Positions 1 through 64,000 of a stretch of DNA of 64,000 nt are shown here, one piece after another. Below the pieces are notes generated by a model. The model was not told the DNA's origin. It made no database searches and saw nothing but the letters and a program-made list of their open reading frames with translations. A program made the position numbers and the translations under genes. Source of the DNA: a virus. Location: the IMG/VR virus record IMGVR_UViG_3300032053_000034, positions 1-64,000 of that record; one strand, given 5' to 3'. Within the stretch, counting starts at the first letter, position 1. The number at the start of each line of letters is the position of its first letter.

Positions 1-255
1 AACAGCTTTACCATTAGTGAGCACCATACCATTAGCGGAAATAATACCATTTTTGATTTCTATTTTAGTAAGCTTTTTTGTCATAAGCTTAAGGGTGTCT
101 CCCTGCGCATACATGACAACATTCTTAGTCATGAATACGGTATCTTTTGTAAATGGTACAGGTTCTTTACCTTTTGCCATAGCAAAACTTGCTCCAATAA
201 TGATTAAAGATAAAATTGCGAATAATGCAAAGAATGATTTGCTGAAATTTTTCAT
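1..255 (-). CDS. Exported protein, C-terminus beyond window
   Basis: A reading frame begins at ATG 255 and stays open to the window edge, giving the first 85 residues. It begins MKNFSKSFFALFAILSLI, a short basic N-region followed by a hydrophobic core (about residues 8-25), a convincing signal peptide with possible cleavage near ASFAMA. The mature part is polar and looks beta-rich (repeated K/T/V alternation, e.g. KLTKIEIKNGIISANG). It is the most downstream gene visible in the leftmost minus-strand run. The start has the TC-ATG context shared by many genes here. Function not recognised; an envelope or periplasmic role is inferred only from the signal peptide. Confidence 0.75.
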   Translation of the reverse strand, partial: MKNFSKSFFALFAILSLIIIGASFAMAKGKEPVPFTKDTVFMTKNVVMYAQGDTLKLMTKKLTKIEIKNGIISANGMVLTNGKAV

Positions 256-307
256 GATTGTGTTTTTTAAAGATTATCAAATTACTACATCAACCTAGAT
301 GCAGGCA

Positions 308-595
308 CTATACTTCTTCTTCACCGGGAACAAGAGTTTCTTTTTTATCTTCATTAAAGAGCGATTCTTGTAATCTCTTTTTTGATGAAAATGCTTTTGT
401 TTTGTTTATAGTTTCAAAACTTCCAATAGTATAATCAATGATTTTACTATCATGTGGAGCTACTTTCTCACCATAAATACCTCTACAAGAACCTTCATAG
501 GTAATGATTCCTGTAATTTTACCACTTGCAGGTTCATTATTTTTCATAAAATGAACTGTTTCACCTATGCCAAATGATTGCTTATTCTCCGTCAT
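308..595 (-). CDS. Hypothetical small protein, possible SH3-like barrel
   Basis: A 95-residue protein starting MTENKQSFGIGETVHFM. An upstream in-frame start at 655 would overlap the preceding gene deeply, so ATG 595 is preferred; it still overlaps that gene by 14 nt, typical of this tight run. The N-terminal half (GETVHFM, GKITGIITYEG) has the alternating pattern of a small beta barrel of the KOW/SH3 kind; the C-terminal third is lysine- and glutamate-rich and probably disordered. The fold guess is inference from pattern only. No signal peptide or membrane segment. Function not recognised. Confidence 0.6.
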   Translation of the reverse strand: MTENKQSFGIGETVHFMKNNEPASGKITGIITYEGSCRGIYGEKVAPHDSKIIDYTIGSFETINKTKAFSSKKRLQESLFNEDKKETLVPGEEEV

Positions 596-833
596 TTTTA
601 AAGTCTTTAAATGATAGTAATTTAATTTCTTTGATAATATTGTTCCAATAGCCAATTGTAGAGGCTAATAGGAATTGATCCCTGACTAAGTTACATGAGA
701 TAATTGCAGCTATTTTAGCGTTTTCAATCATTTCCTCTTTCTCATAGTCAGTATAAATAAAGTCAATAAGCTTAACAGCATTGTAATGTTGCATTACAAG
801 AGTTTTAGCTTCTGAGTTTATTCCGAAAGCCAT
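582..833 (-). CDS. Hypothetical helical protein
   Basis: An 83-residue protein beginning MAFGINSEAKTLVMQHYNAV. A TTG five codons upstream is possible, but ATG 833 sits four bases past the stop of the preceding gene (838-1062), matching the spacing of its neighbours. The sequence is mostly amphipathic helix with two cysteine-free hydrophobic stretches and one cysteine near the middle (IISCNLVRDQFLL). No clear signal peptide or motif. Belongs to the same minus-strand run as the exported proteins around it. Function not recognised. Confidence 0.6.
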   Translation of the reverse strand: MAFGINSEAKTLVMQHYNAVKLIDFIYTDYEKEEMIENAKIAAIISCNLVRDQFLLASTIGYWNNIIKEIKLLSFKDFKNDGE

Positions 834-837
834 ATAA

Positions 838-1062
838 TTATCTTTCAAAATAACCAGTCATTACCCAAGAATGACCCATAAATGATGATGAGCCTTTTGC
901 ACTACAGTGTCCTGGTGTTGGCTTCATCATAAAGCCATTACAATTATATTCACTTGTTTGTGTGAATTTACCACAATCTGTGCATTGCCAATTAAAATAA
1001 CATGTGGCACTTGCTACAATAGATATTGCCAATAAGGCAATCATTACTAATACTTTTTTCAT
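838..1062 (-). CDS. Small exported cysteine-containing protein
   Basis: A 74-residue protein with a clean signal peptide (MKKVLVMIALLAISIVASA, cleavage after ASA), then a mature domain of about 55 residues. The mature part holds C-x5-C-x2-C, then C and a final C (CYFNWQCTDCGK, YNCNGF, GHCSAKG), so five cysteines that could form disulfides or bind zinc. An exported protein would more likely use disulfides. Neighbours on both sides are packed on the same strand. Function not recognised; the small secreted cysteine-bearing form suggests action in the host periplasm or envelope (inference). Confidence 0.65.
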   Translation of the reverse strand: MKKVLVMIALLAISIVASATCYFNWQCTDCGKFTQTSEYNCNGFMMKPTPGHCSAKGSSSFMGHSWVMTGYFER

Positions 1063-1066
1063 TTTA

Positions 1067-2257
1067 TTATTTATTTAAAAGTTCCTCAACTGTAATTGCA
1101 ATAGATATTGGCAAGCGATACCTTCTTTTGTCACCATCAGACTCTTTGTAAACTGAGTTAGAATGAAATTCTCGGATAAGGTTCTTTAAAAGAGTAATGA
1201 GCTGGTCTTTTTCAACAACTACTGCACTTAACTCCTCAATTTTATCAGATAATTCATATTCTTGAGGTGTCAATAGTGTTCCAGGCTCACCTATTGATTG
1301 AAATGTTTGCTCTTGAACTGCATTAAAATATTCCTGCATTTCTCTTTGTTCATCAGGATCATTAATAAAGCGAACACCCATTTGAGTAACAAATTGCGCC
1401 CATCTTTCAGGGTCTAGACGTTGATATTCTGGTCTGTTTTCTATTTGCTCAAATAATCCATTACTCCTATTAAGCGGTCTTTCAATTTCATTTGCTAAAC
1501 TTTCATGAAATTGTCCCCCTGCCTCTTCAGGTGCAAGTGGTGCTTGATGCAATCTAGATAGTCTTGCAATTTCTACTAATCTATTTCTTTCTCTTTCTAT
1601 TTGTCCAGCCATAGACATAGTGCCTCTTACAGAATGTATATTTGTTAGTCTGGCTCTTCTTTGTTCATCAGATTCTGTTATTCTTGAATCATCTTCAGTT
1701 ACTCGTGGATAGCTAGATAATGGAGGAGCAATAAAACCAGTTGATATTACTCTTCTTAATGATTCTTGCATATACCTAGAATTAAGAGTTGTCTCTTGTA
1801 AAGATGATGCAGTGTTTTGATTAATCATTATTTCTGCATTTACAAGATCTGTTATTTCTTGTGGTGATGGTTCGGGTATGTTTTGAGTTCTTAGTTGATT
1901 TTGATAAACTCTAACATGTGCATTTAGGCGTTGTATTTCAGTAGTAAGATGACTGCTTTCGGAAACAATGGCTGCTTGTGTATTTCTTATTTCTTGAATT
2001 TCTATTTCTAACCTATCTCTTGTATTATTAATACTTCTTATTTCTACATCAGCGTTACCAAGTAGTGCAAGCCCAATATTTACACTTTCTTGCTCGTTAA
2101 TATACTGTCTATGATACATATCCCCTCTTCTTTGAGATACTTCTAAAGACAATCTAAGAATATTGATTTCACTTATTAACTTCCTAATCCTAGGTATATA
2201 ATAAAACAATATTAAGCATGTTGCTAATCCATAGGCTATACTCAAAAATGTACTCAT
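1067..2257 (-). CDS. Membrane-anchored coiled-coil protein
   Basis: A 396-residue protein with one N-terminal membrane helix (about residues 3-21, LSIAYGLATCLILFYYIP) followed by a long polar region. Residues about 30-135 show strong coiled-coil heptads (NILRLSLEVSQRR, RDRLEIEIQEIRNTQ, TTEIQRLNAHVRV); a second helical part follows, rich in Q, E and R. The largest gene of the left minus-strand run. The form (inner-membrane anchor with a coiled-coil stalk) recalls phage proteins that reorganise or guard the host membrane, but no family is recognised and that role is speculation. Confidence 0.65.
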   Translation of the reverse strand: MSTFLSIAYGLATCLILFYYIPRIRKLISEINILRLSLEVSQRRGDMYHRQYINEQESVNIGLALLGNADVEIRSINNTRDRLEIEIQEIRNTQAAIVSESSHLTTEIQRLNAHVRVYQNQLRTQNIPEPSPQEITDLVNAEIMINQNTASSLQETTLNSRYMQESLRRVISTGFIAPPLSSYPRVTEDDSRITESDEQRRARLTNIHSVRGTMSMAGQIERERNRLVEIARLSRLHQAPLAPEEAGGQFHESLANEIERPLNRSNGLFEQIENRPEYQRLDPERWAQFVTQMGVRFINDPDEQREMQEYFNAVQEQTFQSIGEPGTLLTPQEYELSDKIEELSAVVVEKDQLITLLKNLIREFHSNSVYKESDGDKRRYRLPISIAITVEELLNK

Positions 2258-2308
2258 TTCAAATTTGCTTAGAAGTTATGGGTGAGTAATATACCCACCC
2301 ATTAATAA

Positions 2309-2791
2309 CTAAAGCCTACCAGTAACATTAAGCATATCTTTTGTGTACTGATATACTGTTTCTTTCTTTGGCCTTGGCTTCTTATTTATCTTGTTCTTGA
2401 TGAAATTAAATGGATTAACATTGCATTTAAGATTTTCTTTATCATCAAGTACATTGTATGTGTATCCAAATCCTTTTTGCTTTCTATCAAACATATACTT
2501 CTTGCCTGATATTTCCAAGTAAAAGAAATCTTCAATCATGCTTGCCTCAAAATAAACTATCACATCTTGAAGTGTACCAAATGTTTTGTATTGTGTTGTT
2601 TTGAGTCCGTCAATATCAATTGTAATGATATTAACACTAACACGCGAATTGGTATCTTTAAATGTTACTTCAAATACTTGTGTACATTCATTCTCTGTTT
2701 CTTCAATGAGTTTAAATGTATTTGGTGATGCATTAGACATTAAGCAAGCACACATTAATGCTATGAATGATAAAATAACCAGATTTCTCAT
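2309..2791 (-). CDS. Hypothetical exported protein
   Basis: A 160-residue protein with an N-terminal hydrophobic signal (MRNLVILSFIALMCACLMSNA). Cysteines at positions 14 and 16 lie inside the hydrophobic stretch; a lipobox reading (LMCAC) is possible, so it may be a lipoprotein. The mature domain alternates hydrophobic and polar residues (FEVTFKDTNSRVSVNIITIDIDG, FYLEISGKKYMF) and is probably beta-rich; the C-terminus is basic (NKINKKPRPKK). The start has the TC-ATG context. Function not recognised. Confidence 0.6.
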   Translation of the reverse strand: MRNLVILSFIALMCACLMSNASPNTFKLIEETENECTQVFEVTFKDTNSRVSVNIITIDIDGLKTTQYKTFGTLQDVIVYFEASMIEDFFYLEISGKKYMFDRKQKGFGYTYNVLDDKENLKCNVNPFNFIKNKINKKPRPKKETVYQYTKDMLNVTGRL

Positions 2792-2802
2792 GACTTTAAG
2801 GA

Positions 2803-2934
2803 TTAAGGGATTTTAATAAAATATTTCTTTTCTTCAGAGTTTAACAATGAGTATTTAGTTTCATTAATCTCATCATTAATTCTTATTTGATCTCTCAGCG
2901 AGTGAGAATAGAATGTTTTAACACATTTGTACAT
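2803..2934 (-). CDS. Small protein, paralogue B of a tandem pair
   Basis: A 43-residue protein starting MYKCVK and ending YFIKIP. It aligns end to end with the first 41 residues of the gene just upstream (2918-3103): both share MYKC-x-K, SL-x-D, R, I, KYS-x-L and EK-x-YF at matching spacing. That match sets the start at ATG 2934 (or 2940) rather than farther upstream, with a 17-nt overlap of the two genes in different frames. No signal peptide. Function not recognised. Confidence 0.6.
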   Translation of the reverse strand: MYKCVKTFYSHSLRDQIRINDEINETKYSLLNSEEKKYFIKIP

Positions 2935-3103
2935 TTGCATATAATGGAGTGTTAATGATCTTATAGTCTTGTAATGTGAATAGAGTAAAATACTCTTTTT
3001 CTCTTGTTGATAATTGTGAGTATTTCTTTTTATCAATAAACTCACCTGCTCTTACCTCATCATTTAATGATGGAAAGAATGCCCTTTTAATGCATTTATA
3101 CAT
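2918..3103 (-). CDS. Small protein, paralogue A of a tandem pair
   Basis: A 61-residue basic protein starting MYKCIKRAFFPSL. Residues 1-39 match the downstream gene (2803-2934) at about 17 positions including MYKC, SL-x-DE, KYS-x-L and EKEYF. The last 22 residues (after EKEYF) have no counterpart and are encoded partly by DNA that overlaps the start of the paralogue, suggesting the reading frame was extended past an older stop after duplication (inference). ATG 3103 lies two bases after the stop of the gene before it. Function not recognised. Confidence 0.6.
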   Translation of the reverse strand: MYKCIKRAFFPSLNDEVRAGEFIDKKKYSQLSTREKEYFTLFTLQDYKIINTPLYANVQMC

Positions 3104-3105
3104 AA

Positions 3106-3291
3106 TTATTTAGTTTTGTTAAATAGATCAGAAATAGCATAAACCCATAAAGCAATAGCTATTAATGGCCATAAGAGCGCGCTTGTTAAATGATATACAA
3201 ATGAGATTTTGTATTTATTTCTGAGTGTCTCATTAGATATAAATACAAATGGCATTGCCAATATGTATAGTATTATGATTAGTAGTATCAT
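3106..3291 (-). CDS. Small two-helix membrane protein
   Basis: A 61-residue protein with two hydrophobic segments, about residues 2-18 (ILLIIILYILAMPFVFI) and 35-54 (LTSALLWPLIAIALWVYAI), joined by a basic loop (NETLRNKYK). It begins immediately after the stop of the gene at 3292-3462 (TAA directly followed by ATG), so the two are probably translationally coupled. It could act in the host inner membrane, for example in superinfection exclusion, but no family is recognised and this is a guess. Confidence 0.6.
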   Translation of the reverse strand: MILLIIILYILAMPFVFISNETLRNKYKISFVYHLTSALLWPLIAIALWVYAISDLFNKTK

Positions 3292-3462
3292 TTAATTTTC
3301 TTTAATGTAGCTTAAAAAACCAAAGAAAATACCAAGAATTACAGTAAATGCAATGCCTGAATATATCTTATTAATTGTCATTAACCATAAGCACAGCCAA
3401 ATTGACAACATGAGTACAGACATAAACAATATGCCTATAAGTATATGTCTAAATAGTTCCAT
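3292..3462 (-). CDS. Small membrane protein, 56 aa
   Basis: A 56-residue frame beginning MELFRHILIGILFMSVLM and ending SYIKEN. It has two hydrophobic segments (about residues 7-28 and 37-51). Its ATG overlaps the stop of the 27-codon gene before it (TAATG, 3464-3460), and its own TAA is directly followed by the ATG of the next gene. The perfect tiling of starts and stops is the main argument that so short a frame is real. Function not recognised. Confidence 0.6.
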   Translation of the reverse strand: MELFRHILIGILFMSVLMLSIWLCLWLMTINKIYSGIAFTVILGIFFGFLSYIKEN

Positions 3463-3545
3463 TAGTCTCTAAGTAATTGAGCTTGAGTAATAAGTTCTTG
3501 TTCTTGCTCATATTGAGCAATGAGTAATTGTTCTTGTTCAGTCAT
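3462..3545 (-). CDS. Micro-protein, 27 aa, Gln/Glu-rich
   Basis: A 27-residue frame (MTEQEQLLIAQYEQEQ and on to LLRD) made almost wholly of E, Q, L and I, predicted as a single amphipathic helix. It starts two bases after the stop of the gene at 3548-3748 and its TAA overlaps the next ATG (TAATG). It is either a real micro-protein or a leader that couples translation between neighbours; the sequence cannot separate these. Confidence 0.45.
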   Translation of the reverse strand: MTEQEQLLIAQYEQEQELITQAQLLRD

Positions 3546-3547
3546 GG

Positions 3548-3748
3548 TTATCTAAAGTTATGAATGTATGTTAGTACAGTAATGGTATCATCTAAAAAGC
3601 TTAATGGCTTATTAGTCGCGTTAAGTAAAACTGAGTTTACCATGTGTGAAATGTCTTCTTTGGTCATTAAGTTTAGCTGATTAAGCATAAACTTAGATGG
3701 ACAGTTTAGCCTTACAGCTGCTTGCTCTGCTTTAATTAGTTCTTTCAT
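3548..3748 (-). CDS. Hypothetical small protein
   Basis: A 66-residue protein starting MKELIKAEQAAVRLNCPSKF. It is predicted mostly helical, with a polar N-terminus and more hydrophobic C-terminus (LSFLDDTITVLTYI). ATG 3748 has the TC-ATG context and lies two bases after the stop of the upstream 34-codon gene. No signal or membrane segment. Function not recognised. Confidence 0.6.
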   Translation of the reverse strand: MKELIKAEQAAVRLNCPSKFMLNQLNLMTKEDISHMVNSVLLNATNKPLSFLDDTITVLTYIHNFR

Positions 3749-3750
3749 GA

Positions 3751-3855
3751 TTAATTATTTATTATTATCATGATACAAAACCAGAAACTAAATGCAAGCA
3801 CAGATAATAACATAACAGTCATTATTGTGAATTGAAAATTTTTAAATATTTTCAT
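3751..3855 (-). CDS. Single-pass membrane micro-protein, 34 aa
   Basis: A 34-residue frame starting MKIFKNFQFTIMTVMLL. It has a basic N-terminus followed by a membrane helix (about residues 9-32). It lies two bases upstream of the next gene (TAA-TC-ATG), the same junction seen elsewhere in this run, and about 60 bases after a terminator-like hairpin that separates it from 3930-4031. Function not recognised. Confidence 0.5.
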   Translation of the reverse strand: MKIFKNFQFTIMTVMLLSVLAFSFWFCIMIIINN

Positions 3856-3912
3856 AGTGTATTATTAGTGAATGAATATTAAGACTTGTTATTAATCAAC
3901 AGACTATAAGCA

Positions 3913-3944
3913 GAAAAAAGAATACACCATTATAGGTGTATTCT
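3913..3944 (-). terminator. Rho-independent terminator (minus strand)
   Basis: On the minus strand a perfect 10-bp stem (AGAATACACC, loop TATAAT, GGTGTATTCT) is followed by TTTTTT. The stop codon of the gene at 3930-4031 lies inside the stem, so that gene ends within its own terminator. The genes below 3855 must then depend on read-through or on a promoter in the short gap 3856-3912. Confidence 0.75.
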
Positions 3945-4031
3945 AATTAGTATAGATGCAATAACATAAACACAGCAAAACGCAAATGTTAAAATAAATA
4001 CAGTATCAAAGGTATTAGTCTTGTCTTTCAT
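3930..4031 (-). CDS. Single-pass membrane micro-protein, 33 aa
   Basis: A 33-residue frame starting MKDKTNTFDTVFILTF and ending IRIHL. One hydrophobic helix (about residues 10-29) with CC in its centre. The stop lies within the terminator hairpin at 3913-3944. It has the same design (short polar head, one helix) as the 34-codon gene downstream but no clear sequence match to it. Real coding is likely but not proved; function not recognised. Confidence 0.45.
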   Translation of the reverse strand: MKDKTNTFDTVFILTFAFCCVYVIASILIRIHL

Positions 4032-4080
4032 AGTCGTGTACTATTATAATGTTAATATTTGATTTATTAGTGCTTGTAAA

Positions 4081-4121
4081 ATGGTTAGAATATAGTCGAG
4101 TTTTGACTGCATTCTAACCAT
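4081..4121 (-). terminator. Long hairpin downstream of 4130-4402, possible weak terminator
   Basis: An 11-bp inverted repeat (ATGGTTAGAAT and ATTCTAACCAT) encloses an inner AGTC/GACT stem. It starts eight bases past the stop of the gene at 4130-4402. On the minus strand it is followed only by TTTTAC, so termination would be weak; it may instead protect or process the transcript. Confidence 0.5.
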
Positions 4122-4129
4122 CTAAATAT

Positions 4130-4402
4130 TTACTCTTTAATCCATTTTACACCGCCTGTTTTAGGTTGTGTAAATTCTAAAGATAGCACTGAATCAATGT
4201 ACTCGGCTTTTTCTTCTTCTGTCTTTAGTGTATCAAACTCCCTTTGTAAATTCAATGAGCTTGTACTCATGAACTCATCTTGTATTCCTTTTGGTAAGTC
4301 TTTCCCAGCTAATTTTACCACACCTTCACATACATAATGTCTGATTGATGCCTCTCTAGTCTCTGTTTTTGGTTGAATTTTAGAAATAATAACAAGTCCC
4401 AT
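4130..4402 (-). CDS. Hypothetical protein, first gene of left minus-strand run
   Basis: A 90-residue soluble protein starting MGLVIISKIQPKTETREASI, with one hydrophobic strand at the N-terminus and a charged helical centre (LQREFDTLKTEEEKAEYIDSVL). The start has the TC-ATG context. It is the first leftward gene after the 440-bp divergent region. On the minus strand a TATATTTC (4436-4429) lies 20 bases after a TTG (4459-4457), a weak match to a Bacteroidetes promoter. Function not recognised. Confidence 0.6.
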   Translation of the reverse strand: MGLVIISKIQPKTETREASIRHYVCEGVVKLAGKDLPKGIQDEFMSTSSLNLQREFDTLKTEEEKAEYIDSVLSLEFTQPKTGGVKWIKE

Positions 4403-4842
4403 GATTTTAGATTTTAAAGTTTAGTTTTGAAATATAACAAACACAGGGGGTGCAGGCAACGGGGTACTTCCTATCCAAGAAAATAAATATTTTTTATAAA
4501 TTTTTTTAGTCAATCTAGCTGCTGTGCTTTTTAAAGATCCCCACTCAGCTCTTCACCAGTGCATTAAATTGACTAGGGGGCTATGATGACATGAGTTTGA
4601 TAAAAGAGGGTTGTAGGGGGTTCTTTTTAGAGTGAGAGATAAGCTAAAAAGAAGAAAAAAGGAGTATAGAATAGAACAACTTGTAAGTAACTGAGTATCA
4701 GTACCAAGTTTTTCATTTTTTATGAGTAAGGTACACTCTGGGGGTGAGTAAGGAAATGGTTAAAACTATTCACAATATTTATGAGTATAATACTTTGAAT
4801 TAGAATTTAATTCACTATATTTGTGAGGTAATCAATAAGAAA
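4403..4842. other. Divergent non-coding region; candidate origin and regulatory region
   Basis: No convincing gene lies here. The plus strand carries four runs of five G (4446-4450, 4576-4580, 4616-4620, 4740-4744) in an otherwise AT-rich phage. An 8-bp inverted repeat (TAGTCAAT at 4507-4514, ATTGACTA at 4568-4575) brackets 53 bases, and a second one (CTTTTTAG at 4623-4630, CTAAAAAG at 4644-4651) forms a hairpin. A T-rich stretch runs from about 4490 to 4507. The region separates divergent transcripts and lies next to a RepL-like gene, so an origin of replication is a reasonable but unproved reading. Confidence 0.5.
4794..4823 (+). promoter_or_regulatory. Bacteroidetes-type promoter for the RepL-like gene
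   Basis: TTTG at 4794-4797 and TATATTTG at 4816-4823, separated by 18 bases, match the Bacteroidetes primary-sigma pattern (-33 TTTG, -7 TAnnTTTG). Transcription would begin a few bases after 4823, leaving a leader of roughly 15 nt before ATG 4843. Confidence 0.65.
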
Positions 4843-5310
4843 ATGAATTATAAAAAGAAGAAGTTTTCTGAATTGGGGCCACAATTTATTATTGTTTACT
4901 TGGAGAAGGTATCGGATATATCAAAGAAGTTAAATCCAACTGAGATAGAACTTCTTACCTGGATGTGGAAAGATTGTGTTACCCAAGGAGAAGAGCATCA
5001 CAATGTTGTTTATGCTCTTGCTCACAATAAGAATAAGTGGGCTGCAAGTATAGAGACTAAGGTTGGGGTAATTGAGAATGCAATAACATCACTTGTCTCT
5101 AATGGGTTTATTAAAAGGATTGGCAGAGGGGTTTATATTCTTAATCCGGAGTATTTCTATAAAGGCTCAAAGAATGGTAGATTTTCTTCTTTTGCTGATT
5201 ACAATAAACACATAACTGAAGAAGAGGTTGTTGTAGATGGTAAGACTAATCCACTATTAAGATCACCAGTTGATGAAGAAGCCAGAGAAAACAAAGCAGG
5301 AACTTATTAA
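4843..5310 (+). CDS. RepL-like winged-helix replication initiator or regulator
   Basis: A 155-residue protein with the layout of the plasmid RepL family: an N-terminal helix pair, a central winged-helix (about residues 30-100: NPTEIELLTWMWKD, then AASIETKVGVIENAITSL as recognition helix region), the wing VSNGFIKRIGRGVYILNP, and the family hallmark NP-x-YF-x-KGS at about residues 102-109. RepL proteins start plasmid replication, and RepL-like genes are reported in crAss-like phages. It is the first gene of the plus-strand run, directly after a promoter and the G-rich non-coding region. It may start replication from that region or act as a transcription factor. Confidence 0.65.
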   Translation: MNYKKKKFSELGPQFIIVYLEKVSDISKKLNPTEIELLTWMWKDCVTQGEEHHNVVYALAHNKNKWAASIETKVGVIENAITSLVSNGFIKRIGRGVYILNPEYFYKGSKNGRFSSFADYNKHITEEEVVVDGKTNPLLRSPVDEEARENKAGTY

Positions 5311-5392
5311 TGAAGGGATAGCAAAGAGGATAGAAGAGTTTAATAGTCGGCCTAAACAAAAGAAAAGTGGTACTGTACGTGGTAGTGGTTAG
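5273..5392 (+). CDS. Small basic protein, 39 aa
   Basis: A 39-residue frame starting MKKPEKTKQELINEG and ending GTVRGSG. It overlaps the last 38 nt of the RepL-like gene in another frame and is highly charged (K, E, R). It fills the gap before the next gene, which supports it, but overlap with coding sequence at one end and short length keep confidence low. Function not recognised. Confidence 0.4.
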   Translation: MKKPEKTKQELINEGIAKRIEEFNSRPKQKKSGTVRGSG

Positions 5393-5702
5393 GATAATAT
5401 TACACTTGATTTATGTGGTTAGTAAACAGGCTATAAGAATCAAGAACAAAGATATTAATAAAGAATATCTTGATGATTTAATAAACACGGACAGTGGATT
5501 AAAAATAATCAGATATATAGAGAATGATATATTTGAGTTTTATTTTAAAAAGAACAACAGGGACTATTATATATTTTATTCTTTCACAGACAAGAGAATG
5601 ATGATATATGAAAATGATGGGGAATCAAATAACCCTGTTTTCAATGGAATTGTTGATAGTATTTATGAAGCAAAAGTAGTATTTAAACAAGTAGGTATAT
5701 AA
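5385..5702 (+). CDS. Hypothetical protein, non-ATG start
   Basis: A frame of about 105 residues without an ATG near its beginning. GTG 5385 overlaps the stop of the preceding small gene; GTG 5367 and GTG 5415 are alternatives. The likely conserved part begins near VSKQAIRIKNKDINKEYL and continues with aromatic beta strands (IFEFYFKKNNRDYYIFYSFTD). It ends two bases before the next gene. Soluble, lysine- and asparagine-rich. Function not recognised. Confidence 0.5.
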   Translation: MVRIILHLIYVVSKQAIRIKNKDINKEYLDDLINTDSGLKIIRYIENDIFEFYFKKNNRDYYIFYSFTDKRMMIYENDGESNNPVFNGIVDSIYEAKVVFKQVGI

Positions 5703-5704
5703 TC

Positions 5705-6136
5705 ATGGCAGACAATAATCAAATTAAGAAGTCAATAATGGCAATGCCAACAAAAACTTCTCAGTCACCAATAGGTAAGTTTGCATCTAAGTTATTCTTC
5801 TCAAGAATACAGGCGCATGTGTTTCACCTATCTGTAAAGGGAGAAGGAGGCTTTGCAAAGCATAAGGCTCTTGAGGAATATTATGAAGCAGTACTTCAGC
5901 ATGTTGATGTTCTAATTGAGGCTCATCAAGGAACAAATCCAATTGTTACTGATTATTCAATGAATGAAAAATTAGTAACAGATACAAATGAAATCACTCC
6001 TTACTTTGAACATCTACTTGTTTTTGTTAAGGAAGCTAGAACAGAAGTCTCTTCTGATTCTGATCAACAAAATATTATTGACAATATTGCTACTCTTATA
6101 AGAGTGACTCTTTATAAACTAAACAAGCTAAAATAA
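5705..6136 (+). CDS. DUF5856-like four-helix protein
   Basis: A 143-residue helical protein. Residues about 30-70 carry the pattern of a phage family resembling ferritin/Dps helical bundles (FFSRIQAHVFHLS, then HKALEEYYEAVLQHVDVLIEAHQG), with histidines and acidic residues spaced along helices. The family (DUF5856, recognised by eye) has no settled function; metal binding or DNA protection is inferred from the fold only. The start has TC-ATG context and the stop overlaps the next ATG (TAATG), so it is coupled to the nuclease gene. Confidence 0.5.
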   Translation: MADNNQIKKSIMAMPTKTSQSPIGKFASKLFFSRIQAHVFHLSVKGEGGFAKHKALEEYYEAVLQHVDVLIEAHQGTNPIVTDYSMNEKLVTDTNEITPYFEHLLVFVKEARTEVSSDSDQQNIIDNIATLIRVTLYKLNKLK

Positions 6137-6885
6137 TGAGACCAGTATTTACGGAAGAAGATCATAAATATACTTGTCCACAAACAAGACTGGTATATGT
6201 ATCAACAACAACACTTCTTGGTCAGTATAAGCCGCAGAAGGATTGGAATTTAATAGCAGAAAAATATGCAAAGAAAAATGGGCAAACCAAAGAGTACTGG
6301 ATTGCTGAGTGGAAAAAAACAACAGTGGAAGCCTGCGAAAAGGGCAGTGACTATCATGCTAGAAAAGAACTTGAAGATCTTAATACAGAAGTACATCAAG
6401 TAAATGGAAGACTTCTTTCTTTGGGTGCTAACACTGATGGTGTTCAGGATTTATATTCCCTTCCTGATGGAGTTTATGTGGAGATGTTACTGTGGAATGA
6501 CCACTTTAAAATCGCTGGTAAAGCGGATAAGGTCATTATTGAAACAGTAAATGGCGTTAGATATATTGAAATCTTAGATTACAAAACAAGTAAAGAAATC
6601 GTAGATTACAACTATATTAGATATGATGGACTTAGAGTTACTTCTGAAAAACTATTAGCACCACTTGACAATGTGACTGATTGTAACTATAATGTGTATC
6701 AGTTACAGTTAAACGTATATGCATGGATGCTTATTCAATTTGGATTTGTACTAAGAGGTGGATGTATAATTCATGTGAAAGATGTAACAGATTCAAGCAA
6801 AGATGAGTTTCATCCTTTATTGAATATGCAAAGAGAAGTGGATGCTCTTATGGTTGATAGGCATAGAAAATTAAGATTAAACTAA
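6136..6885 (+). CDS. PD-(D/E)XK superfamily nuclease (Cas4/RecB-like)
   Basis: A 249-residue protein with the motif series of RecB-like nucleases: KGSDYHARKE (residues 69-78) on the first helix, AGKADKV with D131, ILDYKTSK with D148 and K150 as the D-x-K catalytic pair, and YQLQLNVYAWML (near 198) as the Q-x3-Y helix. These coordinate a divalent metal for DNA cleavage. There is no visible cysteine set for a Cas4-type iron-sulfur cluster. In phages such enzymes act in DNA processing, recombination or host DNA breakdown. Coupled by TAATG to the gene upstream. Confidence 0.75.
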   Translation: MRPVFTEEDHKYTCPQTRLVYVSTTTLLGQYKPQKDWNLIAEKYAKKNGQTKEYWIAEWKKTTVEACEKGSDYHARKELEDLNTEVHQVNGRLLSLGANTDGVQDLYSLPDGVYVEMLLWNDHFKIAGKADKVIIETVNGVRYIEILDYKTSKEIVDYNYIRYDGLRVTSEKLLAPLDNVTDCNYNVYQLQLNVYAWMLIQFGFVLRGGCIIHVKDVTDSSKDEFHPLLNMQREVDALMVDRHRKLRLN

Positions 6886-6893
6886 ATAAGCAA

Positions 6894-7358
6894 ATGAAAA
6901 AGTACCTAACAATTGTCACAGCAGTATTCGCTGTTCAGTTTCTAAACACAGAAGAATCTTTAGCAAGTGCTAAAGAACTTCTTGGTGATGAATATTCTAC
7001 AACCGTTTCTCTTGTTCAAGAATCCCCAATCCTATTATTCAACAAGGATAAGTTTGAGCAGTGTCCAGAAAATTCTTGGCTTGTAAAGGCCGATACAGGA
7101 TTAATTCTTGTATATTCAGATGATGAATTTCATCTTAACTTCAATGAGGATACTGCTTATGTTCCAACAGAAGAGGGATCTACAGTAGAAATGTCAAAAT
7201 CTACTGCAGAAGAAATTGTTACTAAAATGGAAGGTGGTACTAAAGAAGAAGCTCCAGTAGCTGGAACTCCAGACCAACCTAGTCCTGAGTTTGTTAAGCC
7301 TGAAGAAACAGAAATTCCTTCTACTCCTGAAGATCCAATTACTCCAGTAGTGGAATAA
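6894..7358 (+). CDS. Acidic protein with Pro/Glu-rich tail
   Basis: A 154-residue protein. Residues 1-95 look like a small folded domain with beta strands (LLFNKDKFEQC, SWLVKADTGLILVYSDDEFHLNF); residues about 100-154 are a low-complexity acidic tail rich in E, P and T (TEIPSTPEDPITPVVE). The first 20 residues are hydrophobic but lack a good signal peptide. Two genes further on lie other acidic proteins, all before the terminase, so a role in head assembly is possible but not shown. Function not recognised. Confidence 0.6.
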   Translation: MKKYLTIVTAVFAVQFLNTEESLASAKELLGDEYSTTVSLVQESPILLFNKDKFEQCPENSWLVKADTGLILVYSDDEFHLNFNEDTAYVPTEEGSTVEMSKSTAEEIVTKMEGGTKEEAPVAGTPDQPSPEFVKPEETEIPSTPEDPITPVVE

Positions 7359-7368
7359 TTTTTAAGTG

Positions 7369-7383
7369 GTTAAATAGTTAAAT
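7369..7383 (+). repeat. Leader repeat GTTAAATAGTTAAAT, copy 1
   Basis: The 15-mer lies 17 bases before ATG 7401. The same 15-mer occurs at 16203-16217 and a 12-base core (GTTAAATAGTTA) at 18929-18940, each just before a gene start, suggesting a shared leader element. Confidence 0.45.
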
Positions 7384-7400
7384 TCTTAATAGTTAAAGTT

Positions 7401-7880
7401 ATGTCAGAATTAAAGGAAGGAGTTGAGCGCTCCAAAGAAGGTTACAAGAAAGATGAAGAAGAGTTCTTGGGATCTATAAAAAAGATGGATGATGAATGGG
7501 CTAAAATTGGTGAATTACCAGACCGAAGTGAATCTGTTAATTTCCATGCTAATTCAGAACCTAGTGAATTTTTGCCAGAAAAAGAGGATGAAATTAATTT
7601 AATTTCAAATACAGATCCAGAAGATTTTGGCATTGAATCTCCAGAACATCAAGAATTATGGATGCCAGAAGACTTTGACTTCCAGCCAGCATCCTCAGCA
7701 AGATTCTTCTTTGAAAAGAGAAACTTTGAACTTGTTCCAAAGCAACATAATTATTGGTTGTGCAGGAAGAAAATTAGAAATGCAAAAGGCAATACTGAAT
7801 ACCTGGTTAAATTCTTTGTCAAGATTTTACCAACAGATATTGAGTTTGCGAGAATAATGTTAACCAAAGCATTAGAGTAG
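7401..7880 (+). CDS. Hypothetical acidic protein
   Basis: A 159-residue protein. The first 100 residues are charged and acidic (KKDEEEFLGSIKKMDDEW, SEFLPEKEDEINL), probably largely disordered or helical. The last 60 residues look folded, with aromatic and basic content (SSARFFFEKRNFELVPKQHNYWLCRKKIR). The start follows a leader repeat of the GTTAAATAGTTA type. One base separates its stop from the next ATG. Function not recognised. Confidence 0.6.
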   Translation: MSELKEGVERSKEGYKKDEEEFLGSIKKMDDEWAKIGELPDRSESVNFHANSEPSEFLPEKEDEINLISNTDPEDFGIESPEHQELWMPEDFDFQPASSARFFFEKRNFELVPKQHNYWLCRKKIRNAKGNTEYLVKFFVKILPTDIEFARIMLTKALE

Positions 7881-7881
7881 T

Positions 7882-8151
7882 ATGGCCACTGCAGATCAAT
7901 TACCCACACATAGAAGGGCAACTATTGCTGCAACCAAAAGTACTAATGACATAGTTAATGAGGCTTACCATAGACTAGGAGGCAAGTATAATCGTACACA
8001 GATTAGACAATGCTTTCTAGTCTATCTTGGTATATGTCAAATTGTATTGGCAGCAAGGAAGGTTTGCAATGTATTTAGCATCTTTAAGATGATAGCAAGC
8101 AGAGGTCACGTTAAAAAATGGTTTGGGTTAAATAGTAAGAAAGATGGCTAA
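7882..8151 (+). CDS. Hypothetical small basic protein
   Basis: An 89-residue basic protein (MATADQLPTHRRATIAATKS) with a central hydrophobic helix that includes FLVYLGICQIVLAARKVC and a basic end (ASRGHVKKWFGLNSKK). The order of a helical N-half followed by a basic glycine turn faintly recalls HU/IHF-type DNA-binding proteins, but key residues are not evident. It overlaps the next gene by 8 nt. Function not recognised. Confidence 0.55.
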   Translation: MATADQLPTHRRATIAATKSTNDIVNEAYHRLGGKYNRTQIRQCFLVYLGICQIVLAARKVCNVFSIFKMIASRGHVKKWFGLNSKKDG

Positions 8152-8680
8152 TTTGTTTGAGGTGGTCGACTCCACTGTTAAGATAAACTATAACCTTTTT
8201 GGTATAGATATATTCAGGGCAATATATGATAGAGACAATACTTCAAAGAAGGAGAAATCCTACAAGGAGTTTTGTTTTATTTTTTACATGGCTGACAGGA
8301 AAAGTCCATATTCAAGTTCTGACCCAGCAACCAAGCAGGCAGAGATTATGAAGTCTGTTGGCCTAAAAAACATTGATGATGTTGTCATTCAGTGTATGGA
8401 AAAGTACTTAGAGCTACAAGAAACATCCTCTTCAAGAATGTACTATCAGATTGAGAGAAGTAAGGATTCTCTTGCTACACTTCTTAAAGGAAAGAATGAT
8501 GCTGGACTTACAGAGAATGATCTTGACATGGTATTAAAACTTATTGATAAGTTTGCAAAGTTAGTGTCAGACTCAAATAAGATTAAAGACATTATTGATA
8601 AGGAATCAAATAATGTTGCAACAATTAAAGGTGGTGGTATAAAAGGAATATACGAAGATGGATTTCCCGAACATCTCTGA
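8144..8680 (+). CDS. Candidate small terminase subunit
   Basis: A 178-residue protein, mostly helical. The N-terminal half has an aromatic, charged helical domain (YKEFCFIFYMADRKSPYSSSD, then ATKQAEIMKSVGL) and the C-terminal half is a long amphipathic helix (LTENDLDMVLKLIDKFAKLV). It lies one small gene upstream of the large terminase, where a DNA-recognition subunit would be expected, and its size fits. No helix-turn-helix is certain, and crAss-like phages lack a well-defined small terminase, so the name rests on position and helical character. Confidence 0.4.
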   Translation: MANLFEVVDSTVKINYNLFGIDIFRAIYDRDNTSKKEKSYKEFCFIFYMADRKSPYSSSDPATKQAEIMKSVGLKNIDDVVIQCMEKYLELQETSSSRMYYQIERSKDSLATLLKGKNDAGLTENDLDMVLKLIDKFAKLVSDSNKIKDIIDKESNNVATIKGGGIKGIYEDGFPEHL

Positions 8681-8885
8681 CATAGTAATTGCTTACTCTA
8701 AATTAGCTCTTGTAAAGCTAGGAGGCAGGGCAACACCTATTGCACAGAATAGATATGCGATATGTATTTCTAATACCTGTGGTATATATGATGATAAAAC
8801 TGACAAGTGTAAAAATTGTGGTTGCTCATGCCAAGCATTAGCATACTCGCAAAAGAAGCCTTGTCCTAAAAACTTGTGGAGATGA
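8658..8885 (+). CDS. Zinc-ribbon-like cysteine-rich protein
   Basis: A 75-residue protein with a cysteine cluster in its second half: CISNTCGIYDDKTDKCKNCGCSC followed by CPK (seven cysteines), in the order seen in small phage zinc-binding domains ending in CP-x-W (here CPKNLWR). It overlaps the gene before by 23 nt, and its TGA overlaps the terminase ATG (ATGA), so the two are coupled. A DNA- or protein-binding helper of the packaging motor is possible; function not established. Confidence 0.6.
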   Translation: MDFPNISDIVIAYSKLALVKLGGRATPIAQNRYAICISNTCGIYDDKTDKCKNCGCSCQALAYSQKKPCPKNLWR

Positions 8886-10918
8886 GTAATCTTATAATAG
8901 GCCCTGATGATGGAGATGTTGATTTTGATGATCAGGCTGAAATTGTCCTGGTAAAGAATGTCCCATTATTTATCAGTAATCCAATACACTTTGTAAATAC
9001 ACTTTTATTCTCTGAAGCTGCTATTTTCTATAATAGAAATAAGTGCTATACACTTGCACCATCTGGAACACTTGCATATAAGCAATTCTGGGATGAAGAG
9101 GTAAGAAGGTGTAGAAAGGGATATACTGTTGGTGGGGTTACAATTACCGGTAGGCATTATTTTTACCTGAATTACTTTAGGATCAAGAAATTCAAAGAGG
9201 GTAGTAGAAATAAAAAGGAATATGGTTTTCCAGAGTTCTTTGATATGGATTACTATTACTTCCATGAAATAGATTTATGCCTACTTGAAGGTTTAGGTTT
9301 ATGCGTAGCCAAAGCTAGAAGAAAAGGTTTCTCATATAAGAATGCTTGCATAGGCCATTATGAATATATCTTTGAAAAGGAAAGTACCACTGTTGTAGGA
9401 GCTTATTTGGATGAGTATGCTCAGACTACTACAGAAATGATAAGTCATAATAATGACTTCTTAATGGGTATCACACCATTTGGTAGAATGAAAATCATAG
9501 ATAGAGCAGATTATTTTATGTCTGGCTATGAAGAGAATAAAGTTAAAAAAGGATTTGGTAGTGAGGTTTATACTATTTCATTTAGGAATAACTTCTCTGC
9601 ATCTATTGGTAAATCTTGTAGTATATTCTTATGGGAAGAAGCGGGTAAATTTCCCAATTTACTGCAGTCCTATGAGTTTACGCGGGATACCCTGATGGAT
9701 GGCTCTATGGCTGTTGGTTGTAATTTAATATTTGGTACAGGTGGTGACATGGCTTCTGGTGCTTCTGAAGGGTTTGAGGAAATGTTTTATAATCCACACA
9801 AGTATGGGCTTAGGGCCTATGATAGTCAGGCTTATGACACTGAAGATCCTCATCCATGTAGCGGCTACTTTGTTAATGACTTATGGATGATGAGACCTTT
9901 CTTTGATAAAGAAGGAAACTCTGATACTGCAACAGCCAAAAGAAAGAACTTGGCTGATAGGAAAATTAAGATGCAGGATGCTAAGAATAATAGTGGTCTT
10001 GATACTTACATGACACAACACCCTCTTACACCAGGGGAGGCTTTCTTAATAGCTATTGGGGCTTATTTTGACAATGCTCTCTTAATGAGACAGTTAAATA
10101 CACTCCTAACAAACAAACACTTATCCAGTTTTGGAGAGAAAGGGACTCTTGATCTTTTTAAAGATGTCCCAAGGTGGAAGCCAGATTCTACTTTAATGGA
10201 AGCTGAGTTTCCTTTCAATATAAACAATCAAAAGGGGTGCATAGTTATTTATGAGCATCCAGAGTATGTTAATGGAGAGGTTCCTTTTGGGCTATACTTA
10301 AGCTCAACTGACCCCTACATGCATGATGAAGCCAAGTCAAGTAACTCACTAGGCTCCACATTTATCTATAAAAAGTTCTTTAAGCAAGGCAAATCCTATG
10401 ATTGTATAGTAGCAGAATATACTGGTAGACCAGATACTTCTGATGAATACTATGAAACAGTAAGACTATTATTGCTATATTACAATGCAAAATGTTTATA
10501 CGAGAATCAATTCAAAGACATGAAAGGGTACTTTGAAAAAATGAATTGCTTGTATCTTCTTGCAAGACAACCAAGTATAATAAAAGATATTGTTCCAACA
10601 ACAGTTGTTAACAGAGGGTATGGAGTTCACATGCCTGTAGAAATGAAGCAATATGGAATTAATAAACTGAGAGCTTGGTTTAAAAAAGACAGAGGTGACG
10701 GAAAGACTAATACTGATGAAGTAATGAGTATCTTTGTTATTAAGGAAGCGTTGAAGTTTAATATGAAAGTAGGTAACTTTGATAGAATATCTTCTCTTCT
10801 TATATTGATGATTTTCATAGAAGAGACGTATAAGATTGTTGTTGAGAATAATGAAGAAGAATCAAGAAAAGGTTACTTTGATAAACTCTTTGAAAATACA
10901 TACTCTAAAAAAAGATAA
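8882..10918 (+). CDS. terL: Terminase large subunit (packaging ATPase-nuclease)
   Basis: A 678-residue protein that pumps DNA into the prohead and cuts the concatemer. A basic loop KARRKGFSYK (about residues 144-153) sits at the Walker A position, with no canonical GK(S/T), as in other crAss-like terminases. IFLWEEAG with E252-E253 is the Walker B and catalytic glutamate, and IFGTGGD is the coupling motif. The nuclease domain includes LSSTDPY (D about 481), YNAKCLYEN and a late aspartate in NFDRIS. ATG 8882, coupled to the zinc-ribbon gene by ATGA, is preferred over GTG 8876. Confidence 0.9.
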   Translation: MSNLIIGPDDGDVDFDDQAEIVLVKNVPLFISNPIHFVNTLLFSEAAIFYNRNKCYTLAPSGTLAYKQFWDEEVRRCRKGYTVGGVTITGRHYFYLNYFRIKKFKEGSRNKKEYGFPEFFDMDYYYFHEIDLCLLEGLGLCVAKARRKGFSYKNACIGHYEYIFEKESTTVVGAYLDEYAQTTTEMISHNNDFLMGITPFGRMKIIDRADYFMSGYEENKVKKGFGSEVYTISFRNNFSASIGKSCSIFLWEEAGKFPNLLQSYEFTRDTLMDGSMAVGCNLIFGTGGDMASGASEGFEEMFYNPHKYGLRAYDSQAYDTEDPHPCSGYFVNDLWMMRPFFDKEGNSDTATAKRKNLADRKIKMQDAKNNSGLDTYMTQHPLTPGEAFLIAIGAYFDNALLMRQLNTLLTNKHLSSFGEKGTLDLFKDVPRWKPDSTLMEAEFPFNINNQKGCIVIYEHPEYVNGEVPFGLYLSSTDPYMHDEAKSSNSLGSTFIYKKFFKQGKSYDCIVAEYTGRPDTSDEYYETVRLLLLYYNAKCLYENQFKDMKGYFEKMNCLYLLARQPSIIKDIVPTTVVNRGYGVHMPVEMKQYGINKLRAWFKKDRGDGKTNTDEVMSIFVIKEALKFNMKVGNFDRISSLLILMIFIEETYKIVVENNEEESRKGYFDKLFENTYSKKR

Positions 10919-10920
10919 CT

Positions 10921-11247
10921 ATGCCAATTCCTGTACAGCCTGATGGCTTAATTAGAAGACCGCCAGCAGTGGGCTCTGTTGAGAAAGTTTTATATGACAT
11001 TCTTGATCAGTTTTTCACACAATCAAATTACATTGCTGGATACATGCCTGCTGGTATTGACCAGGCTGGTGATCCATCATACTTTGGATTCTTTAACCCA
11101 TCTGGACATTACTATATTCAGAAGGTAAATGAAGCAACTGGACTTGTAACCTATTATGTAGGTAAAGATTCAGATAATTTTGCAACAGATTGGGCCAATA
11201 GAGCTGCGTTAGTATATGTTGATTCTTATCTTTTAAACTTCATGTAA
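10921..11247 (+). CDS. Hypothetical protein between terminase and fibre gene
   Basis: A 108-residue protein starting MPIPVQPDGLIRRPPAVGSV. The proline-rich first 18 residues are followed by a compact domain (VLYDILDQFFTQSNYIAGYM, HYYIQKVNEATGLVTYYVG). It starts two bases after the terminase stop and ends two bases before the next gene. The extended N-terminus and tyrosine-rich strands fit a virion component such as a fibre attachment piece, which is inference from position. Function not recognised. Confidence 0.55.
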   Translation: MPIPVQPDGLIRRPPAVGSVEKVLYDILDQFFTQSNYIAGYMPAGIDQAGDPSYFGFFNPSGHYYIQKVNEATGLVTYYVGKDSDNFATDWANRAALVYVDSYLLNFM

Positions 11248-11249
11248 TC

Positions 11250-12692
11250 ATGCCATATAGATTTAATCCATTCACAAAGAAGCTAGATTATTATGGTGGC
11301 AGTGGCCCAGCTCCAACACCACTTAGTGGGATTGGTGTTACTACTGGTATTGTATCTGGAGGTATACTTTCTGCTGGTATTGCTGGTACATTTAATTTAA
11401 CAGCACTTACAGGGGCGGTAAGAAATCGCATTACAGGAGTGGTAACTCCAGTTACTGCAGGGCCATTTACAAATATTCCAATAATAAATCTTATTGGTGC
11501 AGATTATTCTTTTATAAAAATTACACCGGCAGGAGGAATACTTCAACAAGTAACCACATTTACCGCTTCTGATTATGAAGGGTTTATTTGTATTGGATAT
11601 ATTGCACACCCAAATCACACATCGGTTACATCATCTGGCAGTATAGTTAATCAAATTAACTATGCAAACATGGGGGCAAGAAATCTTGGAGCTGCCATAG
11701 GTGATTTTAATGTTGAGGGTAATATATTTGCTGCAAATGGTACACTTTTAACCATAAATATTTCATCAGGAACTATTTATTCCTATGGTGCAGGATGGGA
11801 TGGATTAACAGCAAGTGCAGATACTATTCCGTTGACATCTAAGATAGCCCCAAGCTTTTATAGGTCACTAAGAAATGATACATTTACAGTGTCAACAAGT
11901 GTTGATACATTAAATTATGATAATGCAGGTGTGCTTACGGCAATACCTGTTGGGAATAAATGGGTTGCTCATTTGTGCTCTGTACTGCCAGATCAGTCTG
12001 CAATAATGCAATATGGGCAAACTGTTTACAATAGCTTTCAGGAAGCTAAAGTAGGAGTTTCAAGTGATACATTTATAGCTTCCCCAACAAGTACTCTTGC
12101 GGTAAGAAGATACTTCTTAATAGTAAAACAAGGAACAACAAACCTTGCAACAGCCATATCTGCTGGTGATGCATTATTTCAACAACTTGATAAGTTTGGT
12201 TCTATTGGTGCTGGTGTTGGTGGATCTGTAATTCCGCCAACAATAAGTGTTATTGAAGATTGCCCAGTATCTTTAGTACAGTCTAGTAATACATCTGTAA
12301 ATATAATTTTAATAACAAAAATTGTAGCTGCTGCATCATTAACTGTAACAAAGATATACTTCTTTGCCACTAGTGTAGCTGCTGGTGATACAATAATGGT
12401 TGGAATATATGACACCACTGGAGCAACGCTTCACACACAAGGGCAAATATTATCAGCATCAATTGTGGTTGGCTATAATGTTGTATCTGTTCCAGCATTT
12501 ACTTTGGTTTCCGGGACTGTTTATAGGGTTGCATTAAAAGGTGTTACTGGGGCGGTAAACTTTGCCGCATATACAAGTCTTGGAAATGCATTAATAACAT
12601 CATCTTTATTCAATGGTGCAGGAACATTACCAGCATCAACTGCTGCATCAACTGCAGCCACAACTGCCCCTTATATTGCTATTGGGGTATAA
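11250..12692 (+). CDS. Candidate head-fibre or appendage structural protein
   Basis: A 480-residue protein starting MPYRFNPFTKKLDYY, an N-terminal anchor motif common to phage fibre and appendage proteins. Residues about 18-55 are a glycine- and serine-rich collagen-like or glycine-coil stretch. The middle and C-terminal parts are beta-rich; residues from about 345 form a jelly-roll-like domain (TVTKIYFFATSVAAGDTIMVGIYD), and the end is a low-complexity Ala/Thr stretch. In the well-studied crAss001 virion, head fibres are encoded near the portal, which supports a head-fibre reading, but it could also be a tail appendage. Confidence 0.5.
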   Translation: MPYRFNPFTKKLDYYGGSGPAPTPLSGIGVTTGIVSGGILSAGIAGTFNLTALTGAVRNRITGVVTPVTAGPFTNIPIINLIGADYSFIKITPAGGILQQVTTFTASDYEGFICIGYIAHPNHTSVTSSGSIVNQINYANMGARNLGAAIGDFNVEGNIFAANGTLLTINISSGTIYSYGAGWDGLTASADTIPLTSKIAPSFYRSLRNDTFTVSTSVDTLNYDNAGVLTAIPVGNKWVAHLCSVLPDQSAIMQYGQTVYNSFQEAKVGVSSDTFIASPTSTLAVRRYFLIVKQGTTNLATAISAGDALFQQLDKFGSIGAGVGGSVIPPTISVIEDCPVSLVQSSNTSVNIILITKIVAAASLTVTKIYFFATSVAAGDTIMVGIYDTTGATLHTQGQILSASIVVGYNVVSVPAFTLVSGTVYRVALKGVTGAVNFAAYTSLGNALITSSLFNGAGTLPASTAASTAATTAPYIAIGV

Positions 12693-12714
12693 TTAATAGT
12701 TAAATTAAAAGGAT

Positions 12715-15165
12715 ATGTCTTCAGGGTTTCCAAGTCAGAAATTGACCATAAGTGAAAGAATCAGTAAGTATGGCTCACTAGAGGAATTTGCAAAACAGAT
12801 GCTCACATCTGTGGAGGGGATTGCTGGGCTTACCTATGGAACACTTAATGATATAAATTATCAAAGAAGTATCCTGAAGGATCTTACAAATGGGAAACTA
12901 AACAATAGAGATATTGAATATGTCCTTAAGCCTTATGGAGAGATGACTCCTAATGCCCAAGCAGAAATGAGATATTATGATAGGCTTTCCTCTAAGCTTC
13001 ATACTCTTTTTGGTGATGAAATTAAAAGGCCATTTGTATTTAGAGCTACACCTATTGATGCAACATCTTTAACAACTATTCAAAGGGAAAAAACCGAAGA
13101 GGTGTTGAAGATGTTTGATAAATATATTCAAGCTCAAATGGATGAAGCTGCAGCTAAGAATCCACCTCCTCCACCACAACCAGGAGAACAACCACCTCCA
13201 CCACAAGATCCACGCAAGTTTAATGAGTATGTTAATACTAATTATAAGTGCCAAAGAGAGATTGTGGCTAATAAATCCATGCAATATCTTATGGAGCAAC
13301 TAAAGCTCAAGGATATGTTTAATGATGGATTTCAAGATTTATACACCACTGGTGATGATATTTATTTTACTGGAATAAGAAATGGAGAGCCTGTGGCAAG
13401 GCGCGTAAATCCATTTAACTTTTACTATGATCAGTCTTCTGAGGTTAAATACATAGAAGATTCTTCATGGGCAATGGAATACAGATGGATCCCTGCATCT
13501 AAAGTGTATGATGAATTTGGTGATGTTCTTACCGATAATCAGATTCAGTATGTTGAGAATTTGAAGGGAAGTTTAAATCAAATGATGGGTTATGGCGGAA
13601 CTACAGCGAATATCAATTATGATGAAACTCTTGGTTCTTTTAGAAATAATAGTGATTATGGTTTTAATATTAACTCAAACACAATAATCAAGGTTACTCA
13701 CTTTGTATGGAAGTCTCTTGCAAAGGTTGGCTTTGTCAAGTACTATGATGAGGAGTCTGCGCAGGAGCTTGAAAAAATGGTTGATGATACTTATAAAAAA
13801 CAACCAGATGATATTGAAATTAATTGGGAATGGATAAACCAAACATGGGAAGTAACCAGAATTGGTCAAGATGTTTTCATTGAAGCAAAACCAAGAATAC
13901 AGCAATACAGAACTATTGACAATCCTCAGAAAACAAGATTGCCATATACCGGTGTTTCCAATATGAAGTACTCAGTGGTAAATCGTGTTAAGGAAATGAT
14001 TTATCTGTATTGCATTTACATGTATAGGCTTGAGATAGAGGTTTCAAAAGCTTCGGGTAAAGTCTTGCTTTTTGATGTTGCCCAAATACCAAGGTCAGAA
14101 GGTTTTGATATGGAGAAATGGCTTTACTATCTTAAGTCAATGGGTATTGCATTTATCAACTCTTTTGAAGAGGGTAAGCGCGGAACCAGTGCTGGTCAGC
14201 TTTCAAGGTTTAATCAATTTAATTCTATTGACTTAACATTAAGTGCATCCATAAATCAGTATATCGGAATCTTAGACAAATTGGATGCTCTTATTACAGA
14301 TATTATTGGTATATCTCCACAAAGACAAGGACAGCTTTCTCAGTATAATGGAGCTCAGGCAACTGAGATGGCAGTAGATGGATCTAATTCTGTTACTGAA
14401 TATCTGTACTACACCCACAATGAATGTAAGAGAAGGGTAATGACAAACCTTCTTGAAGAGGCTAAGTATGCATGGAAGAAGGGTAAGAAGGGTAAAATTG
14501 TACTAGATGACTTATCTGAAATTATTCTTGATTTAGATAAGGATGAACTTATAGATGCTGACTATGGTGTTTTCATTACCAACTCTGGTAAGGATATTAA
14601 ATCTAAACAGTTACTTGAACAATATGCTTCTAATGCTATGGCTAATAACCAGGCTAGTTTGGCAGACGTATTAAGAGTTATAAACACTGATAGTATTTCT
14701 GATTCCATCAGAATACTTGAATTGTCAAGAACTAAACTAGCTCAAGAGGCTCAGCAAAATGCATTACAACAACAAGAACAGCAACATCAAAACCAAATGC
14801 AGATTGAGCAATTCAAGGATCAAGCCCTTGATAAACAAAGAGCATTTGAGGCAGAGCAGAATCAGCTTGACAGGGACATGGAAATCAGAAAAACAGAAAT
14901 TACATCCCTTGGCTTTGCATCAGCAACACCAACAGACACTGATGATAAGAGAATCATTGAAGAGGCCAAAAATGGAATTGCTGAACTTAAGATTGCTTCT
15001 GATGTTTCTATTAAAAAAGCTGAACTTGGTTTAAAAAGTAAAGAGATAGATATGAAATCTTCAAGTGAACTTGCTAAATTGCAAGTAGAAAGAGAAAACA
15101 TGGCTAACGATATAAAGGTTGCAGAGATAAATAAGCAGGGTAGACAAAATAACTCTAAGAAATAA
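12715..15165 (+). CDS. Portal protein
   Basis: An 816-residue protein at the portal position between terminase and capsid genes, with the length and content of crAss-like portals. The N-terminal half includes a proline-rich loop (about residues 147-165: PPPPPQPGEQPPPPQDP), then the clip and stem region (GISPQRQGQLSQYNGAQATEMAV around residues 535-558) typical of portals. The C-terminal 160 residues are a Q/E/K-rich helical barrel or coiled coil (QQNALQQQEQQHQNQ). The dodecameric portal is the DNA channel and motor docking site. The proline-rich loop is unusual and faces an unknown partner. Confidence 0.8.
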   Translation: MSSGFPSQKLTISERISKYGSLEEFAKQMLTSVEGIAGLTYGTLNDINYQRSILKDLTNGKLNNRDIEYVLKPYGEMTPNAQAEMRYYDRLSSKLHTLFGDEIKRPFVFRATPIDATSLTTIQREKTEEVLKMFDKYIQAQMDEAAAKNPPPPPQPGEQPPPPQDPRKFNEYVNTNYKCQREIVANKSMQYLMEQLKLKDMFNDGFQDLYTTGDDIYFTGIRNGEPVARRVNPFNFYYDQSSEVKYIEDSSWAMEYRWIPASKVYDEFGDVLTDNQIQYVENLKGSLNQMMGYGGTTANINYDETLGSFRNNSDYGFNINSNTIIKVTHFVWKSLAKVGFVKYYDEESAQELEKMVDDTYKKQPDDIEINWEWINQTWEVTRIGQDVFIEAKPRIQQYRTIDNPQKTRLPYTGVSNMKYSVVNRVKEMIYLYCIYMYRLEIEVSKASGKVLLFDVAQIPRSEGFDMEKWLYYLKSMGIAFINSFEEGKRGTSAGQLSRFNQFNSIDLTLSASINQYIGILDKLDALITDIIGISPQRQGQLSQYNGAQATEMAVDGSNSVTEYLYYTHNECKRRVMTNLLEEAKYAWKKGKKGKIVLDDLSEIILDLDKDELIDADYGVFITNSGKDIKSKQLLEQYASNAMANNQASLADVLRVINTDSISDSIRILELSRTKLAQEAQQNALQQQEQQHQNQMQIEQFKDQALDKQRAFEAEQNQLDRDMEIRKTEITSLGFASATPTDTDDKRIIEEAKNGIAELKIASDVSIKKAELGLKSKEIDMKSSSELAKLQVERENMANDIKVAEINKQGRQNNSKK

Positions 15166-15170
15166 TAGTC

Positions 15171-16211
15171 ATGCCAGATCCTAAAAAGAAGGTTGTAAAA
15201 GATCCACAAGCAGAAGCTAAGGCTAGGATAGCAAGAGAAGCTCAAGAGTCCATTGATAGACAAAAGTCTAAGGTGAACTCTGAGAGTGCTGTTATGCAAA
15301 AGGCTCTTGCTGGTTTGAAAAATACACACAATGCAAAGTTACCTTCTGCGCCACAGGTTAAGAAAGGTCTTGAGCATGCTGCTTATATTAATCAAACTGA
15401 AAAAAATAAAGCACAGAGAGAATTAAAGCAGCAAAATGCCATTGTTTTTCCAACTAAAAAGGAAATGGAGGATGAGGCTTATGCTTCTAATCATAAAGCT
15501 GAAACACAGAAATTCTACAAAGAAGAGTATGATAAGAAAATAGAAAAAGAAAAAGAAGCAAGCCCAATTTATCACCCTTATGACAATGTTGTTGCGCCAG
15601 CTTTGGAAAAAATTATTGGTGAGAAAGGATTAAAAGCCACAGAGAAAATAGCAGGAAATCCTGCAGTTCAATCTGCCCTATTTGCAATGTTTTCAAAAGG
15701 GAAAGGGATGGGTAATAAGGTTCCTTATGCCCCTAAGCTGCCAGCGCCAAAAGTGGCATTTAATAAAGTAAAAGATTTTGGCCAAGGTACTGTAGGAAAT
15801 AAAATATATTCTGATGCAGGGCCTATAGAAGGAAAGTCTCCAGAATTTAATGCAGCTAGGAATTTTGGCAGGAAACTTGTTGAAAATCCAATCACAAAAC
15901 CACTTGCTGTTGGTACAGAAGCTACAATTAGACATGGTAAAAATGTCATTGGGTATCCTGGAAAACTAGTTGGTAAAGCTGCAAAAACTATAATGAACAA
16001 TAAAAAAAACTCAGCTATCATTGGTGGTGCTGGTGCTTATTTTCTAGGAAGAGCAGCGTCATATGATATTGGGGATCTTCCTGAAGATGATAATAGTAAA
16101 AACAAAAGCAAAGCACAAAGAGATAGTACTATGGCTAGGATTCAAAAAGAGTTGATGAATAGACAGTATATTGATAGTCTTGATAATCCAGAGAAGTACA
16201 AAGTTAAATAG
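15171..16211 (+). CDS. Hypothetical virion protein downstream of portal
   Basis: A 346-residue basic protein. The first 150 residues are a charged helical region (ARIAREAQESIDRQKSK, KAETQKFYKEEYDKKIEKEK), the middle is lysine-, glycine- and proline-rich, and a short hydrophobic glycine stretch (SAIIGGAGAYFLGRAA, about residues 283-298) precedes a polar end. This mix resembles internal virion proteins later in the operon. It starts with TC-ATG five bases after the portal stop. Its stop lies inside the leader repeat of the next gene. Function not established. Confidence 0.55.
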   Translation: MPDPKKKVVKDPQAEAKARIAREAQESIDRQKSKVNSESAVMQKALAGLKNTHNAKLPSAPQVKKGLEHAAYINQTEKNKAQRELKQQNAIVFPTKKEMEDEAYASNHKAETQKFYKEEYDKKIEKEKEASPIYHPYDNVVAPALEKIIGEKGLKATEKIAGNPAVQSALFAMFSKGKGMGNKVPYAPKLPAPKVAFNKVKDFGQGTVGNKIYSDAGPIEGKSPEFNAARNFGRKLVENPITKPLAVGTEATIRHGKNVIGYPGKLVGKAAKTIMNNKKNSAIIGGAGAYFLGRAASYDIGDLPEDDNSKNKSKAQRDSTMARIQKELMNRQYIDSLDNPEKYKVK

Positions 16212-16217
16212 TTAAAT
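16203..16217 (+). repeat. Leader repeat GTTAAATAGTTAAAT, copy 2
   Basis: Identical 15-mer to that at 7369-7383, ending 10 bases before ATG 16228 and overlapping the TAG stop of the gene before. Its recurrence at a fixed place ahead of genes suggests a translational or transcriptional leader element. Confidence 0.45.
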
Positions 16218-16227
16218 AGAAGATAAG

Positions 16228-17388
16228 ATGAGCGATTTACCAAAAGAAGAAATTGGAAACGGAGAGTTTCTAAAGTCAAAAGCAATAACAGTTGATGGAT
16301 TCTTTGACGAGGGTGAGAACCAATTCCAAATGGAAGAAGTTGCATCTAAAGCAATTACACCAGAACCTGTAAAAGAAATTGCCGTTATTAAAGATAAAGG
16401 TGGTGATACTCCTCCTGAGTTTGGTGATAAAGCAGATGCGCCAAAGCCTGAGGTAAAACCTGAAGAGGATAATGAAGAAAAGAAAACATTCTTTGGTGAT
16501 GAACCTGGAGAAGAGGTAAATGCAGATGGCTTTAGTGTTCTTCCTATTATTGAGGTTATTCATGATAAGTTTGGATGGGACTTTGACGCAGATGCCTTTA
16601 AAGGGGCAGACCTTTCAAATGTTGATACTCTTACTGATTACATTACAAATATTATTGAAGAAAATTCTAAGCCAGAGTATGCCAATAATATTTCTGAAAG
16701 CTTTGATCAGTATTTAAGAAATGGCGGAAGGCCTGAGCAATTCTTAGAAAACTATAACTCAGAAACAGACTATACTGTTATAGATCTTGAGGATGAAAAC
16801 AACTTAAGAATGCTTGGTGTAGAGTATTACACAAAGACTGGGCAATCAGTTGAGGAGGCTGAGGAAACAGTAAAAGATTTGGAAGAATCAAATGCTCTTG
16901 CTAAGTTAGCTCCAAAGTTTGTAAAGCAATTAGACTCTTGGCAAAAGAGTGAGTCTGCGGCAAATGAAAAAGCAAGGCTTGATGCATTAAAAAGTGATTA
17001 TGAAGCTTCTGAAAAAGCTCTTGAAAATACCTACAACACCATCCAATCTAAAGATGAGATAGCTGGTTTACCATTTAAGAACAAGGCAGATAAGGATAAG
17101 TTTTTTGAGTTTGCTTATGTTCCTGATAAGAAGGGAGAAACAGCATATCAGAAAATGTTTAAGGCTGATCCAGAAATGGAACTTAAAATGCTTATGTTTG
17201 CGTATAGAGGTATTAGTAAGGAAAAGATATTAGCAATGTCTACAGATAAGGCTACCAAAGATCTAAGAGTAAACTTAGAGAAGTTTACAGATTCTCAATC
17301 TAAACATACTTCTTCTCTTAATAAAGATGGGAAGAGTAAGAGGTTAGCTCCTGAAGACTTTAATGCTAATGACTGGATTATGGAATAG
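16228..17388 (+). CDS. Candidate scaffolding protein
   Basis: A 386-residue acidic protein directly upstream of the major capsid gene, the usual place for a scaffold. Residues 60-105 are strongly acidic and proline-rich (PKPEVKPEEDNEEKKTFFGDE). The centre is helical with coiled-coil potential (EEAEETVKDLEESNALAKL, AANEKARLDALKSDYEASEKALE), and the C-terminal 60 residues are charged and serine-rich, as in scaffold capsid-binding tails. Scaffolds fill the prohead and leave or are degraded before packaging. The name rests on position, acidity and helical content. Confidence 0.65.
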   Translation: MSDLPKEEIGNGEFLKSKAITVDGFFDEGENQFQMEEVASKAITPEPVKEIAVIKDKGGDTPPEFGDKADAPKPEVKPEEDNEEKKTFFGDEPGEEVNADGFSVLPIIEVIHDKFGWDFDADAFKGADLSNVDTLTDYITNIIEENSKPEYANNISESFDQYLRNGGRPEQFLENYNSETDYTVIDLEDENNLRMLGVEYYTKTGQSVEEAEETVKDLEESNALAKLAPKFVKQLDSWQKSESAANEKARLDALKSDYEASEKALENTYNTIQSKDEIAGLPFKNKADKDKFFEFAYVPDKKGETAYQKMFKADPEMELKMLMFAYRGISKEKILAMSTDKATKDLRVNLEKFTDSQSKHTSSLNKDGKSKRLAPEDFNANDWIME

Positions 17389-17426
17389 TAACTTTAAATT
17401 TTATATATAAAAAACAATAAGGAATC

Positions 17427-18878
17427 ATGGCAATTGATAAGATCAACAAACTGCAATGGCATAAGGTTAAAATCACTGATGGTAGCTTTACGGATAGCAA
17501 CTCATTAGCAACTAACCTGCTAACAAAACCAGAGATTTACAATACTCTTGCTTACGCAATGGGTGATAAATTCTTTACATCATTCCTTACTGCTGGTACA
17601 GGTAGAATTGCAAAGAATTACAAATCTCTTGGCAATGCCGAGTATATGTGGCCTTTAATGGGTGACATTACTAAACCAATCCAAATATCCGATGACCCAA
17701 CACCAGGTAATAAGGGAGCTGGCTTTGTGCCTTTCCAAATTGTCTTGGCTGAAAAATACTTCTTTGAAGGTTGTATTGTCAGATTTGAATCTGGTATTCA
17801 AGCAAGGGTACAATTAGAGCCTGTACAATTAGGTTCTGGATGGTTACACACTTGTGTAATTGTTGATAATGACCCAGCAGTTTTTATTCCTGCAGCTGAT
17901 ACAGTTGTTGGTAAGTTGGTAGCAATGTTCTACACAGCTTATGAAGAAGGGTCTAAAGGCGGTGGATCATTTGAAGCTTACCCAATGTGGTTCCAAAACC
18001 AAATGACTACTTTGCGTATGTCTTATGGTATGACTGGTTCTGCTGCAACAGATGTTATGGTGCTTGAAATGGGTAAAGAGTCAGGTAAGAAATCTTACAT
18101 GTGGCTTTATGCTTCTGAGTATCAGAAAATGATGTTGTGGGAACAACAAATGGAATATTACAGATTCTATGGTAAGTTCAACAAATTGTCAAGTGGTGAG
18201 ATTCCATTACAAGGAACTAATGGTAGACCTGTAAGAATTGGTGCTGGTATTTTAGACCAAATTGCTTCTGCAAACACTTGGAACTACAATACACTTACCA
18301 CTGACTTTTTTAATGATTTCTTGACTACTTTGCAAATTGCTTCTAGAGATGCTGAGAATAAGAAATTGATCATGGTAACTGGTGCTGCTGGTATGCAATC
18401 ATTCTCAAAAGCAATTCTTCAAGAGTACAAAAACTATCAAATTGTGGATACAACTTTCACTACCAAGTCAAATGGTAAGTTGAAATTTGAAAACCAAAAC
18501 TGGAGAACATACACAGGCTTGCTTGGTACTGAGCTTACAGTGGTTTACAACCCAATGTTTGATGACAAAACTAAGTTCACAACCATTGATCCACAAACAG
18601 GATATACTAAAGAGTCTTCAAGAATGGTATTCTTAGACTTCTCTGATTATGCAAATGAGCCAAACATCTCTATGGTGACTAAAGGCGCAGATGGTAGAAA
18701 CAGAAGTATGTTAATGTGGTACACTGCAGGTTCTACTTCACCTGAACCTGGTCAAGATTCTGGTGTTAGTAAAACATTAAGATCATCTTCTTTTGATGGT
18801 TTTGAATGTCACTTCTTATCTGAACAAGGTATCAAGGTAACTAACCCATTAGCTTGTGGTCAATTGATCAGAGCATAA
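17427..18878 (+). CDS. Major capsid protein
   Basis: A 483-residue protein matching the crAss-like major capsid pattern: the N-terminal arm (SNSLATNLLTKPEIYNTL), then a segment like FFTSFLTAGTGRIAKNYKSL with YMWPLMG, shared in form with other crAss capsid proteins, and a HK97-type core. It forms the icosahedral shell. Its start has TC-ATG context and an A-rich leader. A strong hairpin terminator follows at 18889, which would raise its transcript relative to genes further on. Codon choice favours abundant codons (for example GGT and AAC) more than neighbours, as expected for the most abundant virion protein. Confidence 0.85.
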   Translation: MAIDKINKLQWHKVKITDGSFTDSNSLATNLLTKPEIYNTLAYAMGDKFFTSFLTAGTGRIAKNYKSLGNAEYMWPLMGDITKPIQISDDPTPGNKGAGFVPFQIVLAEKYFFEGCIVRFESGIQARVQLEPVQLGSGWLHTCVIVDNDPAVFIPAADTVVGKLVAMFYTAYEEGSKGGGSFEAYPMWFQNQMTTLRMSYGMTGSAATDVMVLEMGKESGKKSYMWLYASEYQKMMLWEQQMEYYRFYGKFNKLSSGEIPLQGTNGRPVRIGAGILDQIASANTWNYNTLTTDFFNDFLTTLQIASRDAENKKLIMVTGAAGMQSFSKAILQEYKNYQIVDTTFTTKSNGKLKFENQNWRTYTGLLGTELTVVYNPMFDDKTKFTTIDPQTGYTKESSRMVFLDFSDYANEPNISMVTKGADGRNRSMLMWYTAGSTSPEPGQDSGVSKTLRSSSFDGFECHFLSEQGIKVTNPLACGQLIRA

Positions 18879-18888
18879 ATTAAACTTA

Positions 18889-18922
18889 ACAGAGTGTCAT
18901 TAGTGACACTCTGTTATTTTAT
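18889..18922 (+). terminator. Terminator after major capsid gene
   Basis: A perfect 11-bp stem (ACAGAGTGTCA, loop TTAG, TGACACTCTGT) followed by TATTTTATTT, starting 10 bases after the capsid stop. The genes beyond are on the same strand, so it probably acts as a partial terminator that sets the capsid transcript level. Confidence 0.8.
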
Positions 18923-18928
18923 TTATTT

Positions 18929-18940
18929 GTTAAATAGTTA
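18929..18940 (+). repeat. Leader repeat core GTTAAATAGTTA, copy 3
   Basis: Twelve bases identical to the core of the 15-mers at 7369 and 16203, ending 16 bases before ATG 18957 and just after the capsid terminator. Confidence 0.4.
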
Positions 18941-18956
18941 GAAATTAATTAGTTAT

Positions 18957-19832
18957 ATGGGATTTACAAACAAAAAACCAGTTGCTCCTGTAGATGAAGC
19001 TCCTGTTGAAAAACTAAATGATGATACAATCCTTGCAATAGCCAATACACCGGTAAAAACAAAGATTAAACACATTGTAAATATTAAGCCAGTAGAAACT
19101 ACTGGAGGTACAGTTAAGTCAAACCTAAATGGCGGTAAGGTTAATAAGTTATTACCAAATGGAACTTTGATTCTGGCTACACAAAAAGACGAATATGACA
19201 ATCCAATTGAGTTTATCTCAGAGGAAGAATTTGAATTATTGGTAAGGAAATTTAATCCTAGAGCCAATTACAGAGATTTTCTTTTGGGCTATCAATTGAG
19301 ATTTACAGATAAAGGATTAAAACTTGATGTTGCAGTTCCTGATAATATGGTTAAATACAAGTTCTGCCAAGTGCATTCTTGGATTGCTAGTTCAAAATCA
19401 GGAGCAAACCCAGCAATTCATTTCTTCTTTATTGAAGATGAAACTGCAGAGGCAAAAATTTCTAACCTTAAAATGGAGGTAGAACTTGATTGCTTTGCAG
19501 CACTGAAAAAAATGTCATCAGTTGATAGAAGAGATTTCTTGAAATTGTATGGAATAGTTCCAGATACATTCTCTGATGAGATTGTATTAAAAAGGCTTAG
19601 AGATTTTATTGCTGTTGATCCAGAGAAGTTTATTTTGCGTTATGATGATATTCACAAAGCAATTAAAATTCTTATCAGCTCTTTAATATTGAAAGGAGTC
19701 TTAAGAAGAAATGGTAAGTCAATCTTCTATGAAGAAACCTGTATTGGTGGAAATGAAGAACTTGCTGTTGAGTATTTGAATAATGGTGCAAATGATGACT
19801 TGTTAACACAGCTTTATAGGCTGAATAAATAA
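18957..19832 (+). CDS. Hypothetical structural-module protein
   Basis: A 291-residue protein. The first 35 residues are charged and flexible (KKPVAPVDEAPVEKLNDD). The middle carries a beta-rich region (FLLGYQLRFTDKGLKLDVAV, HFFFIEDETAEAKISNL) and the last 110 residues are helical, resembling a helix-turn-helix-like bundle (SVDRRDFLKLYGIVPD, IHKAIKILISSLILKGVL). It follows the capsid gene and terminator and overlaps the next start by TAATG. Role in capsid or connector assembly is inferred from position only. Confidence 0.6.
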   Translation: MGFTNKKPVAPVDEAPVEKLNDDTILAIANTPVKTKIKHIVNIKPVETTGGTVKSNLNGGKVNKLLPNGTLILATQKDEYDNPIEFISEEEFELLVRKFNPRANYRDFLLGYQLRFTDKGLKLDVAVPDNMVKYKFCQVHSWIASSKSGANPAIHFFFIEDETAEAKISNLKMEVELDCFAALKKMSSVDRRDFLKLYGIVPDTFSDEIVLKRLRDFIAVDPEKFILRYDDIHKAIKILISSLILKGVLRRNGKSIFYEETCIGGNEELAVEYLNNGANDDLLTQLYRLNK

Positions 19833-20551
19833 TGACACTAACAGAATCTCTTGATAGTACTAGATACCAACTAGATAAATCTGGGTCTCACGCTCTGGCT
19901 GACTTTCAGCCAGAGGATTTGGCCTTTTGGATGGATGAGGCTACTAAAGAGTTTGTGAAGTTAAGGTATGGTATTAATAACAATGTTCAAAAGTCATTTG
20001 AAACTACTGAAAAAAGAGTTGATGATATTAGAACACTTGTTACAACTACTGATAATTTAACCTTTATTCCTGCACCAGATTATAATTTTGGTGTACAACA
20101 AGGTGTCAATGTTTTACAAGCAACACTTCCAATTGATTATTGGATATTATCCAATGTAATTGGGTATGGGTATTTGGGAAATTGTTTCTCTAAGGTTTTA
20201 AGAACAAAACAAATTAGTCATGATGAAATAGCGGCTGCTCTTGCTGATCCTTTTAATAGACCAACAGGAACAAAGCTACTTTATATGTTTGAGCAAAAGA
20301 CTATAATTATATTTGTAGTTCCTGGCTTAGTTACTGATAAGTTTCTTATTACGTATATAAGAAGACCAAAATCAATATTAGCAACACTGATAGGAGATCC
20401 TGTGAATGCATATACAAATATGAACTCACAAATAGAACTTCCAGACCTTGTTCATAATGAGATAGTGAAACTTTGTGTTAGAATGATTCTTGAAAATATT
20501 GAATCAGGAAGATATAACACTATCCTTAACGAGTATAAAGACGTTGAATAG
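19832..20551 (+). CDS. Candidate connector or tail ring protein
   Basis: A 239-residue protein with an N-terminal helical region (HALADFQPEDLAFWMDEATKE), a beta-rich middle (LQATLPIDYWILSN, TKLLYMFEQKTIIIFVV, FLITYIRRPKSI) and a C-terminal helix (LPDLVHNEIVKLCVRMILEN). This helix-sheet-helix plan fits the small ring or adaptor proteins between portal and tail in crAss-like virions. The gene is coupled by TAATG to the one before. No specific adaptor family is certain; position in the head-tail module supports the call. Confidence 0.55.
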   Translation: MTLTESLDSTRYQLDKSGSHALADFQPEDLAFWMDEATKEFVKLRYGINNNVQKSFETTEKRVDDIRTLVTTTDNLTFIPAPDYNFGVQQGVNVLQATLPIDYWILSNVIGYGYLGNCFSKVLRTKQISHDEIAAALADPFNRPTGTKLLYMFEQKTIIIFVVPGLVTDKFLITYIRRPKSILATLIGDPVNAYTNMNSQIELPDLVHNEIVKLCVRMILENIESGRYNTILNEYKDVE

Positions 20552-20601
20552 TATGTTCTATTTAACTAACAGATAACACAAACTTCAAATTTAAAAAAGA
20601 G

Positions 20602-21741
20602 ATGAGTACTATTGTAGGCAAAAGCGTGCTTGATGTAGAGATTGGAACTGATTATTCCGCTTTAGCATCACCTCCAACAAATCAACTTGGTGTTATAGAT
20701 TTCCCAGCAGGGATTGCTACCACCAATGCTACCACATCCAATGCAATTCAGTTTATTCAGTCTTGTATTGAGAATGGACAACCAATCAGAAGGTTGTCTA
20801 ATTACATTCAAAAAGGACAAATACAGAGATACACTCAACAAAACTTTATTGCATTAAACACGCAGACTGGTATTGTTAGTTTTACTGGATTTGTTCCATT
20901 GGTAAATGTCAATTACAATTTTGCAATTGAAAGAAAAGATTCACAATCTTTTGAAGTATTCAGACACAATTATGTAATTAATGGTGGTACAACTGTTGCT
21001 TTAACTCTTGCTCAATTCTTAGCACAAGTTGTTACATTGGTTAATGCTGATTTCAATTACAATGAAATTACAGCAACAATCAATAGTACAACTGCTGGTG
21101 AATTATTGCTTGCTGGCAAAGCTAACAAGTCTGACATTACCTTTGAGTTTATTCTTGGAACCAACTTCCCAACAAACATTGTCCCAACATATGTTGGTGC
21201 TGATAAAGGTGTTGGAGCATATCCTACAGTTTCAGAAATGGAGCAGTATTATAAAGGATATAGGGGTCTTCAGATAAACTGGGTTCCTGCTGATTACAAT
21301 GGTGGAACTACATTCTATTATGCACAAGACAGAATCCTTGCAGGTGTTCCAACCGCAACTGGTACTTTGGGTTCAACAACAGTAACTCTTACTGCTGATC
21401 AAGCTGGTACTTATGCCTTAAGAGCTGGACAAGCAATTGTAATCCTTGGTAATACTTATGTGATTGCTAAGAAAACAGCACTTGTGATTGAATTGAATAT
21501 TCCTGCATTGACAGCAATTCCTGCATTAACACCAGTATCAATGTATGTTGGTTATGACACCTTTACTGTTGTTCATAGACATTATTATTCTGGATTATCT
21601 GAAGGCAACTCCAATGCTCCAATTGTGTCAACTGCTTATGTTGCTTCTTTAGTGGCAGCCCCATCTGCAGGTAGTACAGCATTGACTACACTGTTAAGTT
21701 CTGGAACAACAAACTTAGCGGTAAGCTGGATTGGTAATTAA
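20602..21741 (+). CDS. Candidate auxiliary capsid or abundant structural protein
   Basis: A 379-residue beta-rich protein, high in T, N, A and V (VIDFPAGIATTNATTSNAIQ, TIVGKSVLDV). It contains an Ig-like segment (TGTLGSTTVTLTADQAGTYA) and an alanine/serine/threonine-rich end. It lacks transmembrane or enzymatic motifs. It has its own 50-bp leader and is followed by a strong terminator, the same arrangement as the major capsid gene, suggesting high expression. In crAss001 an auxiliary capsid protein lies a few genes after the capsid gene. The assignment is inference. Confidence 0.5.
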   Translation: MSTIVGKSVLDVEIGTDYSALASPPTNQLGVIDFPAGIATTNATTSNAIQFIQSCIENGQPIRRLSNYIQKGQIQRYTQQNFIALNTQTGIVSFTGFVPLVNVNYNFAIERKDSQSFEVFRHNYVINGGTTVALTLAQFLAQVVTLVNADFNYNEITATINSTTAGELLLAGKANKSDITFEFILGTNFPTNIVPTYVGADKGVGAYPTVSEMEQYYKGYRGLQINWVPADYNGGTTFYYAQDRILAGVPTATGTLGSTTVTLTADQAGTYALRAGQAIVILGNTYVIAKKTALVIELNIPALTAIPALTPVSMYVGYDTFTVVHRHYYSGLSEGNSNAPIVSTAYVASLVAAPSAGSTALTTLLSSGTTNLAVSWIGN

Positions 21742-21764
21742 TTAATATTGGGGTGATTAAAATT

Positions 21765-21798
21765 AAAGCCACACTCTTTGGGTGTGGCTTTTTTTATT
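21765..21798 (+). terminator. Terminator after 20602-21741
   Basis: Stem AAAGCCACAC and GTGTGGCTTT (10 bp) with loop TCTTTGG, then a T-rich run (TTTTTTATTTT). It lies within 25 bases of the stop. It also rules out the earlier in-frame start at 21778 for the next gene, because that start would lie inside the hairpin. Confidence 0.85.
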
Positions 21799-21831
21799 TT
21801 AATATTCGTATATTATCTAAACATAAAGGTG

Positions 21832-22506
21832 ATGGCAACATACGCAGAAATTGTAAATAACCTTAGAAACATATATTCTAGTGGTATCTCAAGCGATGAC
21901 TATAACATTGAAGATGAGCAGCTTTTGTTTATTTTTAATACATATAGGGCATTATTTATTAGGAGAGAACTTGATAAAGGCTCTGCAATTAATTCAAATC
22001 TGGTTCAAGATTTTTGTATTAATATGGAGTGTGGGGATTATTCTGATTGTTGCCCTGGTCTTGATACTGGAACAAGAATCATGAAAAGTGTACAGAAATT
22101 ACCAACAGTTATTGACTCAAAGTTTATGAGTTTACTTATGAAGATTGGTAGTGCTGATGGCTCTGTCTCATACCAAATAGTACCAGAGACTCAGGTTAGA
22201 TGGAATTATAATAAGTATACCGGAAAGTTGATTAAGGTTTGGATTAAAAACAACCATGTATTAGCAATAAACATGGATCCAGCAGTAACTACACTTTCTG
22301 TATCAGGAGTATTTGAACATCCACACTTTATAAGTGGAGCAGGAACATGTGATGGTGGATGTTTTTCTTGGGATGAGACTTACCCAATAGCTGCATCAAT
22401 GATTCCGATCATTAATAGTGAAATACTTTCAAAAGAACTTAGAATCATTTCTTCAACTAATCCTGATATTCAAAATGATACTAATAACCAAAGAGGCCAA
22501 GGATAG
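21832..22506 (+). CDS. Candidate tail connector protein
   Basis: A 224-residue protein starting MATYAEIVNNLRNIYSSG. The start at ATG 21832 is chosen because the only earlier ATG-like start lies in a terminator hairpin. The N-terminal helices (EDEQLLFIFNTYRALFIRRE) are followed by a cysteine-containing loop (CINMECGDYSDCCPG), a beta domain (RWNYNKYTGKLIKVWIKNN) and a Cys pair (GTCDGGCFSWDETYP). This helix-then-sheet plan and the position fit a tail ring or adaptor protein conserved in crAss-like phages. Function by context. Confidence 0.55.
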   Translation: MATYAEIVNNLRNIYSSGISSDDYNIEDEQLLFIFNTYRALFIRRELDKGSAINSNLVQDFCINMECGDYSDCCPGLDTGTRIMKSVQKLPTVIDSKFMSLLMKIGSADGSVSYQIVPETQVRWNYNKYTGKLIKVWIKNNHVLAINMDPAVTTLSVSGVFEHPHFISGAGTCDGGCFSWDETYPIAASMIPIINSEILSKELRIISSTNPDIQNDTNNQRGQG

Positions 22507-22981
22507 GATTCTTAATGATCAGGTTAATGATCTACAAGATTTTACAGAGATTTCTTCTGGGGTCTTTGGATTACACGGAAAGAATATATATCCCGCAGGT
22601 TTTGATTATGACAGAATGAAAATGTCCTACTCTCTTTGTAAGATGAATAACAAATCTTTAAAAATGAAGAGGGGGGAGTTTCTCGAAGTAATTAAAGTTC
22701 TTGGCGAAGTTATTATGGATTTTTTATTAGATTATGAGATAATTCATTTAAGAGGAATTGGTACAATATTCTTTGCTGGTGTAGAAAGGTTTACTTCTAA
22801 GTATACTATCAGAAAGTGCAGAAAAGATAATACCCAAGGATTGGCAAGTTTAAAGTGTAAACTTATTCCTTCATGGAGAATGAAGTATACAGTATTGCAC
22901 ACTAGGGAAACTAATAAAAGATTGATTGAGTTTCATAGGGGCGGTAACTCTTTCCCTTCTTACTTTGTAAACAAGAAATGA
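22475..22981 (+). CDS. HU/IHF-fold-like protein of the structural module
   Basis: A 168-residue protein starting MILITKEAKDRILNDQVND, overlapping the gene before by 32 nt. Residues about 70-105 resemble the HU/IHF core: a helix (GEFLEVIKVLGEVIMDFLL) then YEIIHLRGIGTIFFAG, similar to the helix-strand-turn of HU proteins; the rest is basic (TIRKCRKDNTQG). crAss-like phages are known to carry IHF-like genes within the tail module, which supports the call. The DNA-contact arm is not obvious. It may bind the packaged DNA end or act as a connector. Confidence 0.5.
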   Translation: MILITKEAKDRILNDQVNDLQDFTEISSGVFGLHGKNIYPAGFDYDRMKMSYSLCKMNNKSLKMKRGEFLEVIKVLGEVIMDFLLDYEIIHLRGIGTIFFAGVERFTSKYTIRKCRKDNTQGLASLKCKLIPSWRMKYTVLHTRETNKRLIEFHRGGNSFPSYFVNKK

Positions 22982-22982
22982 C

Positions 22983-23864
22983 ATGGTTAATAAATACACA
23001 TCCATAAAAGTTCTCATAACTAAGATTGTTAGGGACCTGAATATGACCAATGATGAAAGGATCTGGGACACTATAGAGTGGATTGCTGAGGGACTTGAAC
23101 ACATTGGTAGTTATAACCAGTATGTTGCAAAAGGTATTCAGTTTGAACTTTGTGACAGCTTTAAGTATCCTATTCCTTGCGACCTGGTTAAGCTTACAGC
23201 AATGAATACCGGAGGTAGACCATTATCATATTTGACCGGAACTATGGACATGCAGGATGCCAAATTCTTCAAACAGCCATATACACAGCCAGTACCTAAA
23301 ATATGTGGTGAATTTACTCAGGCAGATGGAACCCCAATTTTCATAAATTGTGGGACTGGTAATATAAACAATCCAAACAATGTAAATGGAAATGAAACTA
23401 TTGCTACTGCTGCTGGTAATTCTGGCTTTACCAATACTAGACCAGGATATGTTGTTAATGGTGGCTGGTTTAATTTCAATTTTTCTTCTGGCCTTGTTTC
23501 TCTTTCTTATCTTGGTCTTCTTGTGGATTGCGATGGATACCCAATGATTCCTGATATGGCATCTGTTAGAGAAGCTTTGTTCAAATATGTTGTAATGAAG
23601 TTCTATTATTCTAAGTATATTCTTGGACAAATACCCCCATCAGTATACAGGGATATGCAAGAAGATTGGCATTGGTATTGTTCTCAAGCAAGAGGAGAAA
23701 TGAACATGCCTACTCTTGATAAAATGGAAAGCATTAAGAATAACTGGCTTAGACTTAAACCTCTATTGCAGCAAGAGTCTTATGGCTTTACAGATATTGG
23801 TGTTAACTCAAGAACTAATGGCCTGGGCGCTATTGGCTTGACTGGAAATAATGGTATCCTTTAA
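22983..23864 (+). CDS. Candidate tail ring protein upstream of the muzzle gene
   Basis: A 293-residue protein with an N-terminal helical domain (TNDERIWDTIEWIAEGLEHI), a central beta domain with an asparagine-rich loop (NNPNNVNGNETIATAAGNSG), and a C-terminal helical part (VREALFKYVVMKFYYSKYIL, EDWHWYCSQARGEM). The same plan and the position directly before the muzzle gene match the ring protein gp43 of crAss001, where gp44 is the muzzle (from memory). It would form a ring beneath the portal to build the tail barrel. Confidence 0.6.
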   Translation: MVNKYTSIKVLITKIVRDLNMTNDERIWDTIEWIAEGLEHIGSYNQYVAKGIQFELCDSFKYPIPCDLVKLTAMNTGGRPLSYLTGTMDMQDAKFFKQPYTQPVPKICGEFTQADGTPIFINCGTGNINNPNNVNGNETIATAAGNSGFTNTRPGYVVNGGWFNFNFSSGLVSLSYLGLLVDCDGYPMIPDMASVREALFKYVVMKFYYSKYILGQIPPSVYRDMQEDWHWYCSQARGEMNMPTLDKMESIKNNWLRLKPLLQQESYGFTDIGVNSRTNGLGAIGLTGNNGIL

Positions 23865-23875
23865 TAGAAACTGCA

Positions 23876-26800
23876 ATGGCAACAAAACAAAAAGACGGAG
23901 GAAATATATCATATTCTAATATCCTTACTGGAGGTATGAATAAGGATGTGGACCCTTCTTTCCAACCTGAAAATACATATACTCTTGCTGAAGGGATGAC
24001 TGTCAGTAATAGAGAGCATGATGCTATGCTAGAAACTGAAGAAGGAAACTCTAGCGCCTTTGCATTACCAGACAATACAATACCTCGAGTTACTCCTTTA
24101 GACCCTGATGCTAATGTTATTGGGTCCACAACTATTGATAATTTGGTGTTTGTATTTTCGACTAATCCACTTGGAAGGGATTATATAACAATCTGCAATA
24201 AAACTGATGGCACTTCAAAATTAATTCGCGTAAATATTGACCCAACACTTCCTCCAGATGTGGTTTATAATCTTGGGTTTGATATAAACTTTCGTGTGAA
24301 AGCTGAGGCAAAGATTCTTTTTAATGGAGACATTGGGTTATACTTTACTGATAACTTAAACCCAATCAGGTATATCAGGGTAAAAAATAATGCCGGTGTT
24401 TATTCTGGATTCCTAGGTAAGCTTCTCTCTGGAGTATCAACTCCACTGATTGATGTATCTATGCAGGATGGTGGAGGGGCTATTGCGTGTTCTTCATATT
24501 TATTTGCCATTGGGTACACAGATGCTTCAGATACTGTTGTTGGGTATTCTACATTTACAAACCCATATCCTGTAGTGGATGATTATCTTCCTGGCCCAGG
24601 GAATATCCCAGTGTTTGATGGAGCTTATAATGATGTAAAAGCAAATAAGATATTTGAACTAACAATTAATGAGGCAGCATTTGATCCTTCTTATGTTAGC
24701 TTTAAAATTGCACTGATAACATTTATTGGTTTCTCAAATACTCCAAGTGTATTTCTTCTTGATGTTCCATACAGGGCAAGATTTATTGCTGGTAAAATGA
24801 ATATTCAGATTACCGGTAATGAACCTTCAACTCAAATATCATTAGCAGAAGTTACTATTCCATTTGCTGATTATAGATATGCAAAAGAAGTCGCTCAGTT
24901 ATATAACAGATTACTGTTTGCTAATCTTAGAAAAGAAGATCTTCCAATTGATTTTGAAGCTATTGCTAATGCAATTAGTTTAACTCCTTGGCAAAAGCCA
25001 ATTGATACCAATATTGTTGAATACAATGGTACTGGTGGATACAAGGATGGTGGTACTTGTGTTACCAATAAGTCATATATGCGCGATGAAGTATATTCAT
25101 TTGCCATAGTATTTATTATAGATGAAACAACAGAAACCAATGCTTATCATATTGCTGCACCAAAAGTATCTGCTTCTCCAATAATTTATGGACAGAAATA
25201 TCCACCAGCTTCACCTGGAACATTTGGGACTTACTACGCTAGTCAACAACAATACAAGACTGGATCTCCATATTTTACTGGACTAGAAGATGACCATGTT
25301 AGGTATCATGTTATTCCTAAGTATGACTTAATGCAGTCTGGCTCTGATCATGTTGTTATGGCCATTGGTGTAAATGTTACTAATGTTGCCAATGCATTAT
25401 TGCTTATTCCAGACCCTCTATTAAGAGCAAGAATTACTGGATATAGATTGGTTAGAAGACAGAGAAATAATGACTCAAATAAAACCATTGTCTCTCAAGG
25501 TCTTATTCAGAAGTATATTCAGGATCTTAATTGGGGAGGCTTTAGTGGAAACCAAACAAGATGTAACACTGCATTTGGATACCCAGAGAATTCAAGCCAG
25601 TTTGAAATTGCACTTAACAATGCACAGATTGGTTTTTCATCAGTCACAATAGAAGGAAGAGTTATTCTGTATCAAATGTCTCCTGGTACTTTAAATGCAA
25701 ATTTAAGAGCAAAGCAAATTTGTGGTTTTATTTCACCAGAAACAGTGTTTGGACAAAGCACTTCATTGCAGGTTTCCAAGATTAGACCAGAAAGAGCTAT
25801 TGGTACTCCGGTAATTAATTCCTATGGATATGGCCTAAATATTGATGGCTCTTGGAATTACGTCACCCAGGGCAGTACTGATAATTATAATCTTGGCACA
25901 AATACAGAGTTTACTTGGTACACTCCTGGCGTAGAGGTTGTTAACAATCTTTTTGCAAAGATTGATAAAACTGTAACTATAGATCAGTACTGGATAAATC
26001 CAGCCAATAGTTTACTTCAACCATCTACACTGATGGATCAGTTTGGTACTCAGTTTGGGATTGGAACTGTTAGTTTAATCTCATTGCCTGTACAGACAAA
26101 TCACCTTGGTATAAATTTAAGGCAAAATCCAACTGATGATATTAACAATAGATTGTTACTGTATAATGGTGGATGGGCTGACAGTTATGTTATGAATCTT
26201 GAAAATGAGAATCCAAACTGTTATACAACATTGTATTCATCTGAGTATATTAGTTGTGAGTTAATACCGACTATTGCAGATGCATATATTCTTGGAGGAG
26301 ATACATTCATTTCTAGGTTTACAGCTGTTAATCAAATACCAAAATATGTTGATGATGGGGCTTCAAAAACTCTTGGAGCATGGGCTGGCGGTGTTGGTAC
26401 TTATATTGAAAGCCAGTATAACTGTGACTTAAGACATAGGTTAACTAGTAATAATGGTAGTCAAAAGGCAACTCCTTATGTTGATTATATTTCCAATGAC
26501 AGGTTTATTGATACATTTAGAAATACCTTTTTTAAGAGATATGGTATTCAAGACTCCACTTATAATGACGCGTACTCTGCAGAAAACAATTTTAATATTT
26601 GGTTAACAAAGTCTGAGTTCTTTGACCAAGTATTTAACTTTGCTGATAGGATTATTTATTCTGATCAGTCAATTGAAGGTGAAGGTACTGATAGGTATTT
26701 AATATTTAGACAAAATAATTACAAGGATATTCCTAAAAATAGAGGGCCAATCTGGAATTTGTTTGCCTATGACAATGATATTTATGCGCAATGCATAAGT

Positions 26801-27889
26801 TCAACTTATAAAACAAACATGCAGACAACTGCAGTAATCTCTGCTAATAATGGTGTTCAGGCAACATTAGGCGCAAGTGGATTATTCAGTATGCCTGAGC
26901 AGGAGCTTCTAACTATCTCCGGTGGCTATGGTGGCTCTCAAGATTCTTTTAGCGGTGTTAATACTCCAAGAGGAAGATACTTCATTGACAGGGCTCAAGG
27001 GAAGGTTTTCTTATTATCAAGAGGGCTTGAAGAAGTTTCCATTGATGGGATGTTTCACTTCTTTGCTGATAATTCAGAATTTATTGTTCCTAATAATAAG
27101 TCATATCAAGAAAATGATCAATTCCAAAATCCAAATGGACATGGTATTGGTATTGGGTATGATGCTGCGGGAAGAAGATTAATTATCTGCAGAAGAAGTA
27201 ATGATGACACATCAAAAGATTTCACAGCCTCATTCTCTTTTGTAACTGGTAAATGGGCTGCCTTACATAGGTATAAACCAAACATGTTTATTAATTCTGG
27301 CATAGAGCTCTATACTTGCGTAAACACAAATGTAAATGGTGTATCTGGAATCTTATGGAAGCATAGGGGTGGAGTACCTGGTTCTTTCTATGGACAGTCA
27401 CCATATCCATCTATCTTAGAACTATCAGTTAATGAGCCAGCAATTAGGAATAAGGTTCTTGATAACTTGGTAGTATCTGGAGAAACTAGAATTGTAAATA
27501 ACTTAGGAGCTGAGTTATTGTTGCCAATAAGAGCTGTTGGTGACTTTTTAAAGATCTCCTCTAGGTTTTGTAACTCTGGATTGAGATCTTTAGAATACTC
27601 TAATGCGTTTAACTTTAAACCTACACCAGCAACATCAATAACACCTGGTTCTGTAGCTGTAGGATATTACAATAGACAGTATCAATTATCTTGCCCAAGA
27701 AGCTTAGTACAGGATTCTGAGTATTCAAATCCTAATGGTATTAATGTCAATAATATTAAACCTGATATGCTCTTTGCTCCTAGATTAAAAGATACGTACT
27801 TTATAGTTAGGTTTGAATTTTCTAACTTGAGCTCAACTAAGATAAGTATTGATGCAGTATTGGCTTCACTAAGATTAAACATAAGATAA
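23876..27889 (+). CDS. Tail muzzle / stabilisation protein
   Basis: A 1337-residue protein matching in length, position and start pattern the crAss-like stabilisation or muzzle protein: the N-terminus is polar (GNISYSNILTGGMNKDVDPS), followed by an early TYTLAEGMTVSNREH segment typical of this family. The body is beta-rich with many aromatic and asparagine residues, consistent with a beta-propeller or barrel assembly. In crAss001 the muzzle caps the tail barrel and holds the cargo proteins. It overlaps the next gene by TAATG. The C-terminal part (about residues 1200-1337) is a jelly-roll-like beta domain. Confidence 0.7.
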   Translation: MATKQKDGGNISYSNILTGGMNKDVDPSFQPENTYTLAEGMTVSNREHDAMLETEEGNSSAFALPDNTIPRVTPLDPDANVIGSTTIDNLVFVFSTNPLGRDYITICNKTDGTSKLIRVNIDPTLPPDVVYNLGFDINFRVKAEAKILFNGDIGLYFTDNLNPIRYIRVKNNAGVYSGFLGKLLSGVSTPLIDVSMQDGGGAIACSSYLFAIGYTDASDTVVGYSTFTNPYPVVDDYLPGPGNIPVFDGAYNDVKANKIFELTINEAAFDPSYVSFKIALITFIGFSNTPSVFLLDVPYRARFIAGKMNIQITGNEPSTQISLAEVTIPFADYRYAKEVAQLYNRLLFANLRKEDLPIDFEAIANAISLTPWQKPIDTNIVEYNGTGGYKDGGTCVTNKSYMRDEVYSFAIVFIIDETTETNAYHIAAPKVSASPIIYGQKYPPASPGTFGTYYASQQQYKTGSPYFTGLEDDHVRYHVIPKYDLMQSGSDHVVMAIGVNVTNVANALLLIPDPLLRARITGYRLVRRQRNNDSNKTIVSQGLIQKYIQDLNWGGFSGNQTRCNTAFGYPENSSQFEIALNNAQIGFSSVTIEGRVILYQMSPGTLNANLRAKQICGFISPETVFGQSTSLQVSKIRPERAIGTPVINSYGYGLNIDGSWNYVTQGSTDNYNLGTNTEFTWYTPGVEVVNNLFAKIDKTVTIDQYWINPANSLLQPSTLMDQFGTQFGIGTVSLISLPVQTNHLGINLRQNPTDDINNRLLLYNGGWADSYVMNLENENPNCYTTLYSSEYISCELIPTIADAYILGGDTFISRFTAVNQIPKYVDDGASKTLGAWAGGVGTYIESQYNCDLRHRLTSNNGSQKATPYVDYISNDRFIDTFRNTFFKRYGIQDSTYNDAYSAENNFNIWLTKSEFFDQVFNFADRIIYSDQSIEGEGTDRYLIFRQNNYKDIPKNRGPIWNLFAYDNDIYAQCISSTYKTNMQTTAVISANNGVQATLGASGLFSMPEQELLTISGGYGGSQDSFSGVNTPRGRYFIDRAQGKVFLLSRGLEEVSIDGMFHFFADNSEFIVPNNKSYQENDQFQNPNGHGIGIGYDAAGRRLIICRRSNDDTSKDFTASFSFVTGKWAALHRYKPNMFINSGIELYTCVNTNVNGVSGILWKHRGGVPGSFYGQSPYPSILELSVNEPAIRNKVLDNLVVSGETRIVNNLGAELLLPIRAVGDFLKISSRFCNSGLRSLEYSNAFNFKPTPATSITPGSVAVGYYNRQYQLSCPRSLVQDSEYSNPNGINVNNIKPDMLFAPRLKDTYFIVRFEFSNLSSTKISIDAVLASLRLNIR

Positions 27890-29967
27890 TGAAAATTGAT
27901 AAATCCATATACAAAAAAGACCCAAAAATCAAGAAGATGGAATGGGGTACTCAGGGTTATGACAATTCTTATGTAATTGACCCTAACAAGTCTGATGTAA
28001 ATAATCAGGCTGCCAAAAGAAATTTTGAACTTACTAATAAAAACCAAGACAACACCACTAATGTTAAAACAGGCGTTAGTGCAGTTGGTACTGGTGTTGG
28101 TGCAGTTGTTCCTTGGCTTGGTGCTGTTATTCATGGAGCAAATGCAATGGACTCTGTTGGTAGAAAAATTCCTGGAGCAACGGATGAAAGAGGTTACGCA
28201 AACAGAAAGTCATTTTCTGGGAAAGTTGGTACAGCATTTTCTCCCATAGAGCACATTAAGAATTTATCAAGCGGTAATGCTAATGATACTTTTACTGGAG
28301 CAATGGGTCTTGTTGGTGGCGGAGGGATGAGCATGGGTTATCAAATGCTTGGTGGTGATAAGCTTACTCAGAAAATGTTTGGAAAGTCTTCTGCAGATAA
28401 AGCAAAAGATGAATATGACCAACAAATGAAAATGCAAGGTCAGCTGCAAAACTTCATGTACCAAAAGGTAGATGATAATTATGCTATGGCTAAGAAAAAT
28501 AGAGAAGAGAAACAAATTGCAACCTGGGGTAGACAGAATACTAGTAGTGGTCCAGTGATTGCAAAAACTGGAATGAAAGGGTATAAATGTAAAAATGGTT
28601 CTTCATCAATTAAACCAAAGTCATTTGGTGTTATTGAGATAGAAGGTAAGAACGGTATTGGGGAAATCCACACTGATGAAACCATGAGACAAGTTAAGGC
28701 TATTGGTGTAGCGCCACATTATGCAGGAGGAACTAAATCTATTGCCAAAGAGGGAGATGTGGTTTTCAATACCCAAGGTAAGCCACAGAAGTATAAGAAA
28801 ATTATCACTGCAATTGCAGAGGGAGATCAGGAGACGCTTGAAAGAGAAAGAAAGAAAATCCCTGGAGACTCTGGAGAGAAAATGAAAAAAGGAACTGATA
28901 AATTTGTTCTTGACAAGAAAGGGTATAGATCTACTGTAGATAAACACGGACACACTTATGTAAAAACTCCAGAAGGAAAGTATCTATACAAACCAAAAGG
29001 TGCTAATGATTTTAGAGAAGAAAAAACTTCAAAATCAATAAACAGTATTGATGCGATGGAGTCCAGGTTTAAAGGTGGGAAGATATCCTCACCAACAAGT
29101 ATTCCAAGCGCTTCTGGTAATTCAGTAAAGAAGAGTGAATTTAATGTAAGTGCAAATGAAGATATTATCTATGATAACTCTCAAGGTAAAACCAAAGATG
29201 AAATAGATGATATGAGAACCAATGATGAAAGAGCTTCTGCTAAAATGGATTTTGATGCAGATAAAGTTTCTGAATGGAGTGATGAAAAAAGAGGAAAAGC
29301 AGTTTATCATGGTACTCAAAAAGGCGGAAAGTCAAATAAACCTGGTTATAAATTTGATAATCAAAAAATAAAAGATTTAGTTGGTGCAGGTGCGGAAGTA
29401 GTTCCTATCTTGCATAACCTAACACAAAAGCCTGTAATGCCAAATGAGAGAGGTAAACTATATTCAAGAATGAACAAGTTTATTTCCACTAAGCCGTTAG
29501 AGGATGCGGTTACTGCAGATACTTATGCGGCAAATAAGCATAATGCAGTTGAGATGAGTGGCGGTAATGCTTCCAATGCTAGAGCTAATGCTATTGCTGC
29601 AAATGAAACTGCAAGAATGCAAAGAGCTGGTACTATTGCCAATGATAACCAAAGATACTCTGAAATTCAAAATGCAAACAATGCATTAAGAAATCAAGAT
29701 GCAGCATTTAATTATGAACAAGACTTTCTTAATCAAAGAGAGAAGTATCAGGTTAGATCACAAAAACAAGAGCAAATCACAAAGGCCATGTCTCAGATTG
29801 GAGAGCTTGGAGCAAGAAGCAAGGAGAGAGTTGCTCAGCAAAACTTTAATAAGGAATATTTGGATGCCGTCAAGGAGGGTTATGATGTTAAAGGGTTAAA
29901 TCAAAGTTTAGCACCAAAAGAAAAAGGTGGTAATAAGTCTGTTAGATTTGGTTATAAAAAGAAATAG
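27889..29967 (+). CDS. Internal virion (cargo) protein 1
   Basis: A 692-residue basic, polar protein. After an N-terminal stretch it has an amphipathic glycine/valine-rich segment (VSAVGTGVGAVVPWLGAVIH, about residues 63-82) and a second glycine stretch (GAMGLVGGGGMSMGYQ), then a small conserved-looking domain (SFGVIEIEGKNGIGEIHTDE to KKIITAIAEGDQ, about residues 245-320). The C-terminal 200 residues are helical and alanine/asparagine-rich (NASNARANAIAANETARMQ). Position between the muzzle and giant genes matches the crAss001 cargo protein gp45. Such proteins are packed in the capsid or tail and ejected with DNA. Confidence 0.55.
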   Translation: MKIDKSIYKKDPKIKKMEWGTQGYDNSYVIDPNKSDVNNQAAKRNFELTNKNQDNTTNVKTGVSAVGTGVGAVVPWLGAVIHGANAMDSVGRKIPGATDERGYANRKSFSGKVGTAFSPIEHIKNLSSGNANDTFTGAMGLVGGGGMSMGYQMLGGDKLTQKMFGKSSADKAKDEYDQQMKMQGQLQNFMYQKVDDNYAMAKKNREEKQIATWGRQNTSSGPVIAKTGMKGYKCKNGSSSIKPKSFGVIEIEGKNGIGEIHTDETMRQVKAIGVAPHYAGGTKSIAKEGDVVFNTQGKPQKYKKIITAIAEGDQETLERERKKIPGDSGEKMKKGTDKFVLDKKGYRSTVDKHGHTYVKTPEGKYLYKPKGANDFREEKTSKSINSIDAMESRFKGGKISSPTSIPSASGNSVKKSEFNVSANEDIIYDNSQGKTKDEIDDMRTNDERASAKMDFDADKVSEWSDEKRGKAVYHGTQKGGKSNKPGYKFDNQKIKDLVGAGAEVVPILHNLTQKPVMPNERGKLYSRMNKFISTKPLEDAVTADTYAANKHNAVEMSGGNASNARANAIAANETARMQRAGTIANDNQRYSEIQNANNALRNQDAAFNYEQDFLNQREKYQVRSQKQEQITKAMSQIGELGARSKERVAQQNFNKEYLDAVKEGYDVKGLNQSLAPKEKGGNKSVRFGYKKK

Positions 29968-29970
29968 GTC

Positions 29971-32277
29971 ATGGGAGTTTATCTAAATAGTACACCTGCT
30001 GAATTAACACTAGCAAAAGATCTTGATAAAAGACCACTTGAAGCTATTGGTGAATTATATAAAAAGAAGTATGCTGAGAGGGCTGCTGAAATTGCTGAAA
30101 TAAAAAAGAATGAAGAACTTCTTGGTAAGAAACTGAATAATGTTTATAACATTATGAATGTGGGTGAAAAGGCTGTCAAGAAGGAATACAATGATACTCC
30201 TGTAAATGAAAAGATCAGAGAAGCCAGAGCAAAGATTGAGGATGTAAGAGCAAGGATTGGAGAGGAACTTGGTAAAAATCCAAGTGCTAATATTGATCAT
30301 CTTGTGGCAGAACTTAATGGTTATGCTCCAGAGATAAGAGCAGTCTCAAAAGAGATTGACAATCAGAATGCCTATGTTAAAAGCCTTGACAAGTCTCTTG
30401 CTGAACATAAGGGAGAGGTTGCCGGTAACTTCATGGGTATTAATAATAATACAATAGAGCTTTTAAAAAACCCTAACGCGTTTACCTCTGAAAATATTGC
30501 ACCTCCATCAAGAGATGACATTAAGGTTAGAGAGATATTGTTCAATGCAGCAAAGAATTTCAATGACATAAAAGGAAATTCTTATGACAAAAGCATTGAT
30601 TACAATACTCTTGGAGCCTTGTCAAAAGCAATAATGACAGAAAGAAACTGGGAAGGTCTTGGTCCTGATAAAACTAAAGCATATCTCAAAGAGTTTGCCA
30701 AAGTTGATCCACAGGTTAAACAGTATCTTGATGACCAAGCACAAGCACAGCATGAAGGTAATATGTGGGAGATGTCAAAAAGCCCAGAAGGAATTATGGC
30801 AATGCATGCTCCGCTTACCCATGATGACATAAAAGATTTGCCTGTAGAAGATGTTTATCAAAGAGCGCCTGATGGATCTTTTATTGATAAAGATGGTGGT
30901 TCTTACATAAATAAGAATGACTTCTATAAAACAAATAGTAACGGCAAAAGATATTTTGATAAAGAAGCATATTGGGAAAATATAAGAAAGGAAGGTAAGG
31001 TTAAGCCTACGTTATCAAGAGAAGAAGTTATGTATAAAAAGACAAAGAAAAATGTCATGGGCATAACCAATTCTGTTGGTAGTGAATTTCAGCAAAGTCA
31101 AGAAGCAAAGAGAACACTTATTGATTTTCCAAAACCTCCAGCAACTGGAAAAGATAGTGGTTCAGATGATCCCAACTCTGCTCTTACTTCTTTCATTCCT
31201 GGAGACATGCCCTATATTCCTGAGTCACAAAAAACTCAAGGGTTTACCATTGCAGAAGGAGGGAATCTTAGAACTATTGGTGGATATTATGAAAATGGAA
31301 AATCACTTTCAGCTTCTGATATTGCGGCAAAGGTTGATACCGACCCAAGGATAACAGCGCTTAAGCTTAGTTCAGAAAACCTATCAATACTTAAATCTAA
31401 AATTCTTGAAAGATACAATCCTATTAGACAAAATGGAAAAGGCTCTTTCTCAAATCTAATAGCGACTAGTATTGGAAATCCATTAGGACTTATAAATGAT
31501 TCTGCAAGTATGGGTAATCTTGCAGATGAATTTCTTGAAAAGCACTTGTCAAGTGGTGCAGATATGATTCCTGCTGATGCTTATAAAATATTACCTATTG
31601 AACAAAAGGATGCTGTTAATGACAGGATGTTTGAGCTAAAAGAAGCATACAAAAAACAAAAGGTCAATAAGTCAAATGATCAACTTCTTCAAGAAGCAGT
31701 GCCTTATGTTGCTAATAAGGCAAATCAAGTTCCAGCATCTTTATATGGTAAAGCTACAAGCAAGTTGTTACCTGCAATTAAAAAATCTCTTCTTAATCAA
31801 AGGTTATATAAAACCAGAGGAGCTGATGGACAAGAATTACAAGTAGTCCCTGGAGAAAGTTTAAGCTTTGAGGATGGTAGAATAACTGTTATTGAATCTT
31901 CAAAGCCAGACTATGTTACAATCATTACTGATGTTGTTGGTGATGATGGTAAAATAATTGAAGGCAAAGAAGGCGTTGCTGTTGATTTAAAAATACAAAC
32001 AGACCCAACAGATATTAGTGGACGCGGAGCTCAACAAGCATTGAATGCCATAAATACATTATCTTTATTTTCTAACTCAGCAAATGGGCAAAGAGTATTA
32101 TATCCTGTTAACATAGGAGGGAAAATATTAATGAGAAATGTGTCTATTTCGGGTAGTAACATGTATCTTCTTAATGATGATGGTACTAGGGTTATGGAGA
32201 ATGGCAAACCAAAACTACTATTAACAAAAAATGAAGCTCTAAGAAACTACATGGATCTTCAGGATGCTGTAAAATAA
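29971..32277 (+). CDS. Internal virion protein 2, helical
   Basis: A 768-residue protein. The first 180 residues are heavily charged coiled coil (KKYAERAAEIAEIKKNEEL, ARAKIEDVRARIGEELGKN). The middle is lysine-, serine- and asparagine-rich, and the last 250 residues are mixed alpha/beta (VPGESLSFEDGRITVIESSK). TC-ATG start, three bases after the cargo gene stop. No membrane segment or enzymatic motif is visible. Its place between a cargo protein and the virion RNA polymerase suggests it is ejected or structural in the tail. Confidence 0.55.
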   Translation: MGVYLNSTPAELTLAKDLDKRPLEAIGELYKKKYAERAAEIAEIKKNEELLGKKLNNVYNIMNVGEKAVKKEYNDTPVNEKIREARAKIEDVRARIGEELGKNPSANIDHLVAELNGYAPEIRAVSKEIDNQNAYVKSLDKSLAEHKGEVAGNFMGINNNTIELLKNPNAFTSENIAPPSRDDIKVREILFNAAKNFNDIKGNSYDKSIDYNTLGALSKAIMTERNWEGLGPDKTKAYLKEFAKVDPQVKQYLDDQAQAQHEGNMWEMSKSPEGIMAMHAPLTHDDIKDLPVEDVYQRAPDGSFIDKDGGSYINKNDFYKTNSNGKRYFDKEAYWENIRKEGKVKPTLSREEVMYKKTKKNVMGITNSVGSEFQQSQEAKRTLIDFPKPPATGKDSGSDDPNSALTSFIPGDMPYIPESQKTQGFTIAEGGNLRTIGGYYENGKSLSASDIAAKVDTDPRITALKLSSENLSILKSKILERYNPIRQNGKGSFSNLIATSIGNPLGLINDSASMGNLADEFLEKHLSSGADMIPADAYKILPIEQKDAVNDRMFELKEAYKKQKVNKSNDQLLQEAVPYVANKANQVPASLYGKATSKLLPAIKKSLLNQRLYKTRGADGQELQVVPGESLSFEDGRITVIESSKPDYVTIITDVVGDDGKIIEGKEGVAVDLKIQTDPTDISGRGAQQALNAINTLSLFSNSANGQRVLYPVNIGGKILMRNVSISGSNMYLLNDDGTRVMENGKPKLLLTKNEALRNYMDLQDAVK

Positions 32278-32300
32278 ATTAAAAGAAAAAACACAAGATC

Positions 32301-35300
32301 ATGAGTGGTAAAACTAAAGAGCAAGAAAGTAAAGAGAGAATGGAAGCAGCAAAACAAGCAGATGCTTCATATAGGCCTACTTTAGATGAAGGTACAAGTG
32401 TTTCTCTTGAAATTGACCCAGATCAAAATAAACTTAATGCACATGAAACAGATGATATGCGCCAGCAAAGACTGTTTGATGAACAGTCTACTGGTGAAGC
32501 TCTTTTGATTGGTGCTGAGAACTTTGGTATTAATGCTGTGTCTTCTTTTATTGGTAATACTGCAGGCGTTGTTGCTGGTGTTCATAATGCTATGACATCT
32601 GGTGATGCCACCATGAATCCTTTGAGTGAAGAGAATATTGATGAGTTTATAAATAACCCAATAAACAAGTATCTTGCTGAGTTTTCTGAAAACTTCAATA
32701 AGGATAATCCAGTGTATTCTGATCCAGGTAATTCAACATTGTTTGATGATGTTGCTAGTGCTAAGTTTTTCTCTGATGTAATTGGAAGTGCTGGTTATAC
32801 TGCTGGAGGAATGGCCTCTGCCCTTACTGTTGGCAAACTTGGTAGTGCCGCAAGACAAGGACTTCTTAAGAGTGCTGTTACCGGTTCTACAAAAGAATTT
32901 GATGAGTTTTTAAAGTCTGGTATTGCTGATCCATTAATTAGGGAGAATGTAAAAAAGGCTGTAATCAATAATACTTTTAAAGGAGCAACCTCTCTTACCG
33001 GGGCAGCTATGGGTAGAGCTTATGAATCTTCAATAGAAGCTTCACAAGCTGGTAAAGAAGCTAGTGCTAGAATGGCAGAATCTTTAAAAGATAGAAAGGA
33101 CCTGTCTACTGAAGAAAAGTCTAGGATGACTGAACAAGCAAAAAATAGTGCTCAAGTAACATCATTTAGTTTGAATATGATGCTTGGGTATTCTGATATG
33201 ACTCAATCTGCAAAGATGTTTAATACCTTTGGTGATGGAGTTGAGAATGTTAGTAAGTGGTGGAAGGAAGGACTTAATCAATTTATTCAAGAAGGAGGAG
33301 AAGAGTATGCTCAGAATAGAATCCAAAAGATTGCTGTAGATAATGAGTTTACTTCTGGAACCTCTAACAAAATACTTAAATCATTCTCTACACTTGTTGA
33401 GGGTGTTGGAGATAGAGAAGCGCAACTTGCTGCATTATCTGGTGGACTTTCTGGAGCCCCAATGGGGATCTATGCCGGTGCTAAGAATTATGATAAACAA
33501 CAAAAGATTGAACTTGAAAACAAAGAACTCTATGCTAAGTTGTCTTCTCAGTTAAAACCAAATGAGAAAATACAGCTTGACAAGAACTTAAAGTATGCAG
33601 AGCTTGAAGAGCAAAAGAATAATGGAAGAGTTGTTCTTTCTGCATTAAACAACCTTGGTCAAGTTTCTGAAGAACAATCTTCTGTTAAGATACCAAACTC
33701 TGAACACACTCTTGGATCACTAAAAGAACTTAGTATAGAGGACACAGTCAAATATGCTTATGAATCAGAAAAGCTTAAAAAAGAACTAGAGATTAGTATT
33801 AGAAGTGCAAGCAATGCTCAGTTATCAGAAACTGTATTTGCAGCAATTGATAGTGGCAATCTTGAAAACTTAAAACTAGAATTGGAGGCCATCTCTAAAT
33901 CTTCTAATGAGGAGATCTCTAAAGTTATTGGAGAAGAAGTGACCAATGATAATAAGGACAAAAAACTAAAAGCCATGTCAGCCAAAATTGACAAAGCTGA
34001 AAAAATATACAACTCTATTAAGAATAATATTGCCGGTGCTTCTCCACAACAACAAAGAGAAGCTGGAATGATTGCAACAAACTTGGAGTTTCTTTCTACC
34101 ATGAGAATGAAAGAACTTCATTCAAATCCATCAAGCCTGGACTTAAGTACTATTGGTATTGATACCACTCTTGCTGAATTTCAAGACAAGTTTAATGAGG
34201 ACTTTCTTGCAATCAAGGATAGAAATACATTCTCAAGAAAGGATATTGAAGACTCTGAGGAGGGAAGCCCACTTGCTGCTTTCAAAAAAAGAGTAGAAAA
34301 TAATCCAAATAAAGAGACCTTTAGAGACAATGTTAAGATTGCTTTAGAGCAAGATGAACTAAGTAAGAAGTCTTTCATGGCCAATGTTATTAAGGCTGTT
34401 GATAAGCACTTTGGTCCTGGAAAACAAAAAGAAAAGGCAGAGGAAGTTGCTACCTATACAGCCAATCTTTATATTCATGACAAGCTTACCAAAGAAATAA
34501 ACAACCAGAGAGTTGAGTATCAGAAATCAATGAATGCTCTTGTCTGGAATAAGCAAAAGGCAGCACAGGAAAAGAAAGATGCAGCGCAGGTTAAGTCTAT
34601 TAAAAAAGATATTGCCAAACAGCCAAAAACTGTTGATGAAATATTGGAAGACTATAGTTTATCTGAAGCGCCTTCTGAAGTTAAAACTCCAAGACTTGCT
34701 GCAGCATTTGAGACATTCTTCAATCTTAATAAAGACAGAACAAATTCTTTTGGTGTTAACTTTGAGACTAAAGGAATATTATCTGCAGTAATTGATGACA
34801 TAGCAAAAGCATACAAGGAAAGTGCTGGTGATAATTCAATGACTGGATCTATTCTATTGCAAAAGGTTATTGAGAAGGCAAATCTTGTTGACGGGAATAA
34901 CTACTGGAAAACGCAAATATCCCCAGAAAGCACAGTAGCTGCTGAGGCAATGCTAAGTACTCTTGGTGATAGACAGCAGAGGCTTGCTAATCCAAAGCCT
35001 TCAGATGGCATAGGTGTTACTCCTATGGATTTATATATCTATGCTGAACAAAACAAGAATAATAGAAACTCTGTACTTGGGGCCGTTGAGAAAGCAGAAA
35101 ATGCTACCTATGTAGAAGTTAAAAATGCAAGAGAAAGACTTGTGCGCTTGAGAAATAAGATTTCCAAGAAGGTAATCATCAGTGAAAAAGGATTAGTTTG
35201 GAAAGATGGACAGTATGTTCCCGCGGTAATTTCTGGATCATACCCAATCTCTCCTTCACAACTGATCACACAAGATGTGAAAGATAGATATGTTCAAGAA

Positions 35301-38300
35301 ATTAATGAAGCACTAAGAGGCCTAAAAAATATTGAATCTCCTGAAGTTATTGATGAGCAGGCAATAAAAGCAGTTCAGTTTGTTATAGAAACTTTTGATG
35401 CTCATCCAGGCACTGTAGATAATCCAAAACCTGACCAGGATGAGATTAAACTTGCCATAGCTGAGTATGAAAATATGCTCTTAACCGGCAAGAAATCTGC
35501 AGGAGCTGGAGACTTTTTCTTTGAGAAAATTGATGGACAGAAGAAAGAGGTTAGTAAAATATCATTGCCGGTATATAGAGATGGAAATACTGGAGTTTCT
35601 AAGGATTTATACTTTGATAAAGCTGATCCAATGGTTGCTCTTGTATATGTGAAAGATGACAAAAAACATACTTTATCTTTTAACAGAACAAAATACTATA
35701 CCTCTCCAGATAAAGGACAATCTATCACAAGTCCTGAAATGGATAGCCTGCTGGTACTTTTTAAAGATACCAATGCTATTGCTTTGGCTGATGCCATGGA
35801 TCTTTCAGTTGCTAGGAATTTTAAATACAACTATGCAAATGAATCTCTTGGAAACCAAACTAAAACATTGGCAGAACTTCCAGGTAAATTCTTTGTTGGT
35901 GGAGTGCCTACTGTAACTGCAGGGACTATTGTGCAGAATGATGGTAATGTAATCTTTGTTAATCCTATAGCGCCTCTTATTGGTAGTAATGGAAAAACAT
36001 ATAATATCCCAGTACAGAGTACACAGCTTGACATTTCAACTGTAAAAGAATTGTCAAAACTTGTAGCTGGAGTAACTGGTCACTCACAGATAAATAGATT
36101 AAGAGCTATTGTAGAATCAATCTATGTGAAAGGATTGACTACTGAAAATATGAATGGTGATATTCTTGAGCAATTAAAGAATGCGGCATTTGTTGGACAA
36201 ATGGTATCTCAGTTTGTAAATAAAAACTCAAAAGGATTTAGATATGATGTAGCTATTCTTAGTGCAGTCAATGAAATGGCTGCTGAGAATCCAGACTTCT
36301 TTGTTTCTCAAGAAAGCGGAAACAAGCTTATTAAGCAATTAGAAAATGACGTAACTCAAGCTACTGATCAAATTCAAGAGCAACTTAACAAAACATTCTT
36401 CAACCCTTTCATTAAGAAAGAATATATTAATGAAATGATTAAAGAGGCCTATGGAAAAGTTAAGACCCAGATTGATGAGATATTTCCTAATCTTGAAGGT
36501 GTGCATCTTGGTATAAATGTTGCCCAAGAAAAAGACTCTGATAATGCCACAGCAAAACTTGTTGTTATACCATATTCTCTTGATAAAAACAGGACATTCC
36601 TTGAAGGTGAAGGAGAGCAAGAGACAAGTAATATCCAATACTACTCAAGTACTATTGACGGTCAGAAATGGATTCAGGCAGAGTACTTTCTTGATGCTAC
36701 TGTGGGTGACCCAACATCTAAGAAGGTTACTGGACTTGAGGCAGAGGGAGGGGATGTTGTATCTGGAGATACTATTCTTTCTTATCTGAACAAGAATGGT
36801 ATGCTCAGAAATGCCGTCTTCCTTAATGTAGAAGCAAGTCAAAATCCAAGTAGGGACATGATTGCCAATGCAGTTTCAAAGGTAATGTCACCTGTGGACA
36901 TTAATAGTCCAATTGCCGGCAAGCTTAGGGGTAAGATTAAAGTTAAATCTGACTTTAATCAACCTGTTGATAGCGCTATTGCAACTGGAGAGGTTGATAA
37001 AGAAAAATCACCAGAACAATCTGCTGCCGAGGAAGACCTTGAGGATCTTCTCTCTAGTATGATGAAAGTTGATACTGGCTCAAATAAGCTTAGGGATAAA
37101 AAAAATCTATCCAAAGCTAGAAGATGGGTTTCAAGAAATCTTCCTGCTGGGATCACTATGAAGGACTTTGATGGCTTTACACAAAGAGCATATAGTCAAA
37201 AGGGGGTTCTTGGTCAGTACATTGATAATATGATTCTACTTAGTAATGAAGCAGGAGGTTCTGTAGTGTACCATGAGGCATTCCATGCAGTTCTTAATGC
37301 TCTTATACCACAAGCAGAGAGATCTCACTTCCTAGCCATAGCTGAGGATGAAATTGGCCCAATTAAACAAGTAGATTTATCTGAATTTAGGAGTCAACAT
37401 GAATCAAGAAAGAATTTAAGTTTTGAAAGACTTAAGGATTTATATCTTGAAGAATATATGGCAGATCAGTTTGCTGAATATAAAATGACTAATGATGCAA
37501 AACCTTGGTGGAAACAACTTTGGGACGGTATAATTGAATGGTTGGGTTTTGCAAAGGTGAGTGGGTCTCAGATTAAAAACTTGTTCTATAAAATAGATAC
37601 AGGCCAATTTGCAAAGTCTTCAATTATAAGTAGTAATAGTAACGCGCTTCTATTTAAAGTAATCAATAAGGATGATGGTTCTCAAATACCAGTATCTGAG
37701 TCTGATGATATTATTAAAGGCTTTGCATCATATTTTCAATATACAAAAGGATTAACATCGAAGACCGCCTCTAGTTTTTTTAAACCAGAAAATAGAGATG
37801 CAATCAGAGAATCTCTTGTTGAGTTTCTTGATGCACATGAAGAGGTGTTTGAGAGTGCTAAACAAAAAAGAAACAGCCTACCAGATACTGCAGCATTTGA
37901 TATAAATGTGTTTAATGATTTAACATCAAGGGCTAGTACAATTGAGAATATTGATACATCTTCTGTAAATGGAATCATTGATTTAATGATCAAAGAGAAA
38001 AGCTCAATATTTGATATTACAAGTGTTGATATTAATCCTATAGATGAAATTAATGAGGCAGAAAAAGCTACACTCAATGACTTTGATGCATCTGCAGGTG
38101 AGTTCTCTATAACACCAGAGACTATTGCTGTTAAGCGATTATTCTCAAATATGCCAATAGAGGATTCTGTCATGAAAAGCGGATTAAATTCTCTTGACAT
38201 TTCTGATAATGCCAAAAAACTTATAAACAATAATATCCTGTTTGCAAGGTTTAATAATGGAGATGCCATGTATGCTCAGGCAATGTCTACACTATCTGAC

Positions 38301-41300
38301 TCTAGCACATTTGAAGAGTATCTTAGCAAACTTGATGCTATGGTTAGTTATCCTGAATGGACATCAATCAAGGATAAAATTAGAAAGGTAAATGGAGAAC
38401 CAACAAACTTTGCACACTTACTTAGAAAGGCAACAAACTACTACTATGTAGATAGTTCATTTGTTAAGGAGGGTGCAAAAACATCTGTAAGCACTACAGG
38501 TTTAGGTTCTAGGGCCCTTACATCTGCAACTATAGATATTCAACAGAAAATTAATGGTGGACTTTCTGTGCAAAAATTAATAGACTCTGTTGGTAATATT
38601 GGGAAAATACTTCCATTAATGAGAAGTGGCTCCCCAAAGGCTTCTGAATCATTTAATAACAACAGAAAAACACTATCAAATAATATTAGGAATATAGGGA
38701 TAACTATAGATCCAGGATTAATATCTTTTCTTGCGGCAAGCTATACCAATAATGAAGTTCTTGATGAAAAGAACAATATTATTGATGCACTAGAAAGATA
38801 CATAACAAGTATTACATCTAAATATGCCGAAGATCCAGAAAGCATTACCGGTAAAAAAGTTGTTTCTCAAATTACTATTCTTCCTGGAATTAAAAAACCA
38901 TTTGAAGACCTTGTTAAAATTACAGCAAGATATAATACTGCGGCACCATTAGTGTCTATTGATAGATTTGCCGGTAAGTCTATTTGGAACTATGTAAGAA
39001 ATAATCACATAGTTTCAAGAGCAAAAGCCATTAACAATGCCAATGACATTTCTGATTTAACAGATACAAAAGCAACTATTGCCTATGCTCCATATTTGAG
39101 AGATGTAGACTTGTTAAAACAAGGGAATAAAAATGAAGATGTAACTGGATCTATTGATAAGGACAGAGTTAGTTTGCATGTATTTAGAGGTTCAGAGAAA
39201 GAGGATGGCAATGATTTGGCATTTAAAGAAATGTCACCTGCAGATATTCTTGAAGCGCAGATTAATATGTTCTTCCATGCGGGAGGGACTAAAAGATTCT
39301 TCATGCCTTATGTAATTGAAAGAAAGAATACTCAATATGTGTATGGTGTTGAGTCTCCATATATTACTCTGGATGATTTTGGTACTGCTAGTAGTACTTT
39401 ATTTGAAGACACTTCAAGTGAAGATTCTGACTTTGATTATAAAGTGTCCAACACAACAATTGATATTTACTATCAAATGTTCATGGCAAATATTGACCAG
39501 GCAATAGAGAATAAGGATAACAAGGAAGAGTTTTATACTTACAGAAATGAACTTCAAAACATTATAAAATACCTAGAGCCATTTAAAGAGGACTTTATAA
39601 AAGACAAGGACAAGGCTCATAAGATGTATGAAAGTAATATTAGAGGTGTTATAAATACTAATCTAAGGAAGGCTTTCAGTGATTTCTTTGTTATGCTTCA
39701 GGATGAAGGTATTGTGAGGATTAATAACCAAACAAAACCTAGCGCTGGAGAGAATAATCCTATTCCCAGATACCTTCCAACAGAAGTAACATCTCTTAAT
39801 GAAATGACTTCTTTTGATAAGAAAGGAAACCACAAGGAGGCTATTAAGGATTATTTATCATTCTTCTTAGAGTCTATGATTGCCAATCAATCATTAGATC
39901 ATATTACTATGGGTGATGATAGACAGTGGAATGAATACAATACCAAAAGAAGTGCTGAGGATAACTCAGCTGCTGCTAAAATTAACAAGTCTAAAAGGAT
40001 GGCTGGTGCTGCAGCCTCATATTCTGGTATGGACATGTATGGTCAGTATAAATATTCTTTTGGTAAGAAGATAAAAATGTCTGAGTCTGAGCAAATGTCT
40101 TTTACTGCTCTTAAGATTTCAGATACTTTTTCTTATGTAAAAGGAGCAGAAACCTTTAAGGATGTTTCTGGGAATATGGAATTTACAGGGCCAAATCCAG
40201 AGGATAAAAAAGCTGTTGCCGCGTTTAAAGCATTCCAAGATAAAATGAGTGCTGAAGGATATTCTGAAGTGGCCATTACTGATGGTCAAGCATATCAGGA
40301 TATTAATAGACTTAGAAACTGGATGATTTCAGATAACAAGATTAGAAATGAGAAAGATGAAAAACTCATTGATAAAATTGCTATGGATAATGAAGAGCTC
40401 TCCAAGCCTGACTGGGAGTATATTCTTAAGAATACAAATGTACACCTGAATAGTATCAAAGATATTTACTATGATGGAGATACATATCTTAAAGAGTCAA
40501 CAACCTTGCTTCTTAGACAGATTACTTCAGTAAAAGAAACAGCTGGTATTATTAAAGATTCCCTTGAGGCTATGTATGCAAAATCAGGCAACCTTCAGAG
40601 AGAGTTTAATTTTAATGGAAGAGATTATGTTAAGGATTCAGCAAATGGACACTGGTATTATAGTGCTCCTAAGGAGTTCATGGGTGCAATTCTTGATACA
40701 AGAAAATTACATGAGAGGTTAAATCAAATGCAAAGAATGGGTGCTACACACATGTTTCATGAATCTTGCGAGAAGCACAAGATGAGTAAACCTGGTGGAG
40801 TATTTGTTCTTAGTAATGATAAGCATGGTAAGCAGCAAGAAACACCATCTGGACATGACCATGTAGTTGATGGAACACAGCTCCAGTCTCTTATTATGGC
40901 TGCAATTTCAGACACTGATATGATTGATGGCAAGTCTGCAAAACATACAAAAGCAGAGATTCTTGCAGCGCAAGTTGCTATTAGGGAGATTAGTTTTGAT
41001 AAGGTGTTTTCTGACATTCTTCTTAAGTCTAAGAATAAGGAGGACAAATTAAACATAAGAAAGCTTTATGCAAAAATTAAACAAGCAAACCTCTCTACTG
41101 GTAAGGATGTAATTGCTCAGTTATTTGATAAAGTTGGTGATGAATATGTTCCAAAATCAATGAACATAGTCTCAAGATCACTTAGAGATTCTATTATTTC
41201 TATCATAAACAATAAGGTGCTCAAGCAAAGTGTATTTGGTGATAAATTCTATTGCGTATCTGCTTATGGCTTTGAAGTGATAGATGAAAAAACTAATAAA

Positions 41301-44300
41301 CCAAGACCTTTAAAAATACACACTGGAGAAAAACCATATTCTGAAGTAATTGTCCCGGTTAAGGATGCAGATTTCTACGGTCTTAAAATTGGTGATGAAA
41401 TTCCAGAAGATATAATGCGCGCACTTGGAGTGAGGATTCCTACAGAATCTGCACACTCTGTTATTCCAATGAGAGTTGTTGCTTTGTTACCACCATATAT
41501 GGGCTCTCAAATAATTGTGCCAAGTGAGTTTGTTCTTTATTCAGGGATGGATTTTGATATTGATGCGCTATATGTGAACATGACTGACTATGATAAAGAG
41601 TATACTCCAGAGGGTATTCTGTTTAATAAAGTTCAGTATGATAGGGGGCACAGTGGGATTAATGATGCAAGTCTATTTATAGATTATGCTATTGAAATGC
41701 TTGAGAATGCTGGTATTAAAAACGCAAAAGAATATTACAACTCAGAAGTGCTTAAAACTGGATCTTTCAGTTTAATGAATAACCCAACAGCCAAAAGAAC
41801 TATTATGCAAGTTACTGGTCTGGGTGATGAAAGAAAGTACCCAGCAACATTTGCAGAATGGAAAGCAATGAAGAATAAGGTAATATCATCAAGAGGGCTT
41901 AAGAATAAGCAACTTGACTTAAGACTTTCTTCATTTAATTCCATAACAAAAGATGGCACTAATCCTCAAATGGAAGCCGCCATTAAACCTGCGGATGTTG
42001 ATGGCCTTACTTCTATTGGTAAACAGATTGCAAGGTTTATGGGAACTAGATTATTGTCTGGTTTAAATAATACTGTAACAGATACTTACCAACAACAGAA
42101 AGCTCAGAGAACAGGTAAGCCACTCATTGATGTGGCTATTGCTCAGGTTACAGGATTATCAATTGCATTGTCTTACAGTAATAGTTTAACTCCTTCACAG
42201 GTGGCTAATATTGAATATGCCCCTGGGAAAAGAATCCCTACAAATGGAAAGACTATTTATGACCTTAAAATGGATGCTGATAGTAATGGCAATATAGTAT
42301 TCTATGGTAATGAATTAGGAGAAACTAGACTCAATGCTGGCTCTGCAGCTGCTGCAGCCATCCTTGATGATAGCAAGAATGCAACAAGCTTTAGTATGAA
42401 TTACACCAAGAGAACATTGTCTGCTTCTTTTGGTGGATATTTACTTGGTATTGGGAGAATGATTACCGGGTTAATGAATAATAACCCAATCATATTCTCT
42501 CTTGATTCACTTGATGATTCTGAGTTCAAAACTTATGAAGCTGACCTTGACTTTATAGCATTTGCCGCAGACACACAACTTGGTAAGTTGTTGGTAAAAG
42601 GTGAAAATGGTGTAGAAAATCTGTATAAACTTTACAGGTCATATATGCCTATGGAGCAAAAAGCAATGATTGCTGATCAAATAAAAGAAGCCAAAGATAA
42701 ATTCCTAAGTAAGCCACTTAGCGCAGAGGCGGTGTATGCTTATATTGGGAATAACAACGGAAGAAATAACTTATCTTCTTATGGTTCTCCTTTAGATGTC
42801 CCTACATACACTCTTTCTCCAGAAGAGTTTAATGAGAGATATAATAAGCAAAAAGCTGGCTTACTTGTAAATAATGTAGATTCTAATTTCGCAAAGAACC
42901 AATTACACATTCTTGATAACTTTAAAAAGCTTGAAAAACTTGGCGGAAATTTAACTTCTATTCAACAGGCATATACAGTTCCTTTGAAGGGTTTTGATCA
43001 GAATAAAATAATCAACTTTGACAGAATGATTGCCAAAATTCCAAATGAATTTGGAGCTAAAGAATATCTCACAAAAGATACCTCATTGATTTCTGCTGTT
43101 AAGACTTTCTCTTCTGATTTATTTGACATGATGTCAAAAACAATCTTAAGATCTTCTGCTCTGTTTGAGCATATTGGTGATAGTTTATTTACATATTTAC
43201 CAGGGATTGATGAGATTGCTGCTAAAGAAAGAGTATCAGATATTGTTGCTGAATACTTTGTATCTGAGGGTGCTAAAAATCTTGGGCTATTTGATGTAGA
43301 TTTTGTTTCTTCATTAGGCTCTGAGGTTAAAAATAGAAATCACAGAAACAGAGTTGCAAGTAATGTATCAGAATTATCTGACCATGCAATAAAAAGACTT
43401 TCTGTTGATCAGTATCTTGCCAACATGCTAAACAAAGAGGTTGAGGTTGCTTCAATGTTATTTGGGTATACTGGCTTTTCAATAGATGGAGCTATTGCTA
43501 CTATCAAGGCTCAATACAACCCTGTAATTGGAAACAAATTCCTAGGCAAGCTTAAGGCAAATAAAACTGGAGAGTTATTCACAATAGATTCTAGCAGGCT
43601 TCTTTCAACAGATAAGTTTGAAGTGTCAAATGATTTTGTAAATCTTCCAGATAAATTAAAGGCGCTTGTATTCTCTCAGGCATACTATGAAGGGTTTTCT
43701 TTTGGCCCAACAAAAGTATCTAGCTTTATGCCAGCACAGGAGCTTGCTTCTCCAGATGTTGTAAAGTTGTTTAAGGATATTGATGATGCTGTTTTAAATA
43801 TTAATGACCCTGAGAATTTCTCTGGCAAACTAAAAAACTTCAATGAAGAATTAAACATTGATGACTTTGCTCACATGGTATTTAAAAGGTCAAGATGGTT
43901 ATTCAAAGAGGTTAAGCCAGAAGCTATAGATAAATTCAACTTGTCTGATGATCCTAAGAAAAAGTTCTCATACAAGTATGTGTATGCAAAGCTTAATGAT
44001 GAGGCTGTTCTTTATAAATTGACTGATGGAGATCCTGCAAAAGTAAATCCTGTAGTTCCAAACTATGAGAAGTCATTATCAAAAATTCATAAAGCTAAGA
44101 TTGAAAAACAGTCTTCTGATATTGTGAAAACTGATAGCTTTGCAAGTATTGCAGGAAGTAGGGATGTTGATGATATAGCATATTTGGCTAATGACAATAT
44201 TATTGTTGTTCTTGGTGTTGGAGATGGTGTTAAGCAAGAGGCATTCTTCATAAGTAAACCTAAGGTTGGCGCAAAAGGAAGTAGTGCTATTGTATTTTCT

Positions 44301-45026
44301 CATAACACAGAATTATACTCATCTGATGTTGTTACTAATGCTGATAGAGGTATATTTGACATAAACTCTATATCAAATGTTAGTGATGAATTTATTGTCA
44401 TAAACAATGTGTTCAATAATAACATGGAGATAGGTGCTGGTGAATTTGTTACTGGTGTTAGTAAGGATTTTACTGCAAGAGCATCAAACAGAAAAGCAGC
44501 ATCTAGTGCAGCTCTAAGAAGAGCTTCATTTAATACCATAAGTGCTGTTGACATGAAGTTAATGAAAATGCTTAATAATGGAACATTAATTTCTGGCTAT
44601 AGCAAGCTTGGCGTAATCATGTCTGATATTAGTGAGTTAAGACCTAAATTCTTTCACTCTCTTGATGAAAATATATCAAAAATTAATGACTACTTGTCAA
44701 TGATTAAAAGTAAGATAGAGGTTATTGTCAATGAAGGATCTGGCATTTCAGAGGATATTCTTAATGATATTATTACAGATGCTAGGGAAAGTGTTTTTGA
44801 TGAGGAAAGAAATATTGAATACTACTCATCAAGAATGCTGGAAGGGGTAAATAGTGCAAGATCAGAAAGAGGTCAAGATTTATTAACCCAAGATCAATTA
44901 GATGAGTATATTGAAAGTGAGTATGGCGAAGTTGGATTTACCGATATGATGAAACATAAAGATGTTTTACTTGATAATCCATCATCAAAAGAATATAAAG
45001 ATTTAACCTCCCAAATAGGCTGCTAA
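32301..45026 (+). CDS. Giant virion protein: zincin protease domain plus single-chain RNA polymerase
   Basis: A single 4241-residue reading frame. The N-terminal 250 residues carry hydrophobic glycine/alanine segments (AVSSFIGNTAGVVAGVHNAM, VIGSAGYTAGGMASALTVG) that could aid passage through membranes. A zincin site HEAFH (H1658, E1659, H1662) with a downstream glutamate in LEEYMADQFAEY (E1717/E1718) indicates a metalloprotease. The RNA polymerase core follows: TDGQAYQDINRLR (about 2660), HVVDGTQLQSLI (about 2856) and the metal-binding DFDID (D3084, D3086, D3088) preceded by IPTESAHSVIPMRVVALLPP. These match the two-barrel core of crAss-like virion RNA polymerases such as phi14:2 gp66 (from memory). 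It would be packaged and ejected to transcribe early genes. Confidence 0.85.
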   Translation: MSGKTKEQESKERMEAAKQADASYRPTLDEGTSVSLEIDPDQNKLNAHETDDMRQQRLFDEQSTGEALLIGAENFGINAVSSFIGNTAGVVAGVHNAMTSGDATMNPLSEENIDEFINNPINKYLAEFSENFNKDNPVYSDPGNSTLFDDVASAKFFSDVIGSAGYTAGGMASALTVGKLGSAARQGLLKSAVTGSTKEFDEFLKSGIADPLIRENVKKAVINNTFKGATSLTGAAMGRAYESSIEASQAGKEASARMAESLKDRKDLSTEEKSRMTEQAKNSAQVTSFSLNMMLGYSDMTQSAKMFNTFGDGVENVSKWWKEGLNQFIQEGGEEYAQNRIQKIAVDNEFTSGTSNKILKSFSTLVEGVGDREAQLAALSGGLSGAPMGIYAGAKNYDKQQKIELENKELYAKLSSQLKPNEKIQLDKNLKYAELEEQKNNGRVVLSALNNLGQVSEEQSSVKIPNSEHTLGSLKELSIEDTVKYAYESEKLKKELEISIRSASNAQLSETVFAAIDSGNLENLKLELEAISKSSNEEISKVIGEEVTNDNKDKKLKAMSAKIDKAEKIYNSIKNNIAGASPQQQREAGMIATNLEFLSTMRMKELHSNPSSLDLSTIGIDTTLAEFQDKFNEDFLAIKDRNTFSRKDIEDSEEGSPLAAFKKRVENNPNKETFRDNVKIALEQDELSKKSFMANVIKAVDKHFGPGKQKEKAEEVATYTANLYIHDKLTKEINNQRVEYQKSMNALVWNKQKAAQEKKDAAQVKSIKKDIAKQPKTVDEILEDYSLSEAPSEVKTPRLAAAFETFFNLNKDRTNSFGVNFETKGILSAVIDDIAKAYKESAGDNSMTGSILLQKVIEKANLVDGNNYWKTQISPESTVAAEAMLSTLGDRQQRLANPKPSDGIGVTPMDLYIYAEQNKNNRNSVLGAVEKAENATYVEVKNARERLVRLRNKISKKVIISEKGLVWKDGQYVPAVISGSYPISPSQLITQDVKDRYVQEINEALRGLKNIESPEVIDEQAIKAVQFVIETFDAHPGTVDNPKPDQDEIKLAIAEYENMLLTGKKSAGAGDFFFEKIDGQKKEVSKISLPVYRDGNTGVSKDLYFDKADPMVALVYVKDDKKHTLSFNRTKYYTSPDKGQSITSPEMDSLLVLFKDTNAIALADAMDLSVARNFKYNYANESLGNQTKTLAELPGKFFVGGVPTVTAGTIVQNDGNVIFVNPIAPLIGSNGKTYNIPVQSTQLDISTVKELSKLVAGVTGHSQINRLRAIVESIYVKGLTTENMNGDILEQLKNAAFVGQMVSQFVNKNSKGFRYDVAILSAVNEMAAENPDFFVSQESGNKLIKQLENDVTQATDQIQEQLNKTFFNPFIKKEYINEMIKEAYGKVKTQIDEIFPNLEGVHLGINVAQEKDSDNATAKLVVIPYSLDKNRTFLEGEGEQETSNIQYYSSTIDGQKWIQAEYFLDATVGDPTSKKVTGLEAEGGDVVSGDTILSYLNKNGMLRNAVFLNVEASQNPSRDMIANAVSKVMSPVDINSPIAGKLRGKIKVKSDFNQPVDSAIATGEVDKEKSPEQSAAEEDLEDLLSSMMKVDTGSNKLRDKKNLSKARRWVSRNLPAGITMKDFDGFTQRAYSQKGVLGQYIDNMILLSNEAGGSVVYHEAFHAVLNALIPQAERSHFLAIAEDEIGPIKQVDLSEFRSQHESRKNLSFERLKDLYLEEYMADQFAEYKMTNDAKPWWKQLWDGIIEWLGFAKVSGSQIKNLFYKIDTGQFAKSSIISSNSNALLFKVINKDDGSQIPVSESDDIIKGFASYFQYTKGLTSKTASSFFKPENRDAIRESLVEFLDAHEEVFESAKQKRNSLPDTAAFDINVFNDLTSRASTIENIDTSSVNGIIDLMIKEKSSIFDITSVDINPIDEINEAEKATLNDFDASAGEFSITPETIAVKRLFSNMPIEDSVMKSGLNSLDISDNAKKLINNNILFARFNNGDAMYAQAMSTLSDSSTFEEYLSKLDAMVSYPEWTSIKDKIRKVNGEPTNFAHLLRKATNYYYVDSSFVKEGAKTSVSTTGLGSRALTSATIDIQQKINGGLSVQKLIDSVGNIGKILPLMRSGSPKASESFNNNRKTLSNNIRNIGITIDPGLISFLAASYTNNEVLDEKNNIIDALERYITSITSKYAEDPESITGKKVVSQITILPGIKKPFEDLVKITARYNTAAPLVSIDRFAGKSIWNYVRNNHIVSRAKAINNANDISDLTDTKATIAYAPYLRDVDLLKQGNKNEDVTGSIDKDRVSLHVFRGSEKEDGNDLAFKEMSPADILEAQINMFFHAGGTKRFFMPYVIERKNTQYVYGVESPYITLDDFGTASSTLFEDTSSEDSDFDYKVSNTTIDIYYQMFMANIDQAIENKDNKEEFYTYRNELQNIIKYLEPFKEDFIKDKDKAHKMYESNIRGVINTNLRKAFSDFFVMLQDEGIVRINNQTKPSAGENNPIPRYLPTEVTSLNEMTSFDKKGNHKEAIKDYLSFFLESMIANQSLDHITMGDDRQWNEYNTKRSAEDNSAAAKINKSKRMAGAAASYSGMDMYGQYKYSFGKKIKMSESEQMSFTALKISDTFSYVKGAETFKDVSGNMEFTGPNPEDKKAVAAFKAFQDKMSAEGYSEVAITDGQAYQDINRLRNWMISDNKIRNEKDEKLIDKIAMDNEELSKPDWEYILKNTNVHLNSIKDIYYDGDTYLKESTTLLLRQITSVKETAGIIKDSLEAMYAKSGNLQREFNFNGRDYVKDSANGHWYYSAPKEFMGAILDTRKLHERLNQMQRMGATHMFHESCEKHKMSKPGGVFVLSNDKHGKQQETPSGHDHVVDGTQLQSLIMAAISDTDMIDGKSAKHTKAEILAAQVAIREISFDKVFSDILLKSKNKEDKLNIRKLYAKIKQANLSTGKDVIAQLFDKVGDEYVPKSMNIVSRSLRDSIISIINNKVLKQSVFGDKFYCVSAYGFEVIDEKTNKPRPLKIHTGEKPYSEVIVPVKDADFYGLKIGDEIPEDIMRALGVRIPTESAHSVIPMRVVALLPPYMGSQIIVPSEFVLYSGMDFDIDALYVNMTDYDKEYTPEGILFNKVQYDRGHSGINDASLFIDYAIEMLENAGIKNAKEYYNSEVLKTGSFSLMNNPTAKRTIMQVTGLGDERKYPATFAEWKAMKNKVISSRGLKNKQLDLRLSSFNSITKDGTNPQMEAAIKPADVDGLTSIGKQIARFMGTRLLSGLNNTVTDTYQQQKAQRTGKPLIDVAIAQVTGLSIALSYSNSLTPSQVANIEYAPGKRIPTNGKTIYDLKMDADSNGNIVFYGNELGETRLNAGSAAAAAILDDSKNATSFSMNYTKRTLSASFGGYLLGIGRMITGLMNNNPIIFSLDSLDDSEFKTYEADLDFIAFAADTQLGKLLVKGENGVENLYKLYRSYMPMEQKAMIADQIKEAKDKFLSKPLSAEAVYAYIGNNNGRNNLSSYGSPLDVPTYTLSPEEFNERYNKQKAGLLVNNVDSNFAKNQLHILDNFKKLEKLGGNLTSIQQAYTVPLKGFDQNKIINFDRMIAKIPNEFGAKEYLTKDTSLISAVKTFSSDLFDMMSKTILRSSALFEHIGDSLFTYLPGIDEIAAKERVSDIVAEYFVSEGAKNLGLFDVDFVSSLGSEVKNRNHRNRVASNVSELSDHAIKRLSVDQYLANMLNKEVEVASMLFGYTGFSIDGAIATIKAQYNPVIGNKFLGKLKANKTGELFTIDSSRLLSTDKFEVSNDFVNLPDKLKALVFSQAYYEGFSFGPTKVSSFMPAQELASPDVVKLFKDIDDAVLNINDPENFSGKLKNFNEELNIDDFAHMVFKRSRWLFKEVKPEAIDKFNLSDDPKKKFSYKYVYAKLNDEAVLYKLTDGDPAKVNPVVPNYEKSLSKIHKAKIEKQSSDIVKTDSFASIAGSRDVDDIAYLANDNIIVVLGVGDGVKQEAFFISKPKVGAKGSSAIVFSHNTELYSSDVVTNADRGIFDINSISNVSDEFIVINNVFNNNMEIGAGEFVTGVSKDFTARASNRKAASSAALRRASFNTISAVDMKLMKMLNNGTLISGYSKLGVIMSDISELRPKFFHSLDENISKINDYLSMIKSKIEVIVNEGSGISEDILNDIITDARESVFDEERNIEYYSSRMLEGVNSARSERGQDLLTQDQLDEYIESEYGEVGFTDMMKHKDVLLDNPSSKEYKDLTSQIGC

Positions 45027-48000
45027 TGAAATGTATAGTCAAAGATGATTTATTCCGTTTTGCAGAAGCAAATGGTTTAAACTCACCAGATATTTATCAA
45101 AAGATTCTTGATAAGTATGAGGGAGTTCCTGATAATGTAGCCATTGAGGATCTCCAGAAAAAAATAAATGATCCTATACTGAAGAATACCCTCTTCAGTA
45201 TAGACTCATATATTGATAGCATTGTAAATACTAACAACCTAATTGAAGATAGTATTGAGTCATCAATATTAAAAATACTTCCAGGTGATAATGTAGCAAC
45301 TGCTTCTGCCCAAGGTATTGTAACCAAGAGTAGAAACAGTAATTCTATTGATGGCAAAACTACATTCTTTGCAACAAAAGGTATTCCACTAAACATTCAA
45401 TCTATTATTAAAATTAAGAATGGTCAAAAAACACTTACACTTAGAGACCCAAAAAAGAGTCATTATGGCTCTGACCTTGTACAGCATATTAGTAATGGGA
45501 TCATGGGTAATGGTGTTGGGACCAATTTTACAGCAAGATTTAAGTCCCCTCTTGAGAAAGAGATTGTCACAAAAAGCGGTACAAGAAAAGTACCTGTGCC
45601 AATGAATTTAAGAGAGTATTTATTATGGAGAGCATCCGTAGGCAGGCCTACAAGTGCCAATGCTATTCTTAAAGAGTTTGTTGGTAAGGCTGGTTTAAGC
45701 GAGAGTGGTGACAAAATTAATGACTCTTCAATGGAGGATATTTATGAAGAGGATATTAAGGATTGGTTTAAATATCCAGACTCTCAGGAAAACAAAAGAA
45801 TCATATATGAAGTTGAAGATGTAACTGCAGTTATTACAGAAAAGATTCTTGAGCCAAAAGAGGTGGATGCACAGATTAAGCAGGTGCAAGAAGAATATAA
45901 AGGAAGCACTGTGCACTATCAAATCCTTGGATATGACATTCCTGGCGGTGTTCCAGAAAATCATGTGATTGCTATTATGGAATCTTTAAAAGAGAGGTTT
46001 GGCATAGACTATGAAATTAACCCAAATCTTACTGATGAAATGGGAAATCCTTTACCTGGGATGATAAGTTATTCTGAAGGAGCTATTGGGAAAGTTTATA
46101 TTAACCCAACTGTAGCAACTCTTGATACTCTGTTTCATGAGTATATTCACCCATTTGTAGATCTAATGGCTACAAATAACCCTGCACTGTTTAATAGTTT
46201 GATTGAAGAAATTAAAACACTTTCAAATCCTCAATCAGAAAACCACAGTATTCATATGTCTAACATTGTTGATAGGGTAAAAAGAAACTATCCTAGCTAT
46301 GTAAATGGTGAGGTGTTGAATATTAATGGATGGACAGAAGCGCTTGTACAGGCTCTTGGTGAGGAATCCCAAGATGCATTCTTGGATACCAAGGAGGTAA
46401 ATGAAGTTGGGCAGATTGTAAATACTGGTGATGTAAATACGCGCTTTAGAAGATTGTGTAGAGATTTTTGGGACATGGTAAGCGCTGTGATTGACTTAAT
46501 CACAACACCTTATGGCTATATGAAAAGTCTTTATGGCAACACAGAAAAGAGCATTGTAGTATCTGAGTTGCCGGTAATGACAATTAAGCAAATTGGGACC
46601 ATTATTGGTGGGCTTGATAATAAAGTAAATATTATTGGAGTTGAATCACTAACAATTCCTGAAGCTGAAAAAACTAAAATTCAAATAATTGTAAATACAA
46701 TTAATCAATCTCTTACTACAGTAATTGCTAGCTATAGAGCCAAAGAGAGAAGCGCAATTATGGGTGGTGGTGTTCAATCCTTGCAACATCTAAAGAGTGC
46801 GCTAATGTCAGCTGAGGCTGTCAAGGGAGCTGTTTCTTCTGTGTACTATGGCAACTCTCACTTTAAGGATATTGTAGATACATTTGAGAATAATTATAAA
46901 ACAATGAATCTTAAGGATCAACTTGACTATTTAAGAGAAGTTGATATTATCATGAGAACTTTTGATCCACTCATGACTATAGATCCAGATGTGTTTAATA
47001 AAATTGAGTTTGCTGGTAAAACAGAATTTATAAGAGCCTTGCTTTCTGTTCAAGATAAAATTGGAACAGTTAGCAGAATACTTAGAAGTAATGCACCAAC
47101 AGCAATGAAGCAGTTTATTCATAACCACATGACTGCAGAAGAGCGCGCAAACTTTAATATTGATAAGGAACTTGGTAGTGGTGCAGACTTGAGTTTTCTT
47201 GAGTATGGATTGGGCTCTATGGCCTCTTCTCCTGACTTCATTATGGGCATAACTGATAGAATCAATACCCAAGCCTTACATGAGGATGGTGAGGAACTTT
47301 CTGCAGATATTGAAAGTTTTAGAGCTCTTATGAATGTGTTTTCTGACAAAGGAATTGACCCTATGTCTATACTTGCTGATGAGGATGAAAATGGAAAACA
47401 ATTGCCATTTCTTGTTAGTCACATTGATAGAGCTTTCTATGACAAGAAGAATGAATTAAGTGATAAGCTTAAGGATAATAATGGAGATAATAAGCAGTTT
47501 ATTATTGCTGATACTCCAGAAGCCAAAGTATTTAACAAGCAACTAAAAGCTGATCAAGAGGAATATTTTAAATTTCTCAGGGAAAATACACACATAGATG
47601 AAAGTATAAATGTATCCATGAATATTGGAGGAGCCTACATTGATATTCCCCTTGATTCTTTTAGAGATACTGTTTTCTATTATGACCCTAATACTGGAAG
47701 TCTTCAGATTAGACCAGGATTTTCTGAGTCAGAAGTAAACAATATTATGGATGAATATTTCAATGGTAGAATTAAATCCAAAGTGGATAATAATGGAAGA
47801 TTTGCCGGAGTTACATATCCAATAATTCACAGAGAAGATGGGTCACAGGCATATATCTATGAGAACTTCTCTGTTAAAAGCAAATACACTGTTCCAAACC
47901 AAGATAAATGGCAGAACAAAAAGTTTGCTAAATTACATAGTGATCCACAGAAGCTAGAACTTTACAATAAGTATCAAGAGCTTCATGAGAAATATCTAAG

Positions 48001-49906
48001 CAAATTGCCATCAAGCATCTATGATAAAGATATGATGCCATTAATGAAGAAGGATGTTTCTTCTGCATTTTTTAGTTCTGAAGACAAAGCCGCTTTTATG
48101 GTGAATGGAACTAAGAATATGATTGAGGACTATGTTAGTAATATCTCTAAAAAGCAGATGATGATTAATGGGAAACTTAATCCTGGTCTTCCATTAATGT
48201 TCTTGTCTAAGCCGTCTAAGAATAAACTAGAAAAGCTTGATGCTTTAAAAGAAAGATTAAGAATAGAAACAAACCCTGAAGAAATAGAAAAGATTACAAA
48301 AGTTATTGGCGAGCTAAATAATAAGATTGATTACTCAGAAATTGACTACTCATCTTTTGGCGACTCTTTCATCAAGTTTATGATGATGGCAAATAACTTT
48401 GAAGCAAAAGCCAAGATTGAATCTGCAATGATGGTAATGCAAAACCAGATACACAACAAAAAGGTATATGGCAAAACACTTCTCAAGAATGAAGGTCTTA
48501 TAACAACTGAAGGAGAGGAGAAGTATAAGTCAGCAGAAGATAGTAGGGTTGCCAAGAGGTTTGACGAATACTTGTATGGAATATTTTATGGAGCAGCTCT
48601 ATATGATGATTCCCCAGGTGCAGGTACTGTTGCAGAAACAGTAGTAAAAATTTCATCTATTACCGGGTTAGGATTAAATGCTAAGGCAGCAATTAATAAC
48701 TCAATCATGGGTAATATAAATAATCTTACCGAAGCTTGTGGGGCTCTGTTTTATGGTAGAAGTGATTTGGCTAAAGCAAAAGCTGAATATACTGCGAACA
48801 TATTTGATTTATTATCCACTGGTAGCGAGAGATGTGATTTGAAGATTCTTTTAGATAGTCTTGCAATATTTGAGCCTAATGGTTTAGATGGTAGATTTAA
48901 AGGAGTAAGCTCTAAAAGATTTAGTGATCTTTTAAAAACAGATTCATTATTCTTATTGGATAATACTGTTGAATATGCAAATCAATCTCAAGTTATTATT
49001 GCAATGCTTGAGTCTCATAAGGTTGATGAATATGGCAGTGTTCTTTCTTATAATGACTATAAGAAGAAATATTCTGATGGAACAAAAGAGGACTTTAATG
49101 ACCTTCCAACTCTTAGGTCTAAGATTACCATAGAGGATGGTAAAATGAAATATGATATTAGCAAGCTTGAACTTGAACTATGGAAACAAAGAACCAAAGG
49201 TGTTATTCAATTAATACATGGTAGATATAATATTGAAGATTCTGCATGGATTCAGAGATATTGGATTGGTAAAATGCTTTTGCAATATAAGAGATGGCTT
49301 GGCGCCACTGTTGAAGAGAGATTCAAGAGAAAGTATTATGATGTAAGATTAAGAGAGGATATGGAGGGTAGGTATAGAACATTTGGTAGATACTTGTTTC
49401 AAAAAGCACAACAAGCTATGGGGAAACAAGTAGAAGCAATGAGCTGGGATACCATGTCTGAAATGGAGAAAGGTAATGTAATAAAATCTGCAACAGACAT
49501 TATAATATATGCAGCATTAAGCACTTTGATTGGACTTGCTGGTGTTTTAATGAAAGGCGCTAAAGATGATGATGACAAAAAGAAATATGCAGCAATAAAC
49601 TTTGCAAAATATTATATGGGTAGAGCAAGACAAGAAGTAACTTCACTTGTAAATCCAGTAGAATTATACAATCTTGCGACAAATCCGTTTGCTTCTTCTA
49701 GGACTATCAAAGAGTATGGCGAAGCAATACATGCTCTTGGTGAAGCTGCAATTAGTGATGATGAAATTACTGTTAAGTCTGGTAAATATAAAGGTCAAAA
49801 CAAGGCAGCAAAAGAAGTTATTGATGTTGCTCCAATATGGGGGCAGGTCAGATGGTTTGATAAACTATTTGACTATGAAGCCAATTCTTACACAGGTAAA
49901 AGATAA
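45026..49906 (+). CDS. Giant virion protein with zincin metalloprotease site
   Basis: A 1626-residue protein coupled to the polymerase gene by TAATG. A second zincin site is seen: LFHEYIHPF (H371, E372, H375) with the third ligand probably in GWTEALVQALGEE (E438), 63 residues later. The middle and C-terminal two thirds are helical and charged, with no recognised domain. A hydrophobic stretch (IIIYAALSTLIGLAGVLM, about residues 1491-1508) lies near the end and is followed by an acidic run. It probably enters the cell with the polymerase; the protease could cut its partners, itself or host proteins (inference). Confidence 0.7.
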   Translation: MKCIVKDDLFRFAEANGLNSPDIYQKILDKYEGVPDNVAIEDLQKKINDPILKNTLFSIDSYIDSIVNTNNLIEDSIESSILKILPGDNVATASAQGIVTKSRNSNSIDGKTTFFATKGIPLNIQSIIKIKNGQKTLTLRDPKKSHYGSDLVQHISNGIMGNGVGTNFTARFKSPLEKEIVTKSGTRKVPVPMNLREYLLWRASVGRPTSANAILKEFVGKAGLSESGDKINDSSMEDIYEEDIKDWFKYPDSQENKRIIYEVEDVTAVITEKILEPKEVDAQIKQVQEEYKGSTVHYQILGYDIPGGVPENHVIAIMESLKERFGIDYEINPNLTDEMGNPLPGMISYSEGAIGKVYINPTVATLDTLFHEYIHPFVDLMATNNPALFNSLIEEIKTLSNPQSENHSIHMSNIVDRVKRNYPSYVNGEVLNINGWTEALVQALGEESQDAFLDTKEVNEVGQIVNTGDVNTRFRRLCRDFWDMVSAVIDLITTPYGYMKSLYGNTEKSIVVSELPVMTIKQIGTIIGGLDNKVNIIGVESLTIPEAEKTKIQIIVNTINQSLTTVIASYRAKERSAIMGGGVQSLQHLKSALMSAEAVKGAVSSVYYGNSHFKDIVDTFENNYKTMNLKDQLDYLREVDIIMRTFDPLMTIDPDVFNKIEFAGKTEFIRALLSVQDKIGTVSRILRSNAPTAMKQFIHNHMTAEERANFNIDKELGSGADLSFLEYGLGSMASSPDFIMGITDRINTQALHEDGEELSADIESFRALMNVFSDKGIDPMSILADEDENGKQLPFLVSHIDRAFYDKKNELSDKLKDNNGDNKQFIIADTPEAKVFNKQLKADQEEYFKFLRENTHIDESINVSMNIGGAYIDIPLDSFRDTVFYYDPNTGSLQIRPGFSESEVNNIMDEYFNGRIKSKVDNNGRFAGVTYPIIHREDGSQAYIYENFSVKSKYTVPNQDKWQNKKFAKLHSDPQKLELYNKYQELHEKYLSKLPSSIYDKDMMPLMKKDVSSAFFSSEDKAAFMVNGTKNMIEDYVSNISKKQMMINGKLNPGLPLMFLSKPSKNKLEKLDALKERLRIETNPEEIEKITKVIGELNNKIDYSEIDYSSFGDSFIKFMMMANNFEAKAKIESAMMVMQNQIHNKKVYGKTLLKNEGLITTEGEEKYKSAEDSRVAKRFDEYLYGIFYGAALYDDSPGAGTVAETVVKISSITGLGLNAKAAINNSIMGNINNLTEACGALFYGRSDLAKAKAEYTANIFDLLSTGSERCDLKILLDSLAIFEPNGLDGRFKGVSSKRFSDLLKTDSLFLLDNTVEYANQSQVIIAMLESHKVDEYGSVLSYNDYKKKYSDGTKEDFNDLPTLRSKITIEDGKMKYDISKLELELWKQRTKGVIQLIHGRYNIEDSAWIQRYWIGKMLLQYKRWLGATVEERFKRKYYDVRLREDMEGRYRTFGRYLFQKAQQAMGKQVEAMSWDTMSEMEKGNVIKSATDIIIYAALSTLIGLAGVLMKGAKDDDDKKKYAAINFAKYYMGRARQEVTSLVNPVELYNLATNPFASSRTIKEYGEAIHALGEAAISDDEITVKSGKYKGQNKAAKEVIDVAPIWGQVRWFDKLFDYEANSYTGKR

Positions 49907-49911
49907 AAATC

Positions 49912-50451
49912 ATGCCAGTAAACGCAACTATATCATTAACATATTGTAATAAGCTATCCATTGTAAATAATGAGCTTGTTACAATATATTACCAAATTGG
50001 TAAGGTACAAACAGATGGGAGTTTCTTGTTCCCAGACCCTGTTGTGTGGTATCCAATAGTTCCAGGATATTCAGCAGTAACAGTACTTCCTGATGGTCTT
50101 TATCAGATTATCTTTCAAGGAGATGCTCCTGAAGAAGGATATTATGTTCCTGCCTTGTGCAACATAGAGCAATGTGAAAAGAAATTCATTGTAGATTTAC
50201 TGTGTAAAACAGGTGAATCATGCGGGGTGTATGACAGTTATCTTCTTAGACAACAACTAAAGTTCAGGGCTCTATACACAAACCTGTCATACTTTATTAA
50301 AGTAATAGTTGAGTCTCAGAGTGTATTTACATATATTACTCCAGAAGTATCTGAACTAGTTTATATTAATGACCTGTTTGGAATGCTAACAACAATGTGT
50401 GGGTGTAGTTCAGATAGTTGTCCACCTAAAGACTGCGGGTGCAGTAAATAA
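49912..50451 (+). CDS. Tail-fibre-locus protein with cysteine-rich end
   Basis: A 179-residue protein. The N-terminal 90 residues look like a beta sandwich (ATISLTYCNKLSIVNNELV, VWYPIVPGYSAVTVLPDG), the middle is helical (LLRQQLKFRALYTNLSYFIK), and the last 18 residues are packed with cysteines (six in MCGCSSDSCPPKDCGC). TC-ATG start five bases after the giant gene. Clustered cysteines could bind metal or crosslink the virion. Its place just ahead of a fibre gene suggests a fibre-attachment or chaperone role (inference). Confidence 0.55.
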   Translation: MPVNATISLTYCNKLSIVNNELVTIYYQIGKVQTDGSFLFPDPVVWYPIVPGYSAVTVLPDGLYQIIFQGDAPEEGYYVPALCNIEQCEKKFIVDLLCKTGESCGVYDSYLLRQQLKFRALYTNLSYFIKVIVESQSVFTYITPEVSELVYINDLFGMLTTMCGCSSDSCPPKDCGCSK

Positions 50452-50453
50452 TT

Positions 50454-50933
50454 ATGGCAAGTATAACTAAATATCCCGTAATTATAGATAATTCAGAGTA
50501 TATAAACACTCTGGATGAAGATGTTTATAATGATCTCATGGAGGTGTTTTATGATAGCGGAAGAATGGTAGCACTTACCATGAAGGGCAAGAAGTTTGAC
50601 TCTATTGGCAAGGATTCTTTTTGTGTGTATGAAGAGTTGTTTGCTATTCAAGAGTTCATTAGACTTCTGGTTGTTAAGTCTTCAGATTTACAAGCAATGG
50701 AGTGTGAAATTGTTTCAGGAACTCCAGTGCCTATTCTTAAAGATGATGCTGATATTAAATGCGCAAGAGAAATGTTTCTTTGTAAATTTGGTAGTTCAAG
50801 TGATGTTGATTATTTAATTGATGAACTCATAAGAACTGCGCAATTAAATGGAAATTGGTATATTGATGAGGATGGAGATGATTACATTCTTGAAGATGGA
50901 GATGAATGTTCACGATATATATTAGAAAAATAA
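50454..50933 (+). CDS. Hypothetical protein of the tail-fibre locus
   Basis: A 159-residue acidic protein, mainly helical (DEDVYNDLMEVFYDSGRMVA, YEELFAIQEFIRLLVVKSSD), with an aspartate/glutamate-rich end (WYIDEDGDDYILEDGDECS). Two bases after one gene and one base before the fibre gene, so it is translated with them. It may be an assembly helper for the fibre. Function not recognised. Confidence 0.55.
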   Translation: MASITKYPVIIDNSEYINTLDEDVYNDLMEVFYDSGRMVALTMKGKKFDSIGKDSFCVYEELFAIQEFIRLLVVKSSDLQAMECEIVSGTPVPILKDDADIKCAREMFLCKFGSSSDVDYLIDELIRTAQLNGNWYIDEDGDDYILEDGDECSRYILEK

Positions 50934-50934
50934 G

Positions 50935-53904
50935 ATGGCACTTAAAAAATTTACACAGCTTCCTTCAAAGAATGCGAAGCTAGATTCTATTCTCCCAAAA
51001 GTTGACTTGTCTGATGTAAATGTTAAGGCCACAAAGACCACATTTAATCAGGTATTTGACATTACTAGGGAGACTATTAATGTTGGCGAAGTAACAACAA
51101 CTGATGGGGGCCAGTCTTTCTCTTTATTAGTTGCAGACTTACCTACCAATAAGTCATTAATGTATTTCTATGTTAAATTTCCAGTGGACGCATTAGCAGC
51201 CTCAACACTTGATTTAGGGTTTGGAGCAAAGCCACTGGAATTAAAGGCAAATGATGGGCAAAATTATCAATTTGTTGATAATGGAATGATAAAGGGTGGT
51301 GGTACATATTTATTAATGTATGACTCACTTGCAAGCCCAGGGTTTGTAATGATGAGACCTCCTGTGGATACAGTTACCGTATCTGCTTCTTCAACTGTTG
51401 GCAATATTGCGACTGTAGCTTCAGTAACAACTCCTGGATCTCACTTTATAGATTATCAAATTACAGTGTTGCCTCAGAATATTCCAAATGTAAATCTTAT
51501 TATAGATTTAACTGCGGATCTTGATGGTGGATTTGGATCACTAGAAACTACAAAAACCGCAGCTTCACTTAAGCCTGGGTATTGGTATAAGTTTCTTTAC
51601 ACCTGTATTCATAAGGTTCCAGGAACATCATATCTTAATACCAACCCATTAGTTCAGTCATTTCCTGGATGCACTGTTGTTTCTGAAGAATTTATTGTTC
51701 AAGCTATAGATGTGGATAAATTAAGCTTCACAACTGTAAGAAGCTTACAATACCCAGAGGATATTATTCACTGGAGAGATACTGACAGTACTGTTATCAA
51801 TCAGAATGCTGAAGAGTTCATTCCAAGTACCTTTGTTAATGGTAAAAACAATGTTATAAATGGCAGTAATATTCAATATTTCCTAAACCCAACCACTGTT
51901 TCAAGGGCTGGTAGGATTTACTACAGAGAGGATACTATACAAAGGACTATAGCTCCTTATGACTACAGATCTGTTGTCTACATTAGATATGCACTTAAGA
52001 TAAATGCTGGAGGAAATTACAAGTTCTTTGGCGCAGTTCCACTTGCTCCTGGGCCATACTTCACAGGTGCTATAGTAGAGGTTAACTTCAGATATTATAT
52101 TGTTACCGAAGCTTTCACTGCATTAACAACAAATCTTCTTGATTCTTCTGCGTTCTTAAAAGACATTACAGTTGTAGCAAGTGGGAGTAAATATTTATCA
52201 ACAAGTAACTCTTTGTTTGTTCCATTTGGATATAATGGCTCTCAAAAGATTATAGAGGTTGATCCATTAGACTTTATCTTTACTAAGACATTTCCTATTG
52301 CAATTCCAACATCTGTTTCTCAGTCATTTGCATACAATGTAGAGATCAAAGATTTTGCTGCAGCTTATGTGGAAGCTGTTACTTGGGAATTTTACCCAGA
52401 TATTGTTTTCTATTTGGGGTCAAATGGGAGTCAACCAACAAATATTACTATTGATGGATTCTCTTATGACATGACATTTGTTGGAGCTCAAAATGCTACT
52501 ATTGGTTCTTACTGTAGAAACATCACTCTTGATGGCAATATAATTGGTAGTCCAATTGTTATTGGTAAGAACTGCAGAAATATTATGATGTCAAATCTTA
52601 GAGGTCCCATTGGTATTGGTCCAGACTGTAGTGAAATTCAAGTTGTGGGATCCAATGGTATTGTTAAAATTGGCGATAGTAATACTGGTATATCTTTTAA
52701 TTCAAATCAACCAGGAGAGAGAGTTGAAGTTGGGTCAGATAATGCTAATATTCTTTTGAGCAGTTTTGATGGAACAATTGGTAGTGGTAATACCTATATT
52801 GCTGTTAGTAATTCATTCAAGTACTCTATTGGAAACAATAATAGATCAATAAATGATAGTTACTCTAATGGGGGCGTAATTGGTGAAAGATGTGAATTTA
52901 TTTATCTTAATGCACCAACAACACTTGTTGAGGGTATTACATCTCTTAGGGATGGAGATATTGTTAATGGGTCTTCCGATGTTAAGATATTTACATCTGG
53001 AAAGAATAGCATTATAAAAACAATAAACTTAAAGAATATTGCAGATCCTGGTTTAACACTAATAAACTCTATATTTAACACTACAGAGATTACCAACTTC
53101 TCATATACCGCAGGTGTAGTATTATATAATACATATCTTGTGGTTCAATTAAGACAGACATATAATATTCAGGATATTCTTTCTATTCCTGTTGGGCCTG
53201 GCAATTACTGGATTTGTAATTTTACAAACTGTGATACGTTAACTCTTGATAGAATTTCTCCTGATGGTGGATTCTTACAGTTTGAGTCTGTATTGAATTC
53301 TACATTTACAAATGGCTTGTTTAACACTTCTGCTTTAATACAGAATGTTAAATATGCTACATTTACAAATGTAGATTTATTCTATTCAAACTTGATAAAT
53401 ATACATGGAATTACTCTTGGGAATATGACATTGTGGTACGCAAACCTGTCAAACATAAATGCTATCACAATGAGTTTGTTTACAAAGGTCACAGTGTACT
53501 ATTTATCAATATTAAACTCAAGGGCTATTAGTTTTAGTGGTCTTTCTGCAACAACAAACTATGATAAATTATTCATAGACAAGTGTGTTATAGTTGAGAT
53601 AAATGGAAATATGTCTCTTAGTGATGCTGAAATTGAAGGAACTAGTTCACTAACACTTAAGGTAACTGCGCCAACAAGTATTAGTCAATTTAGTATTGCA
53701 AATGCAAACAAAATGATAAATCCAAATACACTTGTATCTTCAATTGTTGATTTAACAGCAGCTGTTGTTACAGTAAAAGGTGTTCAATTTGGAATGCTTG
53801 TTCAAGACAGTGTAGTACTTACTAATTATTACTTCTGCGGTATTAAACAAGCAATAGCAAGTGGCGTACAAACATCAAGTCCAGTTAAATTATTGGTAGC
53901 ATAA
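50935..53904 (+). CDS. Tail fibre / receptor-binding protein with beta-helix
   Basis: A 989-residue beta-rich protein. Residues about 500-655 show a repeating turn of IG-x-x-C-x-x-I and similar (ATIGSYCRNITL, VIGKNCRNIMM, GIGPDCSEIQV, KIGDSNTGISF, TIGSGNTYIAV, VIGERCEFIYL), the signature of a left-handed or triangular beta-helix. A second regular region (about 800-910) has pentapeptide-like spacing (FTNVDLFYSNLINIHGITLG). The N-terminus (KKFTQLPSKNAKLDSILPK) would attach to the tail. No enzymatic motif is seen. It is the best candidate for recognising the host surface, next to a glycosyltransferase gene. Confidence 0.65.
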   Translation: MALKKFTQLPSKNAKLDSILPKVDLSDVNVKATKTTFNQVFDITRETINVGEVTTTDGGQSFSLLVADLPTNKSLMYFYVKFPVDALAASTLDLGFGAKPLELKANDGQNYQFVDNGMIKGGGTYLLMYDSLASPGFVMMRPPVDTVTVSASSTVGNIATVASVTTPGSHFIDYQITVLPQNIPNVNLIIDLTADLDGGFGSLETTKTAASLKPGYWYKFLYTCIHKVPGTSYLNTNPLVQSFPGCTVVSEEFIVQAIDVDKLSFTTVRSLQYPEDIIHWRDTDSTVINQNAEEFIPSTFVNGKNNVINGSNIQYFLNPTTVSRAGRIYYREDTIQRTIAPYDYRSVVYIRYALKINAGGNYKFFGAVPLAPGPYFTGAIVEVNFRYYIVTEAFTALTTNLLDSSAFLKDITVVASGSKYLSTSNSLFVPFGYNGSQKIIEVDPLDFIFTKTFPIAIPTSVSQSFAYNVEIKDFAAAYVEAVTWEFYPDIVFYLGSNGSQPTNITIDGFSYDMTFVGAQNATIGSYCRNITLDGNIIGSPIVIGKNCRNIMMSNLRGPIGIGPDCSEIQVVGSNGIVKIGDSNTGISFNSNQPGERVEVGSDNANILLSSFDGTIGSGNTYIAVSNSFKYSIGNNNRSINDSYSNGGVIGERCEFIYLNAPTTLVEGITSLRDGDIVNGSSDVKIFTSGKNSIIKTINLKNIADPGLTLINSIFNTTEITNFSYTAGVVLYNTYLVVQLRQTYNIQDILSIPVGPGNYWICNFTNCDTLTLDRISPDGGFLQFESVLNSTFTNGLFNTSALIQNVKYATFTNVDLFYSNLINIHGITLGNMTLWYANLSNINAITMSLFTKVTVYYLSILNSRAISFSGLSATTNYDKLFIDKCVIVEINGNMSLSDAEIEGTSSLTLKVTAPTSISQFSIANANKMINPNTLVSSIVDLTAAVVTVKGVQFGMLVQDSVVLTNYYFCGIKQAIASGVQTSSPVKLLVA

Positions 53905-53918
53905 AAGTTAAAAAGATC

Positions 53919-54629
53919 ATGGAAATAGGACACATTTATCTCATCCATTTGGAGAGAAGAACCGACAGAAAAGATGGTTATTTCAAAGTTGACAAAAATG
54001 GAGAGTTTATTCTTGATGACAATGGAGAAAAGATCTGGATAAAAGGATTTGTAGAAAAACTTGAAGGGGTGTTTTCTGAATATGAAGTATTCCCAGCCAT
54101 TGATGGAATGGAGCTTGATGTTCAATTGCCACCACAGACAGGGCAAAATAGATGGAATAAGGGCGCGTATGCCCTTACTCTTACTACTATTAAAATTCTT
54201 GAAGACTCAATGGAAAAAGGATATGAAAATATTCTTATCCTTGAGGATGATGTTGTTATTAATCCATTATTTGATATAGTGATTGATAATTACCTTAGTG
54301 ACATGACGTTTAAGTTTGATTTTGCATTCTTGGGTTATACAACATTTGGTAATTGTGCAAAACCTGAAACTAGATATTGGGATAGGATCGTTCAAATGTG
54401 TAGTTGCCATGCTTATATTGTTAATAAGCATCTTTTCCCTACATATAAAAATATTCTTAGTCAACTAAATGTACCAATTGATGTTCATGTAAACTCAATT
54501 GTTGCCGCAAGATTGAACTCTTTTTCAGCTGTTAAATGGTCTGGTCATAAACTTATTTGGCAGGAGGATGGTATTTCTGATATAGAAGCAGAGGGAGGTA
54601 AGTTTTATGCCGTTGGGTTCACAGACTAA
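53919..54629 (+). CDS. Family 25 glycosyltransferase (LPS-type)
   Basis: A 236-residue protein with the GT25 layout: IYLIHLERRTDRKD (residues 6-19) is the N-terminal donor-binding strand and loop, the F-x-A-I-DG segment follows (VFPAIDGMEL), and NILILEDDVV (LEDD at 108-111) is the DxD-like metal and donor site. The usual GCxxSH motif is here GAYALTLTT. GT25 enzymes add sugars to lipooligosaccharide or protein. Set in the tail-fibre locus, it may glycosylate a virion protein or alter host surface sugars; neither is shown. TC-ATG start. Confidence 0.75.
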   Translation: MEIGHIYLIHLERRTDRKDGYFKVDKNGEFILDDNGEKIWIKGFVEKLEGVFSEYEVFPAIDGMELDVQLPPQTGQNRWNKGAYALTLTTIKILEDSMEKGYENILILEDDVVINPLFDIVIDNYLSDMTFKFDFAFLGYTTFGNCAKPETRYWDRIVQMCSCHAYIVNKHLFPTYKNILSQLNVPIDVHVNSIVAARLNSFSAVKWSGHKLIWQEDGISDIEAEGGKFYAVGFTD

Positions 54630-54651
54630 AATCATTTATATCTCTGAGTAT

Positions 54652-54852
54652 ATGGGGATACAAATTGAAGAAGAAGCTACTGTAATTGCAGTAGAGGGAA
54701 ATAAAACTTATGTGAAAGATGACTATGGCAATAATCTATATTTCAATAATGAAACAGGTTATTGCTATAGTGATCACACATTTAATGGTGCTAGGAAGTT
54801 TTTAAAGAATCCTTCTGGCATTGTAACACCAATTGAAAAATGGACAAAATGA
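54652..54852 (+). CDS. Small protein with SH3/KOW-like pattern
   Basis: A 66-residue protein from ATG 54652, 22 bases after the glycosyltransferase stop; an in-frame ATG at 54607 would overlap that gene by 23 nt and is the alternative. Pattern GIQIEEEATVIAVEGNKTYV then DDYGNNLYFNNETG suggests a small beta barrel. TGA overlaps the next start (ATGA). Function not recognised. Confidence 0.5.
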   Translation: MGIQIEEEATVIAVEGNKTYVKDDYGNNLYFNNETGYCYSDHTFNGARKFLKNPSGIVTPIEKWTK

Positions 54853-55709
54853 AAAAGCCAAATCCTAGTATTCCAAATCCTAACATACAGCCTAATCAGG
54901 TCTATGCAAATAAAGAAATTTATATGGGAAATGATTTGGCTATTGGTAATTACAAGCAAAGTAGAGGTCCAATTAGGGACAAAATTGGGCCCTACAATGC
55001 ACCAACTTCTTCTGGTGATGTAATTAGGCAGGTAGCCAAAAAGAATGCATTAGATTCAGCCACACAGCCTGATTATGTAAATTCTGTTGCTCCTACTAAT
55101 GGTAAAATGACAGAGGCAGATTTAAACGCGACTACTATGAGAGGATTTAGATTATATCCACCAAATATTTCAGAGACTGGAAGTACTACTAAAACTTCTG
55201 GCGCTGGCATTAAGAAGCAACCACAGATTAAGACTGCAGCAAAAGGAATTAAATCTTATGCTGTTGGTTCCCAAGGAATATATGATCAAAATGATTTTTT
55301 ACAGCAAGAAATTGGTAAGCCAATTAAAAGGCAAGAAATAACCAACCAGGGGAATATTGAAGTCCAACAGCAAATTGAGCAAAACAAAATTAACTATCAA
55401 AACCAGTTAACCCAATCTGCAATTGAATCTGCTAGTTCTGCATTTAGTACTTATGCTGGAGGAAAAGGTGTTGGTAAAAAGCAACCAAAAAGCCTATATA
55501 ATGGCGGTAATAATATTGCTGGAGAGCCTGCGCCAAGTGGCATTCAGGCTACAGCTGCTGATGGTATTAAAAGTTTTAAGCAACCTAAGTACCTAGAGAA
55601 TTATCAAGCAGTAAGTACTAATCCTATTCCTGATTATGTTTATGGAGAGAAATCTTTAAAAGGCTACAGGAATGGGTCTCGGATGATAAAGAATACTAGT
55701 AAGTGCTAA
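54849..55709 (+). CDS. Hypothetical Asn/Gln-rich virion-module protein
   Basis: A 286-residue basic, disordered-looking protein rich in N, Q, P, S and G (PNPSIPNPNIQPNQ at the start, then QGNIEVQQQIEQNKINYQ). There is one likely helix (NQLTQSAIESASSAFSTYAG) and repeated GIKS motifs (AAKGIKSYAVG, AADGIKSFKQP). The composition resembles the internal virion proteins upstream. ATG 54849 (ATGA overlap) is chosen; ATG 54840 is possible. It is the last gene before the bidirectional terminator. Function not recognised. Confidence 0.5.
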   Translation: MKKPNPSIPNPNIQPNQVYANKEIYMGNDLAIGNYKQSRGPIRDKIGPYNAPTSSGDVIRQVAKKNALDSATQPDYVNSVAPTNGKMTEADLNATTMRGFRLYPPNISETGSTTKTSGAGIKKQPQIKTAAKGIKSYAVGSQGIYDQNDFLQQEIGKPIKRQEITNQGNIEVQQQIEQNKINYQNQLTQSAIESASSAFSTYAGGKGVGKKQPKSLYNGGNNIAGEPAPSGIQATAADGIKSFKQPKYLENYQAVSTNPIPDYVYGEKSLKGYRNGSRMIKNTSKC

Positions 55710-55710
55710 T

Positions 55711-55752
55711 AAAAAAAAATCCCCTAACCAATTAAGGCTAGGGGATTTTTTA
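55711..55752. terminator. Bidirectional terminator between convergent operons
   Basis: Stem AATCCCCTA with TAGGGGATT plus an inner CC/GG pair and loop AATTAA, flanked by a run of nine A on the left and T-run on the right, so it can end transcripts from both strands. It lies between the last plus-strand gene (ends 55709) and the spanin gene, whose stop lies in the T-run. Confidence 0.85.
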
Positions 55753-56280
55753 TATAAACGATTTTATAATCTCAAATAGTATCTTGGGGAGAATATATCC
55801 AAGCATAGCGGCAATTACGAATAAATACCAGTACTTGAATACCCACTGTATTCCTCCGACTTTATGGATTATATTGGGTTTGTACACCACTTCTTTATGT
55901 TCTGCTACTAAATAATAATGTCCATCTTTGGCTTTAAGTATTTCCACCTTTGTATTATTAGATAAATAGACACCCTCACTTAATCCGCATTCTGCTCTGA
56001 TCAAATTGGTAATCTGTTTTTTTAGTACAGGATTACTAATCCTCACAGGCTTGCTATTTACGCAAGTATCTTTATACAGTGTGAATAAACTGTCAAATCT
56101 TTCAAACTGCTTCACAATTGATACACTGTCTTTTCCTTTTAGAAATAAAGTATCTCTTACCAGGGATGTGTCCACTAGTTCTGGATGGTTTTTTACTAGT
56201 GTTAAAAATCTTCTTGATGCAGAGCACGAGAAGAGGTATAATGACATAAATACCAACCATAAAATAGGATAACATTTCAT
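55750..56280 (-). CDS. Unimolecular spanin candidate (lipoprotein with C-terminal TM)
   Basis: A 176-residue protein with a lipoprotein signal (LYLFSC, lipobox cysteine C19) followed by SASRRFLTLVKNHPELV, a pattern common in Bacteroidetes phage proteins of lysis regions. A single membrane helix lies at the C-terminus (about residues 147-170, WYLFVIAAMLGYILPKI). This topology (lipid anchor in the outer membrane, C-terminal helix in the inner membrane) is that of u-spanins, which fuse the two membranes at the last step of lysis. It ends the lysis cassette (endolysin, two membrane proteins, spanin). Confidence 0.65.
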   Translation of the reverse strand: MKCYPILWLVFMSLYLFSCSASRRFLTLVKNHPELVDTSLVRDTLFLKGKDSVSIVKQFERFDSLFTLYKDTCVNSKPVRISNPVLKKQITNLIRAECGLSEGVYLSNNTKVEILKAKDGHYYLVAEHKEVVYKPNIIHKVGGIQWVFKYWYLFVIAAMLGYILPKILFEIIKSFI

Positions 56281-56281
56281 A

Positions 56282-56533
56282 TTAATTATTTATAGGTGGA
56301 TCTTGAATTTCACTTTCATTCTGTACTGCAAATGTTGCAATTGCAGCCATTGTTGCACCTATTGTTGCTAAGTGTTGAAACAAAGATACAAATTCTGGAT
56401 ATAACTCTATTCCAGGAACAGCAATAATACTTAATGAAAATCCAGAAAGGTATAATCCAGCCTTTCTTACATTCTTAAAGAACACTGGGGTTCTTTTTTT
56501 TGCTCTTTCTATGAGCATTCTAATTCTTCTCAT
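56282..56533 (-). CDS. Holin-like membrane protein 1
   Basis: An 83-residue protein with a basic N-terminus (MRRIRMLIERAKKRTPVFF) and two hydrophobic segments (about residues 26-45 GLYLSGFSLSIIAVPGIELY and 51-71 LFQHLATIGATMAAIATFAV), then an acidic tail. The motif VFFKNVRKAGLYL followed by the two helices matches small holin-like proteins of Bacteroidetes phages. Holins make pores that release or activate the endolysin. Overlaps the gene before by 14 nt and lies two bases before the spanin start. Confidence 0.6.
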   Translation of the reverse strand: MRRIRMLIERAKKRTPVFFKNVRKAGLYLSGFSLSIIAVPGIELYPEFVSLFQHLATIGATMAAIATFAVQNESEIQDPPINN

Positions 56534-56762
56534 TTTTATTAACTTCTCCTTTATTTCTAAATAAGAAAAATATCTTCAGAAAAAGATATGTAACTCCTAA
56601 TACTGCAGAGATTGAAGAGCAAATATGAATCACTTCTTCAAGAGCAAAGTCCAAAGGGCTCAATATCTTAATTAACAAACCCTCAATTTTAAATGAAATT
56701 GAAGTCATCACTGCCACAAACAATGGAGTAATATATTCTGAAGCAATTTGCTTAATTGTCAT
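56520..56762 (-). CDS. Holin-like membrane protein 2
   Basis: An 80-residue protein from ATG 56762 (a longer frame overlaps the endolysin gene and is rejected). Two hydrophobic segments (about residues 10-30 ITPLFVAVMTSISFKIEGLL and 47-69 CSSISAVLGVTYLFLKIFFL) and a charged end (RNKGEVNKNEKN). It sits four bases after the endolysin stop. Having two holin-sized proteins side by side suggests a holin/antiholin pair or a two-component holin, which the sequence alone cannot decide. Confidence 0.55.
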   Translation of the reverse strand: MTIKQIASEYITPLFVAVMTSISFKIEGLLIKILSPLDFALEEVIHICSSISAVLGVTYLFLKIFFLFRNKGEVNKNEKN

Positions 56763-56766
56763 GGCG

Positions 56767-57318
56767 TTAAATATTAATATTAAGAACTTGTTTTGCCCTG
56801 TCATAAAAAGCAAGCCTTTCATTATAATGTGTATAGCCTCCATTGATAGTTTTTGTAATTTTTTTATATTCTTGCTTATCCGCGAGAATATTAAGACCTT
56901 TTACGTAGAAAAACCAACATGCAGATGCTACAGTATATTCAAGTTGCTCTAATAATTCAGGGGTTTTAACGAAATCTATACCAAAAGCTTTTGATAATTT
57001 AGTATAGTTAAATTTACCGGTAATCTGTATATATCCTCTTCCTTTAAACTTCTGTCCATCACCATCTTTTTCTGGGGTATTACCCAGATCAATTGCTTTT
57101 TGGCCTGTATCATAAGCTTCTCCAGAGGCAATTTCTTTTGTATAAAAAAAAGAACCGCTTTCATGTGCTACTTGAGCAATGAAAGCGGCAAACCTTAATT
57201 TGTTATTTATATCAAATTTTTCACAGTAAACATTCATGAATGGAGTTATGATAGCAAGAGTTTTACTGCTTGCTAAGGGAACAATCTTCTTAATATTTTC
57301 CTGTGTTATAAAGTCCAT
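56767..57318 (-). CDS. GH19-family endolysin
   Basis: A 183-residue protein with the glycoside hydrolase 19 pattern: AHESGSFFYTKE carries the first catalytic glutamate (E53) and a second acidic candidate (E62), GQKFKGRGYIQITGKFNY (about residues 88-105) is the family signature, and later SACWFFYVKG and NGGYTHYNERLAFY are typical. GH19 enzymes cut peptidoglycan or chitin sugars; in phages they act as lysozymes. No signal peptide, so export must use the holin pores. The start has TC-ATG context and follows a 109-bp leader. Confidence 0.9.
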   Translation of the reverse strand: MDFITQENIKKIVPLASSKTLAIITPFMNVYCEKFDINNKLRFAAFIAQVAHESGSFFYTKEIASGEAYDTGQKAIDLGNTPEKDGDGQKFKGRGYIQITGKFNYTKLSKAFGIDFVKTPELLEQLEYTVASACWFFYVKGLNILADKQEYKKITKTINGGYTHYNERLAFYDRAKQVLNINI

Positions 57319-57427
57319 GATACTAATACGTTATAGAAGGTTATTTTTGTTTTTGTTATTAAGCCTATAAATATACGTAATTATAATACAAACACATACA
57401 AGCCAGACCAAAGTAACATGACACATA
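57319..57427. other. Intergenic leader of the lysis cassette
   Basis: This 109-bp stretch holds no gene. On the minus strand it is AT-rich with TTTG, then TATATTTA 13 bases later; the spacing is too short for a convincing Bacteroidetes promoter. It is the only gap of this size in the right-hand minus-strand run, so a late promoter is possible. Confidence 0.3.
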
Positions 57428-57589
57428 CTATTTTTGTTTTGAAGGGTGTTTTTGAATTGCTTTTTCGTGTCTCTGATTTACACTACTAGCATCAAGAACA
57501 ACTGAGATTCTTTTTCCTGCAGTGTAAATTTCTTCCTTGAAATTTCTTTTATTTTCTGAGATTGACTTTTTTAAAGATGCCTTAGACAT
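57428..57589 (-). CDS. Small basic protein, 53 aa
   Basis: A 53-residue frame starting MSKASLKKSISENKRNFKEE and ending HPSKQK. It is basic and helical, with a short hydrophobic centre (ISVVLDASS). ATG 57589 lies one base after the stop of the gene at 57591-57914, the same tight spacing as its neighbours. Possibly a nucleic-acid-binding peptide; function not recognised. Confidence 0.55.
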   Translation of the reverse strand: MSKASLKKSISENKRNFKEEIYTAGKRISVVLDASSVNQRHEKAIQKHPSKQK

Positions 57590-57590
57590 T

Positions 57591-57914
57591 TTATTCTGAA
57601 TTAGATTGTTTAGGTTTTTTTTCTGTATTAGACGCTTTTATCTGTTTCATTAAAGACTCATAAACAGTCTCTACTGCATCATCAAAAAACTCTTTTGATT
57701 CTTCTGGAATCTTATTAATAAAATAGTCGCATACTTCATTAAGTGATTCTTTGGCGCGAATATAATGATTTCTGATTTTTGAATCAGCAAAATGACCAGC
57801 TTTTATCATCATCATACTTTCTCTTGTTGCAGCAGCAAGCATGACCATGTGATAAATTTGGTTTTCCTCTGCCCTCTCGGATTCTGGTGTTAATTTTATT
57901 TTTCTTTTTGCCAT
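57591..57914 (-). CDS. Hypothetical helical protein
   Basis: A 107-residue protein, helical through most of its length (EENQIYHMVMLAAATRESMM, ESLNEVCDYFINKIPEESKEFF, DDAVETVYESLMKQIK), with a basic start (MAKRKIKL) and a polar lysine-rich end. Packed between two minus-strand genes. No motif recognised. Its position between nucleotide-metabolism genes and the lysis cassette gives little clue to function. Confidence 0.6.
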   Translation of the reverse strand: MAKRKIKLTPESERAEENQIYHMVMLAAATRESMMMIKAGHFADSKIRNHYIRAKESLNEVCDYFINKIPEESKEFFDDAVETVYESLMKQIKASNTEKKPKQSNSE

Positions 57915-57917
57915 AAA

Positions 57918-58676
57918 TCAATAATTGCTATTAAACAATAATTCTCTTTTCCCTTCATGTGATATTGCATAGGCTTTAATTCTAACTTCTCCTTTTTCTT
58001 TAAAAACCTTTACATTAATTCCAGAGTATCCCCATGAAAACTCTTCTGCAGAGTTATTCTTGCAGAAATCATTAAAGAAATTAATAAAACTTACTAGAGT
58101 GTTTGTGTTTCTCCAAGATGAAGAAATAAGCTTTTCTGCCATTTTATAGCCATACCTATAAGGATTTGAAATATTCTGAAATGTTGCAGATTTTTTATAG
58201 TTTAAAGAATACTCAGGATACTCACTTGAAATCTTAAAGTCCTTGATTTCTTTTACGAGATTATTAATATAGTCATCTAAGTGTGTTGTTGGTTTTTGAT
58301 ATGGAATACAACATTTAAGTTCATCTCCAAAAAAACAATTACCGTCTTTAATAGCCTCTTGAATACTATATTTATTTTCATTCATTATAGCATCATAAAA
58401 ACTATAAATGCTTCTTCCGCTCCTGTATTCTCCCAATATTTCATAATAATAGAACGCAGCACCCATAGCACACATTTCTCCACAAATATTAAAAGCATAA
58501 TCACCTTTAAAATATTTATGTTTTTCTTCAAACCAATGCTCAAAGACATCATGAAAAATGCCTATGCCATTCCAGAATGCATTGAAGTTTTTATCTTCAG
58601 TTCCTTTAGGGCATAGGCCATATTCTCCACTTGAATCATCTTCAAACATTACTAAATTTACATCTAGTATTTTCAA
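57918..58676 (-). CDS. Hypothetical protein, likely TTG start
   Basis: A 252-residue protein. TTG 58676 follows the previous stop by four bases and gives an N-terminal strand (KILDVNLVMFEDDSSGEYGL); ATG 58649 is the first ATG alternative. The first half has aromatic, histidine-rich helices (IFHDVFEHWFEEKHKYF) and a small-residue helix (CGEMCAMGAAFYYYEILG); the second half is mixed. The FHDVFEHWFEEKH cluster might bind a metal but no known enzyme motif is clear. Function not recognised. Confidence 0.6.
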   Translation of the reverse strand: MKILDVNLVMFEDDSSGEYGLCPKGTEDKNFNAFWNGIGIFHDVFEHWFEEKHKYFKGDYAFNICGEMCAMGAAFYYYEILGEYRSGRSIYSFYDAIMNENKYSIQEAIKDGNCFFGDELKCCIPYQKPTTHLDDYINNLVKEIKDFKISSEYPEYSLNYKKSATFQNISNPYRYGYKMAEKLISSSWRNTNTLVSFINFFNDFCKNNSAEEFSWGYSGINVKVFKEKGEVRIKAYAISHEGKRELLFNSNY

Positions 58677-58680
58677 GGTA

Positions 58681-58920
58681 TTAAGAAGATTTTTCTGTAA
58701 CCCCTTTGAGATTATTAATCTCTCTGTTTAAATACCAAGCAGCTTTTTCAAGGTCTTCAACAGTTTTTGCAGGGTCTTTTTTACCTGCACGGGAAATATA
58801 CTTTACAGTATTTCCAAGATTAAACCCAAGCTTCCATGATTCAATGGCATTTATGGGTTCAATAGAATTGCCAGCATAATGCTTTGGCTTATTTACTGGG
58901 TCAAAATTATCTTCAGCCAT
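58681..58920 (-). CDS. DUF3310 protein
   Basis: A 79-residue protein carrying the DUF3310 pattern: NKPKHYAG near the start, IEPINAIESW, NTVKYISRAGKKDPAKTVED and AAWYLNREI. This family is widespread in phages, often beside nucleotide-metabolism or replication genes, and has been described as nucleotide-kinase-like without firm evidence. Here it lies directly downstream of ThyX. Length is typical for a stand-alone domain. Confidence 0.8.
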   Translation of the reverse strand: MAEDNFDPVNKPKHYAGNSIEPINAIESWKLGFNLGNTVKYISRAGKKDPAKTVEDLEKAAWYLNREINNLKGVTEKSS

Positions 58921-58921
58921 G

Positions 58922-60013
58922 TTATTTGTTTTCTAATTGTTCACGATACTGAATAAATCCACGGAAATTCTTGCACCATCCAAGAGAATTACCTTCTGGC
59001 TGATATCCTTCCATTGTACTTGAGTGATCAAAAAGTAAACCTTTTACATTTGTCTCGTACTCTTTGTCATCCATTGCTTTTGCACAGTGCTCAAAAGGAC
59101 TCATGTGTTTTGATTTTAAAAGATTATCATGAAGAGATAAGTCTTTTGTGAAATCAATTTTTGCATCATCACCAAGAGTTTCATAACTAAGTCTTGCACA
59201 CCTTGCAGATGATACCATTAGTTGTGCTGTTTGAAGATTAAGCTTTATATTAGTCTTGCTGAAGTAATCACCAGAAGCAAAGCCAAGTAAAACTATTTCA
59301 GCTTCTTCCATGGCATCAATGTTAAAATATGGAATATGCCATTCACCGGGTTCAAGAATTTTTGGAGAACTTTCTACCATTGCATCATACATGCACTCAG
59401 CAAGTCTCATCATATGAACCTCAGCTTGGCCTTTATTTATAGAAAGCCAACCTAATTCACTATATGATTCAAATTGTTTTGACACAATAGCACTGTCAGA
59501 AAATTGTCTTATTAAATCTTTTCTTGATTTAGCTTTGTAAATTCTGTCAATTAGAAAATACTCATATTGAGGACATCTTAAATTAAAGAAATTCTCAAAC
59601 TCAGTTGCAGTAAGAAGTACTTTATGCCACATAAATGGCTCTAAATACCTATTACATATTTGTTTAGTAAGGCCTTTTTCATTTGCGTCAATAGCTCTCT
59701 CTACTGCCTGATCTCTTGCTTTAAGATGATTCATTGTCAACCAAGAAATATCTTTTTTATCAGTAAAATACTCAGTTCCTTGCATGCCTTTGTGGTCCTT
59801 TTGCCAAGCAATAGGAATGAATGGGTCTTCTTTTACTGATTTAAGCATTTTTTCAAAAGGAATAGCCCTGCTTGATGCTGAATTTTTAGAAAATAACCGG
59901 TGAGTATTTAATTCTGCCAAAATAAATCTTGGAAAAACCAACTCCATTGTTGTTATGCGATGACCTTTTCTTGAAATAGAGTCTGCAACTATTTTTGCGC
60001 TAATTTTTGTCAT
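58922..60013 (-). CDS. thyX: Flavin-dependent thymidylate synthase ThyX
   Basis: A 363-residue protein. The family motif RHR-x7-S is present as THR (37-39) with serine S47 after seven residues, so the first arginine is replaced by threonine. HMSPFEHCA and NFRGFIQYREQLE near the C-terminus are typical of phage ThyX. The enzyme makes dTMP from dUMP using FAD, NADPH and methylene-tetrahydrofolate. At 363 residues it is longer than the usual 220-250, like other crAss-type members. It lies beside a MazG-like gene, forming a nucleotide-pool module. Confidence 0.88.
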   Translation of the reverse strand: MTKISAKIVADSISRKGHRITTMELVFPRFILAELNTHRLFSKNSASSRAIPFEKMLKSVKEDPFIPIAWQKDHKGMQGTEYFTDKKDISWLTMNHLKARDQAVERAIDANEKGLTKQICNRYLEPFMWHKVLLTATEFENFFNLRCPQYEYFLIDRIYKAKSRKDLIRQFSDSAIVSKQFESYSELGWLSINKGQAEVHMMRLAECMYDAMVESSPKILEPGEWHIPYFNIDAMEEAEIVLLGFASGDYFSKTNIKLNLQTAQLMVSSARCARLSYETLGDDAKIDFTKDLSLHDNLLKSKHMSPFEHCAKAMDDKEYETNVKGLLFDHSSTMEGYQPEGNSLGWCKNFRGFIQYREQLENK

Positions 60014-60020
60014 ATAAATA

Positions 60021-60722
60021 TTAGAAGAATTTGGTGAGATTTGCTGGTTGATAAAGGTAAGATTTAAGAATCTTATCAGTACCTACTTCTTTCATTACAA
60101 AACCTGTAGGTGCTTCTTGATAATTTACATCTCTTCCTGCGTCAGCATACTTTTGCTTAGAAATCTTGGCCTCCTCTTCTGTTTTACACATTTTAGAGTA
60201 ATTGCTTTTCATTACTTCATTAAAAGCTGGCTCTGCAAGATTAGTTAATCCAAAAGCATTAATTGCACCATAAAGAACAACTCTTAAATCAGTAACAGCA
60301 TCAAGTGCTTCTGGCATGTTAATTTCTCCAGTATTTGCAACACAATGAGAAGCCTCTGTAAGCATCAAATCACAGAACTCTTGTTCTACAGATAGAGCTG
60401 TAGCCAACTCATGAAGTTCTTCAAGTATGAGCCTTAGTCTTTTAATCGAAAGCTCTTTATTTGGATCTGTTGGGTATTCAAAAGTTGGGTGATTAAAATC
60501 TCTATTCCAACATTCAACCAGATTTATTGGGGTTTCTGCCTTAAGGATTTCTTTAAAATTTTCCCAACCCTCATCAATTTCATATTTAGCCAATTCTAAC
60601 TTGAGACTCTTAATCATTCTCTCTTTTAGTTCTAAGCCTTTTTCTGAAACATCTTCAGATTCTTCCCATTTTGCCAAGCCATTTTTAATCTCGGCTATTT
60701 CACTTTGAATATCTTTTGCCAT
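60021..60722 (-). CDS. MazG-like nucleotide pyrophosphohydrolase
   Basis: A 233-residue protein. The first 70 residues are a charged helical extension (SEIAEIKNGLAKWEESEDVS). The catalytic part has the all-alpha NTP pyrophosphatase motif: RLILEELHELATAL (E-E-x-x-E) and EALDAVTDLRVVLYGA (E-x-x-D) about 40 residues later, which bind magnesium. The conserved K-x-x-K-region end is also present (SNYSKMCKTEEEAKISKQKY). Such enzymes remove unwanted nucleotides or signalling nucleotides; in phages they balance dNTP pools. Neighbour of ThyX. Confidence 0.75.
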   Translation of the reverse strand: MAKDIQSEIAEIKNGLAKWEESEDVSEKGLELKERMIKSLKLELAKYEIDEGWENFKEILKAETPINLVECWNRDFNHPTFEYPTDPNKELSIKRLRLILEELHELATALSVEQEFCDLMLTEASHCVANTGEINMPEALDAVTDLRVVLYGAINAFGLTNLAEPAFNEVMKSNYSKMCKTEEEAKISKQKYADAGRDVNYQEAPTGFVMKEVGTDKILKSYLYQPANLTKFF

Positions 60723-60924
60723 AATATTTTCTTTTTACAATGTACATGTTAACATATTCACCCGACTTGCTATATTTTTGAATTACAATATCAGAATCCA
60801 AATAAGTAAATAGCCTAATAAAATCAGAATACTCCCTTGCTTCACAATTATATCCTAACTCTTTTAGGTGATTTAATTGCTTTACAAGTGGAGTATTCTT
60901 CATTTTTTCTAATAGATTATCCAT
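60700..60924 (-). CDS. Hypothetical small protein
   Basis: A 74-residue protein starting MDNLLEKMKNTPLVKQLNHL, overlapping the MazG-like gene by 23 nt and the gene before by 8 nt. Helical N-half, then strands and a basic, tyrosine-rich end (YVNMYIVKRKYYGKRYSK). The double overlap supports real coding in this packed run. Function not recognised. Confidence 0.55.
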   Translation of the reverse strand: MDNLLEKMKNTPLVKQLNHLKELGYNCEAREYSDFIRLFTYLDSDIVIQKYSKSGEYVNMYIVKRKYYGKRYSK

Positions 60925-61273
60925 TTCCGCGAAAGGTTAGTTTTATTTTATTGAGCTTAGGAACTACATCAATTATGTGCCTATTTTCAAGCAATATACC
61001 CTTTTTAGAAATAGATACATAACCTCTTATTTGAATTACAGAGTGTATAAACCAATACAAAACCTTAACCTCAACATCATAATTAATGTCTTCATAATTT
61101 TCAAAGAAAATAGGATACTTACCAATCAAATGACAATCATCTGTATTATCAAGATTAAGCTTTCTTGGTTTTTTCCCATCCTCATATAACCATACTTCAG
61201 ATAAATGTAATTCTCTGTGTCCAGAAATATAGTACTTTGTTATTATGATTTTAAACTTATGCTTCTTTAGCAT
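60917..61273 (-). CDS. Hypothetical beta-rich protein
   Basis: A 118-residue protein with a basic start (MLKKHKFKIIITKYYISG) and predicted strands through its length (YDVEVKVLYWFIHSVIQIRG, KLNKIKLTFRGNG). Its ATG overlaps the stop of the Gp157-like gene (TAATG), so the two are translated together. No motif recognised. Confidence 0.55.
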   Translation of the reverse strand: MLKKHKFKIIITKYYISGHRELHLSEVWLYEDGKKPRKLNLDNTDDCHLIGKYPIFFENYEDINYDVEVKVLYWFIHSVIQIRGYVSISKKGILLENRHIIDVVPKLNKIKLTFRGNG

Positions 61274-61869
61274 TATTTAATATTTAGACTGTCTTTTTTA
61301 AGGACATCTGCACCAGGTACTATAGTGCCATCATTAATTGTGTTTTTAATTTTAGTCTTATCTGGAGAGCAGGATTGTGTAAATGCAATTTTATTTGCAA
61401 GAAGAAAGTCAAGAATTTTAACCTTGTCTACTTGATTTGGTTTAATAACAATTTCATTATTCATGTATTCAACCGGAATATCTTCCTGGTTGTTAATGAA
61501 TACAAAAGCTGTCTTTTTGACTGCAAAAGTTATTGTCCCACTTGATATAGACTTTGCCTTTTCTTTGCCTTTGTAATCACCAAACTCATTTACAGCACTA
61601 AGCATTCTTGTCTCAAGACTCTCAATAAGTTTCTTTTTCTTAAAAAGCCATCTTTCAATTCTTGCAATTTCTAATTTTGCAAGCTCTTCTTCTTGATTGA
61701 TAGATTTAATAACATCAGAATAAGTGGTTAGCTTAACCGCAAGATTCTCTCTTGTAATAGCAAGTGCTATCTCTTGTTCTGGAGTTACTACCCCATCATT
61801 TTCTGCAATATTTGCAAGTGTTTCTGATAAAGAGGCCTCTATTTGATAAAGACTAAGTGAGTTTTCCAT
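61273..61869 (-). CDS. Siphovirus Gp157-like protein
   Basis: A 198-residue protein with the Gp157 layout: an N-terminal helical segment (SLYQIEASLSETLANIAEND), a long coiled coil (YSDVIKSINQEEELAKLEIA, WLFKKKKLIESLETRMLSAV) and a C-terminal beta part with FAVKKTAFVFINNQEDIP and EYMNN. The family is common in phages and was first linked to resistance of Streptococcus thermophilus to phage; its biochemical role is unknown, though it often sits with recombination and replication genes, as here beside a RusA-like resolvase. Confidence 0.75.
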   Translation of the reverse strand: MENSLSLYQIEASLSETLANIAENDGVVTPEQEIALAITRENLAVKLTTYSDVIKSINQEEELAKLEIARIERWLFKKKKLIESLETRMLSAVNEFGDYKGKEKAKSISSGTITFAVKKTAFVFINNQEDIPVEYMNNEIVIKPNQVDKVKILDFLLANKIAFTQSCSPDKTKIKNTINDGTIVPGADVLKKDSLNIK

Positions 61870-61892
61870 ATTAGATTCCAGTTTTTATAATG

Positions 61893-62306
61893 TCAAAGTA
61901 TAAAGCATTTAACTCCGCACTCTTTCTTATTAACCTCATAGCCAAGTGGTATCACAACCACATTATCCATATTGTCTCTTGAAAGGTAGCCATGTTCCTC
62001 CATTTCATCCAAGATAACTTGAGTTATATTATTATAATCAAATTCTCTCTTGGTATCCCTGATAAGATACATCCCAAGAAGAATAGGTTTAGAAGTAGCA
62101 TTGGCTACCTCTAAAAACCTTGACTTTTGTATTGAGAACACCAAAGAAATGTTTCTTTCAAAAGCTGTTACATTCTTACTTGAAATTATATGTGTACCAG
62201 TCCAACGTTTACTATTTTTCTTTGATGGAATATTTATTCCTTGAATGTAAAAATTTGGATTTGCCAAATCTACACTGAACAGATCTATTAATCTTTGGAT
62301 TACCAT
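61893..62306 (-). CDS. RusA-like Holliday junction resolvase
   Basis: A 137-residue protein with the RusA pattern: an early basic loop PSKKNSKRWTG (about residues 27-37), then FDYNNITQVILDEMEEHGYL (about 88-107) in place of the usual D-x-D-N-x-x-K signature, and SRDNMDNVVVIPLG replacing the DD metal ligands. Size fits RusA (about 120 residues). RusA cuts four-way DNA junctions. Some acidic ligands are changed to asparagine, so catalysis may be weaker or the ligand set may differ. Coupled by TAATG to the gene before it. Confidence 0.65.
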   Translation of the reverse strand: MVIQRLIDLFSVDLANPNFYIQGINIPSKKNSKRWTGTHIISSKNVTAFERNISLVFSIQKSRFLEVANATSKPILLGMYLIRDTKREFDYNNITQVILDEMEEHGYLSRDNMDNVVVIPLGYEVNKKECGVKCFIL

Positions 62307-63130
62307 TATAAATCAAATTCACTTAGTGGTACAAATCCCTCCCCTATACCAGTAACAACTTCTTTCCCTTGTTTATTAAGAGGTAAAGACGGATTAATAG
62401 TTCTTAATACTCCTCTGGAATGAGATCCATAATTAACAAGTATTCCATTAATAAATCTTTGCTTAATCTCTTCAATAATATTTTTTGGTATAGTATCAAT
62501 TCTATGCCCATCTCTTTCCAGGCAAAATGTAGATTTCTGTCTGTATAACTGATCAATATTGTCTTTTGCTATTATTGGAATGTTTTGGTTTTCTGCAATA
62601 CTCCAGTAATATGAAAATTCACGTTGTGAAGGCTTAGTAATCCTAGTATAACTTGTCTTAGCCACATATACAATTCCTTCATTTGTGAAACTGCCAGTAG
62701 TAAGCATTTGATATATTATCCTTTTTGCTTCTGAAGCTCTTACAAACATATCAATATATGGATCACCACCTCTTGAAAAACATGTATATACATTTGCTCC
62801 AATAAAAGTAATTCCATATTGACTTAACCTTCCTGACATAGAATCTTCTCTTGAAGATTTCGCGTTTATCATTGCAAAAGGGATACTAGTCCCGGTGACC
62901 CTCATCCTTCCAATATTAGTAGTTTCAAGATCACTAATAAACATGTCTATATCACTTTCTGTTAAATTAATAAGGAGTTCTTCACTAGAATTAACCTCTT
63001 TTACAAACATGGCAATCATGTATAAATCTATAGCCGTAAGCCATACTTTCTTATAATCAACATGCTTTGATTCATCAGGGTTAAAAACAATATTTTCACT
63101 ACCCTTTAATATGTCTTGGAGGCTATACAT
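62306..63130 (-). CDS. Unknown partner of the ThiF-like protein
   Basis: A 274-residue protein overlapping the ThiF-like gene by 8 nt and the RusA-like gene by TAATG. It begins with a helical stretch (WLTAIDLYMIAMFVKEVNSS), then shows strands with glycines (FIGANVYTCFSRGGDPYIDM), a conserved-looking YVAKTSYTRITKP segment and basic helices (NIIEEIKQRFINGILVNYG). In PRTRC-type loci the ThiF gene neighbours E2-like proteins, but no E2 active-site pattern is visible here. Function not recognised; close coupling suggests it works with the ThiF-like protein. Confidence 0.6.
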   Translation of the reverse strand: MYSLQDILKGSENIVFNPDESKHVDYKKVWLTAIDLYMIAMFVKEVNSSEELLINLTESDIDMFISDLETTNIGRMRVTGTSIPFAMINAKSSREDSMSGRLSQYGITFIGANVYTCFSRGGDPYIDMFVRASEAKRIIYQMLTTGSFTNEGIVYVAKTSYTRITKPSQREFSYYWSIAENQNIPIIAKDNIDQLYRQKSTFCLERDGHRIDTIPKNIIEEIKQRFINGILVNYGSHSRGVLRTINPSLPLNKQGKEVVTGIGEGFVPLSEFDL

Positions 63131-63833
63131 AAGTTTTGGCTATGTCTAATTGTTGCAAATTAACATAACAATGAAATGGTACATCTAAGATAGTCATGCC
63201 ATTAATCTTGTTGGAGATTAAATTGTTAATTGCTGCCATTCCAAGACTAGTAATCAATGTTGCATTGTGAGTGGTTGCCTTGGCATTACATGGTAATTCC
63301 TCAGCATCATCATCAGAAAACAATGATTTAGCATACTCATTTGCTTGAGCACCATTAGTAATAAGAAAGAATTCAGAATGTTGAGGCGAACTTCTAAAGT
63401 CAATAAAGAACCTATGCTTAGGAGTTGTTCCAGCAGCTTTATGTTCCATTTGCTTTTTAACCCAAAGCTCATAATACATCTTTCTGTACTTCATGCTATC
63501 TACTGCAGAAACAAAGCAATCACCAATATCTGCTGTAGTTGTTGGTACAAAATACCCAGCATGAGCTTGAGTTGAAACATCACTACCAGAGAATAGTTTA
63601 ATATTGCTTGCTAGTGCAGTTGCTTTGTTTGCTGATAAATTATGTACACCACAGAACTGAGCTGATATATTTTGGACCGAGTATAGGTCATTGTCCCATA
63701 ACTCAAGCAGGTGTCCAATCCTGCTTAAATATAGGGACATCCATGATCCTATCATACCACATCCAATTACTTGTATTTTGAGTTTACTTACGGACCACTC
63801 AAAAGCACTAAACCTTTTGTTTGCAGTACTCAT
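63123..63833 (-). CDS. ThiF/E1-like adenylyltransferase-fold protein (PRTRC ThiF-like)
   Basis: A 236-residue Rossmann-fold protein. GCGMIGS (residues 24-30) is the nucleotide-binding loop; LWDNDLYSVQNISAQF carries D47, D49 and N55 at the positions of the E1 D-x-D-x6-N motif; K70 and D112 (SAVDSMKYR) occupy the expected lysine and magnesium-site places. The arginine of the usual N-L-x-R-Q is alanine (A58). No CxxC zinc pairs or clear catalytic cysteine. The end (CYVNLQQLDI) recalls PRTRC-system ThiF proteins. It may activate or bind a carboxyl end or nucleotide; substrate unknown. Confidence 0.65.
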   Translation of the reverse strand: MSTANKRFSAFEWSVSKLKIQVIGCGMIGSWMSLYLSRIGHLLELWDNDLYSVQNISAQFCGVHNLSANKATALASNIKLFSGSDVSTQAHAGYFVPTTTADIGDCFVSAVDSMKYRKMYYELWVKKQMEHKAAGTTPKHRFFIDFRSSPQHSEFFLITNGAQANEYAKSLFSDDDAEELPCNAKATTHNATLITSLGMAAINNLISNKINGMTILDVPFHCYVNLQQLDIAKTYV

Positions 63834-63838
63834 GATTT

Positions 63839-64000
63839 TTAATGTTTACGTCTATTTTCTCTTCTTTTTTCTCTGGATTCAGTCCACATTTTTACAGCAC
63901 TATTACTACTGATTTTCTCATCTTTCTCATCAAAGATGTCATCAACTGGAGTGCCATTTTGAGTTGTTTCCACAACACCAAAATCCTCGTCAAACTTTTC
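63839..64000 (-). CDS. C-terminal fragment of an upstream gene
   Basis: The last 53 codons of a gene entering from the right edge, ending in TAA at 63841-63839, five bases before the ThiF-like start. The visible part is acidic (DDIFDEKDEKISSNS) then strongly basic at the end (TESREKRRENRRKH), probably a disordered tail. What the gene encodes cannot be seen from this window. Confidence 0.6.
   Translation of the reverse strand, partial: EKFDEDFGVVETTQNGTPVDDIFDEKDEKISSNSAVKMWTESREKRRENRRKH

Follow-up and report, generated by a model that had tools for sequence, protein, structure and literature searches.

A candidate RepL-type replication origin joined to the repL promoter at the divergent junction of a crAss-like phage genome

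The replication mode of crAss-like phages was described as unknown in a 2023 review (PMC10136315), whilst earlier work had already reported RepL in such phages and put forward the phage-plasmid idea (PMC7551546, PMC11652158). The locus considered here raises the question in a specific form: does the non-coding stretch of 440 bp directly upstream of a repL-like gene act as a replication origin, or does it serve to control that gene? A sequence-only reading of this DNA had proposed an origin, based on the RepL-like protein, the unusual length of the gap, four G5 runs and two inverted repeats. Our analysis retains the candidate origin, although on partly different grounds: the family match of the protein, its homologues on small plasmids, the skew minimum and, above all, short repeats phased to the DNA helix speak for it, whilst the G runs and inverted repeats have turned out to be weak. 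Our search of the open-access literature found no account of phased repeats preceding repL in crAss-like phages.

The phage genome and its divergent junction

The window, by which we mean the whole stretch of DNA that was analysed, covers positions 1 to 64,000 of a virus record that is 81,375 bp long. Comparison of the two record ends with one another revealed an imperfect overlap, so that the map is probably circular with a length of ~80.1 kb. Within this overlap (1–1332 versus 80106–81375 of the record, the latter being L002 16106–17375), a divergent middle part lies between near-identical flanks (1–177 and 1066–1332, 95% and 97% identical), an arrangement that could come from the joining of two variants of the locus at circularisation or from a diverged duplication. 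The terminase matches the crAss-like terminase family phrog_6681 in a profile search (355 bits) and finds its best tblastn matches in Crassvirales records, with ~35% identity to named phages; the protein encoded at 23876–27889 matches the crAss muzzle family PF25731 (158 bits). Judged by these proteins, the source is a crAss-like phage (Crassvirales) that is distant from the named ones. No close relatives of the whole region were found, with terminase and MCP searches leading to fragments or distant loci only.

The leftward arm of the genome codes for a DnaG-like primase, a RecT-like protein, a DnaB-like helicase and an SF2 helicase. Neither Pfam models nor the p-crAssphage polymerase identified a family A or B DNA polymerase in the record, including the leftward arm at 55750–75439, an absence that is provisional because the same models also fail to match in several other crAss-like phages. 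No leftward-arm ORF exceeds 437 aa, and together with the missing polymerase match this makes reliance on a host polymerase plausible, as a plasmid initiator would arrange. A plasmid lifestyle is without support here, since PF13614 (ParA-like), PF02195 (ParB) and PF00589 (tyrosine integrase) gave 0 matches, which with one model each is weak evidence. Two further proteins were noted in passing: a ThiF/E1-like protein at 63123–63833 on the minus strand (PF00899, 38 bits), situated among the replication genes, and a candidate GroES-like small protein, recognised by eye, at 74159–74500 of the record on the minus strand (L002 10159–10500).

The two gene arms diverge from a junction with the following features:

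4130–4402, minus strand: first gene of the leftward arm, 90 aa, without a family match in profile searches
4403–4842, no strand: divergent non-coding junction, 440 bp, candidate origin/promoter region
4446–4744, plus strand: four G5 runs, starting at 4446, 4576, 4616 and 4740
4480–4508, no strand: A/T-only run of 29 nt, the longest in the 80-kb genome, candidate DNA-unwinding element
4507–4517/4565–4575 (4507–4575), no strand: inverted repeat, 11 nt, 91%, with a 47-nt loop
4621–4630/4644–4653 (4621–4653), no strand: inverted repeat, 10 nt, perfect, with a 13-nt loop
4843–5310, plus strand: repL-like gene, 155 aa, winged-helix protein, heading the rightward (late/structural) arm

The length of the gap and the divergence of the genes on either side of it (4130–4402 on the minus and 4843–5310 on the plus strand) were confirmed by measurement, and the gap proved to be the largest intergenic one in the ~80-kb genome. 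The GC-skew analysis that had been suggested as a check was run on the whole genome, and the cumulative minima fall at the junction (GC 4558, AT 4628, purine 4565). However, the skew flips exactly where the gene direction flips: because the two changes coincide, skew alone is unusable as evidence of replication, and it was rejected as independent proof of an origin on the grounds that it is fully confounded with gene direction.

The G5 cluster is real, in that the 80-kb genome has 16 G5/C5 runs, 4 of them in the junction, and at least four G5 runs were obtained in 0 of 2000 dinucleotide shuffles (mean 0.44). As evidence for an origin it is weak, since it is mostly not common to the relatives: the cluster is absent upstream of repL in most of those checked, with MT835539 alone exhibiting G6 and G9 runs. 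A G-quadruplex or G-run origin element was rejected for this lack of conservation and for the distances of 40–130 bp between the runs. Both inverted repeats exist as they had been read, but they are near chance (10-bp perfect repeat at 4621–4653: borderline against shuffles, P 0.05). Three other candidates were also rejected: a structured RNA at the junction, for which no Rfam match came near the threshold; iterons in the form of short k-mers across the gap, whose enrichment was not significant (6-mers, P 0.18); and DnaA boxes (two one-mismatch matches, 0 exact).

The RepL-like protein and the phased boxes upstream of its gene

The protein encoded at 4843–5310 bears the NP-x-YF-x-KG hallmark, in the form NPEYFYKG, and matches PF05732 (RepL) with 26.9 bits against a curated cut-off of 20.3, in agreement with its earlier naming as RepL-like. 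This match covers residues 66–128 only, corresponding to profile positions 81–143 of 164; the N-terminal stretch of the relatives' RepL proteins, a part that is seen in several members and not required by the Pfam model, is shortened in the window protein. In tblastn searches the protein matched RepL of Dulem virus 41 (E 5e-7) and RepL of a Priestia plasmid (E 3e-3) that is 3251 bp in size and has repL as its sole annotated gene. An AlphaFold prediction exhibits the expected winged-helix-like core, with a mean pLDDT of 88–96 in residues 31–40 and 61–100, and leaves the C-terminal third unmodelled. A PDB sequence search gave no match, and a fold search with the model returned generic winged helices, mostly transcription regulators: matches this generic leave the function of the protein undecided on structural grounds.

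Directly upstream of the gene we identified three elements, of which the two boxes form a phased pair of repeats:

4768–4785, plus strand: candidate RepL box 1, ATTCACAATATTTATGAG, 18 bp
4794–4823, plus strand: Bacteroidetes-type promoter for repL, TTTG-N18-TATATTTG, 19 bp before the start codon
4810–4827, plus strand: candidate RepL box 2, ATTCACTATATTTGTGAG, 18 bp, overlapping the promoter −7 element

These phased 18-bp repeats, the promoter at 4794–4823 and the A/T-only run at 4480–4508, which stands 260 bp from box 1, had all been missed in the sequence-only reading. The boxes are identical in 16 of 18 positions and are spaced by exactly 42 bp, which amounts to four helical turns and hence places them on one side of the DNA. 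Within the 250 bp upstream of repL, an equally good pair arose in 1 of 500 dinucleotide shuffles when any spacing from 12 to 70 was allowed, and in 0 of 500 at phased spacings. The boxes are also the sole close repeat pair of such quality near two or four helical turns in the 80-kb genome, in which no further copy within 3 mismatches was found. A third candidate in the window matches at 13 of 18 positions, at a non-phased 59 bp. A tandem array of at least three copies at 21/22 bp was not found before the window repL, which has its two good copies; such arrays are typical for RepL-type origins without being universal, as pMOS6 has two copies.

The promoter begins between the boxes, with its −7 element inside box 2 and box 1 lying upstream of its −33 element. 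TTTG-N18-TATATTTG has 2 exact matches in 64 kb versus 3.5 expected by chance: because this count is at chance level, the promoter call rests on its position just 5' of the start codon. Relative to that codon the boxes span −75 to −16, whilst most plasmid arrays are found at −130 to −250. A stretch of 52 bp elsewhere in the window (16629–16680, minus strand, antisense within a gene of the virion arm) is 81% identical to 4790–4840 on the plus strand (E 7e-5) and hence resembles the region of the repL promoter, box 2 included; this likeness may be due to chance.

RepL loci in other crAss-like phages and on plasmids

Searches for related RepL proteins led to Dulem virus 41, MT835539, the viral contigs L033, L034 and L035 and the Clostridium-binned contig L044; these relatives are few and were gathered by pattern search, with gene starts taken from annotation or from the longest ORF. 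RepL was present in 4 of 16 crAss-like phage records tested. In the window, Dulem virus 41, MT835539, L033 and L035, repL is the first rightward gene at a divergent junction; of the two repL copies in CrAssphage LMMB, one lies near its junction, and the L034 locus is not divergent. In three whole or nearly whole genomes (the window genome, Dulem virus 41 and G001, the genome behind L033) the gap before repL is the largest of the genome and the purine-skew minimum lies 26–560 bp from the repL start. No such skew agreement is seen in MT835539, which is a fragment and has long regions without ORFs when read with the standard code. These regions extend over several kilobases in its late arm (L065–L067), which suggests stop-codon reassignment. 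In Dulem virus 41, a GroEL gene directly follows repL as annotated (L003 8416–9912).

For 21 repL or repL-like genes, the best 18-bp direct repeat was then determined in the 250 bp that precede each gene; the set consisted of seven phage-type loci including the window, the two p-crAssphage copies and 12 plasmids. L044 was placed in the phage-type group by its protein only, and some plasmid proteins that fall below the Pfam cut-off, such as that of a 2460-bp E. coli plasmid, were included on BLAST similarity. The best repeat occurs at 20–22 or 41–43 bp in 16 of the 21 loci, compared to ~2 expected under random spacing; the choice of 18 bp and of the spacing range was made with the window pair and the first relatives already in view, and it is the later plasmids that make this a partly independent test. 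Arrays of 3–14 copies are frequent among these upstream regions and are often perfect on plasmids (four copies in two E. coli plasmids, 2460 and 4786 bp in size, and three in a plasmid from a cyanobacterium), with the Erwinia plasmid pETR003-a (L046) exhibiting 14 near-perfect 22-bp repeats from about −388 to −102 relative to repL. In the comparison of relatives for conserved iterons, which had been proposed as a further check, the phased spacing (21/22 or 42 bp) is kept while the repeat sequences differ between replicons. This combination is what would be expected of binding sites that co-evolve with one initiator family. The window is a variant of this layout, with two boxes that lie four turns apart and overlap the promoter.

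In four crAss-like phages without RepL, phased repeats at the junction with the skew minimum were not significant (P 0.05–0.97, with crAss001 borderline), whereas three RepL-bearing genomes tested in the same way displayed a phased repeat (P ≤ 0.003); in two further RepL-less crAss-like genomes no clear junction was found. Upstream of either p-crAssphage repL copy there was no clear phased repeat. Similar inverted repeats (CTCCCCGT-GAGGATG) are present upstream of both repL copies of CrAssphage LMMB (L025 10600–10618/10722–10740; L018 28257–28286/28358–28387) and are possibly an element of p-crAssphage's own that is linked to RepL.

Origin, operator and comparison with known systems

We consider it probable, with some reserve, that 4403–4842 is an iteron-like RepL-type replication origin joined to the repL promoter. 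RepL would be expressed from the promoter at 4794–4823 and, probably as dimers, bind the 18-bp boxes at 4768 and 4810; A/T-rich DNA nearby, for which 4480–4508 is the best candidate, would open, and the DnaB-like helicase and DnaG-like primase of the phage could then be loaded. Since no phage DNA polymerase was found, DNA would presumably be synthesised by the host polymerase. Forks leaving the junction would run co-directionally with both gene arms, and because box 2 overlaps the −7 element, bound RepL would be expected to limit its own synthesis. The PF05732 match above the cut-off, the small plasmid with repL as its sole annotated gene, the 16 of 21 phased loci, the pMOS6 replicon, the gap and purine-skew agreement in three RepL-bearing genomes, the A/T-only run, the phage's own primase and helicases and the RepL-less controls argue for such an origin; the presence of two boxes at 42 bp in place of a 21/22-bp tandem array, the promoter overlap and short distance to the start codon, as would be seen for an operator, the confounding of skew with gene direction, the report of a RepL plasmid without iterons and the lack of a clear phased repeat in p-crAssphage, even though this is the best-known RepL-bearing crAss-like phage, argue against it.

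The strongest objection is that the boxes are operators only, belonging to a winged-helix autoregulator or a switch of the late arm, with replication starting elsewhere. We regard this as rather unlikely, albeit deserving serious attention: the −7 element overlaps with box 2 and the −33 element is preceded by box 1, the late arm starts with repL, and the best structural matches of this generic winged helix are transcription regulators. Yet the family match is to RepL and not to a repressor family, the same phased layout is found on small plasmids for which repL is the one replication gene annotated, and it was not significant at the junctions of the RepL-less crAss-like phages tested. A role in autoregulation is moreover compatible with one as an origin, and both may hold. 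It is quite improbable that RepL is a true initiator acting at an origin within or downstream of the repL gene, as postulated for phage P1: oriL does map within P1 repL (PMC9948254), but P1 RepL is outside PF05732 and neither P1 repL nor its surroundings contain a phased repeat. Least probable is a vestigial repL, left from a plasmid in a phage that uses another origin via recombination or host functions; the absence of RepL from most crAss-like phages tested does imply that the order can replicate without it, but the window repL is intact with a good promoter match, and its junction position and phased repeats recur in divergent phages.

What the origin reading offers is a candidate of 440 bp with two short boxes, in a layout mirrored on small plasmids. 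If it is true, a widespread gut phage order would be tied to a plasmid replication system, a portable origin would become available for Bacteroidales tools, and repeats that precede repL at intervals of two or four turns would be a signature by which to find origins in uncultured phages. Only tentatively do we extend this to a polymerase-less crAss-like lineage that would replicate lytically from a junction RepL origin with the host polymerase and RepL self-regulation, and to boxes at two or four turns as a general signature of RepL replicons.

Phage P1 resembles the window system in the name RepL, as a case of a phage lytic initiator and in the AT-rich element that is needed, but differs in the family of its protein, in an origin reported inside the gene and in the lack of phased repeats: without a PF05732 match in P1 RepL, the two proteins have a common name and not a common family, and P1 oriL, although often cited, was rejected as a family precedent. 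In the case of p-crAssphage (Carjivirus communis), for which two RepL copies and the phage-plasmid idea have been published (PMC7551546, PMC11652158), we again find a crAss-like phage with RepL and one copy near a divergent junction; unlike in the window, there are two repL copies, the junction copy is on the side of the replication arm, clear upstream phased repeats are missing and the phage has its own family-B polymerase. Dulem virus 41 (PP511520) shares with the window RepL at a divergent junction, the largest gap and the purine-skew minimum, and has repeats at 21 bp, whilst its junction of 1036 bp, its different repeat sequence and its family-A polymerase match set it apart. Amongst RepL plasmids, pWestmill 11 from C. 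coli was reported to be without iterons (PMC11389370). In pMOS6 from Paracoccus, a single RepL-family protein suffices for the minimal replicon, and oriV lies upstream of rep with two 18-bp iteron-like repeats that are 3 bp apart, i.e. at a 21-bp spacing (PMC3832669). The likeness to the window comprises the PF05732 initiator, 18-bp repeats at whole helical turns directly 5' of rep and, for the window as a candidate, an origin that adjoins the gene; pMOS6 has two identical copies at 21 bp, the window two imperfect ones at 42 bp that overlap the promoter, and unlike the RepL plasmids, the window replicon is part of an 80-kb phage genome that itself encodes a primase and helicases.
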